In this document: piece after piece, positions 1 to 64,000 of the stretch | How positions within the stretch are numbered: the stretch's first letter is position 1 | How the letters are laid out: each line of letters opens with the position of its first letter | Assembly: GCA_030268105.1 (NCBI GenBank) | Contig: BSDZ01000017.1 | Location: 434,001-498,000 of the forward strand | Reading direction: 5' to 3' | DNA length: 64,000 nt | DNA from: Volvox africanus | Taxonomy: Eukaryota > Chlorophyta > Chlorophyceae > Chlamydomonadales > Volvocaceae | Made by a program: the position numbers and the translations under genes | Notes under the pieces: model-generated | What the model was told of the DNA's origin: nothing | The model's database searches: none | The model's input: only the letters and a program-made list of their open reading frames with translations

Positions 1-505
1 GGAACAACTGGAAGCGGAAGGGGAACCCACGGGCCCCGGCCATGCGGGAGCATAGATATTTGGAAGTTCCAGGGCCACCTAGCGATGCTTGAATCACGCA
101 AAAGCAAAATGTTTAGGAACACTTACAACCACTCAGCCCCAACCGAATCCCCAGTTCCCCACTTAAGGCAATGCTCTTCACTTCCACAATAATTAGCTGC
201 TATTACCCCCTATACATCCTCCCAGTCAGGTTTACTCCCACTCCGCAAACCCCATCACAGTCGCCCCTTCAACCCGGATGATATAGAGCCTTGGCTATCA
301 ATCCACTGCTATGGATCAACGGTTAATTACTGCCGCCGATTGCGAACTCTCAGACGCAGGCCCACAGGTAGTTGGTATATTGAGCCTCCTCGCTATGATT
401 TACATACACACACCACCATCTCACAAACCCGACACCCAAGCAAGCTTCATCTCCCTAAAGCCGCAACAAAGTCGAACCCACTCTTTCCCGGGGAGCTATG
501 CCACG
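1..505. other. Flank without a recognised gene
   Basis: No coding segment that I can support. Short open frames on both strands have no recognisable domain or splice pattern. The stretch probably holds the 3' UTR of the minus-strand gene that ends at 506, since a TTACA (TGTAA on the minus strand) lies at 400-404. Confidence 0.4.
400..404 (-). other. Putative polyadenylation signal TGTAA
   Basis: The minus strand reads TGTAA about 100 bases past the stop of the 354-aa gene. TGTAA is the usual polyadenylation signal of Chlamydomonadales. The motif is short, so position and orientation are the only support. Confidence 0.4.
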
Positions 506-1570
506 TCAGCACAACAGGGTAAGGGGCTCCACGCTGAGGTGCAAAGATGGCTTCTTCCAGCCCTGGCCCTCCAGCCGCCCAAGCCGCATCCCCAGAGCCA
601 GCCCCCGACGACTGTATGACAACCCAGCCTCGTTGGCCGCCATGTCATACGATGCCGATAAATTGCCGTACTTAAAGCTCTTGCAAAGCGCCAGCGATGG
701 ACGAGGACCCCGGTTAAACGCGTGGGAGATGTCCAACTCCCAGCCGGTGATATGATGCCGAACTTGATCATCGTTATCTGGTGGGACGAGCATATAATAT
801 AGCTGCGGAAGCAGAGGGATGTTCCAGATGAAACCGGGGATGCGCTCCTCGATGTTATAGTCGAAAAAATCCGCTGCGTAGTTTACGAGCCGACCCAAAT
901 CGAGACGGCAACCTATCCGAGTAGCATGGATTAGATCACGCACACGGGCTTCGTGCTGCACGTACAGAGTGTGGCGAGCGCCATCGTCTGCGGGCTCCTC
1001 GACGCGGTCTGTCAAGTCGTTGTACAAAATCTTGCGCCACTCTGGGCCAGGGGTGCTAACCGCAGCGTCAAGTTTGACCGAGCGCATAATTGGGTCGACG
1101 CGGACCAACAGCGTCGCGCGCTCCGTCTTGGCATCACCAGTCCAGCAAGCGGACAGCTCTGGCTTTCGCGTTTTGAAGTCGTAGGTAGCTGCGAAATAGT
1201 TATCAACCTTAAATTGTTTTGCAGCCACAACCTTTAGGCTGGGGACACTGCTCTCCCCGATTCGCTGCGCGAGCGCCGCCGTCGGGTTGTCGAGTCCTGT
1301 GCGGAAGCTCAGATTACCGGCTGTAATACCAACCACCAGCGTATTTAGCTTAAAGGCAACTCCCATGTCCGATGTGCCTTCTACAACACGGCCGGTGGTG
1401 CTCACGTCTGTCGCATCGGTGCCTTCCTTGACGACGAATGAGCACCGCCCTGTGGCAGCCGGTCCCAAGCGCTCTTTTATTCCAAATGCGGCACCAATGT
1501 TACGCCATTCAATTGGCAAAAATGATAGACGTGGGACAAAATCCAGCACATTTTCCTCCTCTTGTCCCAT
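506..1570 (-). CDS. Intronless gene of unknown function, possible envelope beta-barrel protein
   Basis: A single open frame of 354 codons, long for this intron-rich region and headed away from the YIP1-family gene. I do not recognise the family. The C-terminal third is built of short alternating polar/hydrophobic strands separated by turns (for example SFKYGNLSASYDMAANEAGL), and the middle contains YFAATYDFKTRKPELSACW. This is the pattern of chloroplast or mitochondrial outer-membrane beta-barrel proteins such as OEP-type pores; this is an inference from texture, not a domain match. There is no clear N-terminal signal or transit peptide, which would fit an outer-envelope protein. The ATG at 1570 (MGQEEENVLDF) is the first in frame. 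The 328-bp gap to the start at 1899 could be a shared promoter. Confidence 0.6.
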   Translation of the reverse strand: MGQEEENVLDFVPRLSFLPIEWRNIGAAFGIKERLGPAATGRCSFVVKEGTDATDVSTTGRVVEGTSDMGVAFKLNTLVVGITAGNLSFRTGLDNPTAALAQRIGESSVPSLKVVAAKQFKVDNYFAATYDFKTRKPELSACWTGDAKTERATLLVRVDPIMRSVKLDAAVSTPGPEWRKILYNDLTDRVEEPADDGARHTLYVQHEARVRDLIHATRIGCRLDLGRLVNYAADFFDYNIEERIPGFIWNIPLLPQLYYMLVPPDNDDQVRHHITGWELDISHAFNRGPRPSLALCKSFKYGNLSASYDMAANEAGLSYSRRGLALGMRLGRLEGQGWKKPSLHLSVEPLTLLC

Positions 1571-1898
1571 GGTGGCCGCCTACAACCGAAACCCAGGCCA
1601 AATTCCAAGTTAATTTAGGTTAATAGAGATTTGGGGCACGTAAGAAATCTAACTGCAAGTGTCGTCATCGTCCCCGGTTATTTTTGGAGCCCGATCAGAA
1701 TGTACGGTCATGCTCCTCTGACTTTTCGCAATGTCGATAGTTCTGCAGGCGATACGGCGACGTTTTTAAGCACTCTTACCCCTCTAAATTTTCTCGTCCT
1801 ATCCCACACGCTGCGTTTATAGTTTCGTCGTGCCCTCAGCTGCAGCCGAATCCGTCTTACTGAAAGTAACTCTACATAGCCGACACCGAACCGGAAAT

Positions 1899-4800
1899 AT
1901 GCAGGTGTGTGTTGACAAAAGTGTCTACAGATTGGACGAACTTCGTCAAGCTTGATCATCTGGACTGGCTTAATGTCCAACACTATCGCTTCTGTGTCCT
2001 GCACAGGGAGCAGGACCGCAAGGCGGTCATAATCCCTTTGGTCCCGTTGTACAAGGGGCATACGTTCCTTACAACGTTAATACTACCGCACAGTTCGCTG
2101 ATGAGGTCGTGTCCGCAATTTCGCAAGGGCCTCCGCCCTCAACATCCTTCTCAGCGAACCATCAAGGAGCTTGGGGCGCTCTACCACCTCATGGCGCATA
2201 CGGGCCGCAGCATGTCGCGCTGCAGTTCACAGGTATAGATACCGATACAAACACCCGCAGGGCATCCGTTTCGGATTCGTTGTTTGTTGTTATTCAAGTG
2301 CAATGGATATTGCAACCCTCAGGTGTCCGTTGTGGCTATGGCTGCATGTATGAGACTCTCTCCAGTCCACTTCTCTCTTGCTGCTCTCGCGTGGACGGAT
2401 TACAAAGCCGCAGCTTTCTACGCACAAGCATATCCGGGTAGTATCCACTCCCCCTCGTCCAAACCCTATTTGCAGATACAACTGCTCCGCAATACGTCAT
2501 CGGTAACATCCAGCAACAAGAGGAGCGACAGAACCTAGGTGTGTGTATTGGTGTTGGTGAGGATGTAGATGGAGGACGAAGAGGAGGTTTCCGAGGAGGT
2601 AGAGGCTGGGGATCCTTTACAAGAGATGGAAGGTGAAATCCATTCCTGGGCTAGGTATTGCATAATATGTATAATAGGCAGTGCCGTGGGGCGCTGACCT
2701 CACAGTCCTCCGCAACACACCGGGATCCTCTACCGTTTGTCGCTGAGTTCATACCTGCCACGATGGCCACGTTGCCGCATTGATTGCGCTGTCCATGATT
2801 CCCTGTCTGGGTGGCTGTGACCTTAGCATGGTGGGCCCCTACCTGCGTAGATACTTCCAAACGATAACTGTGGCAGTGCTTTCAGAATGGCAAGAGGTTA
2901 TCAAAGAGCCTGGGATAGGTTTTGCTGGCGGCGGCAGGAAAGAAAACGCGGTGGTAAGGGAAGGAAGCAGATTTTGCGATTTCTTGGCACGCGGCTGGTT
3001 GGTTTGTAGGATTAATCGATGCAATCCATTTTTATTTTCATTTGAAAGGCCTCAATCGGTCGTGAACGAGACACAAGTTACGATGCCCGGCCAGCAGGCA
3101 GTATGTTATCACACTTCCGATCGAGGGATATGACAAGCTATGGTGCCATGCCCTTGGGGCCCGTTTCCCATTCCTCCGTGTCGCCATATGACAATATTTT
3201 CTGTCATTTCAAGTTCTATATTGGAAACATAACATCGAAATCCTTGCACGTTCACATTGCTCGCCTCTTTCCCCGTCCCCGCCTCACACAGTTGGATTGC
3301 AGGGCCGATCTGATGACCACGCCGCTGCCCCGTCTATCCCCGGAGTCCCCGGCGTCCCCTTCTCACAGCCGCCGCCGCAGGTTCCCACATCTGGGGGCGA
3401 CGCGGGTGGGAACGCCGGCTCCAAGGAGGATTACGCTAAATATCCTTTCTATAATGTACGGCGCTACCGTGAATACTTCGACGTGGACACCAAGGTAGGT
3501 GCGGCGTAGGTGTAGCCGCCGAGGAATGATTTCTTTGTATGCGTCCCAGGTAAACTGTTTCGTATACAGAAACGTTTCGATACACATTGTGTGTATGCAT
3601 TGGGTTGGTTCATATACATCTTTTGCAATACGATTACCGTCAAAAGGATTACACAAAAGTACATATATTCTACATACTATACATGCAGTGTCTAGTGCAG
3701 TTTTCTCGTTTTGTCGGATCTTGGGCTTTCCTCTGGAGGAGCGAAGACCAGAGCGGGGGAGTCTCCCCCAAAACACGCTGATCCCAATCACATTGATCCG
3801 AATGTTCTTGAATCCTCCTTTCTCTTGCCTTCCCCCTCCCCTTGTCCCTTGCCTTCCTTCTCCACACCAGGTGCTGTATCACTGGGTGGGGATGGTGATT
3901 AGTAATTTTTTGCTCACCAGCATTTCCAGGTCTCGTCTATTTATTCGCCTTCGCCATCAATGCACACGCTTTTACCTCCCCTTCCCGCCCGTCTCCTCCT
4001 CCCCGCAAAACACATACACATGCGTAGGACGTACTTTGGCGTGTGGGCAACTCGCTGATCGGCGTCTTCCGACCCAACTTCATGGAGGTCACAATGAAGA
4101 ACCCCGACTTGTGAGAGATGCTGCCGCGTGAGGAGTTTGGGGTATGCTGGCCAGGTCACCCCTCTCTCTTACTCGTCCCCACCCCTCCGATATGTATCCT
4201 ATTCCACCCCATCCCACTGGTGTAATCGCTGTTTACCAGGGGGATGTGCCTTTCGTGTCTGTCAGGCAGTGACCCAGCCGCTTAGCAGCTGCCATCAGTT
4301 AACATCTTTCATCTAGCACTCGAAAACTACTAGGTGTCAGTCCCGTTCATCCTAACCCCCATGCTTCCTGACGTATGCCTCACCCACCTGCCAGATGCAC
4401 CTGTTGCTTTCTCGATCTCGATTTTTCTGAAAGCGCCACCCTTTCATAGCAGCACAGTTCGCTTTGCTTAACACCTCGTAATCAGTAATAGAGTCCCCTA
4501 TACTGCCTTCCTTCTCCAACTAACAAACCCGGGGTTTTGTCGCCCGTCCTCTGTACGTGTTGGCAGGTACGGCCCCTTCTGGACCGCGACCACCCTGATT
4601 TTTGTGACGGCGGTGGTTGGCAACTTTGTGGACTACATCCAGTGGCGGAAGGACTCGCGCGTGCCACCTCCATCACCGACCCCACCGGTTGTGGGTCGCT
4701 TGCTTCTCAGTAGCGCGAGCGAACTGGCCAACAAGCAATGGTTTACAGATTACACGAAGGTGGGAGTAAGACCCTGGAGGTCGTGTAAGGATTAAATTGT

Positions 4801-7044
4801 AATTGCATGGCATAAGATGTAGGAAGCTGTAGCAGGATACGTAGGGTGGCTTGTGAGTTGATCGCTCAATCTTGGCAAAGCTACTGTGTTGCTGCCTGTA
4901 AAGGAGGCATGATGAGGGGCATGTTGCTGGAAGGTTGCGCACTTGTATTGTTGAAGGCATAGTTATAAGGATGCCAAACAAAGTGGCTGCTGGCTGGTGG
5001 GCGATGCACATTGTAGTGACCGGTCACGGTCGTCCGTTGCCTTCATTGGCAACCATACTAACCTCTACTACAACGCATCCCACGCCCGCCTCTCTCTTTG
5101 CTTTCGTTCGGCCACCCGCAGCTCGCTACGTCCGCCGCCATCTTCTACGGCTACATATTTGTTGTGGGCCTTATCCTCTTCTTCTTTGTTAAGTGGTTCA
5201 AGGGCGAACTGCGGCTGGCGAACGTATTTTGCATCTACGGTGCGACTTACACGGCTACATATAGTAGATAAATATAGATATAGATATGCATATAATTTCC
5301 GTTTCCTCGGATATAATGCCCTTGTATGTACCTTATTCCTGATTTATTTCCGGAACAGGAAGACAGAGTAGATATTATTCATAAACTACTGAGTGGTGGG
5401 GACTCCTAAGACATTAAAGGACATTCAATGGCCACAATATCTTATCCTTCCTCGATTCGATTCATATATACTATATATACATATGTATACACATGCTCAT
5501 ATACATATAGTTATACATATAACGTATGTTCATGCTCATACCGGGTGTATCATGATTGGACCCATGTGACTCATATCCTAAACCCCGTCTCCGCCTCCGT
5601 GGCGGTGCCTTTCACCGGACTCGTTTTCCCAAATTCTTCATTCATTTTGATTAGTATAAAGCGTTTTAAATAGCTGTGCCGGGTCTCGTCTTTTCGTCTC
5701 CCATCGCCTTCACATAACGTACTCCGTGTCCTTGTCCTCCCTCCCCTCCCGCTGCTTCCCACTTCAACGAACCCAACAAATTTCGCGCGGTACTGTTTCG
5801 CCGCCAGCAGCGGCTAGATCAATAGTACGCTTTATTATGATTTCTATTGCCTTATTTCTGCTTCTATTCGCGGCCTTGGCGGCTACCTAGTTTACATTCA
5901 AACGTTTTCACCCTCTCTACCTTGGATGGAGCTAGTCGTCGTCCTCCACCATCGCGGTTAGGCATACTCTATAGCAGCGTCTCAACAGCAGTGCCATCTC
6001 TCCTTTACTCGTCTTCCACCCTCCACCCTTCAGCGTGCTTCCCGCGTCTCTCAGGCTGCTCACCACCACGTGCCGTGCCGTGCCGTCGTCATCTTTATCT
6101 TTACCTCTGCCATCCTCTCTTCATCCTCTTTTCCTACGCCCCCCGACCCCGCGTCTTAATCTGTACCCTGCCTTCTATTTCAACTGCGCCTTTCAACGCA
6201 CTTTTCCGACTTTGGACGACGTCAACCATCATCCGACTTTCACCATTAGTCCTCGTTCCTTACGCATTAGCACCAGATTTCCTTTTATTCGCCTTCCTCC
6301 TCCCGCCACGCTCAGGTTACTGTCTGACCATCTACGTACCCGTCTCCATCGCCTGCATGGTCCCTATCGACTGGGTGCGGTGGGTGTTGGTGATGAGTGC
6401 CACAGCGCTGTCGGCGGGATTTCTCTTCATGAACTTCAGGGCTACGATATACAGCGCAGCGCCGGCAAGGTGGGTGCGCGATGGCGTTGCTTAGGATTGG
6501 GGTAGGTTGGGTTCGGCGTTGGCTGTTTGGCGTTAAGTGGACTGGGCTGGCGGTGAGGTTTGGTGGTGTGCTTTTCTCGGGAACTGTGAGTAAAACCAAT
6601 TTGGGAACAGGTTCGGGCCTTCGTTCAGCGCGCCCAAATCAGTTCAGTGAAGCGTGCTCTAAATCTCAAGGATGGTAATGCAGTTACGAAAAACCATAAC
6701 CTTCTCTGCCCCTTCCCGCACAAGTACCACCATAGCTTCTGGTACCAAACGGCACCTTAGCCTACCTTTCACCCCTCCATCCTCGTCTCTCCTTTTCGAC
6801 TAAGCAACATAATAATATTAAGAAATAAATATGTGCATCAGGTGGGATATCCAAAGCATGCACACTGATGACTCCGTTAGCTCATCAGGAATCTACAGTC
6901 CTGTGCGCGGACCGCCCTTCCTACTATATCAGTGCCTTTCCTCCGTGTGTTATATGCTGCAGAGCGGTGCTGGTGCTGGTGCTCATCGTGCTGGCGCACA
7001 TCGGCTTAGGCCTGGGCTTGAAGCTGTACTTCTTCCAGTACTAG
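1899..7044 (+). CDS. YIP1-family Golgi membrane protein (YIPF1/YIPF2 type), 9 exons
   Basis: Spliced model 1899-1904, 2007-2232, 2476-2540, 3303-3494, 4028-4110, 4567-4759, 5122-5239, 6316-6469, 6963-7044; 372 aa, phases consistent throughout. YIP1 proteins are five-helix membrane proteins of the Golgi and early secretory pathway that work with Rab GTPases in vesicle traffic. The Gly/Pro/Gln-rich cytosolic N-terminus (about 1-140) is followed by YYREYFDVDTK-like RRYREYFDVDTK, then the family signature NPDLYGPFW (about 188-196), as in human YIPF1. Five hydrophobic segments follow, including TATTLIFVTAVVGN, YIFVVGLILFFFVKW, VSIACMVPIDWVRW, VLVMSATALSAGF and AVLVLVLIVLAHIG. The first coding exon is only two codons (ATG CAG), so the start is less certain than the rest. 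The donor of exon 3 could be 2538 or 2540; 2540 keeps the frame. Introns 3 and 7 are long. Confidence 0.85.
5262..5540. repeat. AT-rich (TATA/ACAT) simple sequence in an intron
   Basis: Intron 7 of the YIP1-family gene contains runs of TATA, GATA and ACATATA units, especially 5262-5292 and 5464-5530. The stretch is simple sequence without coding signs. Confidence 0.7.
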
Positions 7045-8366
7045 CTGTTGCATGAGCCAATATTATTTGCGGTCTTTGGCCTTCGACTACACAGAGAGCT
7101 TGGGCGCTTTGGGGCGACTCACCTGCCCGGGTGGGGAGAGTGGGGTGGGGCTTCGTGCTGCCATCATTATTGGAAGTCATCTCTATTGTCCGCATTTTCC
7201 CTCTGAAGCCCCGAAAACGTTGCGTGTCCGAGCTGAGCTGGGCAGTAGGTATGCGAAGGTTTATCATCAGCGGCCGTAAAGGTTAGGCGGACTCTGGTCG
7301 AATTGGGACGCCTGTGTGTTGTAGGTATTATGCGAGGTCTTCTAGTCAGTGCACTTAGTAGGAGGAAGGGGTTCAGAATTAGTCTCTTTAGTTCTGCTGA
7401 GGCGGCAATGTCAGGCGAGGCAGGGGCCGTTTGCCTGTGCCCTTGAAACCTTTCATAGCTCCTAAACTTGGACGTTTGGCGCGATTGTGTCGCGCTTTTC
7501 CTCCGTGAGAAAAACGTGTTTATGCATGGGGAAGGCGGTGGGTTTACATGGGGGAGGGTTGCACGAACACGACAAGATGTATGGGAGTCTGATGCAGGGC
7601 CTATCTTCCCAAGGGGTGGGGGAAGAGAGCGAGAGATAATCATCCCGGCCCCGGCCCCGTCTCCTTGTGATGCTGATGCTGATGAGGCGAGTGAGAAACC
7701 CGGAGGTGCAGATTACGAAAAGTTGGCTCTGGAATGCACGTCATGAGCAAGGTCTGATGCGCTATGTTTTGATTCTTTCCTCCGTAACTCCTGAGAGATG
7801 GGACCCTCGATATCACTGCCCCCTTAACGTCATATCCTTGCATGGTCTTGTCAATCAGGACGTTTCTACCCTAAAAGGACCCTAAAGCAACTAGGTACTG
7901 GCAAGTAACACAGTAACCTGTTGGGTCCACATCTGTGCCAGGGGATACCGGGCCTGTGATAACGGCAGAAGAGGTGGCGAAACGTGATTACCAGCAATCA
8001 CATGAGGATCTTATGAAGCAGCTAAGCAGGGTACCTGGAAGTAAAAAATACGTCACATGGTGAGAGGTCCCGTTCGTGGTACCGTACACGAAATCCCAAT
8101 GATTTTAGTGAGATGATTTGAGTCCTACCTCTGATTCTATAATGTAACTCCTGACCTTCAATCCCAGACAGAGTTAACACTGCCCTTGCGGCAGCCTACT
8201 GACAGTGCTAACCGACAAAAAAATTCATTGCCTAATAAAATGTGTGTGCGAGTAACTAAATTGTGGAAATCCCGCATTTAAAGTCTCGCATTCTTAGGAA
8301 CAGATGAAACACCGCGCCATGGTCGTTGAAGAGGCTAACCGACGTGTACCGCAGGTACATCAGGAG
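7045..8366. other. Convergent intergenic region between YIPF and MPDU1 genes
   Basis: No coding exon recognised on either strand. The two flanking genes point toward each other, so most of this must be 3' UTR and spacer. A plus-strand TGTAA at 8143-8147 could serve the YIP1-family transcript, though it lies 1.1 kb past the stop. The longest open frame here (minus, 7167-7643) has no domain and no splice context. Confidence 0.4.
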
Positions 8367-11141
8367 TTACTTGTCCTTTCGACTTTCCTCGCTTCCCTGC
8401 GCCTGGGCCCTATCCCGGGCCGTTTTAAGCTGGGATGCCGTGTTCTTTCTGTACGCGATGATCTGGAGCAGCAGCGTTGCGTTGATGATGAGACCTGCGC
8501 GTGCGTGTTTGTCCCTTTACTGGCAGTGACATGGAAAGAGGCGTTAAGACAAATGAAACTTTTGACGAAATGTATGTGTTACGTATGTGTGTAGCTTTTT
8601 AGGCAAACAGACACATAACAGGAAGCAAGCGGGCGGGTGGGTATTGGACAGACCGTTCCTGTGCCCGGTGCCGTTGTTCCTCCTACCCAACCGCCTTACA
8701 TCATGCGGCATATTTGTCTCCGCATCCCCACCCCACTTCCCACCCCACTTCCCACCCCATTGCCCACCTAACTGCCCGACCCTTATCCCACTCAGTCCAT
8801 TCAAGTTCACCAACCCGCCCGCCCGAGCGAAGCGGCAAGCCCCCGCCACCGCAGCTGCAGTACTCACTGACGGTGTAGCTCCGCAACATGGCGGGGCCCC
8901 CCCCAGCCTGCAGGGTGGTGAAGATTCGTACGACACAGCCCAGCACGTTGATGGCAGCGGTGATGCCAGACAGGGTTCCTGTAGAGCGGGCGGTGAAATT
9001 CTTTACCACCTGGGGGCGGGGCGGGTGACGGGACAGGAATGTGGCTTCTCTGCTGCAATACATCTCATAAGACTAGGAGTAGTTATCTCACGGGTCAGGC
9101 AGTATACGAGAAATATACTGTCAAGAGTGAGACAGGGTACGGTGCTCTGCTGCTGGACGAGTGAGCGAGGAGTGAACGAGGGCCGAGGAGTGAGTGAAGG
9201 CCGTCTGTTTGCCCTCAACGAGCGAGCACGGTATCCTGTCGAACGATTTGCAGGACATTTTGAATAGATGACTGAACCATGAGATAGCGGGGTTATTCCA
9301 ATGGCAGGCGTCGAAGTACCCACCAGTGCAATATTGGTGCACAGTGCAGATATGCTATAGTGCATCTCACTCTGGCTCATCATCGTCTCACAACTATTGA
9401 TCTGCAATATATTTGCATCCAATATCCGGATAATGAGGCGCCGCCAGTGGAATAAACCATTATTCCTGGATCGACCTCTCCTCATTGCTGCCAAAACATA
9501 GAGGCATATGTCGGTATTGCTGCTGGTGTAGAAAGGGGATGGCAACGTTTATTGGCTACAGGTGGTATGCCTTCCCCAACATTTGGTGGCTTCCAACTCC
9601 CTCATCTCGGGTGGAGGGGCCTCAGAGAGGGGCCGGGGTGTATGTGTAAGTGTATGCGCGCACCTGCGGAAACCTGGAGAAGATCACCAGCCCCGTGTTG
9701 GTGTGTGCGAAGACCTCCACTGTGTTCTTAGTAATATTGCCTGGTTGCAGGGTAATGATCGTCGAAAATCATGTCAGACGTAATGACTCAGGGTGCTGCG
9801 AAAAAGGGTCGGAGAATACATTGGCAAACCAATTGGCGGGAAGGTATGAAGGGAGAGGGGAAGCAAAGAAAGCGGAAGGTAGGGGGGCCTTGTGAACGGG
9901 CGGGGATAACGGAGGGGGTTTGTGGAGGAAAAAGATATTGGAGGCATCACGATTAAGCCATACGGGTGCAGGGCAGTTCGTTCTTACCAGTAACTACCCC
10001 AACTGTCAGCGCCACGTATGCTCCCCACACCACCAACCGCCGCAGTGCCGGTGTTCGAGTGTAGCTGTACACAAGGCCCAGAATGACCAGGTTTTGCATC
10101 GCCAAAATCAGCGACTCGCCGTACGTGTTGAATGGAAGCTGCCGGGTGTATCCATACAGCGCAGTGACTAAGAAGGTGTACGTTTCAATTTCGAACATTT
10201 CCTTGCTGAGTCCATGAGCACTGCCAGCTTGTTCTATGAGCAGAATCTGTCGGTTTCGGAGCGAAGAATATGCGCGGGATGACGTCACGTATGAGCTGTG
10301 ATTAATGAAATTATACAGTATACTGGATTGAGAAGGGAACCCGCACTGAGAGGACTAAGCGATGAAGTAGCAGCTGTACGGCAGTACAAAAAGGACTGGT
10401 AACAGTCGCTATTATTGCTATGGTGTAGTCTGTCCCTACCCACTGCTGCCTGACCTTGCCTATGCCCCTCTGCATTGAAATCAACTAAGTGGATCCAGGT
10501 ATCTAGCTAGCTTTGTAACTATTAAAGATAACCTAGCCAGATGGATATCTATCCAGCTACGCAACTAACTATTTAGTTTCATGGCTAGCTTTAATGCTGA
10601 CGCTGAAGTATCACTTTTAACTAAATGGAACAAATACATTCGCACACCCCACTCACCTGGGGCAGCTTCGAGATGCAGGCCCCCCCGAGGATGGCGTAAC
10701 CTAGTGACTGTATACCAATAGACGTGTACGGTCACATGAAATAAATACGGGAAAATGAAATGAGGTTCATATCTATAAAACTGAGGCTTGCGTGTGTGTA
10801 TGTGGTATAGGAATTGTGTATACAATCAAAGCACAACCACATGGCGGAAAAATTCGACCTTGCAGAACTTCTACAGTAAGGGTACTTGCTTTGAGCAAGA
10901 GAGCAAAAGAGCATGGTGTACGGCAGCGGCGACGTCAACATTGGCCGACAAGGATCAAAGCAACTTGCCATCTGTTCAGATCAATTGCGCGCGCTAAGAG
11001 AATTGCATGGGATCTAGACCGAAATGACTCGCTAACCTGGCTGATCAGCAACTTTATGAGGTCGAGAGCCGGCAAAGTCCGCGTCTCGATCAAGTGCTTA
11101 AGCACGAATGTTGTGGTATTAAAAAGATCTGCCATAGCCAA
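8367..11141 (-). CDS. MPDU1: Mannose-P-dolichol utilization protein MPDU1 (Lec35), PQ-loop protein, 6 exons
   Basis: Minus-strand exons 11141-11037, 10707-10657, 10246-9988, 9740-9664, 9009-8868, 8494-8367; 253 aa, close to human MPDU1 (247 aa), with every phase matching. MPDU1 is an ER membrane protein needed for use of dolichol-phosphate mannose and glucose in N-glycan and GPI assembly. Both PQ-loop repeats are present: LGGACISKLPQ (to residue 52) followed by GSAHGLSKEMFEIE, and VIFSRFPQ (to 164) followed by NFTARSTGTLSGI. The segment TYGESLILAMQNLVILGLVY corresponds to the human SWGEALFLMLQT region. The C-terminus is a basic/charged tail, as expected. The ATG at 11141 opens the first exon in the right frame. 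The start faces the F-box gene 281 bp away. Confidence 0.92.
8728..8771. repeat. Short tandem repeat, unit near CCACCCCACTTC
   Basis: Three to four imperfect copies of a 13-base unit (CACTTCCCACCCC) in an intron of MPDU1, next to a homopurine/homopyrimidine stretch. Confidence 0.75.
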
Positions 11142-11422
11142 GCGTAGCTTTGGCCTGCCAGGTGGACAGATATAGACTTTGTCACTAGGTAAGAAATGAT
11201 GCCGTTGGTCGCCTGGTTCAATATCTTTAGGATTTACCTATAAATGTAGGCGGAGATGGCATGATGTGGATTTGTGCACAATAACTTGTATAACCTTTCA
11301 AACAGAAAGGTAAAAGTACGGAAGCCTAAGACTGAATGAGCCCCTTATCCGCAACCCGACTTATAATGCTACCTATACAAAGTAGTCGATGTGCATCTCA
11401 AGTCAATGTATAATTGAAGCTG

Positions 11423-14400
11423 ATGGAAAATCTCTCGCATACTGCTTGTCAAACGTCACCGCCGGCTACTACGTTATTGGACCTCAGTGATGACATTTTA
11501 GCACGAGTTTTGTTACAGCTGAAGCCGCGAGAAATTGTTGTGGCTGCCCTTACGTGTAAACGCATAGCAACTGTCTGTGTGGACGACGCGCGTGTCTGGC
11601 AGCCCCTGTGCACATCAATTTGGTCGGCTTTCACGAACCCCGACCGCTGGCTTCAAAAGATTACCAGTTCATCCGATTACGCGACGTCGACTCCTTCAAG
11701 TTTATGCCCCTGGGCACCGAAGGCCACTGACAACGAGGACGAGGATGAACAGCAGCCGCTTACAACATACCGGTGAGGGTGCACAAGCTAGGAGTCTCTA
11801 CCATTTCTATAATGTATTGATTCCAGAACACCACCGCTGTAACGCATCCTGTTTGCTGGCACGGCCACCAATCCAGCGGCGTCCATCACCATCACCACTA
11901 CCACCATGACCAATTACGATGATGCTTTGCCTTTGGAATCCTTTTAGATCGGTATTCGTGGCACTCCGCCGGCTTCAGCTACTCATGGGTTTGTGGAAGG
12001 GCGCCGGTGATTCTCCCCATGGCTCCCTCTATCGTATCGGCTGGGCATCAGCCGGGGAGCCCCACATTGAGGTCGTGGCCCTGAAGGCCACAAGAAGCGG
12101 GGGGGAGGGTTTTGATGGTACTGATGTGGCGGCGGGAGCAGCGGCGGCTGCTACGCACCTTTCGGTGGTAGAGAGCTTGTGGGCGCGTGTGGGCGCAGCT
12201 TTCCCTGACATCTCGCTGAAGTTGGTAGATGAGGTGCGGTTAGCGGACGAAGCTGAAAAATGGATTCAACACACACACACACAGGTACCCACGTTAGGGA
12301 CCCTAGCGTCTCTAGGCGTCAAGGATAGTGGTACGTTTTAGTTATTGACCCGTTGCTTTTTGGTGTGTTTCTTTCTTCTTATCGGTGTTGCATCAATGAC
12401 TCGCTCACACACACATACACACACTCTCATTGTCTTCAGTGCATTTACATCTTTCTTCTAGTAGTTTTCCGCTTCCTTCCTTCTTCCCGAGACCATGGTG
12501 TGAATCCATACTTGATTCTCTCCGCAGTCCATTGCGGTAGTGAAGGAGCATCCCTGGAGGAGGGCTGCTCAGGGGTCAGCGGCCAGTGGAGCTTCAGGTA
12601 GCACAGGCAGGGGAGGCAGTAATGGCGGGTGGTCAGGGGGTAACGGGCCCAACAGATTCATCCACCCGTCCGCAGCAGCCCTGGCGGCCGCAGCGGTTGC
12701 CACTGGTGAGTGGGTCTCTGTGTGTCTGTGATGATGTATTGGTGTTGGGGGGAGGGAGATGGGGTCCAGATTAATGGAACAAATTGTGACCAGGGACCCT
12801 TCCACCGTTTGTTATGAGGTTAGCGGGTGCGGTACGAACAAGCAGTTGGATATAACAGAGGGTAACCTGTCGTGGCGCGTAGACGGTAGGACTGCCGACA
12901 CCGGCTACCAAGGCTACCGCAACCGCTACAACTGCTACTGTCCCCCATGATTTATCCTTGTCCACTGCCCTGAGGCAGCGTTCAGCTGACGACGGCCCAT
13001 GTGCAGCGCGTCTCTCTGCCACGCACATCGACGCCGTGCTATGCTCTGTGCGACTGCTGCTATTGCCGCCGTTGCTGCTGCCACTGTTGCTAATTTCAGG
13101 TGGTCGTGGCGAGGGGGAGCTGCTGGGTGCTAGTCCGCCCCGGTCCTTCGGTTACGAGGTGCTGCGCTTCATGGAGGCTCACGTGGCCGGGAGCAGGTGG
13201 GTAATAGTGATTGGAGGGAGAGGGGATGTCTTTCCATGAATCGTTTGGGCGGTCGGACAGTCCACCAGCTTGTCTGTCTGTTGGGCCGTCTGCCTGTCTG
13301 TCGGGCGGTCCCTCAGCCCGTCTGTCGGGGTGCTGGTTGGGCATAACAGGTTCATCTGGACGTTGGGTTTGAGGAGGCAGGGACATGTGCGGATGGTGGC
13401 GGCGGTGGTGGTGGGGATAATGGAGGGGAGATCTTCCCTCAGGGTGCTCCACTGTCTCTCACTGTTGTCGGTATTAGTTGTTAATCATTTAGCTCTGGCT
13501 TTTTCCACAGTCAACACAGCCTGTTATGTCTTCAGAAAGGCAAGATTTCAGGGAAAAACCTGTTGGTTGTTATGATTGCAACGGTGAACCTCTCCTTTCC
13601 TCGAAGGTCCTACAGCCGCAAAAGCCGCCACCCAGCTGCCTGCCGTCAGGCGATCATCCTGAAGCACCTGGTGCGGCTGCAAGTGCCCACAGCCACAAGA
13701 CAACGGCCCCTTGCGGGCCTCTGGATGGGTGAGAAGGAAAGGGAAGTGGACACGTGGGCGCGTTGGTGGGCTGGGCGGAAATGATGTATAGGGAATGGAA
13801 ATGGAGAAACGCTTCTAATTGCGTACCAAATCATGTTTACTGGAGGATTGCTAGCATTCACCTAATACCCATCTCCTTTCATCCCGGGTGCCGCAGGTGT
13901 GTACGGCCCACACGGTCCGGAGATCATCTCGCTGGGTTACGATGGCCGTGGCGCCGGCAGCATGATCGTGGCCACCAAGATCACTGGGGACCCCAACGTC
14001 CCTGCGGGAGAAGTCACCTTTCGTGTGGATCCAGAACCGCTTCCGCAGCCCTGGCCCCTGGGGGAGGTCGAACTAATTACCAACCGGCCCATGTACACTA
14101 CCAACCAAGCGGTGGCAATGGCGGCAGCGTTTGCCGTGGCCGCGGCGCAAGCGGCGCTGGCGCCGGAGCAGCGGCGGCCGGCGCCAGGAGTGTTGGCGCT
14201 GCCGTTATGGGCGACTCCCTGGGTGGCGGAGGAAGACGAGGGGCTGGAAGCCGTGGCTGCGGCGGCGGCGGCGGCGGATCCTATCGATTTGTGGGATTAC
14301 CTCAGACCTATGGGTCCGCCTCCGTTACAGGAGCAGATGCCACTGCCGCCTCCGCCGCCATCTCAAGCACATCAGGAGCGACAGGGGCAACCGGGTCTCA

Positions 14401-14615
14401 GGCGGCAGCCCACACGAGTCGTGGCGGTGTTTCGAGGACAGGGCCGAGTGGCGGGTCCAAATTTTCGAAACCCAGAGTGGATTGAGGGAAGATTGTGGGT
14501 GTATGATAATGGAGCAGTCGGATTTCTGTGGAGTGGATTGTATAACTTCCTGGTGGATCTGAATCGCATTAACCCACAGCTGCTTGGTCGGGCTGGGGTC
14601 CTAGCGGCGGGGTGA
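11423..14615 (+). CDS. F-box protein of the plant/algal At3g12350-like type, 6 exons
   Basis: Exons 11423-11772, 11948-12284, 12528-12705, 13100-13196, 13511-13728, 13897-14615; 632 aa, phases consistent. The N-terminal F-box is clear at about residues 17-66 (LLDLSDDILARVLLQL ... CKRIATVCVDDARVWQPLC); F-box proteins are substrate adaptors of SCF ubiquitin ligases and bind Skp1. After it come two partner motifs: LLMGLWKG near residue 130 and LAGLWMGVYGPHGPEI near 388-402, with TGDPNVPAGEVTFRV behind the second. That last block is typical of plant F-box proteins of the At3g12350 group. Between them lies a Gly/Ser/Ala-rich linker, and exon 6 has alanine and proline runs (PLPPPPP). Exon 2 ends in a CA repeat, so its length may vary between strains. 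The start of exon 5 could instead be about 13606 (same frame). Confidence 0.85.
13251..13330. repeat. GTCTGTCTG-type tandem repeat in an intron
   Basis: Repeated GTCTGTC(T/G)G(G) units with interspersed GGGC, in intron 4 of the F-box gene. No coding or structural role is visible. Confidence 0.6.
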
Positions 14616-14774
14616 CACGCTGGGGAATACGCGTTTTGTGTTCTTTAGCGTGTAGCAATTTTCCGATTGTGTTAATTGTTGCAACCTGAGTGCAGTGCAA
14701 TATCCTTGGTCTCCCGCTAGTGGTATCGAGTCCGAGTGGAGAAATGCCTCATATTGCTACGGTCGATCCAGATT

Positions 14775-14779
14775 TGTAA
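14775..14779 (+). other. Putative polyadenylation signal TGTAA of the F-box gene
   Basis: TGTAA lies 160 bases past the TGA at 14613-14615, a usual distance for Chlamydomonadales. Confidence 0.4.
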
Positions 14780-15028
14780 GTACGTAAAAATTGCGTGAGA
14801 GCTATGTTATCTAGATTCGATAAGCAGGATAGTGCACCGTAAGTATCTAAGGACACGGTGGTAAAAGAGAAGTGAGAGAATACAGCTCCATTGAGATATG
14901 TTTTGGGACTATCCATATCGCGCTGGTCAGCAAGTGCGTTTTGGCCACTTACCATTCAATGCCTAAATTATATGCAGCAAGGAGCGCGCAACAACACCCT
15001 TACCAAACCAACCTTAAAGTCAAGACCC

Positions 15029-15064
15029 GGGCGGTCTCTTCTGCTTGGGCGGTCTCTTCTGCTT
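15029..15064. repeat. Perfect 18-bp tandem duplication
   Basis: Two identical, directly adjacent copies of GGGCGGTCTCTTCTGCTT at 15029-15046 and 15047-15064 in the space downstream of the F-box gene. Confidence 0.9.
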
Positions 15065-16444
15065 CATGCCCCTGCCAAGGCCCGATGCAGCGGCCTGTCG
15101 CGGTTTATCCCTTGGCCAACAGCCCCACATGATCTCACAACTTCTTGACCAGGTGAACCCCGGGGTGAGAAATGCTGTGTCAACTATGCGAGACACGCCT
15201 GCTCCTAGCATCACCACCATTAGGCATGGTATCCTCCTTCCTCTGCACCATCCGACCCAACCCAAAGAAAACGAAGCGATGGTTATGCCTGTATCTGTGT
15301 TCCTTTCAGGCACTTGCACTAAGTAGGAAAAAAACGGGTGTTTTGGTACATTCTTAAGAGGGTTGGCACCCAAGCTTACGACATCTACTATTCGCGTGCA
15401 GCCAAAGTATCCAAGCGCGCGCAGCTTATATTAGGGGTTCGTGATTAACGCGGGTGCAAGAACGCCCTGAGGTAACGTGGCCAGGATGCGTTCGCGTACG
15501 TGAAAAACGTCTTTACATGATGCTGGCTCCGGGAAAGGCCTTTCCCATACTGCCCGGTCACGTCCAACCGCCAATCAAATGCTACGAAGTCCCCATTGCG
15601 CCCAATGGCAACAAGCATATCCGATCCATGCGGCAAACAACCACACAAATGCGAGGTGATGCAGGCAACAGACTCAACGATCCCTAGGGTGGGTACGCCG
15701 TTGTCAGTAGCGCGCAATGGCGGGCGGAACAGAGAGCAAATGCATGGTGCTGGACATTCCCGGCGATGGCGTCGTCTGCCTGCCAATACATGAGAGCCTG
15801 GCTGCTGATGCTGTGCGTAGGCAGGCTAACGGGCAGCATTAGCTTGTCATCCAAGATGCCGCTGTAGACAACAATCAAAATTTACGCAGTTACGAGCATT
15901 CCAGCATATTGGGCAACGCCGGCGCCACACCCTGGGCGCTCTCTGCGCTCACTCGCCTGTCCCCCCTCGAAGCTGATTCCACGAGTACAGCAAATAAAAA
16001 TACATAAACTGCCCACCACGTGAAATCGTGGATCCATTGGTAATTAAGCACAGCTAGGATTTGCGGTCACCTGCGCGTCCCAATGTTCTTTTCTGAACAT
16101 GCATGCGAGATATGTGCATGTTGCAGGGTCATCTGCATGGTCAACGCCTGGAGTGGTCAGCCCAGGATCGGTACAGTGCACAAGTCCACAGGGTTCTAAA
16201 CCAGACGGCCTGAAATTGACAATACATTGACAGGAAAGCACGAACACACACCGGGCGTGGTTGGCTGCACGACATTTCCTGCGAAGACGTTTAAAGCAGG
16301 CGTCGTAACGCCCCAACAAGGCATGCAAGTTACCCATATGAGGCAAGGGCTAGCTATTCGTCCGGTTGATGGACAGGATGTCAACCAGCCGAGCCTTAAT
16401 GACATTGCGCAGCTTCAAAGCCGATCCCGTTTACGGCTAAAGCG

Positions 16445-17155
16445 CTACCCTGTAAGATGCCCGGCGCAAACCCAACGAACGTCGCTGGAGAAATCAAGCT
16501 TAGTTTGCTCGACCGTGCTGAGCCAGGAGCACTGACAGCAATAGGCGACCGATCCCGGCCGCGAACGCATTTTCGCGGCGAGCTTGGCCTCCGTCGGGAA
16601 GTTGTTCCGAAAAAACAGGTAGTCAACATCATCATTCCAATCGCGGTCAATGAATTGCTCGACGCGGAAGTCGCACTTTGTGCAACGTAGCGCGTCGCAG
16701 CATGTCAAGCTGCCAACTGCACCCATCCTGCCGCGCGCAAAACGTGTGCCACCAATGAAGATGCCAGTGCACTTCTGCTTTGAGCCGATTACTGATGAAT
16801 TTCGGGATGGAGAGACGAGCTTCTGCACTGCTGCCTCCGCCGCAGCTACCGCCCTGGGATTGTTCCGTCCATTCATACTGTTGTAGGGCGTTCCACCAAA
16901 ATCTAGGTCGCTGAGCAATGCCTCCAGGTCATCCTTTTTGCCTTTCGAGAGGCTGCGGCTTCCTGCAGTCACATCAGCCTGACTTGTAGACGCCGGTGTC
17001 GAAGATCGGGTGTTCTGTGGCTGTGAAACTGCAGACATAGAAGTCAGGGGCGGAGGCTGAGCTGATAATGTAGGCCGCACTACATGACCAGCTCCCCTCG
17101 ACCCTCCGGGCAGGTCATCGAACTCCTTCAACAAGTCGTCGACGCTTAGACTCAT
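16445..17155 (-). CDS. CFAP418: Cilia- and flagella-associated protein 418 (C8orf37 homologue)
   Basis: Single open frame of 236 codons from ATG 17155 (MSLSVDDLLKEFDDL) to TAG 16445-16447. The in-frame ATG four codons upstream (17167) is less likely, because MSLSVDDLL matches the family's acidic N-terminus. CFAP418 is a small ciliary-base protein; in humans its loss causes retinal dystrophy and Bardet-Biedl-like disease. The conserved C-terminal domain is complete: CDALRCTKCDFRVEQF, then YLFFRNNFP, AYCCQCSW and the terminal RWVCAGH. The human protein has HLRCIACDF, YLFFRNNMP, AYACQCSW and RWVCGKH at the same places. The N-terminal half is a variable linker rich in Ser/Pro with a second acidic patch (DLEALLSDLDF). 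No intron is needed, which is unusual for this window. It diverges from RABL2. Confidence 0.93.
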   Translation of the reverse strand: MSLSVDDLLKEFDDLPGGSRGAGHVVRPTLSAQPPPLTSMSAVSQPQNTRSSTPASTSQADVTAGSRSLSKGKKDDLEALLSDLDFGGTPYNSMNGRNNPRAVAAAEAAVQKLVSPSRNSSVIGSKQKCTGIFIGGTRFARGRMGAVGSLTCCDALRCTKCDFRVEQFIDRDWNDDVDYLFFRNNFPTEAKLAAKMRSRPGSVAYCCQCSWLSTVEQTKLDFSSDVRWVCAGHLTG

Positions 17156-17640
17156 GATTAATATCAACGCTTAATACTAGAGAATGAATAATGCGTCTAT
17201 CCGTGTGCGCTAATGTCACAATGTCAGTTAACTGGCAAACCACGCAACATTGAACGGCACCTTATTGAAAAGCGCCATACAGTTCTTATGAAGGCATGTC
17301 ATTACACGCCTATTATGATGGAGCAGGTGGTTGGCTACCTGTATCATGGGTACAAGTAATTCTGGGTACAGAGAGAGAGAAAGAGAGAGAAAGAGAAATA
17401 AGCAGTACCACCCGTATAGCGTTTCCCGCTGGAGACCCGAGTCAGCAACCTGCCAGGTTGCCGCAGCTGGGCTCAGTATTCTATAACAGTTTGGCCTTGA
17501 ATGCACTTGCTTAAGCCGGAGCTCTGCTTATAAAGAATTGCATTACGGTTCAGGCACATTGCTTTAATAACGGATCCAAGTTTCTTGGTAGACGTTACAT
17601 AGCCAGCCATCCCATTCACTTGTCAAGTTTCGCGATCAGC
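17156..17640. promoter_or_regulatory. Shared intergenic region between divergent CFAP418 and RABL2
   Basis: The two ciliary genes start 485 bp apart and point away from each other, so both promoters must lie here. A GA-rich run occupies 17370-17399. No TATA box or known ciliary motif could be assigned by eye. Confidence 0.45.
17370..17399. repeat. (GA)n microsatellite
   Basis: Imperfect GA/GAA repeat of about 30 bases, inside the CFAP418-RABL2 intergenic region. GA tracts are common in promoters, but no function is shown. Confidence 0.85.
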
Positions 17641-19087
17641 ATGACAGACGGTGGGTTAGCTAAGGCCCGTGTCCTTTGGACGGGTTTGTTCCTTGAGCTT
17701 GCGGTCTTGAGATACCGTGTTTCCGCGCATAGGGGCAAGCACGTCAGGACCTCAAGGCGAGGAACTAACCTTGGTATGCCCAGAAGTTTTATTGTTGAGT
17801 CCTCCGAACTTTTGGTGTGCCCCGCGACTTCACGACGGTCTGCCTCTCTTTGCAGCTTACAGGATCTGATGCCGTTAAGATTATCCTCCTTGGTGATTCC
17901 GCAGTCGGCAAATCAAAGTGGGTCGCTAATTGCTTTGAGTTGCAAAGTCTGGGTTGGCGCGGATGGCTCACACAATCGCTTCCTTACTGCAGACTTGTGG
18001 AACGGTTCTTATTGGATAATTACAAGCCGCACCAGCTTTCCACTTATGCACTAACACTTTACAGATATAACTTCAAGACGCAAGACGACAAGGTGGTCCC
18101 CGTCGGTGAGTTGGTGCTCTGGACGGGTTGCCCCAGAGCTGGAGATGCGATCAAGAAAGTGGAAGCACCTTTGTGACTCACCGCTACCGCGGCGGACTGG
18201 CCAGGAATCTGTGTTACAGATCGCGCATAATCGGGTCCTATATCTGCGGTGCAGCGCACCCTGCTCGGCGTGCTAACGTGCAGCCTGTGGGCTCCGTGTA
18301 GTGCCTTGATGTTAACCCAGGCGAAGAAACTGGAGCTTCATTCTTAGAGGTTTTGAGGAAGTTCCCCATGGTCCCACGTCTTGTTATCGACTCCACAAGT
18401 ACATCACGCGCACCCGCTTAATTACGCCAATGCACTTTTATCAACCCGTTCTTGGCCGCGCGCCCCACGCACAACCCATCCCCTTGACATCGCCAGCCGC
18501 CGCTGCCTCGTCGGCCCCCTTCCTTACAGCCTAGGCCACATGCCGGCAGGCATTCTACATTCTCCCCTTGTAACCTTGCCCTCGGCCCATTGTTAATCGT
18601 GCTGCGAAAACGGCACCTTCGCATAGATATCTGGGACACTGCCGGCCAGGAGCGCTTCAACAGCATGCACTCCTCATATTACTACCGTGCGCACGCGTGC
18701 ATTATGGTCTTTGACGTCACGCGCAAGGTGACGTACAAGAATTTGGAGAAATGGTATGACGAGCTGCAGGAACATTGCAAGGGCATTCCCACTGTCGTCG
18801 TTGCGAACAAGATTGACATCGACTACAAGGTCACCTCGAAGAGTTTCAACTTTGCAGCCAAGCGCAAGTTGCCGTTCTTCTTCGTGTCCGCCTCTGATGG
18901 CACCAATGTAGTCAAGATCTTTAATATGGCTATCATGGCGGGCATGCGCTGGAAGGCGGCGCCCAAAGACGACTTCTATCAGGAGGTGCTGGACCTTTTG
19001 GGCGAGATCTCTATGGACACGAGGAAGCAGCTGGAAGATGCAGTCAAGGCGTTGGAGGAGGGCAAGGACAAAGAGGAGGGCCATTGA
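17641..19087 (+). CDS. RABL2: RABL2 small GTPase, 4 exons
   Basis: Exons 17641-17650, 17863-17917, 17993-18105, 18627-19087; 212 aa with consistent phases. RABL2 is an atypical Rab of the ciliary base that starts intraflagellar transport by binding the IFT-B complex. G1 is GDSAVGKS (14-21), switch I LSTYALTLY, G3 WDTAGQERF, G4 ANKID and G5 SASDG. RABL2-specific stretches are obvious: HACIMVFDVTRKVTY, KSFNFAAKRKLP and VSASDGTNVVKIFN match the human protein almost residue for residue. The C-terminus (EEGKDKEEGH) is acidic with no prenylation cysteine, as in other RABL2 proteins. The 10-base first exon ATGACAGACG is joined through G|GA to GSDAVK; this start is well supported by phase. Confidence 0.94.
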
Positions 19088-20558
19088 CGGACCGGTGGCG
19101 GCAGCAGAGGTTGTGGCGTCTGGGTTGGTGGGAGGCTGCGGGCATACATGGGCGGGTTGGGATGGAGGCTGCAAGGGTGCCAATGTCTCGGATGCGGAGC
19201 CTTGTGAGGACTGACGCAGGATTTTGCGCCGCCGGCAGTGCGTGTTTGCATATTGGATCCGATGGCGAGGGACAAGCGCCAGGGGCAGCCCCAGGCCTCG
19301 TCAAGCAATATAAGACCGCGAATCCCCTTCGCAATATAGATGGGCCCAAAGCTAGGCTGCATTTCCACCCACAGGTGGCGTCTGTATCCGCTGCTCCTGG
19401 TCGCGTGTCATTCGCAAACGCAAGGCTCACAAGTACGCGTCATTACGTGCTTGCTAGATTATGTATGACGCACTGTCATGGTCTTTATTCATGTAATTTA
19501 GCGGGCGTGCTGTTTTTGCTGGCTGGTGTGCACGCGGTTTGTTCGGAGTGGTAGGGTCAAGGGGAGAGGGTAGTGGGGCGACTTGGGAGCTTAGATATTG
19601 TTCATGAGCAGATGGGTCCCAAAACGAGTATGTGGTCTGTTATTGGGATCGGGATCCTACACATGCGTTGACGCACTGAATTGCAGGACTGGGGGGAACG
19701 ACCCCTTGTCGCCCATGGCATATGCCACGACCTGCTATTTCGTCGGCCCCGTCTTTGTATGGGGCAGCCCCCTGCTAGGTGGATGGCGTCACGACTGTAA
19801 GGTTGGGGGCCACGCTGTACTAGCCACGGTCTGATTAGGAGATCACAGCAGATATATTGGCAAACATGTATATGGCAGCTCTGATGATGATATCTGGAGC
19901 TGCCATAGAATTCGCCATCACTTTTCAGCCCCTTATCCGCATGTCGGCTTACTTGGCATGATTGTGTTCGGTATCATCTATAGTACCCACCCCGTGGGCT
20001 TCAGGCAAGAGCAGCGAAAGAGTCAGCAGCAGTGCAATCCGCTTCATTCACCGGAAATCAGCAGGGCTAGGAGACCAAACCCGTCCAGCAGCAAGCACAG
20101 CGAGCTTTAGTAGGCGGTAGGAGGGACCGGAGGATAGATCGTAAAGCACCTGAGACACGGGTGAAACACTAGGTAACCAAGCGGTCAGGACCGCCATCAG
20201 ACCTGTCTGTCAATTCCTGTCGTGCAGGTTAGCTGGTCCCGTGCTGTGCGTACATGCACTGTTCCACTTCGAAACCTTATCCAGAGCATACCAGATCCAC
20301 CTATGTTTGGCTTTGTTCTGTACATACTCATACGATTTGGTCTGGTTTTAGTACCCAAAAAGCCACTTATCTTGCTCATCAGTGCCACTTAAGTACCAAA
20401 CATCTTTACCTACCAATTTCATGAACGTCTAGTGTGTCAGAGACACCATGCTGAGCCCTTATCCACGCATATACGATAGATAGCGTCCTTGAGATGTCTT
20501 CGTATTTGTCAGGCGGTCTGTCTTCAATGCACTGTTTTTTCGTCAAACATTCCGAAGA
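19088..20558. other. RABL2 3' UTR and spacer
   Basis: Apart from the TGTAA at 19492-19496 I see no gene signs. Open frames are short and no splice-linked exons were found on either strand. Confidence 0.4.
19492..19496 (+). other. Putative polyadenylation signal TGTAA of RABL2
   Basis: TGTAA lies about 405 bases past the RABL2 stop codon, inside a plausible 3' UTR. Confidence 0.45.
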
Positions 20559-21154
20559 ATGCTGTCCTCTTTCGGCTTTCTATCTGATGCCCCTGCTTCG
20601 GTGCTGGTGCGTTCGACCCTTGGAACTCTCCGAAAGGTCCGACCTTAAATCTATATAAATATCACCAGTACAACCATGGAGTAAGTGCATTGCCTTTGGT
20701 AATGCATACTTAGGCCCTGCTTACATCAATCCACAGCATGCGGAATTGTCCAGATACCGCAAGTCTAGCCGAAAATCAGGTAGGCTTGCAACTTTAAGCC
20801 ACAGTGTGCGTTTAGAGGTAAGATTTCAAACCGGATATATATCCTTCAACGACGTTACATGTAAGATGCTGCAATCAAGGTGCGCGGCATCGGACGTTAT
20901 AAGGACGAAGGTTTTGAGTTCGGTGTTGTGCTCTGTTCTCTCCTGATATGTCACCAGTAATGTTACAACAGATTTTCCTATTTCGATCCGAATACATTTG
21001 GATGCGTAGGCTAAGATCATTCTAATTGCGCATGTCGTCTGACATGGTCGCTTCATATTAAGGCATCGCATGCCCGGAGGGCAAGATCACCAAGTGGGTG
21101 GAACTAGCTTCTCCAGAGGATATGCCAGCCGCTAACATCCTGACAGCTGACTAA
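20559..21154 (+). CDS. Small conserved-looking protein of about 89 aa, 4 exons, unknown
   Basis: Exons 20559-20636, 20737-20779, 20866-20922, 21063-21154 join in frame to 89 aa. The peptide starts MLSSFGFLSDAPASVLVRST, continues with a strongly basic stretch (RKHAELSRYRKSSRKSG), then a folded-looking part (IGRYKDEGFEFGIACPEGK) and ends ANILTAD. All donors and acceptors are GT-AG and all phases match, and coding would be invisible to simple ORF finding because no exon exceeds 92 bases. I know no family for it. The N-terminus lacking acidic residues, with Arg and Ser, could be a mitochondrial targeting sequence. The last 23 bases overlap the stop-proximal end of the minus-strand RING gene. Alternative: a chance chain of open exons. 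Confidence 0.55.
20963..20967 (-). other. Putative polyadenylation signal TGTAA of the giant RING gene
   Basis: The minus strand reads TGTAA about 165 bases past the stop codon at 21132-21134. Confidence 0.35.
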
Positions 21155-24100
21155 CCCCCACTGCTCTATGCGGCAGTGTTGCGTCAATCAGCCGCCGTGT
21201 GTCCTCCAGCGTTGTATACCGGTATGAGCCCGGTGCCGTGGTGCTGACCGCCATGATGCGGCTGCCTCCCAAAGTTGATTGCGATAGCTGCGCCGTTGTC
21301 GTTTTCTGGTTCTCGGGTGATACCATTGCACCTGGAGCACCGGCACCGGGCGCAGTCTTAAGCAACACTACCTTCTCCTGGTTGGGAATGACTGACGGCA
21401 TCTTTGCACGTGCCGCTGCCAGCCGGGACTTCACGCGTGCCAGCTGCACTCTGTACTCCTCGATGGCGGCTGCTTCTACCACGATGTCTTCGTAGCCCAC
21501 CTGACCTGCTAAATAGATGCACCAGCGTCAAGCACGGCGATTCGGGCGAAAGAGTGTGGAATAGAATGAGCATCAGGTAGAGGAGGGTATTAGGATGGTC
21601 ATGGGCTGCCTGGTCCCCTGCGCTGAGTGTCTACACCTTCACTCAGCCCGCCCCACATTGCAACGGTAACAACGTCATGAAGGTCGTAACGCAGGAAATA
21701 AGACATTGGCAGAAAAGGCGCTTTGCGAGGAAACGGTTAACCAATTATTAACACATTGCAGCCGCCATTGAGAACTTTCACGGAACTAATCCGACACCTC
21801 GCACTGAAGTGGGCAAGCCCCATCCTTGTCTGTGATACGAACCCACCGGACACTGCCGCAGCAGCCTTGACGAGATCGGTCCGGATGGTTCGCACGGTAG
21901 CGGAATCCAATCCAGGGAACGACCCGCTGCTGAGCATTGCACCAAAACGTTCCAAAGTGTTCTGTGGGAAGATTGAACGAAAGGGAGAAGGGAGCGTATC
22001 AGTGATCAAGGAACCGCAAACACAGGAAAGCCACACCCTCGGCGATACGGAGCTGTCATGTAAAAGGCGACAGGGTCAGCGCTTTCACGTGATAGCCATA
22101 TAATGTGAGCGTGCTCAGTGCGTAACCTCACGTAGCAACTGTGGTGAGGATTTTATTTTCAGTTAAATGATATATAATGAATTAGATTTAAGGCCCGGAC
22201 ACCAAGGAGGGAAAGTATTTGATCCACCGCGTAAGGAACATGAGACCGCATGGTTGGCCGTGCAGCATGATGTACATAACGCCACACGGCACCACGAACG
22301 CACTTCCAATTCTACCTGCCTGGACTACACATCGTCCTACAGTTTATCCCCGACTCGCATCCTAGTGAAGGCCCGCCTGTTGAACATCCACATTACTCGC
22401 ATCTTTCCACGTTAGTCTCAATGACATGACGCTCTACATACACAATAGACATGCCATCCGCATCACCATTCGTTCTGCCCCGTTCCAATCAACTGTCCTA
22501 ATCCACTGTGGAAACGCGCCTGGTACGACATGGGGAATCTCGCAGCCAAATGCCCATACTTCCCACGCACCGCACCGCACCTGAGCATTAAACAGAGAGT
22601 TGCTTCCGGCGCCATGGCCTCCGTAGGCCAGGAAAGACCGGGGCGTGGGTATGCCGCCTGGGAGGGTAGAGTTGCCGTTAACGTATGGCTGCTGCTGTTT
22701 AGGCACGTGCTGCTGCTCCCACTGTTGAGATTGGGAGGAATGTGGCACCACCCCGGCCACTGAAGCGTGGAGTCCAACCCCATTTGCACCCGGGTCCCTG
22801 GCACCAAGCAGCTGCGGCGTTGCGGTAGGAGGTGCAGTCGTGCCGTCGTTTAAGCGGGTCCCATCCTTGGGGGCCACCACATCTGCAAACTTTACGTTGT
22901 GTTGGTTGCTAATGTGGCTATGAACCTTGTGATGCAGCTGATGACCATGTGGGTATTGTAAATGTTGGTGCTGGTGCTGGCTCAGCGACGTAGCCATGGC
23001 GCTTGCGGGGCGGCGCGGGCCTTCAGTTGCTAGCGGCGCCCCAGTGGCTCTGCTCGCCCCCTTGTGGGTCCCGGGGACAGAACCAAACGTCGACATTTGG
23101 GCCGTGGTGGGCTGTAGTGGGCTGGGATAAGGCATATAGGCGTGGGGGATAGACGGCGGCAAGTACTGCAACACTGACGCTACATTAGCCGCTTGTGTAG
23201 CGGCGACGGGTGAAGCCGGATAAAACGGGTACGGCGCGGAGGGTGGCCCGTACGGCGAGCCATACGGTACAGTTGGGTAGGGATAGTACGACGCGAAGGT
23301 GCTTGGTGGCGGCATGGCGTAATGGGGCTGCTGCTGCTGCAACAGCTGATCCCCGGATGCCGAGGTAGCAGCAGAGGCGATAGTACCTTCAGGCAGGGCC
23401 TCTGTCGCCGCAGCACCGTGCTGGACTGATGCATGTTGTCCGTGGCCCGCACCATCAACTGAAAGCTGCCGGTTCAAGGGCTGGGCTCCAGTTGTAGCGG
23501 ATCCGGATGCCTTTGTGCTGAAAGTCTTCGGCAGGATGCGCGCCATTTGATTGGGCAGCAGCGGGTCATCCGCCATAGTGATGGAGATCGAGGCAGTCCT
23601 CTTGAAGCCTGAGGAAGACTTGATAATGCTGCCCACACGGCTGAGCGCGCGGGACCTGAGAAAGGAAAGGTCGCAGGAAAAGTTAGGAGCAGAGGCCCTG
23701 GCGCGGCACGGGGTGATGGACAGGGTATGACGCTATACGGTATGCGAACGTAGGTGTAGATTACAGGCAGGGTTGCCAGCAGATTGACAGGAAAGAGGTT
23801 CCCGGTGAATGAAATCCAAGGAGTGCAAGCCAGAGGGAATGGTGAGGAGAGGAGGCGGGGAGTGGGACGATATGCACAGCATGAATCCAGGAGAAGATTC
23901 GTTGCTGCAAACAACCATACGCGATTGGGTCAATACATGCACACCAAGCTGTAGTCCATAGGAGTATGGAAGTGAGAGGATCAGACGAAGACGTTCAGCC
24001 AGGGTCGAAACTTTAGAGGGGGATCATGGCGTTGCTCCCTACCCTTTTTTGCTCCACAGGCCGGGAACCTCTGACAACCCTAAGCTACCCACCCACCCCT

Positions 24101-27100
24101 GCGGAGGTGACCCGTCCTCCTCATCCTCACGGCTGGCGGCCTCGGAGGCCACTAGGGGCGCCAGGGTAGGCAGTACCACGGAGCCCCGCCGCAGCAGCGA
24201 GCGGCCGGAGAAGCTACTGGCGGACATAGCCGGGTTCAGCTACGAGGAGCAGGATGTGGCCCATGCAATGCCAGGGAAGTTTTAGCATTAGCGCAATAGA
24301 TACGCTGTGACTGCATAAAGGCAAGGTAGGTTTCATTTAATACATCACCATGCATGAAGGGGTGTCGCGTGGGCGCAAACGGATCATGAAGGTCGTCCAG
24401 CCCTTGCACCCTTCCCTCGCTAAGCGGGCTCTGCACTGAAAGCTATGATCCATCCGCTGACGTTACAGGTATCCAATGGCCTTGCTATGGCAGCCTTACC
24501 CCCTTAGCATACCGGAAGCCTCTCCACCACCTGGATGGCCATTCGGCCCACTATAGCACCTCACCTTGCCCCTGCTATATCCCACCAGGCTGCTGCGGTG
24601 CAGAAAGGATGTGGTCCGGGTATGGGACTGCGGGTGCGACTGGTTGGGCACGCTCTCAGTTTCAAAGTCGTCGCTATAGTGGCCGCTGCTCTCGCCGTCG
24701 CCATCGCCGTCGCCGCTGCCGCTGCCGCTGCCGCTGCCGCTGCCGCTGCCCACGTCCTCCTCCGGAATAGACTCATCCTCTACCTGGCGGTTGTGGAGAG
24801 ATCGAAGTGGGACATCGGCGTGGATCGGGCAAAATAGTCAGTCATGATATAGTCAGTACATGTACGGGATTCAACCGTACAGGCGCAGAAAACGTTGCAG
24901 GGTCGCAGGAGGTTCATCGTGTGCGTTGCACCACTCCTGTTGGGATGCAATACAAACGCTTTTGTCCCGTTGCATCTGCTCATCTTCCTCGCAACTCCGC
25001 CGCCCTGGATCCCTACCCGGGTTATGGCGCAAGCCGATGGCCTCTGCACCCGATCATCAAGGGCTGGCCTTCTCTTCTCTCCAGGTTGTCCATCAAGTTT
25101 TTATCGCCTTTATCGCCTTGGCTAATGGACCCACCTAAGTGAGAGCTGCCCTCCCAACTCAATGACGCTAACTTAGCCTTTAAAGCTTTCGCCTACGTGG
25201 TAGGCTTCGCACAACATCATTGCAGCCACCCTTAATCGACGCATCAGAGCTGCTTCGATGGTCTACGACTGTTTCAACATCCAAAGGCTCAACGGCATCG
25301 GAGGCGCAGCAACCATCGAGTGGCATCCCTCGAGGCGTGTCTGTGCCCGGGAAGTCAAGACAGACCCACAGTAGGTAACTCAACGTCCCCTTGCATCCTA
25401 ATTTGAGTGTTCGGCGGATGTCGACCGCTGAGAGACAGCTCAGGTATTTCTTCCGGATGAAGATCTTCATTTCGTCTGCTGCTACAGCTTATATGCATGG
25501 ACTTGGGACTGGAAAACCCTGGCTTATGGCTGCTTACCATGAATACATTTTCAATTGCCCCCCTAAACTCACCACCGCCGCAGCCGCCTCAAAGAACTCC
25601 TCTACTTCTCCCAGCCCTGCTGTCGTGGCTGCCGTGTCCTCCATTTCGACTTGTGTGTCCATCTCCACGCTGCCGGCACCCGTCACAGCGCTTTCCTCTT
25701 CCACGTCCTCAAAGTCCTCAGTGTACTCCCCGTCGCTGCCGCCACCGTCGCTGCCACTGCGCCGTGTGCTAGCTGCTGAGCGGGGGTAAGAAGTGGATCC
25801 CCTTAACAGTGGTGATGAAGAACGCTTCCATCTCGATAACCCACCAGCGCCCATGACGGTGCTCGAAATCATGTCGGAGCTTGATAGCCTGCTCCTTCGG
25901 GAAGTTCTAGCGTGGGCTGCTGCATTTACGGCCGCGGCCACGTCCACCCCAATATTTTCACTACTCCGACGCGGTAATGTGGCACTACCTCGTAAGCTGC
26001 TATTGTCCGCAACGGAAGTGGACATAGCGCGCAGACGCGAGGGCGATGTCAGTGGCAGTGAACTCGCGGGGTGGGATGCACCGCGACCGGCGACATGAGA
26101 CACCACGGTCGTCAGTGTCGGCCAGTTAGAGGGAGAGCGCGGCAGCCCGGCAGCAGCCGCCATGCCGTCGGCGTCGCTCACGCCAGCATCATGTTGGGAA
26201 GGTGGCGACGGCGGTTGTGCTGCAGAAGCGGCAGCATAGGCCGCAGCCGCAGCTTGCCCCGGGGTCTGCAACGGCGGCGGCGGCGCCGTCTCTGGATGCG
26301 CTGGCCACCATTCATACGGGTTATAAGGTGTGGTGCCGGTGCCCGTCATGAGATGCAGTGGGTAGGCTGGCGGCGGCATCACACCGGCGGCGGTGGCGGC
26401 GCCTGTGAGACTGCGCTCCAGCTGCTCCAGGAGAGCCGCTGTCCTAACGGAGTGGAAGGCCAGCGACAAAATTCCGAGGCCCGGGCCGATGCCACTAAAC
26501 GGTGTCCCATTGCCCAGCAACAGCGAGTCCGTGCCAGCCTGCGCAGCATTCACCCATAAGTTAATTGGTTTGCTTCTTTGGGTCCGGGGTCAGGGCAAGA
26601 ATCCGCCTGGATCAAGGTCGAGAGCGGAGCTCCCTGCGTACAAGGGATGACAAACCTAGAGCGCTCTGGACATGGCAGAACGTTATATCGTCGGAAGTGC
26701 AGAAAACAGGATGACCTGGCCCGTGACTACTTTTCTCATTCTTCCAGCGCGGCCCCCCTTACAGCCATCGTCCATCAATTGACTCGAAATTATACAATAG
26801 TTGTGCGTACGCACGAATTCCATATCCACCTGCAGTAGCCCTGAGGCGCCGCCCAAACCTCGTTTGGCGAAGGTGCCGTACAGTTGCTGCTGTTGCAACA
26901 ATTGCGCCTGCAGCTGAAGGCGTAGATGCATCGGTAATGCCTCCGTATCGTACAATCCGGCCGATGCCTCGACCAACCGATCCGAAACCGGATCGAATGT
27001 CACCTGGGTGGACATCTCGTTGAGTGTGCCCCACTGTTCAAGCACAAAGGGCAAAGGAGCACATGACATGGCATAAATATGAAGCCGGGCACGTCAACGT

Positions 27101-30100
27101 GGGGATAACCGTCACACACAACAAGAACGAAGCTGGGTCTACCTCCCAAATGTCATATTCTCTTCATCGGCTTTATTTGTCAGATATAATCCAGTCCACA
27201 TGCACCCGGGAGCCGCTACACGTCCACACTTCAAACCTGCATAGCTACGGTCCGCAGCTTGACCGTCCCTGGACGTGACTTTGGATCCAAATCAACAACA
27301 TGCGCGTACACATCCGTTTGAGTGGCGGCAAACGCGTGCCGCGGCGGTGGAGACACCGCTGCCGCCGCCAACACTGGAGATAGCTGCTCCCGTGGCGGCC
27401 GTGGCTGATGAGGTTCCGTTGGGTGGTAATGCGGGTCCGGGAATGAGCGCTGGCTCGACGATTGGGGCGACACAAGCTGTGGCGATGGCGATCGCGAGGG
27501 TCTAATGGCCCGTGGCTCGGATGGGACGCCGACGGTGCCACGCGCAGTGAACGCTGGCACAGCCCCAAGTGCTCCGGTGGAGGCTCTCGGAGTTGGGACA
27601 TTAGGCATGAGGGGTCGGAATATGGGTTGCTCCTGCAGGCCTCTCTGCATGGCCTGTAGGGGGAAAACGGGGATGGGTAAGACTCGTGACGAAATCTACA
27701 CGTGTTCTCTAGGAGGTAGCCAGGCGTATGCTGGTAGCCGTATCATCCGTCTTAATGCCCCAGAGAAGCCATTCGCAGACATGAAGTTCCGGGGAACTAT
27801 TTGGAGATTGGCGGGAGGGTTACGCAGCAAGTTGCATATGAATGCCTACTTATTGTTAAAATACCGATCACTCAAACGCTTTGACATGCCACTCCCCGGT
27901 TCTTGATAAAATACAACAAAAGCTAATAGGTAAAGACGGTATCCCTTCCGCGCCTTCTCTCCTCGCCACTGTATTGCCACGGTTCGGACTCCGTCACTGT
28001 CGGTCAAGAGCCAATGTGGCATAGGGCGCAGCCGTTAGCACTCACCTGCGAGGGAATAAACTCCTCCGAAACGGTCCTGGAAAATTGGTTGTCCGCTCCA
28101 GTTAGTGAACTCAGGCCCCCGGCGCTACCATTCAGGCCATCTGGGCGTACTCGCTCGCGTTGGCCCCCGGCGGAGATGGTGGCCCATTCCGGCGCAACCG
28201 GAGTAGCTCCCAACGCGCCGCTCTGAGACAAGTGCGAGGTGGAGGCGTCCATTGTGGCCGATGGCGAGTCCAGGGCATCTTCGAGGTGGCGGCGGCCGCG
28301 GCGATTCTCACGGCTGAGGGACGGTGAAGAATGGTCAGACGGCAGCGCATCTGGCGGGAAGCGCCGCGAGGAAGTATCCGCAAGGGAGGAGAATGAACCA
28401 TGAATCTATCAGTAATTGGTACATAGAGAAGATGAGAACACATATGCCAATTCTGCGGTCAACAAACCACCTGTTGAGACCCCGGCTGCTTGCTGCGCAC
28501 AGGAAAGAATGCGAATGAACTGCTTTTATGATTGCTTTTGTGTTCTTTTGTGTTCTTGGCCCGGCCTGCAAGTTTACCGGTACAGGTAAAACCAGACAAC
28601 TCAACTGCCCGATACCACAAGGACAATTTCGGTACTATTGGTGCCAGCTGCCGTTATCAAGCCACCCCAGCGTACGAAGCTGTGGATTTTGTCTAAGAGC
28701 GCATTCGTGCGCCCTTTTTCAAGGTGCCATGGAAGCTCCAGCCCAGGTTATATCAAAAAGAGAGCATGTTCCGCTGGGCACCAGGGTAGCTGCCATTTGC
28801 CACTTCAGTATGGATTCTTGACTTGGTCCTATGCAGTACTTGCTCTTGCTTTTCCACGTCGTGCACACGCATAAATCGAGAGGTGCGCCAAAAGCATCTA
28901 CCCTTGGTTGAGGTAAAACGCCAGCATAGGGCCCTACCCCACAAACCGGTGGGGTCGAGCCAGCAACCCGTGGAGTTCCTGGATTCCTCGTTCCGTGACC
29001 AAAACTTTCAGCAACCCATTCGCCAATCCCGACCACCTTCACTCAGGCACACACACATGCTGCCTTGCAAAACACACAAAGAAAGCACCATGCCTGTCCA
29101 AGCTGCACAACGCGGTGGTCAGGCTTGGCAGCGGGTGACGCCCTTTGGCGTTCCAACCCCAAACTTTACCTCATTCACACTGGGGTTAGCGAAAGCAGTG
29201 GCAATGACGTGTACGCTGCAGTTCTACATTGGCGAAACATATGCACTCGCGACCGTACCAGACGATCCATTAACTTGCCGTTTAGCTGCAATTGCGCATT
29301 CTGCTGCCGCCAGCCTGCGACCTCATCCCCCTCCCTCTCCCCCCGCGACCGCACGGGCGAAGCCATCAGGGTGTCATCGCCCTCCTCAATGGAGCCATGG
29401 CTACCCGAATCCGCCACCACAGCAAATCGGGGGTCGGGAACCGCTCGCAGCTGCAACTGAGATGCCGGCCTGGACGCAGTGGCCGCCGCAGTCGCTGACT
29501 CAACGCTGAGGCTCTTCGCATCCTTGCCGTTACCGCTATCAACGGATGGCGAATCCGCGGCAGAAGGGGAGCGGCTGTTTAGGATTGTCCGGGGCAGCTG
29601 CCTCGGATGACCGCCACCTTCGACCACCGCGCCTTCCTGCCATTGTGTACGACATATTCAAGTCCCCTCCATAACACCCGTAGATATGCGTTTTGAGCCC
29701 AGGACGTGAGTGACACATTTCACAGATTGTAGCCTAGTCTGTTTCCCTAGGTTGTGTGTTCTGAACACCTGAACAAATTTACAAGCTCAGCATTGAGGGC
29801 TACCTGCCAGGCTAATCCGCTAACTGATGGTGGCATTATCCAGCCCCATAACGCTTCGCATCATATTTCCCAATCGCCGCGTCTGCATCCCCCAAACCGG
29901 GGTGCTACGCACCTGGCAGCCGAAAGCGAGCTCCCGCTGCTTGGAGCCCAGGCGTCGAGGCAGCCCCGAAGGTCCGTTGTCTGCGGCGGATACCCCTGCT
30001 GCCCCCCACTGGGAGGAGCTAGCACGAGAACGCTCATGGAAATGCCAGTCCCCGGTGACTGCATCCCCCGACTCTGTTGCGCCCGACTCGGCTGCGATGT

Positions 30101-33100
30101 CGTCATTATACACGTTAGAGTCATCGGAGAAGCGACCGCCGGCAGGGCCGTGATGGCTGAAGCCGCTAATGTAGTTATCACTGATGGAGTGCGCCTGGAG
30201 GAAGTACGATAGGCAAAGAGCAACCGAGCAGGATGGATGAGAGGAACGAGTTGATTATGATGAGAAATCAAAGTACAGGCAACGAAACGGTTAGCCGCGC
30301 CAGTGCATGTGAGGCCGGAGTAACGGGTCGGATTTGCCAGCCCATCAACAAACAGTGCACGAGGCGGGCCCGTGGAGAAGCCGTAGATCCTGGAACATTG
30401 AAGCGATTGCGAACACAACAGGAGGGCCAGGATGCGAGAAAATAGAGTGCAAAGGTAACGGAACGGGAGCTAAAGGGCTGAGTGGCTGTTCCATGGCAGT
30501 AACGTTACCGCCGTCGCATGTGGCGTCTGGCCCTGTGTCGCTTTCCAACCTGCCCTGGCGCTTGGCAACACCTGCTGCCAACCTCCTGCAACCCATACTC
30601 GCTCCACACATTAGCACCAATCGTTTGTCCCTGTCTGAGCGCCAAATTAATCCATGACGTTAGGTGCATCATGCAGGGCATGATAATGGTTGCCCGATGT
30701 GCTGCCCGCTTGCTCGGTAAACCCCACCCACCAGCAGCTCGTCCATTGTCATAATCTTATCGCTGCTACTACTGCCCTCCTGAACCATCTCCATTCCTGC
30801 TAGCAAGTCGTGGCCAACCCCAGCATCCGCACCCTGGCTGGTGCCGCTGCTGTAACTACTTTCAGTGCCGCCGACGCCATCACTGAGGCTGCGCGCCTGC
30901 CGTCCGCTGCGCTTGCGGCTGCTGCTGGAGTTTGACACGTAATCCTGGATGTTGCTTAGAGGCCCCGATACCACACTCTTACTTCTGCTTCCGCTGCTGC
31001 TGCTGCTACTGCTAGCTCCACCCCTGTAGCGGCTCGTGACGGCTACCCCACCACGGCTGCCACTGTCCATTAACGCCCCGCTTGAGATGCAGGAAGCACT
31101 TTTGAGGTTTCGGTGGCCAGCCAATGAGCTGTTCGTGCTAGTCGCCTGCCGAGAGCCCTGGTCCAAATCCTGTCCACCCGTTATGCTTTCAGACTCGATG
31201 CCACCGCGCTCTGCTCTTCCCCCTCCCGGCCGTTGCTGCAGCGGTGCTGCCATCGGCGGATGCCGCAGTTCCCCGCGGTTGAAGTCACCGTCATCGCCAT
31301 AGCTGGTGCCAACTTCTTTCTCGGTGTCAACTTCGCCGTACAAGCCACCGTCAGGTACCTCATCGTCACCCCCCAACTCCTCAATGCCTCGAAGCCGTAC
31401 GCCACCAATGCCGTACGACATACTGCCCATAGACGATGTGCATCGGCTGCTGTGACTGCTGCTAGCCCCGCCACTGTCGACCGCGCGCCGGCTAGAGCGA
31501 CTCCTGTCGGCCTTGTCCCAGCTTCTGCTCATGGCGCCTGTGCCTCCGCCCCCAATGTCGAGAGATTGCCGTACATATATACTGTCGTATGTATCATATA
31601 ACTCGCCACTAGCAGCGTCAAGCGCTGACGCGTCTAAAATGCTGGGACCCAAGGCCTCCCCGCCATGGCTTGTCGTCCTGACATCGCCACCGCCGTCGCC
31701 ACTGCTACTGCTCGGCGTAACACCACTGCGGCTGCTGCCGCTGGCGAATACGGGCTCGGCCGTCAGACCGCCTATGCTCTGCGGGCGGCTGAGTCTTACC
31801 GATCCCGTCGTACGGCCTAGCAGGTCGGGCTGGGCGGGACGAGGTGGGACGTTAGAAGCGGGGCCTTGAAAACCGCGCCTGTGATTGGGCCCTGACACGG
31901 CTGAATCAACTCCAATAGACGATATGGAGGCGCTTCCTGCGGGGCCCGGATATAGAGATTGGTATGCACATGCTGATCTAGCAAGGTCCATTAACCACTT
32001 AGTTGAATGATTGTGATTAGGACTCAACAAATTCGCGATGACGGTGACGGTGGTGAGGTCTGTCACGAAGCAAAAGGGAACTGGGCCGGCCGTGGAGGCG
32101 ATGACCCCTGTCCGAAATGTGGGCCCTCCCAGTAATGCTGGTCATGGGTGTGGTAAAGCCCCACACCTGCCGACTAACGACAATACTCTCCGCTGATCAT
32201 CAGGACAGGATGGGGAAGGAGTTTGTCTCGTGGCACCCACTGTTATATCGTCCGTATCCCTCAAACGATATCCGCACCCCATCCAGCCCCTTCCCTCCTT
32301 GGACTGGACCCTCCAGTGCAACCCACCCAACCGTGAATATCTAAATACTAAACAAGGGGCTTTGCTTGTCCCCAACTAGGACAAGCAAAGCCCCTTGCGT
32401 ACTCTTTCCGCGCTAACAAGGCACCCACCGGAAATTGACGGCGTTTTTGACTCGTCGTACCTTGCCGCTGGCAGCTCCTGCCGTCCCACTGGTTGCCGGT
32501 CGATTGCGGTAACGCCGTCGCCAGCTTCGCCATCTAATGTGCTTGAGTCATATTTATGCCTAGCGCTCCCCACCCTGCCAACACCGATGTCCCCCCTGCC
32601 CAATAGATCCTCGTCGTAATCAACTGTGCCAGAGCTTGCCGCAGCTGCGGATGGTGCTGATCCCTTTCCCAACCGCCCTTGTCTCTGCCCCGGCCGCATG
32701 TCGACTCGGCCCATAGCCATATCCTCGCTGTGCTCGATGGTCAAGCTGCCGCTTACATTCCCAAACGCCCCGCCGCTGAGAGAAAGGAGGCTCTCCGGGT
32801 CAGACATCAATACCGTGTGAGTAGACTCCCGGATGGCCTCCTGAGCCAGGCCGTCCTGGGTATGGCAGACGTTGGTTCCGAGGTTGATCACATTTACGGT
32901 TCGGTCTCCGGGAGGGCTTGGCGCCACGCAACCATGAATATGACCTCCAGCCATTCTGGACGAGCTTCTTCACCCAAAACATACTTGCCCCTTGTACCCG
33001 TAGATTTTGTCGGAATCTCAGATACTTACAGTCATTAGAAGCCGAAGCGGGCGATGGTGCATGCGCGTTTTATTTATACGAGTACGGAATTAAGCAGGCC

Positions 33101-36100
33101 CTTAAGTATGTATGACTGCAGAGGCACACGGAGGCACATCACTTGTGTATGTCCCTCATAGCATGTTACGATTTGTACCGTGTGTACGGGTACCGCCCAT
33201 CACGCAACGGCGGTCCAAGCCCCTTCCAGTCCTCCGGTTTGCGTGGCCACTGGGCTACTGTCCGCGTCTCACCCGGATGATGCGTGTCTTGGTGGTCCTG
33301 GAGCCGCCCAAGCTCAGCACCTCCACAATAGTTTCTCTCCCCCCGCCGTCACGACCAGCCTCGTCACCACCCTCCATGATATCCAAATCCGCAAGTAAGT
33401 CATCCGAGCTGACGGCGGACATCGATAGACTGCCGCTGAATCCACCGCCATCATGGCTGTGCTGTATCCTGGACTGTGTACCGGCGGTGCGCCCTACAAT
33501 AGACGACAGCATAAGGAGCGAACAAAAAATTTCCATGTCGTCGGTTCTTGGCATTTTGCATCGTAGCAGTTTATATGTCACGCTCAGAACACAGGGCTGG
33601 TCATTTTTAGCGGGCTTAGAACCCTGGTGACCCGTTGGGTTTGTGCAGGCTAGTGAGTCAGGTCCTAAGTGCATATGCACCCTTTCATCCCCTCCTTCAC
33701 ATTGCCTCCGAGTTTCGTCAATTTCAGGTCCTCAATTTGCGTCCTTGAAGTAACCATGGCGACGGTTCAAAATAGCTCTCTGCTACATCCGAAGGGGTTC
33801 CGATGACTACAACTATCCCCAGTTCGTCGTTCCGCTCGCACAGAGACCACAAATTACAGCTTTTTTGTCGCTTGGCATAGGATTATTGGTGCTGCCCATT
33901 GTAGACACACGCATCAAACCTGCTGAGCGCACCTGAAGCAGCTCTTCCCTGGGTATAGGGCTGGCTTGCTGGGGCTGCGGCAAAGCAGATGGGCAGGCAG
34001 AGCCGACAGGCAACGTCCGAAAGCCCAACATCAATAACAGGAGGAAGTGAATGGCCGTACCAGGACGTCAGAAAACCTAATGCGGTTGGAGTTCGGTGGA
34101 AAACATGCTGGAAGTGGTTTGCTGCAGTCAGGTATCCAAGGCAGAAAGGGGAGTCCATTGAACTGCAGGGCTTAGCAGACATAAGCCTCCCTGTGCCTTC
34201 GCGCTGCGGGATTAAGTCACAGGCTGGAAACTGGGTTGGGGTAGGGCCCAGTGCGCTTCCACAACACGCTTAGTCACTTCACGCTTAGTCACATGCCCAA
34301 TCCCAGAGAACAAATGCCCTGTCGCTGATCACGCTATCCCTGTATTGGGTTAACCAAAAATTGCGTGGTTGGCCTCCTTGTGCAATTACAGCCCATGAGC
34401 GCACCTTGCAAGGCGGAAGGCTTCCCAGGAGTCGTTCTGCCTCCCATCGGCCTAGATAGCAGGCGATCGCCATGGTCTATCTCAATTGACCCAGAAAGGT
34501 CCGAAACTGAAATTCCAATCGAGGATGCACTCTTTTCCTTGGCAACTGGTGGTTGACGTGCCTGTTGCCCAGCAGACGTTATGCGACGCAACGATAGATT
34601 TGGAATAGCTGTTGGCCTCCATCCCACATCCACAATATCAATGCTTGCAGAAGATATGTCACTTACGCCCGAGAAATCGAAAGACGACGACATCCCAGGG
34701 TACCGTATAAAATTTAGGTCCAATACACGAACGGGTACCACAGTGACTAAGGTAATGAAAATGAAGGTTTGTACGTTATGCGTTTCCCTGAATTAAGCAC
34801 ACTCATGGGTAAGTTCGTCCACTGTAACGTGGGTTTCCTTGCACAATTGCGGAGACAGATACTTCCCTGCATTCTTTACATCACATGGCTTACTGCGTTC
34901 AATTTTTATCATTGTCATTGTACGCGTTATTGAAAGTTAGATTATTACTCAATGGTCAACGCGTCACGCAACAGCCCACCGTACAAACGTTGAGATAATC
35001 GGCCGTGCCATGTAGCGAACTCCGAAAGTAAAAACTATGAGTGTGGCGGACACCAGAGCCGAACTGACAAACGCGCCATAACCAAGATGCGTTTTCTCAT
35101 CCCGCCGCATCAACCGAACAGTGAGACTCTCGTGGGTTATACCTCCTAAAGGCATGGCGCACTCTGGACTAGTTTGAAGATCGCAACGAGGAAAGTGCAA
35201 GCTGTCCCTACCACGGAAAAGTTGTACCAGGTGTGGCGCGGCAACGCACCCGGAGTCGCAGGTAAGGGCGATGGTTGCAAAGGGCTGCTCGCCAGCCGAA
35301 AGCTCGCCACCAGCTAATCGTGGTAATGCCACCCGCAACAAGTTGGTGCCAACACTTAGGGAAAACGCACGAAATTCACTGTGTACAGTTGAAGCCCCTT
35401 GTTCAATTTGAATAACGCTAAGATTGCAGGTGCAAGTCGCGCACTCCAGAGTGGCCTCATGCAGCTCCAGCTCAAGAATAGTTATATCGTTGTCTGCAGG
35501 GACAAGCTTAACAGTATCAGTTTAGCATGGTATTGATTGAGTCTAATGGACCAGAGTCCTGCGGCAGGGCCGCATTTCGAGCACGTACCAATCGTAGATT
35601 TTGCCCTTTCCGTGAATTCTATGATCTCCTCTAGACTGACACTAGTTACGGCGAAAGCTAGCGGGCCTAAAGCCATAAGAAAACCTTTCACCCAGCGCAT
35701 TTGTGCGAGCTTCCGTTGCGATAAGGTAACAATAACGACGCCATTGCAAAGCGGCACGTACGTCGTCTTACAATAATGCAATTGTCAGGCACTCCTGTAG
35801 CAATGCGTTAAATTTCAGATGCATGGCTGACCCGCGGGTCGATTTCCTCGTTCTCTACACGTTGAAGAATACAGACGAAGTCATTACCAAGGCGCCATTT
35901 ATAGGTGTTATAAGGACAGCAGAAGACCTTTGGCCACCACCGCCTCAAAAACATGGTCCAGAGCAATCCACATGGGAATAGCCCTTTTGTGCCAGCTTTT
36001 TCCGGTCCCAATCGCAAACTGTTCATTGACATAGCAGACTGGAATCGCACATCTTACAGCCCGTGGTCGTTGGGGTTTACCTCCTAGAACCTGCGACGGA

Positions 36101-39100
36101 CTCTAAGTGTCCTTGCAGCGCTTTTACACATCAGCTGCCATCTTAAAGGTCTACTTCCAGAACCGTCGTGCGAATTTATAATCCTGCGACCACATTGTTA
36201 AAAATCCTCAGTCCACAGAAACTTGTCCGTTGCAAGCACCACGATCCTGCTAATATACTGTTGGGTGAAGAACTCATTGGCTGTGAGCATTTTATGCCCT
36301 AATCATATTGTGCGTCTCCTACCAACAACTGATACAGCTGACCGAGGTCCTGTCGCGATCCGAGCTGCAAATGCGGCGACAAGGAACACACCTCCACGGA
36401 AGAGAGATAATAAACCGGTGCATAGCGATGGACAAGCGGCTCTAGCACCCGCGTAGCAACCGTGGAGACTACTTGAGTGACGGAGTGAAAATTGACCTTG
36501 CCATGGCCTGGAACTAGAAGTCATTCCATGTATGAGGAGGCCGACGGAGCCCTGAGATCACACGCTGACCATATTGCCGTGACATGACAATAGGTACTCG
36601 CACAGCAGCATGTGCATCTTGGCCTGGGCCCGGGCTCACATCTGCCGTATCACTGTCTGAAAGCAGCTCAATGGGACACTCACGATCCCCAGGCTGGAGA
36701 GCGCCCTCGACCGGCATTGGTGCTGCAGATACCGTCAACGCCTGCTGCTGTCCAACCTCGCATTGCACCAGCCGGGCATCATCTGCAAACGGACTGCCAC
36801 CACCGACGCGCAGCACATTTGCGCCATCTCCCAAGTAGGCCAGCATCAGGGTTGAAAAGCCCGTCCCGCTAATGTCGGCCTCCGCCTCCACAGCAGCCTT
36901 ATGTAGGCTCTCCACCAACAGAGTGCGGTCAAAGAAGGGTGAGGAGAAGAATGACTCAACACCGGCTGGATCCTCTCCATCATAGTTTGACGCGAGGTCG
37001 GGGTCCATGTGCGGGATCGCACTGCTAGCCCGGCGCGGCCGACCACCTGGGCCCGAGGCCGCAATGTTGTCGGCGTCCACAGTCAAATGGCCACCACTGG
37101 CCACATCCGTGACTTGAAGGGCTAGCTGCAAGGGGCCCGCCTCGGGGGAGGCCATAGGTTGCCGTGCCAGTACGCGCAGGCGGGGCAGACTGGGTGGGGA
37201 TATGCATAGCGGCTCTAGTGCACGGGCCATCTGCTCGTCCAGTTCACTCCATGTCGGCGAGGGCCCCCCTTCAGGGCCACATTGAAAACCACAACAAAAC
37301 CTGGAATCAGTCCTGTATTACTGCTTCGATATGCCCGGACTGCATATGCATCATCCGCACCATGCGTGTAGCTGTGTGCCGTTGTCTAAAATATAGCATA
37401 GGTGGCTTAGCAATGCGCGGAGCACCAGAACGAACTAAATAAATGAATATGGTGCGGCCTACATGAGGAACCGAGACCGTGACCAGGGTCGTTAGGAGGG
37501 GGAAAAGTCCGAACACGTAGTGGAGTACATAGCAAACCCACCACCACGCACCTGCTACGTCTCCAGCAGATGGCGCAACAGCCTGAGGACTGAAAACACG
37601 GTTTTTCGGAAGCACATCAAGCTCCAACCCGTCGTCAAGGGCCTGAACACTCCAGCTGCTGCCGGTGCTGTCTAAATTACTGTGCGAGCTGCTGCCACCA
37701 CCGCCTGTGCAGCTGCCACTACCTAACGATGTGGCCGAGGCCGCCCGCGATGTCGTATCTGCGACACCAATCGGTTTTGGGCTGTGGAAGAAAGCTAGGG
37801 CTGTGCTGCTGGGCCGGCTTATTGCAGCACGCGCATCTGCAGGAGCGACCCGAGTGCCAAGTTTAGAAGCACGGCGGATTGCACGCTGGGAGGCGGTGAA
37901 ATACGGCATGGTAGCATCTGCACCTGGGGCCTGATGTCCAACCCTGCAATGTGACAATCCTACACTCCCGGTGCGCGCCACAGGTCCAGGACCGGTCGGT
38001 GGCTGCGCAGCTGCACTAGCTGACTCTGATAATACAGCAGGACGTGGCGGACGCAGGAACGGATTGTTTAGGTTAGGTGCGGTGACCGGCCATGCTAATG
38101 AGTCCTGCCGCCCTACTTCAGAACGATTTACGCCAGTGGTAGTAAGGTCCGCGTCACGCAGACGGGCTGGCTTGTGTGTCGTGGAACTTGCGACAGTGTT
38201 CTGGGACGTGCCCGAAAACAACTGCAGCAATCGGGAGGAACCCGAAACGAAAGGTGGTTGATTATGTGGAGTAGGGCCATCTGCCGCTGCAGACGCTACA
38301 TGGGTGTACTGACCACCTTCCCAACGTTCAGCGCTGCGAGAGCGCCGCCTATCACATCGCGCCGCTCCTCCATGCCGGGCTTGATGCACGCCAAGTTCCG
38401 CCAGAGAAAAAACATTTCGGGACCCGGAAGGCTCCACGGCTACGCCAGGTGGCGCAGCCCACGGGTTTGAAACGCCGTATAGCGGACGCTGGGCTCTTGG
38501 ACCGGACACACTGCGACCGGAGAGACTTGCCATGTCAACGCTGTCCGTACTAGCCACGTGCGCTACGGCGGCATTGGTATTTGCCCAGGATGAGGAAAGA
38601 CCGGTGAACATAGGCTGACCATGACTTCCTGAAATCGCTATGAGCCTGGTCAATAGCTAACCATGATAACGTGTCGCTTGAGCTAATAAAGGTTATAATA
38701 TACGACTAAGGTCATCGTTGGCTATGTCCCTAGCTACCTCCATGGCCTACGGTTGCTGGTCTCACCCTTATCGACCGAAGTGGCTCACATGTTATGATGT
38801 GCAATTAACACATGTTGGACACAATGGGCTGTGCGAGCATGGCATGGACGCGTGATTAGGATACCTGGGTGGTCGGTACGGGGCTCCTGCAGCATTGTGG
38901 AAACCCTGCCCTGCAGTCCGCCTGGTGGCCTGCTGCTGGGGCTGCGCTGGTGGCGGTGTCAACGGCTTAGCGCTTGTTTCTGAAGGGAAAAGGTGCTGGA
39001 TGGTGTTCCACAGAGAAGTATTGATGTTCAGGATGAAACCTGACACAGTATTCATAAGGGTGACATTGTCCGTATGCTGGAATGCATACGTGTACTGGCG

Positions 39101-40052
39101 AAAGCTGGCTTTGTCACCAACCTGGAGGCAGACTAGCACGGCACTTGGGGCACGGCCGATTCAGCTCTGTATTGCGCCGAAGGCAGCTGCGGCAGTAGTT
39201 GTGACCTGGTAAACGGAAGTGCCGATAACCAGGGCAGGATAAATTATATGATGGAGGTAGCTCGCTTCTTACATGGCCCAGCTGCCCTTGGAAACGACGT
39301 AAATGCCCCGGCAGGACGAGGAAAAATCGACGCAAACGAAAAATTGTAACTGCAAGAGGGTAAAACTGCTGAGTTGCGCGAAAATGCCTTACCGCAAGGT
39401 GTCGTGCAGGGGCGAACACAAATGTCAAGGCACACCTGCTTGTAACGAGCACAAAATCGTGCCTAAGCTCAGTACAGCACGCGTACCGGTATGCCTAGCC
39501 TGGGTTATTACGTGTGCTGAATGCTCACCGCGCATGTTAGCTCATCTCGCAATAGTTTCAAGCAAGCAAGCCTGTACAAATGCATTTGAAGACCACGTGT
39601 TTGGTTGCGCACCAGCTGACGCTAAACGCCATACCTTCTTCCGCGTGGCTTCCCATTACACCGTCTTACCTGCTAGGTGTTATTTCGATATTTTCATTAT
39701 TTTCATCGTTATCCATCTGGCTAATGCGTGGCCGATGCCTGCCAATTCAATGACGGACATATTGACAGCTTCCCTCACACCAACGTGGCGAGTTTTGCAG
39801 AGGTAAGCTCACATTGCCACACATCCATCTGCCTCATTTTCTTGTGCCGACTTTGTGCCGACAGTCTGGCCACTGCTGCCAAGTCTGAGGACGTCAAAGG
39901 TTGCCGTAAGTTGACCAACAGTGCCACCTGAACATACATAAGCAAACAGAGCTTTGACTATTCAAGGGATACTGTTTAGTGCTCAAAGGGCAATTAAGAA
40001 ACAAGCGCGCACTCGCGCTGCTGCAGCACCCCTGCTGACCATTTTGCACCAT
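21132..40052 (-). CDS. Giant RING-finger protein (putative E3 ubiquitin ligase), about 25 exons
   Basis: Minus-strand exons 40052-40040 (tentative start), 39927-39813, 39571-39529, 39435-39393, 39205-39122, 39039-38865, 38645-37552, 37268-36570, 35666-35589, 35493-35212, 34746-34405, 33493-33273, 32855-32429, 31936-30732, 30194-29913, 29636-29275, 28313-28046, 27653-27237, 27033-26830, 26538-25573, 24783-24565, 24239-24097, 23655-22581, 21961-21847, 21508-21132. They sum to 9,249 bases (3,082 aa) with every phase matching. A complete C3HC4 RING sits at about residues 56-93 (CAVCLDICV ... TTPCGHNYCRSC ... PCPKC), followed by INTSLWNTIQHLFPSE, a motif seen after RINGs of some plant E3 ligases. 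The rest is mostly disordered Ser/Gly/Ala-rich sequence with acidic blocks (HYSDDFETES, EYTEDFEDVEEES) and SGSL/SGSI segments. The end is helical (EEYRVQLARVKSRLAAARAK). Two adjacent genes wrongly merged remain possible, most likely near 36-37 kb. Confidence 0.65.
24707..24750. repeat. Coding (GCCGCT)n repeat, Gly-Ser repeat in the RING protein
   Basis: A hexamer repeat that encodes alternating Gly-Ser and then Gly-Asp on the minus strand (exon 24783-24565). It lies just before the acidic HYSDDFETES block and is likely length-polymorphic. Confidence 0.85.
32353..32397. repeat. Perfect 19-bp inverted repeat (hairpin) in a RING-gene intron
   Basis: Arms 32353-32371 and 32379-32397 are exact reverse complements, with a 7-base loop (CCAACTA). 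The hairpin lies in the intron between exons 32855-32429 and 31936-30732. It could be a small-RNA precursor core, a miniature transposon relic or a replication-slippage product. Confidence 0.95.
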
Positions 40053-40477
40053 AGCAGCTACGATGCGTAACGCTCAAGAAGAATCATGAAGATCTGAGCT
40101 TACGATCTTCATCGAACGGTGAAGGCCGGATAATGCAGCTTATAGTTTTGGAAAGACCGAAATATACTTTCATCGTCGTACATTGGTACATCATGTCAAT
40201 TTTGTTCATGAGGCAGACTTCTCTTCCATACGCTCAACGAACATGTGCATGTTTAATAGTCCCTTTTGGACGTATTATAGAATCAAGCTTCTAGTGTGAT
40301 TTTTTGTTAAGGCGCTTCGTTTGCCTCTGCAATTCATCATCTCCCGGCAGCGCAGAACTGGCTGGCTGGTTTACTGCGGGATCTACGGTCTAAGGATCTT
40401 TCTCAGCTAAATCGCACCTAGTGCATCACTTATCGTGCGTTACTTGTGCTGGGGCTGCCCTACCACTGAGCTGGAAG
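40053..40477. promoter_or_regulatory. Divergent promoter region between RING gene and TROL-like gene
   Basis: If the tentative RING start at 40052 is right, two genes start 425 bp apart and point away from each other. No individual promoter element could be assigned. Confidence 0.3.
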
Positions 40478-43400
40478 ATGCAGGCTTTGGCTCAGCAGGT
40501 TAGGCTCAGCTCCAAGGCACCTCTACAATCAAAGGTGGGATCAGCAAAGATCCTGCGTGGGCCTAAACTTGCGGTTGGACAGCTCTCACTGGATGGTGTA
40601 TGCATAGCATTTTCTTCAAGCTTGAGATTGTTTCATAAGTAGTGGCATTGTTTTGGCACTTCATGACATGTGCTGCAGGCTGGCGCTGCTCGTCATGGGA
40701 AGCCTTCCTTGAGCGTCTCTCGCGGTGAGGCCCAGGCATCGCATTTCCATTATTATGGGGTAGCTGCGCTCTTCAAGACGAGGTCATGCTGCGGCTTTGG
40801 AAGAAGTGCTTGATGCTTATGCCGTATGGGTTTGCCTGCTTGAGCGGAATGCTGGAAACTTCGACCCCCTCGCCTGTCCAACCCATGCGCCCACCTGCTG
40901 TTAACCTCAACGCCTTCCTCGTTCCCACGATTCCACCGGGACCAAGCCGCAGGTGCTGTGCAGTCCCACGCGGCACCCGACATCAGCGGATCAGTGGTCC
41001 CGCTGTATTATATTTCGGATGTGGAGGTGGCGGCCCCTCCGCCGGTTGTCCTGGATGCGGTGGCGAATGCTCCGGCCCCCGCAGTGCTGGAGGCTGGTAA
41101 GTCGTGGGGCGCAGGTCCGGGCCTGGCTGAGAACCAACCTCGCACGTTCCGCGCACCGGGCTGGGTCTTGGTGTTGAGGATGGGACTTCCTGCTCTGTGG
41201 CGAGGTCTCCTTCGGGGTCTTGGGAACCTCGAAGTTTGGGGCATGGCTTCTAGGGGTGGCGGGGGATATTTCGTTATGTGGTTAGTGATCTGGCGGCTGT
41301 GACCGGGATTGGAACCACACCTGCAGGTATCATCGTTCAGGTATTCTGACATGTGAACAGGGATGTAGTGCGCCATTCGCCATCACCTTGCTGCGCACGT
41401 CAGGGTTTATTTGGACTCGCCAGTGCATGCGTCCTCACTTCTTGGGGAATTTTGTGCCGAAAGCATTGGCTGTGGGGTGGTTGCGCTCGGAAGAAAGTTT
41501 GATCCAGTTTTAGGCACATCGCTTTTCAATCAGTCGTGTCCTAGGGATTTCTTAACGCTCAGTGGGCCACGTCCGCCGATGCTTGTCTCCCATCCTCTTA
41601 TTCAGCTGCTGCGTTTGCAGAGGTCCTTTCGACACCGTCGGCTGTAGCAGAGTCCAATGCCGTGGCTGCCACCGTGGAGAAGGTGGCCGAGGCTGTTAGC
41701 GAGGCGGCGGCGGCGGCCATCAGTGCTGCCACAGACGCTGTTACCAACGCCGCAGACACGGCGGCGGAGGCCGTCAGTTCAACTGCCGTTGGCGCCTCGG
41801 ATGCCATCGTTGACGCCATGTCCGCAGTGACATCCGTCGTCGCATCCCCGGCGCAGACAACGGCAACGAAGCAGACTTTGAGCCTTGCGGCACAACGCTA
41901 TGCCGAGATGACGAGCAAGGCTCCAAAGATTGCTTCGGGTAGCGGAGGCAGTAGTGGTGGCGGCGCTGGCTTCCAGACGCCGTCGTTCTCCATGCCTGAC
42001 CTGAGTGGCGTTCAGCTACCCAAGTTTACGGCTCCTGACCTTTCAAAGTTGTCGGTTCCCGATTTCCCGAAGCTGCCGGTTGCCGCTGGCGAGGCCGGCG
42101 ACTTTGGTATCTCCGCGCCCAACATTGACTTTACTAAGCTGGAAGTACCGGCAGCGCCTGCGTTTGACCTGCCAGATATCGGTGGCGTCGCCGCCAATGT
42201 GTCGAGTGGCGCTGGTGCGGTAGCAGCGCGTGTGTTTGCTGCTGCATCTGGTGCATTGTCTGGCGTCACCGCCGCAGCCGGTGGGGCTGCAAGTAGTGCT
42301 GCTGCAGCCATCGACGGCGCTACAGGTGGGCTGCTAGATGAGCTCGGCCAGGAATTGAGCGGCATACGAAGTGCAGTACAGTCTACTGCTTCCTCCGCTG
42401 AGGCCGCGGTTGGCAGCACAGTTAGCTCGCTGGAGACGTCCGTTGGGGATGTGGCCCGGCAGGTTTACGATGCGCTGCCGCCGCAGGCACAGGTGCGAGG
42501 ACATGGCGGGGTTTTTAGAGGGTTGTAGGCAGAGGTTCACGTTGTGAATGCGAGCTCGCAATGGCCGCGGAGCGAATGACAAGTGTTAAGAAGCGGTAAG
42601 GTTTGGGAAGTGCGGATTTCGTCGTCACCATCTGTGGGCCGCTGCTGGATGGGCTTTTGGACAACGTTTATACGAGTGATTGCTTCCGCGTTGAGTAAGG
42701 TCGCAGGTGCGACTTAACAATTAGAACTGGAATGGATATGGCCATATCCACCCCCCTGCAACTCTCTCTGCCTGCCTAACTGATGGTCTGCTTGGTCAGT
42801 TGGTGGCCAGGGACATGGGCGACGTGGTGTATGCTTTCGCTTCCCACCCGACATCCAGCTTGGTGCTGGCGGGGCTGGTAGGGGTGCCGCTGGGCATCAA
42901 GTCCTACGTGGACAGGTGCGGCGGGGTGAATGCGAGTGCCAGGAGCAAACCTGGACTGGGGTATGGGACTCAGCATGAGCATGGGAGAGGATAGGAGCGC
43001 CGGGACCTGGGTTATCCATGGTTGCGAAAGCTCGGCAGGAACTAGTTTGGATGCTGTATATAGTAAATGACCGAGCAGAAAGCGAGGAGAACAAGGTAGA
43101 CGGTGCTATTGCGCAGTTGCCAAAGATGCATGGCCTACGGAGGATTTGCGAAATGTGTTTTTGTTTGGATGAAGTGCAGGAGTGTTGAGAGCGAAGGGTA
43201 TGGGCAGAGTGATGCAGCTTACTTGGGTGTGAGTAGGCACCCGGGCGCATGATGGGCAAACGGTGCGACGATTTACAGAACGTGCGATTGTGTCGGCAAG
43301 TGAGAGTGATCAGAAAGAGGGTATAGAGGGATCGAGGCGGCGGAGGTGTATGAAGGAGAGGACGTCGTCGCGTTGACATGGTGTTCAGCCAACTACCAAA

Positions 43401-46400
43401 AATTAAACGCTCCTCCCTTCTTCAACTGCCTCTGTTACGGCAGGTACGGCGGATACAGTGGTGACCTTAGTCCCCAAACGGTCAAGGAGCTTCTGAACAA
43501 GGAGGATGTCCTGGTGGTGGATGTGAGGACGGAGGCGGAGCGGCAGGTAGGGATTTAAGCAGAAACAGAGGGGATATATGGCAAAACCCGGCAGTGGGTG
43601 ATCCCGAGCTTTGAAGGGCTTGGCGGCTAGATCCTGTGAGCCCACTCGCTGTGATGAAGCCATCAGGGGCTGGGAGCCCTAAGTGTCGTATGCGCTACGG
43701 GTGGCTGAGTGTGCAGCCCCTGCGTTTGCAGTATCGGTGTGTGGCAATGGCACGGCACGAGAGGCCATAAAATTGGAAAGAACCGCAGGATACGGTGATT
43801 TTTAGGGTTTTGGGGGTTAGGATTAAGATATTAAGGGTTTCAGGTCAAGAGAGGGAATCTTAATCAGTTTACCCATCGCCCGCCTGCCCATCCCGCTGTC
43901 ACATTTTTGCTCTTCGCCATGGTCCTGCCTTCCGACGCGGTTGCGATGGTCATGGTGGCTGCGCATTTACGCAGGAGTCTGGTGTACTGGATCTGCGCAA
44001 GGGGGCGCGATTCAGTGCCGCTGTGCTTCCGACGGACGTGGTGACCTTTTCAACCAAATGGGCGCGAGAGGTGAGGTGGGGAGGGGACGGTGGTTGTGTG
44101 CGGGAGGGAGGCTTGTTTGGGAGTAGGTGATTTCCAATGGTGATTGACAATGCATATGGAGCCTCACGGTACCCGTGCGATCGCAAATTCCATCTGGCCC
44201 CGACCATGCTGAAAGTGCTATCATTTGCTTCGTCATGTTGGCTTTTGATTGGTTAGCAACGCAACCTCTTAACGTGTCGTTACCCGGTGACTCAATACTG
44301 TATGATATAGCAGGCCGTCATTCACAGAGAATAAGTTCACAGGCCAGTTCCACCTCTGACCCTTTCCCTGGAACTCGCCGAGCCCAGTTCTTTCATTGTC
44401 AGCAATTTTGTGATGGCCCTGGCCCGCCTGTTTTTTCCATTTGCTTTTTCCCCGTCTGCAGTCCAAGGCGGGTGAGCGACTGGGCTCCACCACCACTGCA
44501 CTGCTCATCTCCCGTCTCAAGCGCATTCGTACGCCCCTTACTAAGCTCGTCGTCATGAACAACAATGTACGGGAGGGGAGGAGGGGAAAGCGCAGGGAAT
44601 GGGAAGGCAGGTTCAAGGACGAAGCGGGATAATGGGGAGATACTTTTGCGGCGAGAGCTTGAAGCAGGAGATGGCTTGGTAAGCTAGGGGCATCAGCGTA
44701 TCCAGGAGGAGACAGGAGAAGGGAGCTTTTCAACGCAAACGCAGTCGGACGCACTCTATCGGTCGGGCACCCCTCCTCGTCGTCTCTCTTCCTCTTCTTT
44801 TAAGTAGTGCACATCCTGCTGGCCCTTCCTTCGCAATCCACAGGATGACCTGGCAGCTCGCGAGCTCGCGCGGGCAGTTTGTGCCGCCGGTGTAATGCGA
44901 GTGTACGTCATGACAGGAGGATTTCAGGTACGCGTGGGAAAGGCCGCAACCTCGCAGGTGCCACATCCCTCTTTCACAAGGTCGCCTTCACACCCTGCAC
45001 CTCTGTCCGCACTCGTAGCACCTCGTGTCCTCGCGTCCCGTGCTCCACTCCCAGCCCCTGCAGCGTGATTTGGGAGTCCTCGTGCTTAAATTTGCTAACC
45101 CGCCTCCGGGGTAGTGGTAGTTTCTGAGTCCTTGCGTGATTTTTCGGCGAATGTTTACCACTCCCTACATTGTTTTACCGTCACCAGCCCTGTCCCGCCC
45201 CATCCCACAGGCCTGGTCAGCTGCTGGCTTGGGTATAGTATCTGGCAAGACCGACTACGAGGCGTCCGCCCTGGTGGTGCTGTTGGACGAGATTGCTGAG
45301 ATTGCAGGTGAGCCAGGTTCGCTCGATATTGAATCCCGCCTCTTTTAATGGTCCTTTCCCAAGAATCGGATGCAGGTTCCCAATGAACTTGTGCCCGTGT
45401 GGGGTTCCGGGCAGTGATGTGGAAAGGTCGGCTTGTGCGGGGCCAGTGTTAGTTGGGTCAGAAGCATGGGGGTATGATAACCGTAAGCCCTCGCGCTGAT
45501 CGTTGCACCACTGTTGTCAGCTGGTCACACTCAGAAATCCGCCCCTCAGCATCCTTCCCTTTCCACACTGCAAACGTTACGCCGCGCCCGTTTTTAGACA
45601 CCGTTTGGGTAATCCGTGCCGCCAACTTCATTGTATTAATGTTGCTTTTTGAGGGAAGGGACTGTGTCTGGCTGTTCAGTTTTCTGTCAGACCCATGGGT
45701 GCCAAGTTCAGACCACATGAACAATGTGCACCCGGGGCCTTAGCTGGATGTCCTGTAACTTCTCGTTGCCCGGGCACATAACCGGCATCAGTGCCACCTG
45801 ATGGGTTCCCTAATTTTTGCCTCCCTCCATTACTCGGTTCGTGCTCCAGCCGTGGTGGGTCCTAAGCTCCGAGAGCCCGCCTTCCTTGCTACAACCCTGG
45901 CGACCTCGTCCCTGGCTGTGTACGCGGCTGTCAACTATCACACCACCCTCAGGTGGGAGGGCCTGCTGGCTGGGTCATGCGGTACAAAAGACCTGAGGGT
46001 GCGCACATTGTGTGCGATAGGGTGCGTGTGCCTTCGTGATTACGCAAGAAAACATGGTCCGTTCGTGCACCTTAGATCGGAAAAAACGGGTTTGCAATAA
46101 GAACTGCAGTTAAAAAGACACGGCTGAATTGCGTGGGTATATGCTTCAGAGATTAGTTGAGGCTATACCTCGAGGCATTATGTTGCCGAGGAGCGCCCAG
46201 CTGGAGGGTTTCCACCGTAAGGTTATCACCCATTCCTCTACTTGTTAGGTCCAGTGATCGGAGGTAAGGACGCTAAGACTGTGACGCCTTTGAGCCCTTA
46301 CGAAGCCCCCCAATACGTCCATGGGGGGGTCCGTGTCGAACGTCTTTTTTTACGAGCAGCTCTTTGTGACAAGCTGGCCACGCGTATCAAAAGATGTGCG

Positions 46401-47497
46401 GTTTTATCGGCACACCTTATCACCGTCCGCCCCATGGAAACATTTTTGTGCGACCAGGTACTTCGCAATTTGGGGGATTTTCTCCACCATCTACTGGCGC
46501 CTAAGCCAGTACAATAGCCCTCAGGTGAGCTGCCTGGTAGGAAAGAAGGGGTCCTTTAACGGCTTGGCGACTGTTAATCGACTGTCATCAATTGCAGGTT
46601 TGGATGTGCCATGAAGGATATTTCCTCACTTCTGACGTGCATGGTCGGGGTTTTTGAAGGTTTGTGCGCTTGTCAAACCTGTGCTAACACGGGGGGAACT
46701 CACGTGTGGGTGGTCGAGATCTGTAAAAGATATACACTGCCCACATCCGCTTGGTTGACATTACCCAGAGCGGCGGCCGCCATTGGTCTCCTAATCTTTG
46801 TCAATGAATTGTGTAATCGTATTTGCACCTTTTCGTAGTTCGTTTATTACGCCACCGCTGCCGGGACATTCTGCAGGAGTTCCTGGAGGACGTGAAATCG
46901 GGCGCCCTCACAGTGGCCAGCAGTGCCGCAGGTGCTGTCAGCACCGCCGCCCGTACCGCGGCCAGCGCTGCAACCAGCAAGCCACCGGCTGTGGCTTTGG
47001 TTACGGCGACGCCAGCGGTAACCGTGGCGGCGGCGCCGCCGTCTCCTGTCATCCCAGCAGTGCCACCCCCCCCGCCGACGGAAGCCTCAGCAGCTGCCCT
47101 GTTGGCGGCCATGGCCGCGGCAGGGGTGGCGCCGCAGCCGCCAGTGGTTGCCTCCACTCCCTCAACGGCAGAGCCTCCTGCTACAAACACAACCAGCGTG
47201 CCCTCAGTCGCTGTTCCAGTTACAGGATCCGTTGTTCCGGCAGAAGATCCTGTGCTGACCGCGGCACCTGCCGCCTTGAGTGACACCACCGCCAACACGC
47301 CGGTGGTCGCTGCGGCAATGGCCGCCTCTGCCGCCGTGCCGCCTGTCTTAGTGAGCCCAACTACAAACGGGAACGGTAAGGAGGCCATATTGGAGGAGGC
47401 TGCGCCGGTCGGAGGGAACGATGGCAAGGTGGCTGTGTCAGTGGCGGCGTCTGAAACTGGAACACATGGATCTGGAGAGTCGTCCAGCAGCGAGTAA
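40478..47497 (+). CDS. TROL-like thylakoid rhodanese protein, 12 exons
   Basis: Exons 40478-40595, 40953-41096, 41621-42492, 42800-42915, 43444-43546, 43975-44070, 44462-44566, 44844-44927, 45211-45307, 45850-45952, 46769-46812, 46839-47497; 846 aa, all phases matching. TROL anchors ferredoxin-NADP reductase at thylakoids in plants; the related CAS protein senses calcium. MQALAQQVRLSSKAPLQ looks like a chloroplast transit peptide. A long Ala-rich segment with PDLS-type repeats (SMPDLSGVQLP, APDLSKLSVPDF) fills residues 90-375. One membrane helix (SLVLAGLVGVPLGI) precedes the rhodanese domain (about 417-580: GDLSPQTVKELLN, VLVVDVRTEAER, MTGGFQAW). The active-site loop reads VVMNNNDDLAARE without the catalytic cysteine, so it should be inactive, as in TROL. 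Two hydrophobic segments follow (FLATTLATSSLAVYAAVNY, AAAAIGLLIFVNELF), favouring TROL over CAS. The tail is an Ala/Pro-rich stroma-facing extension. The exon 1 end is the weakest splice. Confidence 0.8.
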
Positions 47498-49683
47498 TCC
47501 TGCCTTGGCGGTTTGGCAGGACGTATTGAGAAGTGTGTGCTTATCGTTTTGGTCTGATTTGTTTTCGCTGGGCGATGCTGCGCTATGGCATTCCTCCAGG
47601 ACTTGGGCACGTCGACAGTGGGCGTCGACAATTTTGAGGATTAGCAGGATGTCCGGAGTGCAAAATGCAGAGAGGTGGCCAGAAACATGATGACGACGCC
47701 TGACTTATGAGGACAACGACGGCCTCATGCGGATAGCGTTGTATGCGTGTCTCGACGGTTGAGTATTTTTTAGCGGGTTGCTCTGGAGGAGGATGCACGG
47801 AGTTATCTGGTGGCGCCGTGCCACCTGGGAGGGCATATGACAGATTTACATCTCTTGGATTGAAGTTTTGGTCAAACTGGCGTATATTTGCTGTTCTCCT
47901 ATGCCTAATTTCCGCTGCCTGCAAGGATTTCGCGCAAAGCCGGCAGCATGGGCCCGTCTTTTTGTTACTCCATCAAGGGGGGATATTTAACGCTTTCCAG
48001 CAGCGTGTATGACGGCTTCATTCGTTGTCATTTCCAACAATTGTCACCGTGAAGTCTAGAGCGATTAAGCGCTTGTCTGGACGGCATGCGCAGGGCGGCT
48101 CAATCAGCTGCATCCTGAAACCCACTTGAACACGGACTAGCAGGTTGCGAGCATATTGGTCGTCCATCATGTGTGTCCGGAGCATGAGGCCGCCATAACT
48201 CATCGAGCTCAGGGCTAAAATCTCCATCTCTATGAGTAGTTACCGCTGGTGGTGTGTGTCCTTTGCAGTGCAGCAGCTGGCCTGTTTGCATAATTATACG
48301 AAGGAATTGCTATTCAAGGCTCACGTGAGGCTCACTGGGGATTGTTCTGCCGCTGTCGCGGTCACTGGCGAGTGTTGTTGCGGACTTGCAACATCTTGCA
48401 ATATAGGAGTAAGAACGCAGACATAGAGTGTATGAAGTGATGAGTGATGCCGTTGGCCGAGTTGTGGCAGAATGATCGTTCAGAGATCTTGACTGGTATT
48501 GATGCAAGTACCGCAGACACCGCACCGCCCGGAGACGGGTTGCGCCATTTCGACCTGGTCCCAAGTTGATGCGGGGTTGAGGCCGAGGGGCCCTTAGCTA
48601 CAGCTGTATGCAGTCCGCAGGCTGACGGGCTTGTGTGAGTAGCTGGGAGGGTTTTGGGAATTATGGTTGTTACAGATATATCGCGTTACAAAAGAGTTAG
48701 AGAGGCTGGCGCGCCGACAAAAAAGAAACAAATTGCCCTGCAGCAAAGTCCCGGTGGCAGTTCGACAGCGCACTGCGTCCACAGAGCGGCAGTACCCCTC
48801 TCAGTCAGGCAAGGATAAAGAGGGTTGGTTATGAAGGAGGTGCGTGACGAACCAAAATGACAGCGCAGTGCCAAATCAAAGAAGGGTAGTCGGAAAACAC
48901 TAAGGACCAATGGAGGGGTCGCACGCGGCAGGCAGGTTCAGCTCCGTGCTATAAACGCGCACGCCTCTCGTTCCTCCGCGGATGTGTTGAAGGGGTGGTC
49001 AGATGTGCCCATGTATTTCCACAGATTGCAAGGAGGCCCGCAAAAGGAGCTCAGCTCACGCAGCCCTCCAGTCCATGCCAGAGCGGGAAGTCATTAGAAG
49101 CTACGTGGGCCGTGCCAATGCCACCACTCAAACGCTGTCATAAACCGCATCAGCCCCCTTAGGCTGTTACCGCAGGCAAGATCTCCTGCCAAATCGAGAT
49201 AGCGCCCGGACCGCCACTGAGCCACGCGCATTCTCGTACAGGTGTTGTGCTCGTAACGCCCGGAACAGTCCTACAATGCAGCGGTCAGGCGGAGGGCGGC
49301 AAGTTTAGGGTGATAGGTCCCTCATCCCTCACCTTGCTTCCCGCGGCACCTTCTGCCCCGTCCGCTTGCACTATGCATACAGGTTCGCTGAGGCACGGGA
49401 GAGTTCTGAGGCACCAACTGCTCGCTTACGACTCCCGCCCTTGAGCTCTTGTTCGCATACATCGTTAATCCCACTCTTTATCAAGACAGGACACACGGAG
49501 CTACTAAGGCAAAATACCTCCGCAGGGGCCACAAAGTGCACTAAGGCAGATCGCTGCGTGTGGATGTGCGGGATGTGCTCGCCACAGGCCTCAACACACT
49601 CTCCAACAAGAGGACATGCAGCAAAGCAGTTCCTTCCTGCTCTCCCCAACACCTTCATGACAGGGGGACCGTACGTACCTCAC
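47498..49683. other. TROL 3' flank and unresolved minus-strand coding segments
   Basis: No complete gene. One minus-strand segment looks coding: 48233-48018, ending TGA, with LVRVQVGFRMQLIEPPCACR, preceded by an ACTCATAG acceptor. It could be the last exon of the minus-strand gene that has an exon at 49926-49684, which would make it convergent with TROL, but I could not find the exons between. The rest shows nothing recognisable. Confidence 0.3.
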
Positions 49684-49926
49684 CACAATCTCCTCGTAGT
49701 CCCCCTGGCCATTGCCAGCCGCAAGATCAACATTACTATGATACGGCTTCAATCTCTCCCAAACCACCCCATCATCCAATTCTGATTTCCAGCCCCATGC
49801 CCTTTTCACTTGGACCGTGCTCGCAGAGTCACTGGCTGCGACAGCTGTACCTGAAGGTGGTGGGGTGCGGGGTGAAAGCAAGGAGGTGGGGACGGGCCGC
49901 ACTACAGATTCCGCTTCCACGGCCAT
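49684..49926 (-). CDS. Exon of an unidentified minus-strand gene (partial)
   Basis: Open from an ATG at 49926 (MAVEAESVVRPVP) to a strong donor GTGAGGTAC just after DYEEIV. The last third reads like a folded domain (AWGWKSELDDGVVWERLKPY). It could be the first exon or an inner one. No family recognised. A continuation downstream on the minus strand, down to 48018, is likely. Confidence 0.35.
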
Positions 49927-50495
49927 CTTGTCTTACGCGAGCTGTGCCTACCTCCCCGCCACCACCAGCACCACACCTCCCATAATTAGGAGCTGTCTTC
50001 ATTCATAGACAAATCTTGCCCGTTGCGATAAACCAAGCATGGTCTCACCAATCAACATGCCCTGGAGCCGCAGGGAGTGAGGCAGGTATGGTCGCATGAT
50101 GTGTATGTAGATGACAGGTGTCAGCCTGCGCCAATACCCAGACAAGGGGGCCCGGGCACAAGGAGGAGATTGCCGACACTGCAACGTGACGTGAGCAAGA
50201 CGTAAACCACTCAGGATCATAGCGTATAGAAAGCCCCCAACGCGTGTGGCTACCACTGACATCCTTGGTATCATCATCCGCGCTCAAAGCGGACCACTTC
50301 CAAAGCCAAACAAAACAAAATCTTGTGTGCATGCGCGAACATATAGCCCCGGGTGCAACCGTCGGTCGTGCATGTTTCCGCACTGAAAGTGTGCCGTCTG
50401 CGAGTCCCAATCCAGAGCAGCCGGCAGTCGCGGGACAGATCCAGACTCAGAACTGGCGCGGGGTACCCAACATGTGTCTCATGCCGCGCCCTCCT

Positions 50496-50610
50496 GTGGT
50501 GGTGGTGGCGGTGGTGGCGGCGGTGGTGGCGGTGGTGGTGGTGGCAATCGTGGTGGCGGTGGCTGATGTTGTGGCGGTGGTGGTGGCGGTGGTGGCGGTG
50601 GCGGCGGTGT
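50496..50610. repeat. (GGT/GGC)n trinucleotide-type low-complexity tract
   Basis: About 115 bases of GGTGGT/GGCGGT repeats. It directly follows, on the minus strand, the end of the decayed integrase. Valine- or histidine-rich frames through it are artefacts. Confidence 0.9.
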
Positions 50611-51284
50611 CCAGCAAAGTTGTGGAGTACATCACCTAGGACACGGTTCACCCACTCTGTCTGCCCATCAAATGAGATGCCCATTGGGAGTGGTAGGTGA
50701 TGGACAGGTTAACGCGCATTCCTACCAAACTCCCCAGGGGGGCCCAAAAATTATTTGTAAATTTTGTGCCACGATTAGGTACCACGGACTTGGGGACACC
50801 ATGCAAACGTACCACGTTATCAAAGAACAGACAGGCCGTTTAAATTGCTCATCTGTACAGGATGATACCGTGGGGACCAAGTGGAACATCTTAGTAAAGC
50901 TGTAGTAGTTAAGAGCTGCAAAGGCCTCTTGAGATGCTGACAGGGTGCTTCTGCACCTTGATATTGTGCTGGTGTGTGGGCCATACATGTACGACTACTT
51001 CATTAGCAGTCGAGGACCAGCATGGCGTCGTATCCTCCCCCACTTTCGGGCAACACAACAATGAAGTCAATTAAGACGCTTTCCAGAGGGGGTGTCAGGG
51101 ACAGAAAAGGTTTGCAGATGTCCATGCAGTTTGCCAGATCGGACTTTGTTGTGCTGGCACTGGTCACAAGAGAGGATGTAATGTTCAGCATCCTTAGCCA
51201 TAAGAGGCTACCAGAATTGGCGACGTAAGAGCTCCATAGCCACGTGCAGCTGGGGTACCCGCGCGCTGAGCCGACCCACGTCAA
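50600..51284 (-). pseudogene. Decayed Ty3/gypsy retrotransposon integrase
   Basis: Read on the minus strand, broken frames follow the order of a gypsy integrase. First the end of the zinc-binding part and the start of the catalytic core (LANCMDICKPF, then SVLIDFIVVLPESGGGYDAM, 51284-51003). Next KMFHLVPTVSSCTDEQF (about 50912). Then VVPNRGTKFTNNFW (about 50790), where the second catalytic Asp is replaced by Asn. Last DGQTEWVNRVLGDVLHNF (about 50668-50610), containing the catalytic Glu. At least two frameshifts and stops separate these blocks, so the copy is dead. No LTRs or reverse transcriptase were found nearby. Confidence 0.85.
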
Positions 51285-52889
51285 CCAGGTCCTCAGGACT
51301 GTTTCTGTTGTTCATGTGCAACTGTGGCTGCAGGGTGAGCCGGCATCAGAGCAGTTCGCTAACGTCGGGGTTAGCATCGCTCTTGGGACTGGGGCAGTCC
51401 ATACGGTGCATGAATACGGTCCACTCGCAGAGCGTCCATTGTTGTCCTGGCTGCCGTCATGGGCAGGGGGCTCATGAGGTAACAGCGGCGCCGGGGTTGA
51501 GGTGGCGGACCCTACTGGCTGTAAAGGTAGTGGTGATGGTGGCCATGGTGGTAGGGATACCGGCAGCAGGGGCTGTCCTGCCGCCGCTGCCATGTCAGGT
51601 GACTCAGCAGACCATTGGAGCTCCGTAACGGTAATTGGGCTCCAGGGATAATAGCGGCTGTGGCAGTGGTGGCCCAAGGGGGTGGCGCACGGGGCCGTCA
51701 AGGGAACATGACAGGAGCTCACCATGTAATGCGCCATCATTAGGTAAGGCAATCTGGGGTTGACCCTTCAGAGTAGATCCATAAGCCTGGCTCCTTTACC
51801 AAGTGCCCTTGTCAAGTGCATATGATGGCGTGGCAATTCACGGGAATAGACGGAACGTTTTGCTGAAGGAGTTTGTAGGATAGTTCGGATAGCTGCACTT
51901 TCTTGCGAGTGGTGGTTGACCGTTGATGGAACCATCGTACATTATCCGATCGCTTCCTTGCTATCTAAGCGTAAACACTTCCTCTAGGAAGCGCTTCGCC
52001 TGGTCAATAAGCAATATAACTCTAAATGTGGCTGCAGTACATCGTTACACATAACAGTTGCCAATAGTGTGTTCCAGCCCAGGCCGACATAATACTATCA
52101 ACGAAGGCTCTAGCCAGGCCTGATCAACCTGGTTAGCAGTTTATAGGTTCCCCAAGGGAACAGCATAGGAGGAACTTGGTGCGCATAAGGCGTAACGCCC
52201 CACCTCCAAGGCGCTAGGAAGGAGCGTGGTCTCGCCTCTTGGCCGGGTTATGGGACCAGCATTGGATATACTTGCCCGAGATGTAGTTCAACGGCTGCAG
52301 CGCATCCCAATCACCAAACCCAAGCCAAGCTATCACGTGCTTGCGTGGACAAGTTCTCTCTGGGGACGCCCCCTTGCCCCACGGGTGACACGGAGCGCCG
52401 ATTCGTAGGGCGGCAGGCCAATTCGATTGCAGCTGAGGCACGACTGGCGGCCGGCGTGAGGCGCTCTTCTGGTGGCCAGCCCGGTTCTGGGGGGTTGCCC
52501 TCCTTCGGACATTATGCTGCTGGGAGCCAGGCATCCAGTGCCCGCCTATTGGCCGGGAGCTTGTGGGGCATTGGTGTCCTCCCGCGGGTGCCCCTCTCCC
52601 CCGGCACGCTTACATCGCTGTCACCCTGCGATTGGCGATTGGCGGGCTGTGTTCGGTGAGGAGGCGGAACATCTTTTGGGTGATGGCTCTGCCTCACCAC
52701 AGGATCAGGTCTCCGCCTGTAAGGTGCTTCAGGCCCGTTTCCCACCACTGATGATGAGGAGCCTCGGGCAGGGGGAGGCACGGATGCCCCCGTGCAGCCG
52801 AACGTCAGCACTGAGGTAGGAGCTAGCGGGATCCCCCGCTGTCATAACGGACTCATCACCTGACCTTGGCGGTGCTGTTTATACTGGTT
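51285..52889. other. Host-type DNA between integrase relic and bacterial insert
   Basis: GC-rich sequence with several overlapping open frames rich in Pro, Arg and Ser on both strands and no clear domain. It is probably further retroelement debris upstream of the integrase, but I could not identify reverse transcriptase, RNase H or protease motifs. Confidence 0.35.
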
Positions 52890-52892
52890 TAG

Positions 52893-53243
52893 CTATATTA
52901 TCTAAGCCAGGCAATAGATAACCTGATTATCAATAGTATCAATTACGCCAAAAGCGGGACTATTGCTATTAATCTTAAAAGGGATAATGAGAAGGAAGGG
53001 ATAATCTTTAGCATTAGCGACGAGGGAATAGGGATTCCGCCTGATGAGCTCGATGAAGTATTTGAGGAGTTTACGGTTAGTTCTAGAACCCAAAATTTTG
53101 CTGGGGGAAGAGGGGTAGGACTTGCGGTGTGTAAAAAAGTTATTGAAGTACATGGCGGGAAGATCAAAGCCGAAAGTAAAAAGATAGGTACTACGATCTG
53201 GTTTACCTTGCCTAAAGTAATTAAAGCCGCTAAGGGATTTTAA
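52893..53243 (+). pseudogene. Sensor histidine kinase, C-terminal ATPase domain fragment
   Basis: In frame after a TAG at 52890-52892 and ending at TAA 53241-53243. The piece is the HATPase_c domain of a two-component sensor kinase: N box DNLIINSINYAK, G1 box DEGIGIP, G2 box GGRGVGLAV, then the usual VIEVHGGKIKAES and WFTLP end. The whole sensor part and the phosphoacceptor His domain are missing, so it is cut at its 5' side right at the boundary with algal DNA. The natural stop codon seems intact. It cannot be functional. Confidence 0.88.
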
Positions 53244-53367
53244 CTATTAAGTATTAAAACTACTTAAAAAATAAGTTTTGAGGGAGAGTGTAAGCAATCT
53301 TACAGGTTTCTCCTAAAGAAGCTGTATTTGATAATTATTAAAGATACTTAACCTGGAAACGATATTT

Positions 53368-55139
53368 TTATGACCTTCTTGCTAAATGCCAATAATCGTC
53401 GTAGTTCATTAAATTGGGTTCTATAGAATACTGGCCGGTTGTAATATAGTGGGTAAGTAAATTTATTAGCCCTTGTTTGTGTTTTTGGATATCTTCTTTG
53501 CTAATTGGTATCTCAGCTAAAGAAATATAGGGGCTTTTACTATTAATCTTAACATAAACCAAACTTTCTGCCTCTAAACTCCCTAGTTTGCCAAAACCTC
53601 CTTCAAGTAGTATAATAGATTCAATAATTAACTGAGGGCTAAGCCCTAAAAAAACATCTTTTTTGGTTGGAAGAGCACCAGTTTTATAATCCATTATAAT
53701 TGCTTTATTCTCTTTATTTATCTCTATACGGTCAGCTATTGCGACAATTTTTATTTTTTTACCGGCAATATTGACTGTCAGTTCCCCCCGAGCTTCTGCA
53801 ATAACCTGTTGTAAATTTTGCCGCCTCGTATGATCAAATAGGATAAAATCTTTGGCTATTGCTTCAAGCTTGGTTTGCCAAAAATTTGTTGTTTGTTTTG
53901 GGAATATGCTTGCCGAGAGTAATTCTTTAGCATAATTTTTAAACCTCTCGAAGGCAATTAATGGATCAGATGTATAATTTTTTGTGTATATTTCAACGAC
54001 TTTATGAAAGAAATTTCCAAATTCTGATAATCCCGGTGTTTCTTCTATTTCCTGCTCACTTTTTAAATTGAGAATTTTTTTAGCATAGAAATTATATGGA
54101 GCTCGAATTAAAGTTTCTATATCAGTAGCCGATATTTGCTCAGGAAAGTTTTCGGCAAGAACGTACTCTGCAGATTGCTTGTTAAAGTTAGTAATTGTAA
54201 AATCTGTGGAGATAAAACTCTGATTAAGATTTTCTTTTAATATATGTTTCAGGGTTAACAAGAAAGGAGATGGCATAGATGCAGAAGAATTGCCAGTGTT
54301 AATCGACCTAGTAATTAGAACATTTTCATTATGTAAATTTAAATAAAAATCATACATCGAATTCCCAAATCTTGCAGTCCAAGAATCAAGTCCTATTTGT
54401 TCAATCATTTGCTTATTTAACCAGGGACTAACAATTTGTAGTGAGGGGTATGAATTTAAAACAAAATTTGTATGTATTATTAAATCGTAACTTATAAGTG
54501 TTGCTTCGTTAGGAGAGCAGATAATTATGGATCTATTGTTTGGGTCATTATAAATACGACCACCTGAAATTAGTTCTTTAAGGATATCCGGAAAAATTTC
54601 TGGCTCAGGAACTTCGATACTCTTTGTAATTTGTATAATTTCTGTAAAAACATTTATAATTTTATTATTATAAAACCCTTGCCATAAATTGGGATATATT
54701 ATTTTTACTGCTTCAATAGTTTCGATAAGAAAAGTACTAAAATTATGGCCTTTAAATTTCTGGCGGAACACTTTACAAATATTGTATAATTTACCTATTT
54801 CTCTTTGATCAGTAAAATTATCGTCAATTATTTGTGTTATATCATTAATATTTTGAGTAAATCTATTATGCTTGGCAATTAACTGTTTTAATTTTTTTGT
54901 TTCATCACAGATTATCAAAGGATGCAAAATTAGGCTTATAAAATCCGGTAAAAAGAATTCTTGGCAAATATTTTTAGCTATTTCTAGCACCAGCCCAGTT
55001 AATGGTAGATTTAAAATGTTTTCTCCAAGCAAATCAGAAAAATTTAGCCCGTATTTATCAAATTTAGCAATAAAATAATTTTTTATTTTATTGTCAGAAA
55101 TCAGGACTGCAATTTTACCATCAGGGTTTCCTAATAATG
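53368..55139 (-). pseudogene. addB: AddB-type double-strand break repair nuclease, 5'-truncated
   Basis: One open frame on the minus strand of about 590 codons, ending YDDYWHLARRS at 53368. AddB forms with AddA the helicase-nuclease that processes double-strand breaks in alphaproteobacteria. The C-terminal PD-(D/E)XK nuclease is present: IADRIEINKENKAIIMDYKTG has the Asp and the D-Y-K triad part, with downstream QLIIES. The N-terminal helicase-like half begins abruptly: GKIAVLISDN is the 'lethal' start of strand 1 of an inner Walker-like region of AddB, and its upstream part and start codon are absent. The frame runs directly into the truncated MnmA at about 55135. The first ATG (55032) is internal and not a true start. 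Confidence 0.85.
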
Positions 55140-55811
55140 TTTCACGAACTTACCTGGCTTTTGAGTCGACGGACGCATTCTAGTTACGATCTCACGATAG
55201 TCCCCCCCTAACACAAAACAAATATCCTGGCTATCTGGCTTATCTGCGACTTCCAGACCATATTTTAATGCTAATTTTCTTGTTTCTTCCTTACTATATT
55301 TACCCAGTGGAAATTCAAGAAAATCCAGCTGCTCGTTAGTGGTAAAGAATAAAAAGTAACTCTGGTCTTTATAAGGATCTAAACCTCTGTGAAGCTCTGA
55401 AGTGTTATGGTTAGTAATTTTTTGCACATAGTGGCCAGTAGCAAGAGCATCTCCGCCAAGTTCTTTTGCAAATTTTAACAAATCTTTAAATTTGACGGAC
55501 TGATTACAGCGTACGCAAGGTGAAGGGGTTTCACCTCTGGCATAACTATCAACAAAATCATCAATAACTTTTTGCCGAAACAGGTTTTCATAATTTAGGA
55601 CATAATGAGGTATACCAATCCTATCTGCAACCATTTTGGCGTCATAAATATCTTGACCTGCACAGCATGCTCCCTTTTTTTGTAGTACAGCCCCGTGATC
55701 ATATAACTGTAAAGTAATACCTATAACTTTATGTCCTTGCTCATGCATCATTGCTGCTACTACAGAGCTATCCACTCCTCCTGACATTGCTACAACAATA
55801 GTTTTAGGCAT
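55131..55811 (-). pseudogene. mnmA: tRNA 2-thiouridylase MnmA, 3'-truncated
   Basis: MnmA thiolates U34 of Lys, Glu and Gln tRNAs. The start [20 protein letters not shown] at 55811 contains the PP-loop SGGVDSS; the catalytic cysteine motif [12 protein letters not shown] and the GHYV and KDQSYFLF motifs follow, then [11 protein letters not shown]. At about residue 222, after [11 protein letters not shown], similarity ends, where the normal protein (about 360-370 aa) would continue with the GQRRGLG region and the second catalytic Cys. The reading frame stops a few codons later inside AddB sequence. An upstream in-frame ATG at 55871 gives 20 extra residues of no family likeness, so 55811 is the start. 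Confidence 0.93.
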
Positions 55812-56120
55812 AATAAACCTGTTTTTTTTCCTCAAGGACCGGGGTTTTCCAAGGATGAAATAACAATCCAACTATCAGGTAGTAATCTTGAAATAGCCGC
55901 AAGACATGTAAGCCAAGATAATGAGGGTAATAAAGTGTACTAGTCAAGATTTGATCTTGACATACACCATAACTAGCCTTCAATATTGTCGTTCAAATTT
56001 TGATTTTTTTGTTCAGCTAAGTATTCAAGATATAAGCGCAAAGGTTAAGAATATTGTAATCTTGATTAGAGTTATAAAACGTAAATAATATAGACTTAAG
56101 CGCCTTTTTATAAGGAAAAT
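55812..56120. other. AT-rich bacterial intergenic region
   Basis: Between the divergent mnmA and potD fragments. No gene. The stretch just before potD has TAAGGAAAATATG, where AAGGA at 56112-56116 is a Shine-Dalgarno-like sequence five bases before the ATG at 56121, so this part derives from a true bacterial upstream region. Confidence 0.55.
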
Positions 56121-56378
56121 ATGAAAAAATATATTACGTTATTTTTTTTAGTTTTTGGAATTCACCTTACCGCTTCAGCTAATGAAATTAATGTATATGT
56201 TTGGACAGAATATATACCAGATAACATAATTGAAAAATTTACCGAAGAGACGGGGATAAAAGTGAATCTTTCTACTTACGATAATAATGAGAGCCTATAT
56301 GCGAAAGTAAAATTATTACATAATTCTAATTCCGGATATGATTTAGTGATGCCTTCTACCTATTTTGTCAGCAAAATG
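56121..56378 (+). pseudogene. potD: Spermidine/putrescine-binding protein PotD, N-terminal fragment
   Basis: About 86 codons. A signal peptide (MKKYITLFFLVFGIHLTASA) is followed by the mature start NEINVYVWTEYIPDNII, the standard PotD opening, and FTEETGIKVNLSTYDNNESL and GYDLVMPSTYFVSKM. PotD is the periplasmic component of a polyamine ABC transporter of about 340 residues; three quarters are missing. After VSKM the frame switches without a stop into a different protein (RelA/SpoT piece). A Shine-Dalgarno-like AAGGA lies five bases upstream of the ATG. Confidence 0.9.
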
Positions 56379-56534
56379 AGGCCTGATGGGACGAAGTTAA
56401 GTGTAGAGGAAATAATTACCAATGCTTATCAAATGCAAGATGAAGAAGTGTTATTAATTAAATTAATGGATAGAACCCATAACATAAGTACCTTGAATTT
56501 TATGTCAGTAGAAAAACAGAAACTACAGATGTGA
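56379..56534 (+). pseudogene. RelA/SpoT (ppGpp hydrolase-type) fragment fused in frame to PotD
   Basis: About 51 codons continuing the PotD frame. DEEVLLIKLMDRTHNISTL matches the HD-domain region of RelA/SpoT enzymes (typical form EVLLIKLADRLHNMRTL), with the Asp of the helix that binds the metal, followed by SVEKQK (usual SPEKQ). Rickettsiaceae genomes often carry several broken spoT genes, so the donor copy may itself have been a fragment. The piece is cut at 56534, where algal DNA resumes; the TGA comes from the junction. Confidence 0.8.
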
Positions 56535-56873
56535 GACGGCCGCCCTGCCTCGCACGCTCCCAGGGCAGCGGGCATGGACAACCTTCTTGGTGATCTTGGT
56601 GGCACGGGTCGTGGTGTTTCCTCTTGGCTGCGCGACCCTCCGAGACCCCTGGTGGGAGCGTGTGTCTGAGAGCATCACACCCACAGAGTACCTCTCAGGG
56701 GTAAAGGTGGGCTCAGATCAAAGATGGGGTTAAGGGGGTAGAAATGGAGGGGACCGTGGGGGTGGCTGTGGCGGGCAGTGCCAGGGGGTCCAGGCGGGAC
56801 ACACCCAACACCCAACACAATCCCCTGCGCGCGCCGCCTGCGTCTCAGCCGCATGTGCAGCAGGCGGCGCTGT

Positions 56874-57163
56874 TAGCTGCTGTAGGAGTGTTGCTTTGAT
56901 TTGTGAACCACGGGTTGGCACCAACGTCCTGCTGCGGATTCAATCTGTTCAAGGACCAAAGGCAACAATGCCCTCATAGCTTGACGTACAAATGGCAACT
57001 GTTTAGCTATTTGATCACAAGTCCTAGGCATAGTCCCCTCCGAATCACCCTGACCCCTATTTGTCTTCGGAGTTAAAGCGGGCAGCAAAGGACAGTCCCG
57101 AGTGGGATGGTCCGAAGCACATCGCTGGCACATCCCCTTCCGCCTCCAACACTCATGCTCGGA
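56874..57163 (-). pseudogene. Gag-like zinc-knuckle fragment of a retrotransposon
   Basis: A minus-strand frame holds ECWRRKGMCQRCASDH and then PTRDC: a CX2CX3HX4C knuckle close to the CCHC form of Ty3/gypsy Gag proteins, preceded by the basic stretch usual there. The frame ends soon after. It has the same orientation as the integrase relic at 50.6-51.3 kb, so the two may come from one element, with the bacterial insert between them. Short, and no other Gag sequence was recognised. Confidence 0.5.
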
Positions 57164-59249
57164 GCGTGTGCAGACCTATTTTGACAACCAATTGTCATCA
57201 GTGTGGTGTCACTTCATGCCTCCCCGCAGCCTTGTGAAACACAGGTTGCGGCGCAGTAGCTGCCGCAATGGGAATGGTTGGATGTATGGGCATCCGTGGA
57301 TTTAGCAGTGAAGGGGATCTCGAGTAATATCAGGGCCAACATTGTTAAGCTCAGGACCCCATCTAGTAACTCTCAGAGTGGTCGGGGCATCACGGCCATC
57401 CCCTACTAGACCAAAATCGCCGTTCCTAGTTGCCATAGGATGCCATGGTGGATGTGGTGGCGAATCCGGTAGATGAGGTGAATGCCGTGGTGGTAGATGA
57501 GGCGAATGTGAGGTATGCAGCTGATGTTATGGATATGATCGTGGTGTTTGCCATGATAGCGCCAGTGGCTAGCATTTGCGATTGTGGCGCATCTTTGGTT
57601 TAGTGAAACCCAAATATCATTGCGTGTGCATCTTGGATCCCTGTGCCTAAAACTGTTTGGATATGGTACCAGTGTATTTGGCGGGATATGGGGGGACTAA
57701 GTGGGTGAGGGACTAAACACACAGTAAGTGAGCTGGGCAGGGTATGTCCCCGCTATAATGTAGCATCACGTGTGCCTTCTCTGTTTGGTGTGCTCTTGCC
57801 TCAACGTAACAGGTGTAATGCAGAGGGCTTGGAGACGGAAAGCCAATTAGGCACATGTTTTTGTGCTATGACTTTTAGTCGCATAAACAATAAAACATAA
57901 CTGTTAACTAACATTGACGTACTGTGTGAAGACGGGTTGCAGGAGGGTTTCCAGCAACCTGAGGTGTGTTGGAGGTTGGTTGTGGGTTTTGGATACGCTT
58001 CGGACCCACTTTCACCCTCAACGCCGGTTTTCAGGTTAGCGATATGTACTGCAACCCATCATGTACTACGGACCGTTATAGAAAGCGAATTGTGCTCCTT
58101 CGAGGCATTTGTACGCGAGGGGTTCTGCCTTTCTAAATACACAACACCGCTCTCCCGATGAGAAAGGATCGTACAGGTAGGAGTGGGGAAAGAGTCGTAC
58201 AGGAAGGTGCAATATCTTGGATCTATGAGCCGTGATCGAAATCCTAGCGCGCAATTGCCAGTCGGCAGTCCCAACCAGTCTGGGAGCCATTGCATTGCGT
58301 TGTTAGGAGAAAAGCACATGCTGCGCAAAGCTGTTCCTGAAGACTTCACCAACAGTCACAAGAGCGGGACCAGGAGGGCCTTGATTGATGAGGGGGAGTG
58401 TTATTGCCGTTGACCATCTTTACCGATCTGTACCTGCACCGGGGACATCGTTTCAAGATATCGAGTATTTGAAAGAGTTCTAAATTCGACCTACCCTTGC
58501 CAGATAGTACTCTCTTCATACTGCACCATTTGGATTGGCCCCTCATTGAGTTCAAGCAAATCTTCTCTCTCGGACTCACTCTTGCCAAACTGACGGATTG
58601 GGCTCCATTTGCGTTATCACATTACGACATTTCTCTTCTTTCTCGTGGTCATGGCTTGGCGGCAACCACGACAGCGCGGGATGACGATGCCGCACGCTTC
58701 CAGGCTACTTCAGCGAGTTGGCCGCACCCTACTTTGCGTTTCACTCAGCGCACAGAGCAGCTTAGAAAGTGAAAACCACTTTCCTTAACACCCCGCATGG
58801 CTCTTGACCCCCTATTCTGTACGACCCGAGTCCTACCGGCCACAAACAACAATAACAAAGCACCATCAGTCACATCTTCCCGCCCGGGAATTCGCCACAC
58901 CGATGGTTATTCATGATTGACGCAAGAGCCACCTTCATGCAGTAGGCCGTTGGCGCTACAATGCTATACACCTATCTGTCAGCCTGCCTAACCTGCTCAG
59001 TGCAGCTCAGCTCAGGCCCCAAGCGCTTTCCTTCATTCCCTAGGAAAGAAGCTGCACCCCTGCTCTTCAGCGTCCAACGACCTTATTTGAAAACAGCTGA
59101 ACCACCACTCATACCAGCTCACCTCCTGTTCCAACAACATGAAGGCCTTTTCGATTTCAAAATGCCGGAATTTAAAAGGCACAAGGATCCGTACACACAC
59201 ACACACACGGCTCCGGCCTCACCGCCCCCGCACCTGCTCTCACCAGCCC
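57164..59249. other. Region without a recognised gene
   Basis: No supported exon. It includes a degenerate GATGAGGTGAATGCCGTGGTGG-like repeat near 57446-57525. Open frames near 58059-58772 on both strands lack known domains. It should contain the 3' UTR of the exonuclease gene. Retroelement debris is possible. Confidence 0.35.
59193..59208. repeat. (CA)n microsatellite
   Basis: Eight CA units just downstream of the exonuclease stop codon. Confidence 0.9.
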
Positions 59250-62200
59250 TCAGTCGGTTCCATTTGCTGCGTCCTGGGATCGCCGTCTGTGAAACTCTTC
59301 TCCATCTTTTCTGTTTGCCTGTTCTTTGGCAGTACTCGGCAACTCGTACAGCCGTCCACAGGTGCTACAGGCGGCAAACCGCGGTGAGTGGCCTGTGGCT
59401 ACGCAGTGGTCTCGGTGCTGCTGCAGGTTAGCAGAGGAGCGGCCGCAGGAGGGGTGGTCGCAGTGCAATGGCCCGGGCAGCAGCAGCTCGCCAATGGGGC
59501 TGCGACAGTTGGGGCAGGGGCTCGGCGAGGAGTGCCACAACCGCAGCGCCCGGAACAGCTGGCCCGCTACCAGCACATCGCTGCACGCAAATATATTGAT
59601 CATAGGTAAGAGGTAAAACAATTGAAGTTGAGCAATGTGACAAAGAAATAACCAACTGAAAGTACCGGAAGTCAACGTTGGTGGGTCACAGGCCCGGTTC
59701 GGGGAGGGGTGATGGCGGTACGTTTTCAGGTCATTAGACCCATCCGGCCAACTGCCGTGCCATGCCGGGTCAGTTGGGACTCTCTGAGAAAGGATGGGTG
59801 GGGAGCAGTCCAGGGTCTTGGCAATGCTGGTGGGGTGGGGACCAGAGGTTCCAGCAAAAATCTCGGGCCAGAACGATGCCTATGACTTGTGATCCCGTTA
59901 GCCCCAACTGCTTATCTCATGATTCTACGGCGTACACCCACATCCAAAACCACCACAAATGGGAACCGCCACCCTCCAGGCCTTCCCACCCACTCCAGGT
60001 CAACGTAAATCTAGGCAAGATAACCGCCACGTGTTCTCCCGGTCCCTGCATGCTCTCTCTCTCCCTGCGCCGCTCGAACAGAAAGCGAGGCCATCATTGC
60101 TACCTCACTCCCTAGAACTCCGCCTTCGTCTCCACGGGTCCAGGTCGCCTGCCTCAACCCCTGGTCCCTTGCTTCAACCACAGACCGAACCCCCTACTCA
60201 CAGGCTTGCGTACTTCAGCTGGTGGTTGCTAAGCTGCGGCGCCGCCCAGTTCGACCTGCTAATGGACTTCGACTTGGGCAGCACGATGCCCAATACCTTC
60301 TGCGACAGGCGGGACAGCCCGAAGCCGTGATATCCCAGGCTGGCCGCCACCTCCTGCGGACGTCAGGGAACGAGAGGCAGTTGGCACAAAGTAAAGGACT
60401 GTACATAAGAATATGTAAACAAACACAGGTCGAGGACGAACAGGGCCCTCAAATCTCCTTCCCCCCATTCCGACAAGCTCCCTGCCAATAGGGTCATGAG
60501 TTTTCATCATGAACCACATTTTCTCTATTTATTATTAATATTTGGTATATAAATATAAATATAAATATATATGTCGATGGACGGTGACGACCGCAATTAA
60601 AGTGACCTGCGAGCTGACCAGTAGCGGAGTTGACGCCTTAGTTGATTGGCAGATTCCGCTGGATGCTGGTGGTGGGTGCTGAACCTGGGAAAACCACTGA
60701 TTTCGGAGAAGTCGGCATGGGAGACTGGATGAGGGTGCCCCGAAACACCGGGGAAGGTAGAGACTGCCAGGTTAGTGGCCACGGGTGATGTACCCCCCTA
60801 TCCTACACACACATATATAATTTACAGATTGCACGTGCATGCGGTGACTCGCATTCTCCAGCGATAACTCAAATGATGTTCTGCGTTCGTTGTGCAGCCG
60901 CATGCAAACGCTGCCATATCGGGGAGCGACCGAAACATGGACACAACAAGCCTTTGTCGGCGCACAAGCAAGCCCTGGACGCATTCTTACGCTGCGGCTA
61001 GAGCATATGCAGTGCGCTACCAAACACGGGCCTCCAATGATACAGCGATCCCACTGGGTTCATCTACGCCAATGTACGGCCCTCGTAGTGCTCGCTATCC
61101 CACCAAACCCCTCCCACTATTTGACCGGCTCCCATAGCTCTCACTCTTGTCCACGTACTGCTGCCTACCGTTAGGCGTCCAGCCCTCGCCATAACTATGC
61201 GTTTGTATGTTCCGCTTTGTTGTTTTAGATAGCTGTGCTTATGTTCCGCCAACTTATTTTCCCATCATAGTGATGCACCTTCGTTTGCCTTATCTTCAGG
61301 TTCTCACTTAAGCCTGTACTGAGTAATTCGTCTACTTTCCATTACTTTCTATGTAAAATGTCTTAATAAAATTTCAAGGGTTTTTAGTCTGCTGTTTAAG
61401 TTGGGCAGCGACACAGCCTTCATCAGCTAACAGGTCATTTGCAGCCCCCCAATTAATCTGATTTTTCCTCAATTCCATTAAATACTGTACCCCTCCCCAC
61501 AGTTTCATCGTAGAACGCCCCTCTCACCCTCCCCCACCTGCAAGTCCAGGAAGCGGCGGAAGTCAGCTCGCCCCAATCCGAACGTGCCCCGCATCTTGGA
61601 CTCGTCCGCTGAGTCCCACCCGAAACCCAGCACCACATGGCCGGGGTCCTCCAGGAAGCTCCGTAGCTCTGAAGGCAGCAAGTAGCCCATACAGCTGGTT
61701 CGCACCACGAGACACACGGAGCCAGAGGACACCTGAAGCAGCGCCACAGGGGACACCCGACCAGAAACGGTTTCCGGGCGCCACTCCAGGTCGATAGCCA
61801 CCACCCGGTCCTATGGTCCAGTAATGAGGGGAAGGGCAGCAGAAGGGAACCACCACGACGTCAGGGTGAACCATCAGGAGGAGCAGACAGCGCCTCTGAT
61901 ATGGGCGGGTTTAATGGAGGACTCACATGCCAGGATGGAAGCCCTCCGAAGCACACACCGGATATGTTTTGCAACGAGGAGAAGCTGATCCCACCTCCCT
62001 TGGGACGGAAAAAAGGGAGGTGGGATCTAGACACCTGCTGGGTCCGGAAACGTATGGGGCACACCAGGTCAGGTCCATCATACGGGTCCAAGCCCATAAT
62101 CCCTTTTCCACTCGCTGTAAGGACCCCTTCCCATGGCAGAAGGTTCCAACCGAGCACCGCCTGCCGCACCCACGCACGGTAGCCACCTGCATGCCCGCCT

Positions 62201-63971
62201 TTAGGTTGCGCAGCGCATCCCCAATGTGTTGCTCGTTCTCCACCACGTAAGTCACCAGCCCCTGCGACATAACGGCGGTCCAGAAGAAATAGAGTGCTTT
62301 ATGAAATGTAGATGGCTCTCGGACTGAATCCGCACCTACCCTTATAGGACTAGGCTATCGTGTGTAGCCTCAGCCTGACACACCGACGGCGCATCAAATT
62401 TAACCCACCGACACCCCCATGTGGCGGCGCACTGCCTCAAAAGCCGCAACAGGGAAATCATTCGCTTTTATGGCGAAATATCGAATTACTCACCACCCGC
62501 TGCCAAGTCTCCACCCACCTGTGGCGACTATATTCGCACCTGTGGCAGTAACATCTTCTCGTATCCCCTTGCCAGGCTGAAGCGCTGCAACGACCCCGCC
62601 GGCTCATCAAAAACTGGCTGAGGGTAAACAGCCGGCCAGAGAGCAGGCGGTCGGAAATAAGAGTTTGATACGGGGTAAAGAGAAGTACTGTGCTCAGGGA
62701 TCGCCAGCTCGCGACCTAGATCAGACAAAGATAAGCAACGCCGTCACCACCGCTATTCGCATCACCCTCATTATTGCCACCTGCTGTCCCCGCTGCCTGA
62801 GATCCCGCTTCTCTGGCATCCCGCCCCTCTCCCCACTCCATCACAGTCGCAAGTGGCCAGGAGCCCGCAGCTCAGATTGTCACGCTGTACTGAAAGCCCG
62901 CGCTTGTCAGGATGCGGTATGTACCTGCCAGTTGATGGGCTGCAGGGTAACTTCAAAGCTGCACCACACGGGTTCCAATGATGCGGATTTGTAGTCTGCC
63001 GCCTGTCCACTGGCATCAGCGGCACTGGAGTCCGTATACATCGCCGATGAAGTCCCCAAGCGGAACCCCTTCATCGACGACGACGCAGCTGCTGCGGCGA
63101 CCTGCAGCTTCGCCTTGCATCCCCGGGCCGGGTCACATGGAGGCACCTGGGTTGTCGCCGCTCTTGTCAATGGCTGAGCCACTGCGGTCACAGCCGGAGC
63201 AAATAGACCTGCAGCCAGACTGCTTGTGACAGCAGCGGACAGACTCAACCTCGCACGCTTGGTTGGCGGACCCGGCAAGTGCACTAGCTGACGTGCCACA
63301 GCAAAACTGGCAACAGTGGCGTGCACCGGGCCGGGCGGCGAACTCGCCGGCCCCACTGCAGCAGCCTTTGCTGCTGCGTTGGCAGTTTGAGTGGGTTTCC
63401 CCTCTCCAGCGTGTGCTTGCGAGTCCGCTTGCTGCCGCAATACCGACATGCCCCCCAGGATGTCAGAGGGGATGTCCACCTGATGAGATAGGGGGATCGG
63501 GATGGCGTTGCGGGCGGCTGCGAAGGTATCAGCTGAGGCAGACGGAAGGTCAGGGCTGTTGAAGGCGCTGTCCGTAATGCGGCAGTTGTAGAGGGCAGCG
63601 CTGGACGAACATAAGTAGCGGCCGCCGGGTTTGGCTTCAACTGAGCCCACCCGGCCGAAACGCGCTGTCAGCAGCGCCTCTGCCGCCTGTCGCTTTGCAC
63701 TTTTAGCAAAAGACAAATGAGCGCTTATACCGGATAACGCGAGTTGCTGCTTCGCTGTGCCACGACTATGCCCCTGGTGATCGGATCGCGTCTCCCTCTC
63801 ACTCTGCCCAAAAAGCTTCCTCTTTGTGCGGAAGCTGGATTCGTCGCTCGGTGAATCGTCGTGCCTCCTGGCCCATGCATTGGCCCCTGCGCAAATCCCT
63901 GACGGTACTGCCTGTCCGACAGCCAAGGCGGTGCTGCCGAACAGTTCCGCGTCAGTTGACGCCCGCCTCAT
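59250..63971 (-). CDS. D-E-D-Dy 3'-5' exonuclease domain protein (RNase D/WRN-exonuclease type), 6 exons
   Basis: Minus-strand exons 63971-62925, 62617-62540, 62261-62187, 61810-61538, 60353-60202, 59580-59250; 651 aa, all phases matching. The exonuclease fold spans about 376-560: GLVTYVVENEQHIGDAL, motif I VVAIDLEW (D407, E409), motif II GFGWDSADESKM (D466), and motif III KYASLDVLVAGQLF (Y539-D543). The segment KVLGIVLPKSKSISRSNW followed by AAPQLSNHQLKYA is typical of plant WRN-exonuclease-like proteins. Such enzymes digest DNA or RNA 3' ends with two metal ions held by the acidic residues, all present. A Cys/His-rich tail (CPNCRSP, HCDHPSCGR, HRDHC, CSTCG) probably binds zinc. The N-terminal 349 residues (one exon) are a low-complexity Ala/Ser-rich region of no known family. 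The gene start is near the window edge; ATG 63971 is the first in frame, but upstream exons cannot be excluded. Confidence 0.85.
60538..60575. repeat. AT-rich (ATAAAT)n stretch in an intron
   Basis: Short run of TATAAATATAAATATAAAT in the longest intron of the exonuclease gene. Confidence 0.8.
61987..62027. repeat. Perfect 15-bp inverted repeat in an exonuclease-gene intron
   Basis: Arms 61987-62001 and 62013-62027 are exact reverse complements around an 11-base loop, in the intron between exons 62261-62187 and 61810-61538. Confidence 0.95.
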
Positions 63972-64000
63972 GGTTTCGGCTGTAAAACTCCATACTCCAT

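Follow-up and report, generated by a model that had tools for sequence, protein, structure and literature searches.

How did a 3.6-kb block of bacterial gene fragments come to lie in a chromosome of the green alga Volvox africanus? The movement of symbiont DNA into the nucleus, by way of mitochondria and plastids, shaped all plants and algae, and such transfer is hard to watch outside these two organelles. We analysed a window of 64,000 nucleotides (the whole stretch of DNA examined) that carries such a block, compared it with genomes of Megaira bacteria and searched the remainder of the algal assembly for related sequences. The analysis makes it very likely that the locus is nuclear DNA of Volvox type in which pieces from the Megaira clade were end-joined during break repair, and that similar shards lie at many other sites.

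Composition and donor segments of the insert

The insert spans positions 52890-56535 of the window. As the first-pass annotation had described, it is an AT-rich stretch inside algal DNA, with 27-39% GC in 400-base windows within 53.0-56.4 kb versus 46-65% in windows of equal size on either side. These 3.6 kb of Volvox-type chromosome hold six or more broken pieces of DNA akin to Megaira. Family searches recovered all five gene pieces that had been named at first: the ATPase end of a sensor kinase (PF02518, 2.5e-27), the C-terminal two thirds of AddB (TIGR02786, 1.1e-63), the N-terminal part of MnmA (PRK00143, 1e-86), the N-terminus of PotD (PRK09501, 2.3e-24) and a piece of RelA/SpoT (TIGR00691, 3.4e-7). 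That inventory had overlooked 98 bp of hsp20, 78 bp that probably belong to ftsQ, and a further 98 bp without a source.

Comparison with two related bacterial genomes, G001 and G002, revealed the following order of segments. Segment A (52895-55147) is a single match to G001 (87% over 2,258 aligned positions) and contains the 3′ end of the sensor-kinase gene (52893-53243, plus strand) and the AddB piece (53368-55149, minus strand); the two genes adjoin in the donor and are neighbours in G002 as well. Segment B (55144-55837, minus strand) is the 5′ part of mnmA, its frame cut inside, and is 90% identical to G002 at 1328 kb and to G001. Segment C (55838-55935, plus strand) is 98 bp from the interior of an hsp20 gene, identical to part of a complete 149-amino-acid Hsp20 frame on algal contig C17 at 276 kb. 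It is followed by an AT-rich 98-bp stretch (55936-56033) for which no match was found in the donor DNA compared or elsewhere in the algal genome. Segment D (56034-56111, minus strand; 78 bp) is 85% identical to G002 at 362438-362515 and is probably the start of ftsQ, a name that rests on its position just after ddlB in Megaira because the E. coli FtsQ protein, used as a query, found nothing in the Megaira DNA compared. Segment E (56107-56389, plus strand) is the 5′ part of potD, 91% identical to G002 at 1100 kb and 93% to G001, and segment F (56379-56522, plus strand) is an internal piece of a multicopy relA/spoT gene, 65-78% identical to several Megaira copies.

Segments A, B, D and E map to well-separated loci on the Megaira chromosome, and non-contiguous donor segments appear to meet with an overlap of a few bases. 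By eye, the overlap is approximately 1-4 bp at joints A/B, B/C and E/F; at E/F the BLAST overlap varies from 2 to 11 bp with the relative used, and single-base positions of the joints are unsure because the relatives through which they were inferred are only 85-93% identical to the insert. The first description of pieces joined end to end therefore holds for the abutting pieces from separate loci but not for the sensor kinase and AddB, which form one contiguous donor segment. Likewise, no gene retains both its ends and all five protein pieces are truncated, as had been claimed, but the stop codons of the kinase and AddB pieces and the start codons of the MnmA and PotD pieces are intact.

Within the pieces, the coding sequence is undisturbed: there is no internal stop in 1,018 codons of the insert and no frameshift, and the AddB piece is open across 593 codons. 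The dN/dS of the insert relative to G001 is 0.166, and that between the two bacteria is 0.151. Judged from its sequence, the insert would be young, and its youth would explain the open frames.

Donor lineage and host flanks

The AddB piece is 97% identical in amino acid sequence to its nearest public protein (P0001) and 86% to that of a Mesostigma symbiont. In a 72-row tree it groups with Megaira kin (SH-aLRT 99 for the pair with P0001 and 100 for a clade of four), and MnmA, at 98% in the comparison with relatives, counts as donor evidence beside it. Together they place the donor in the Megaira clade, supporting the Rickettsiaceae origin proposed at first; the AddB comparison did not point to a donor outside Rickettsiales. 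An organelle origin is not supported, as the named relatives that rank high in the AddB and MnmA match lists are mostly Rickettsiaceae or Rickettsiales.

On the host side, one ORF is 90% identical to V. africanus and 84% to V. carteri, and a Volvox-type alga is supported as the host. The left flank (52720-52889) is part of a host repeat that is uninterrupted elsewhere in the genome and resumes in the right flank (56533-56679). Once joined, the flanks matched without interruption across the join on contigs C109 (86%), C10 (85%) and C19 (83%), giving three copies of the flanking host sequence without the insert; at 83-86% these are paralogues, not alleles. Comparison with these empty sites gave no sign of a target duplication at the insert. 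The locus thus has the features of a NUWT-like insert: sequence from a bacterial endosymbiont lineage, host DNA on both sides on one contig with empty, albeit paralogous and non-allelic, counterparts, genes that are truncated though free of stops and frameshifts within the pieces, and no live symbiont genome detected in the assembly by 53 kb of Megaira queries. The capture by end joining that the first-pass annotation had proposed is supported by the separate donor segments, the apparent few-base overlaps and the empty paralogous sites.

The segments could instead have been gathered by separate events at a fragile site, as their varying identity to Megaira, and the differing identity of shards across the genome, might suggest. 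The host repeat, however, is interrupted at one point and has lost little, no host bases could be made out between donor segments and all testable frames are open, so that this history is unlikely compared with a single repair event.

Shards elsewhere in the algal genome

The first-pass annotation had assumed a single isolated insert, and this view did not survive: the insert is one among very many, with further micro-inserts in the same window. At 20326-20432, shards of 48 bp and 60 bp from Megaira positions 193 kb and 1120 kb abut at 20373 (E values 4e-8 and 1.5e-13), and a 57-bp shard from Megaira 45.6 kb lies at 27888-27944 (95%, E 8e-17). Elsewhere in the window, AT-rich patches such as 5221-5580 gave no donor match. 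Chance similarity was rejected: when the window and loci L002-L008 were reversed, a low-complexity Megaira tract at 346-348 kb was all that they matched, and matches at window 50498-50607 and L007:26-135 were dropped as part of that tract.

Across the assembly, 30 kb of Megaira DNA, taken as five blind samples chosen by position, yielded 87 matches, spread over 34 of the 126 contigs, with a median length of 77 bp. One of the five samples had no match, and 13 of the 87 matches fall within one multicopy IS-like gene. Two unrelated 5-kb control queries gave 0 matches, an empty control that is uninformative without a genome known to match. Extrapolation gives a genome total of approximately 4,000-4,200 matches at E <= 1e-3, or approximately 0.7 Mb. 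Close pairs of shards from unlinked donor loci numbered 8 versus 0.21 expected (maximum of 2 in 300 simulations), and abutting shards of such origin also occur on C9 and in L004. Translations, read by eye, gave names to the genes of the micro-shards (nusG-like, metG-like and an NTPase), to an htpG-like shard and to an IS200-like hotspot.

Shards identical to the hsp20 segment and nearly identical to the potD segment occur at other algal loci with different surroundings, which argues against a patchwork that arose in the bacterium, for instance on a degraded or rearranged plasmid, and moved as one piece. Repeats and insertion sequences are present in Megaira genomes, and the genomes compared are those of relatives, not of the donor strain itself; yet the joints cut mnmA, addB and potD within their frames, and AddB (899 aa) and MnmA (358 aa) are intact in the nearest relatives, making such an origin highly improbable. 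Even less probable is retention of the inserts because they are useful to their host, perhaps through expression as genes: the complete Hsp20 frame and the long open AddB piece could be read in this way, but the proteins in the window insert are all truncated and youth would account for the open frames. Least credible is an assembly chimera in which reads from a live symbiont or contaminant became falsely attached to algal contigs, since a co-assembled bacterium, an unlikely source, would give long blocks, whereas the Megaira matches are short, scattered over many large contigs and in places abut one another as shards of 48-115 bp, the longest from the 53 kb of queries being 1,807 bp among scored candidates (40 of 64 were scored for one query set, and two of the longer matches extend to the query end), and one insert is interrupted by a repeated host element. 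That element lies on C36 within rickettsial DNA and is accompanied by a 7-bp duplication; C36 was rejected as a bacterial contig, since none of the five blind samples matched it and it bears this element.

Probable end joining and a possible record of infection

Under the preferred reading of capture during break repair, which assigns the insert no function, symbiont cells would lyse inside the alga, their released DNA would break up, and the fragments would fill double-strand breaks by non-homologous or POLQ-type microhomology joining; shards of 75-90% identity would be relics of earlier events or of different donor strains. Precedents exist for each side of this reading. Complex numts and nupts, with joints that are blunt or have 1-7 bp of microhomology, have been ascribed to end joining (PMC6215612), and they resemble the Volvox insert in uniting fragments from distant donor loci; their donor is an organelle, whereas here it is a facultative bacterial symbiont. 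In the related alga Chlamydomonas, Cas9 breaks capture chromosomal fragments with microhomology, long insertions range from 132 to 500 bp, and plasmids depend on POLQ to integrate at random (PMC8495919); like the Volvox shards, these are fragments inserted at breaks, but as laboratory events without symbiont DNA.

Rickettsial DNA has been described in a fern mitogenome (PMC10132079, PMC10027690), and for the Volvox nucleus a literature search covering few subscription papers gave only the 9-kb V. carteri insert with 16S, murB, ddlB and ftsQ (Kawafune et al. 2015, PMC4324946). That insert likewise consists of Rickettsiaceae ('hydra group') DNA in which truncated genes from separate donor loci adjoin, with a host element inside. 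It is one region with other genes in another species, whereas here many shards occur genome-wide; scale and confetti-like shredding are what is new. Orthology between the two was not found: murB had no match in the assembly at its Megaira place, inferred between murC and ddlB, and ddlB is represented just by fragments of 123 bp and 46 bp, located on other contigs (C21 and C3, respectively). In nematodes, host chromosomes likewise carry many Wolbachia fragments that record past infection by more than one donor lineage (PMC12693587, PMC4046930), with up to 653 regions per species at E below 1e-30 and a mean length of 434 bp for Onchocerca and 2,038 bp for Brugia (PMC12693587). The Volvox shards differ in their green-algal host and 77-bp median, and the 1,160 matches extrapolated for them at E <= 1e-30 are not strictly comparable with the Wolbachia counts because the methods differ.

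Since stitching of shards by break repair is likely, the chromosomes of this alga would record past infections, and the symbiont may have been lost, as no symbiont genome was seen in the assembly. More broadly, we think it probable that thousands of shards, often shorter than 100 bp, came from several Megaira strains over time, that symbiont DNA served as a standing filler for breaks, copied or ligated in, and that volvocine chromosomes preserve, in datable form, infections and losses that recurred. The DNA record of a bacterial symbiont lineage is dense in this green alga, and shard identity could date infections and separate donor strains, and could reveal whether Volvox and Megaira once lived in steady partnership. 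The size and joints of the shards expose the way in which this algal lineage repairs breaks, and annotators should not take a short bacterial piece in a volvocine assembly for contamination by default.

Structure of the insert and its host site

The window corresponds to positions 434001–498000 of contig C17 (G000). A host open reading frame at window 509–1579 shares 90% identity with a Volvox africanus protein, 84% with a V. carteri protein and 80% with one from Pleodorina starrii, identifying the host as Volvox-type. GC content is 27–39% between 53.0 and 56.4 kb, within the insert (window 52890–56535), compared with 46–65% in flanking windows. A separate AT-rich patch at window 5221–5580, with GC down to 29%, has no Megaira match. 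A query joining the left and right flanks of the insert (317 bp) was matched across the join on contigs C109 (86%), C10 (85%) and C19 (83%) of the algal assembly (141 Mb, 126 contigs), and in two pieces on C22; the empty copy on C109 comprises 281 bp for 280 query positions. These uninterrupted copies indicate that the insert landed within a single copy of a host repeat and divided it, and comparison with them revealed no sign of target duplication and only a small loss of host bases.

Segment A (52895–55147), comprising the end of a sensor-kinase gene and addB, aligns without interruption to G001, an uncultured Rickettsiales MAG, at 87% identity. The two genes also adjoin each other at 276–279 kb in G002 (CP084576.1), the Megaira symbiont from Mesostigma viride. 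G002 is matched at 1328 kb by segment B (mnmA, 55144–55837), at 362 kb by segment D (a piece just after ddlB, 56034–56111) and at 1100 kb by segment E (potD, 56107–56389). Segment F (56379–56522) belongs to the multicopy relA/spoT family. Segment C (55838–55935) is 98 bp of hsp20, identical to part of a complete 149-amino-acid Hsp20 frame with start and stop codons elsewhere on C17 (L005:1334–1780, about 276.4–276.8 kb; PF00011, 4.4e-17), which looks rickettsial from its sequence; comparison of segment C with 1.2 Mb of G002 yielded nothing close, the best relative reaching ~31% at the protein level. For the stretch between C and D (55936–56033), no source was found among the sequences compared. 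The joints interrupt addB, mnmA and potD inside their frames. At A/B, B/C and E/F the segments appear to overlap by about 1–4 bp, as read from relatives of the donor rather than the donor itself; in the BLAST alignments, neighbouring segments share 4 bp (A/B), 5 bp (D/E) or 2–11 bp (E/F).

Scoring of 7,998 candidates yielded 122 AddB relatives; among the best 120 listed, the nearest was 97% identical over the whole piece, followed by 88%, 86% and then 68%. In a quick tree of 72 rows (the window piece and 71 of these 120 relatives), the piece paired with the nearest public AddB protein, P0001 (SH-aLRT 99), within a clade of four (100). The nearest MnmA relative was 98% identical (7,999 candidates scored, best 120 listed).

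Megaira-like shards across the algal genome

The insert query matched 18 other places, 14 of them to insert sequence and four to host flank only. The 14 fall into two identity classes with none between: four at 97–100% (115, 98, 59 and 35 bp) and the other ten at 75–90%. This gap points to at least two waves of insertion or donor strains, although numbers are small and multicopy genes (kinase, relA/spoT) contribute paralogues. Blind Megaira samples were picked by position and all candidates scored: 5-kb samples starting at 100001, 400001, 700001 and 1000001 gave 0, 10, 22 and 15 matches, and a 10-kb sample at 550001 gave 40. Together these 87 matches lie on 34 contigs, total 13,992 bp and cover 32% of the sampled donor bases; their median length is 77 bp, and 56 are under 100 bp. 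Leaving out one multicopy IS200-like gene, 74 matches (12,443 bp) remain. Scaled to 1.448 Mb, the samples would correspond to a rough total of 0.68 Mb in ~4,200 matches; the subset with E <= 1e-30, which by hand count comprises 24 of the 87, would scale to ~1,160. A 20-kb piece picked for containing addB gave at least 45 matches (40 of 64 candidates scored). Control queries of 5 kb each (E. coli dcw genes, AT-rich phage) gave none, an empty control that alone shows little.

The match-free sample falls in a nonribosomal peptide synthetase gene, a long frame in the symbiont (L024:3–5000; Megaira NIES296, 100003–105000). This 5-kb query left no trace in the algal genome with all candidates scored, and the gene was probably absent from the donor.

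Across 53 kb queried, no Megaira query was matched over its whole length; the longest match among those listed, 1,807 bp, is the window insert itself. The next longest, 1,741 and 1,467 bp, reach the ends of their queries, and the inserts behind them may be longer than the matched part. The assembly thus appears to hold no bacterium among its contigs.

Shards from separate donor loci also lie side by side elsewhere. On C9, 1768196–1768274 and 1768276–1768615 abut, with donor loci 100 kb apart; on C16, 3237881–3237935 and 3237935–3237998 abut, with donor loci 1.7 kb apart in opposite orientations. At window 20373, a 48-bp shard directly adjoins one of 60 bp, and a third of 57 bp lies at window 27888. 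Among the seven best other matches of the insert query (L002–L008, not a random set), L004 (C5, about 749.6–751.4 kb) holds five shards of 59–115 bp from five donor loci, with 817–890 and 891–952 abutting; L007 and L003 hold three each, L006 two and L008 one, L005 contains hsp20 plus one further, weak match, and L002 is a long insert mostly colinear with the donor. L004:1–1800 also contains an exact 45-nt duplicate, a 38-nt unit present twice and inverted partial copies resembling insertion-sequence ends. Using 136 of 139 matches (three of the window insert dropped), we observed eight close pairs of unlinked shards at seven places, against 0.21 expected under uniform placement and a maximum of two in 300 simulations.

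Residence, age and donor strains

At L002:485–860 (C36), rickettsial sequence is interrupted by ~360 bp bounded on either side by a duplicated TATTTAT. Of this stretch, 260 bp recur on C100 (98.8%) and 242 bp at window 60571–60811 (97.9%), indicating that a repeated host element, putatively mobile by its ends, entered sequence of rickettsial origin. The window insert looks young: it has no stop in 1,018 codons, which bounds neutral change at about 2%. Its dN/dS is 0.166 when compared with G001, near the 0.151 obtained between the two bacteria, and of 17 differences from P0001, nine are private to the window, six to P0001 and two ambiguous. Over 115 bases of potD, the window differs from the C5 shard at one position, from Megaira at four and from G001 at eight. 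A 141-bp shard (C25:1248226–1248366), htpG-like by eye, agrees with the Megaira symbiont of Mesostigma at every base (100%), whereas the window insert is much more distant from that symbiont; the shards therefore probably derive from more than one donor strain.

A possible route of capture

The structure of the shards leads us to infer a route in which symbionts would lyse inside the algal cell, their DNA would break up, and the pieces would serve as filler at chromosome breaks, joined either by ligation or by copying with template switching. The window insert resembles complex organelle inserts (PMC6215612), and the proposed filler route agrees with the capture of DNA fragments and POLQ-dependent random integration described in Chlamydomonas (PMC8495919). 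The kind of event, symbiont DNA in a host nucleus, is already known: published examples are rickettsial DNA spanning 9 kb in V. carteri (PMC4324946) and hundreds of nuclear Wolbachia pieces in nematodes (PMC12693587; PMC4046930). For a green alga, our literature search turned up no report of so many shards, of such small size or of their mosaic construction, and these features appear to be what is new here.
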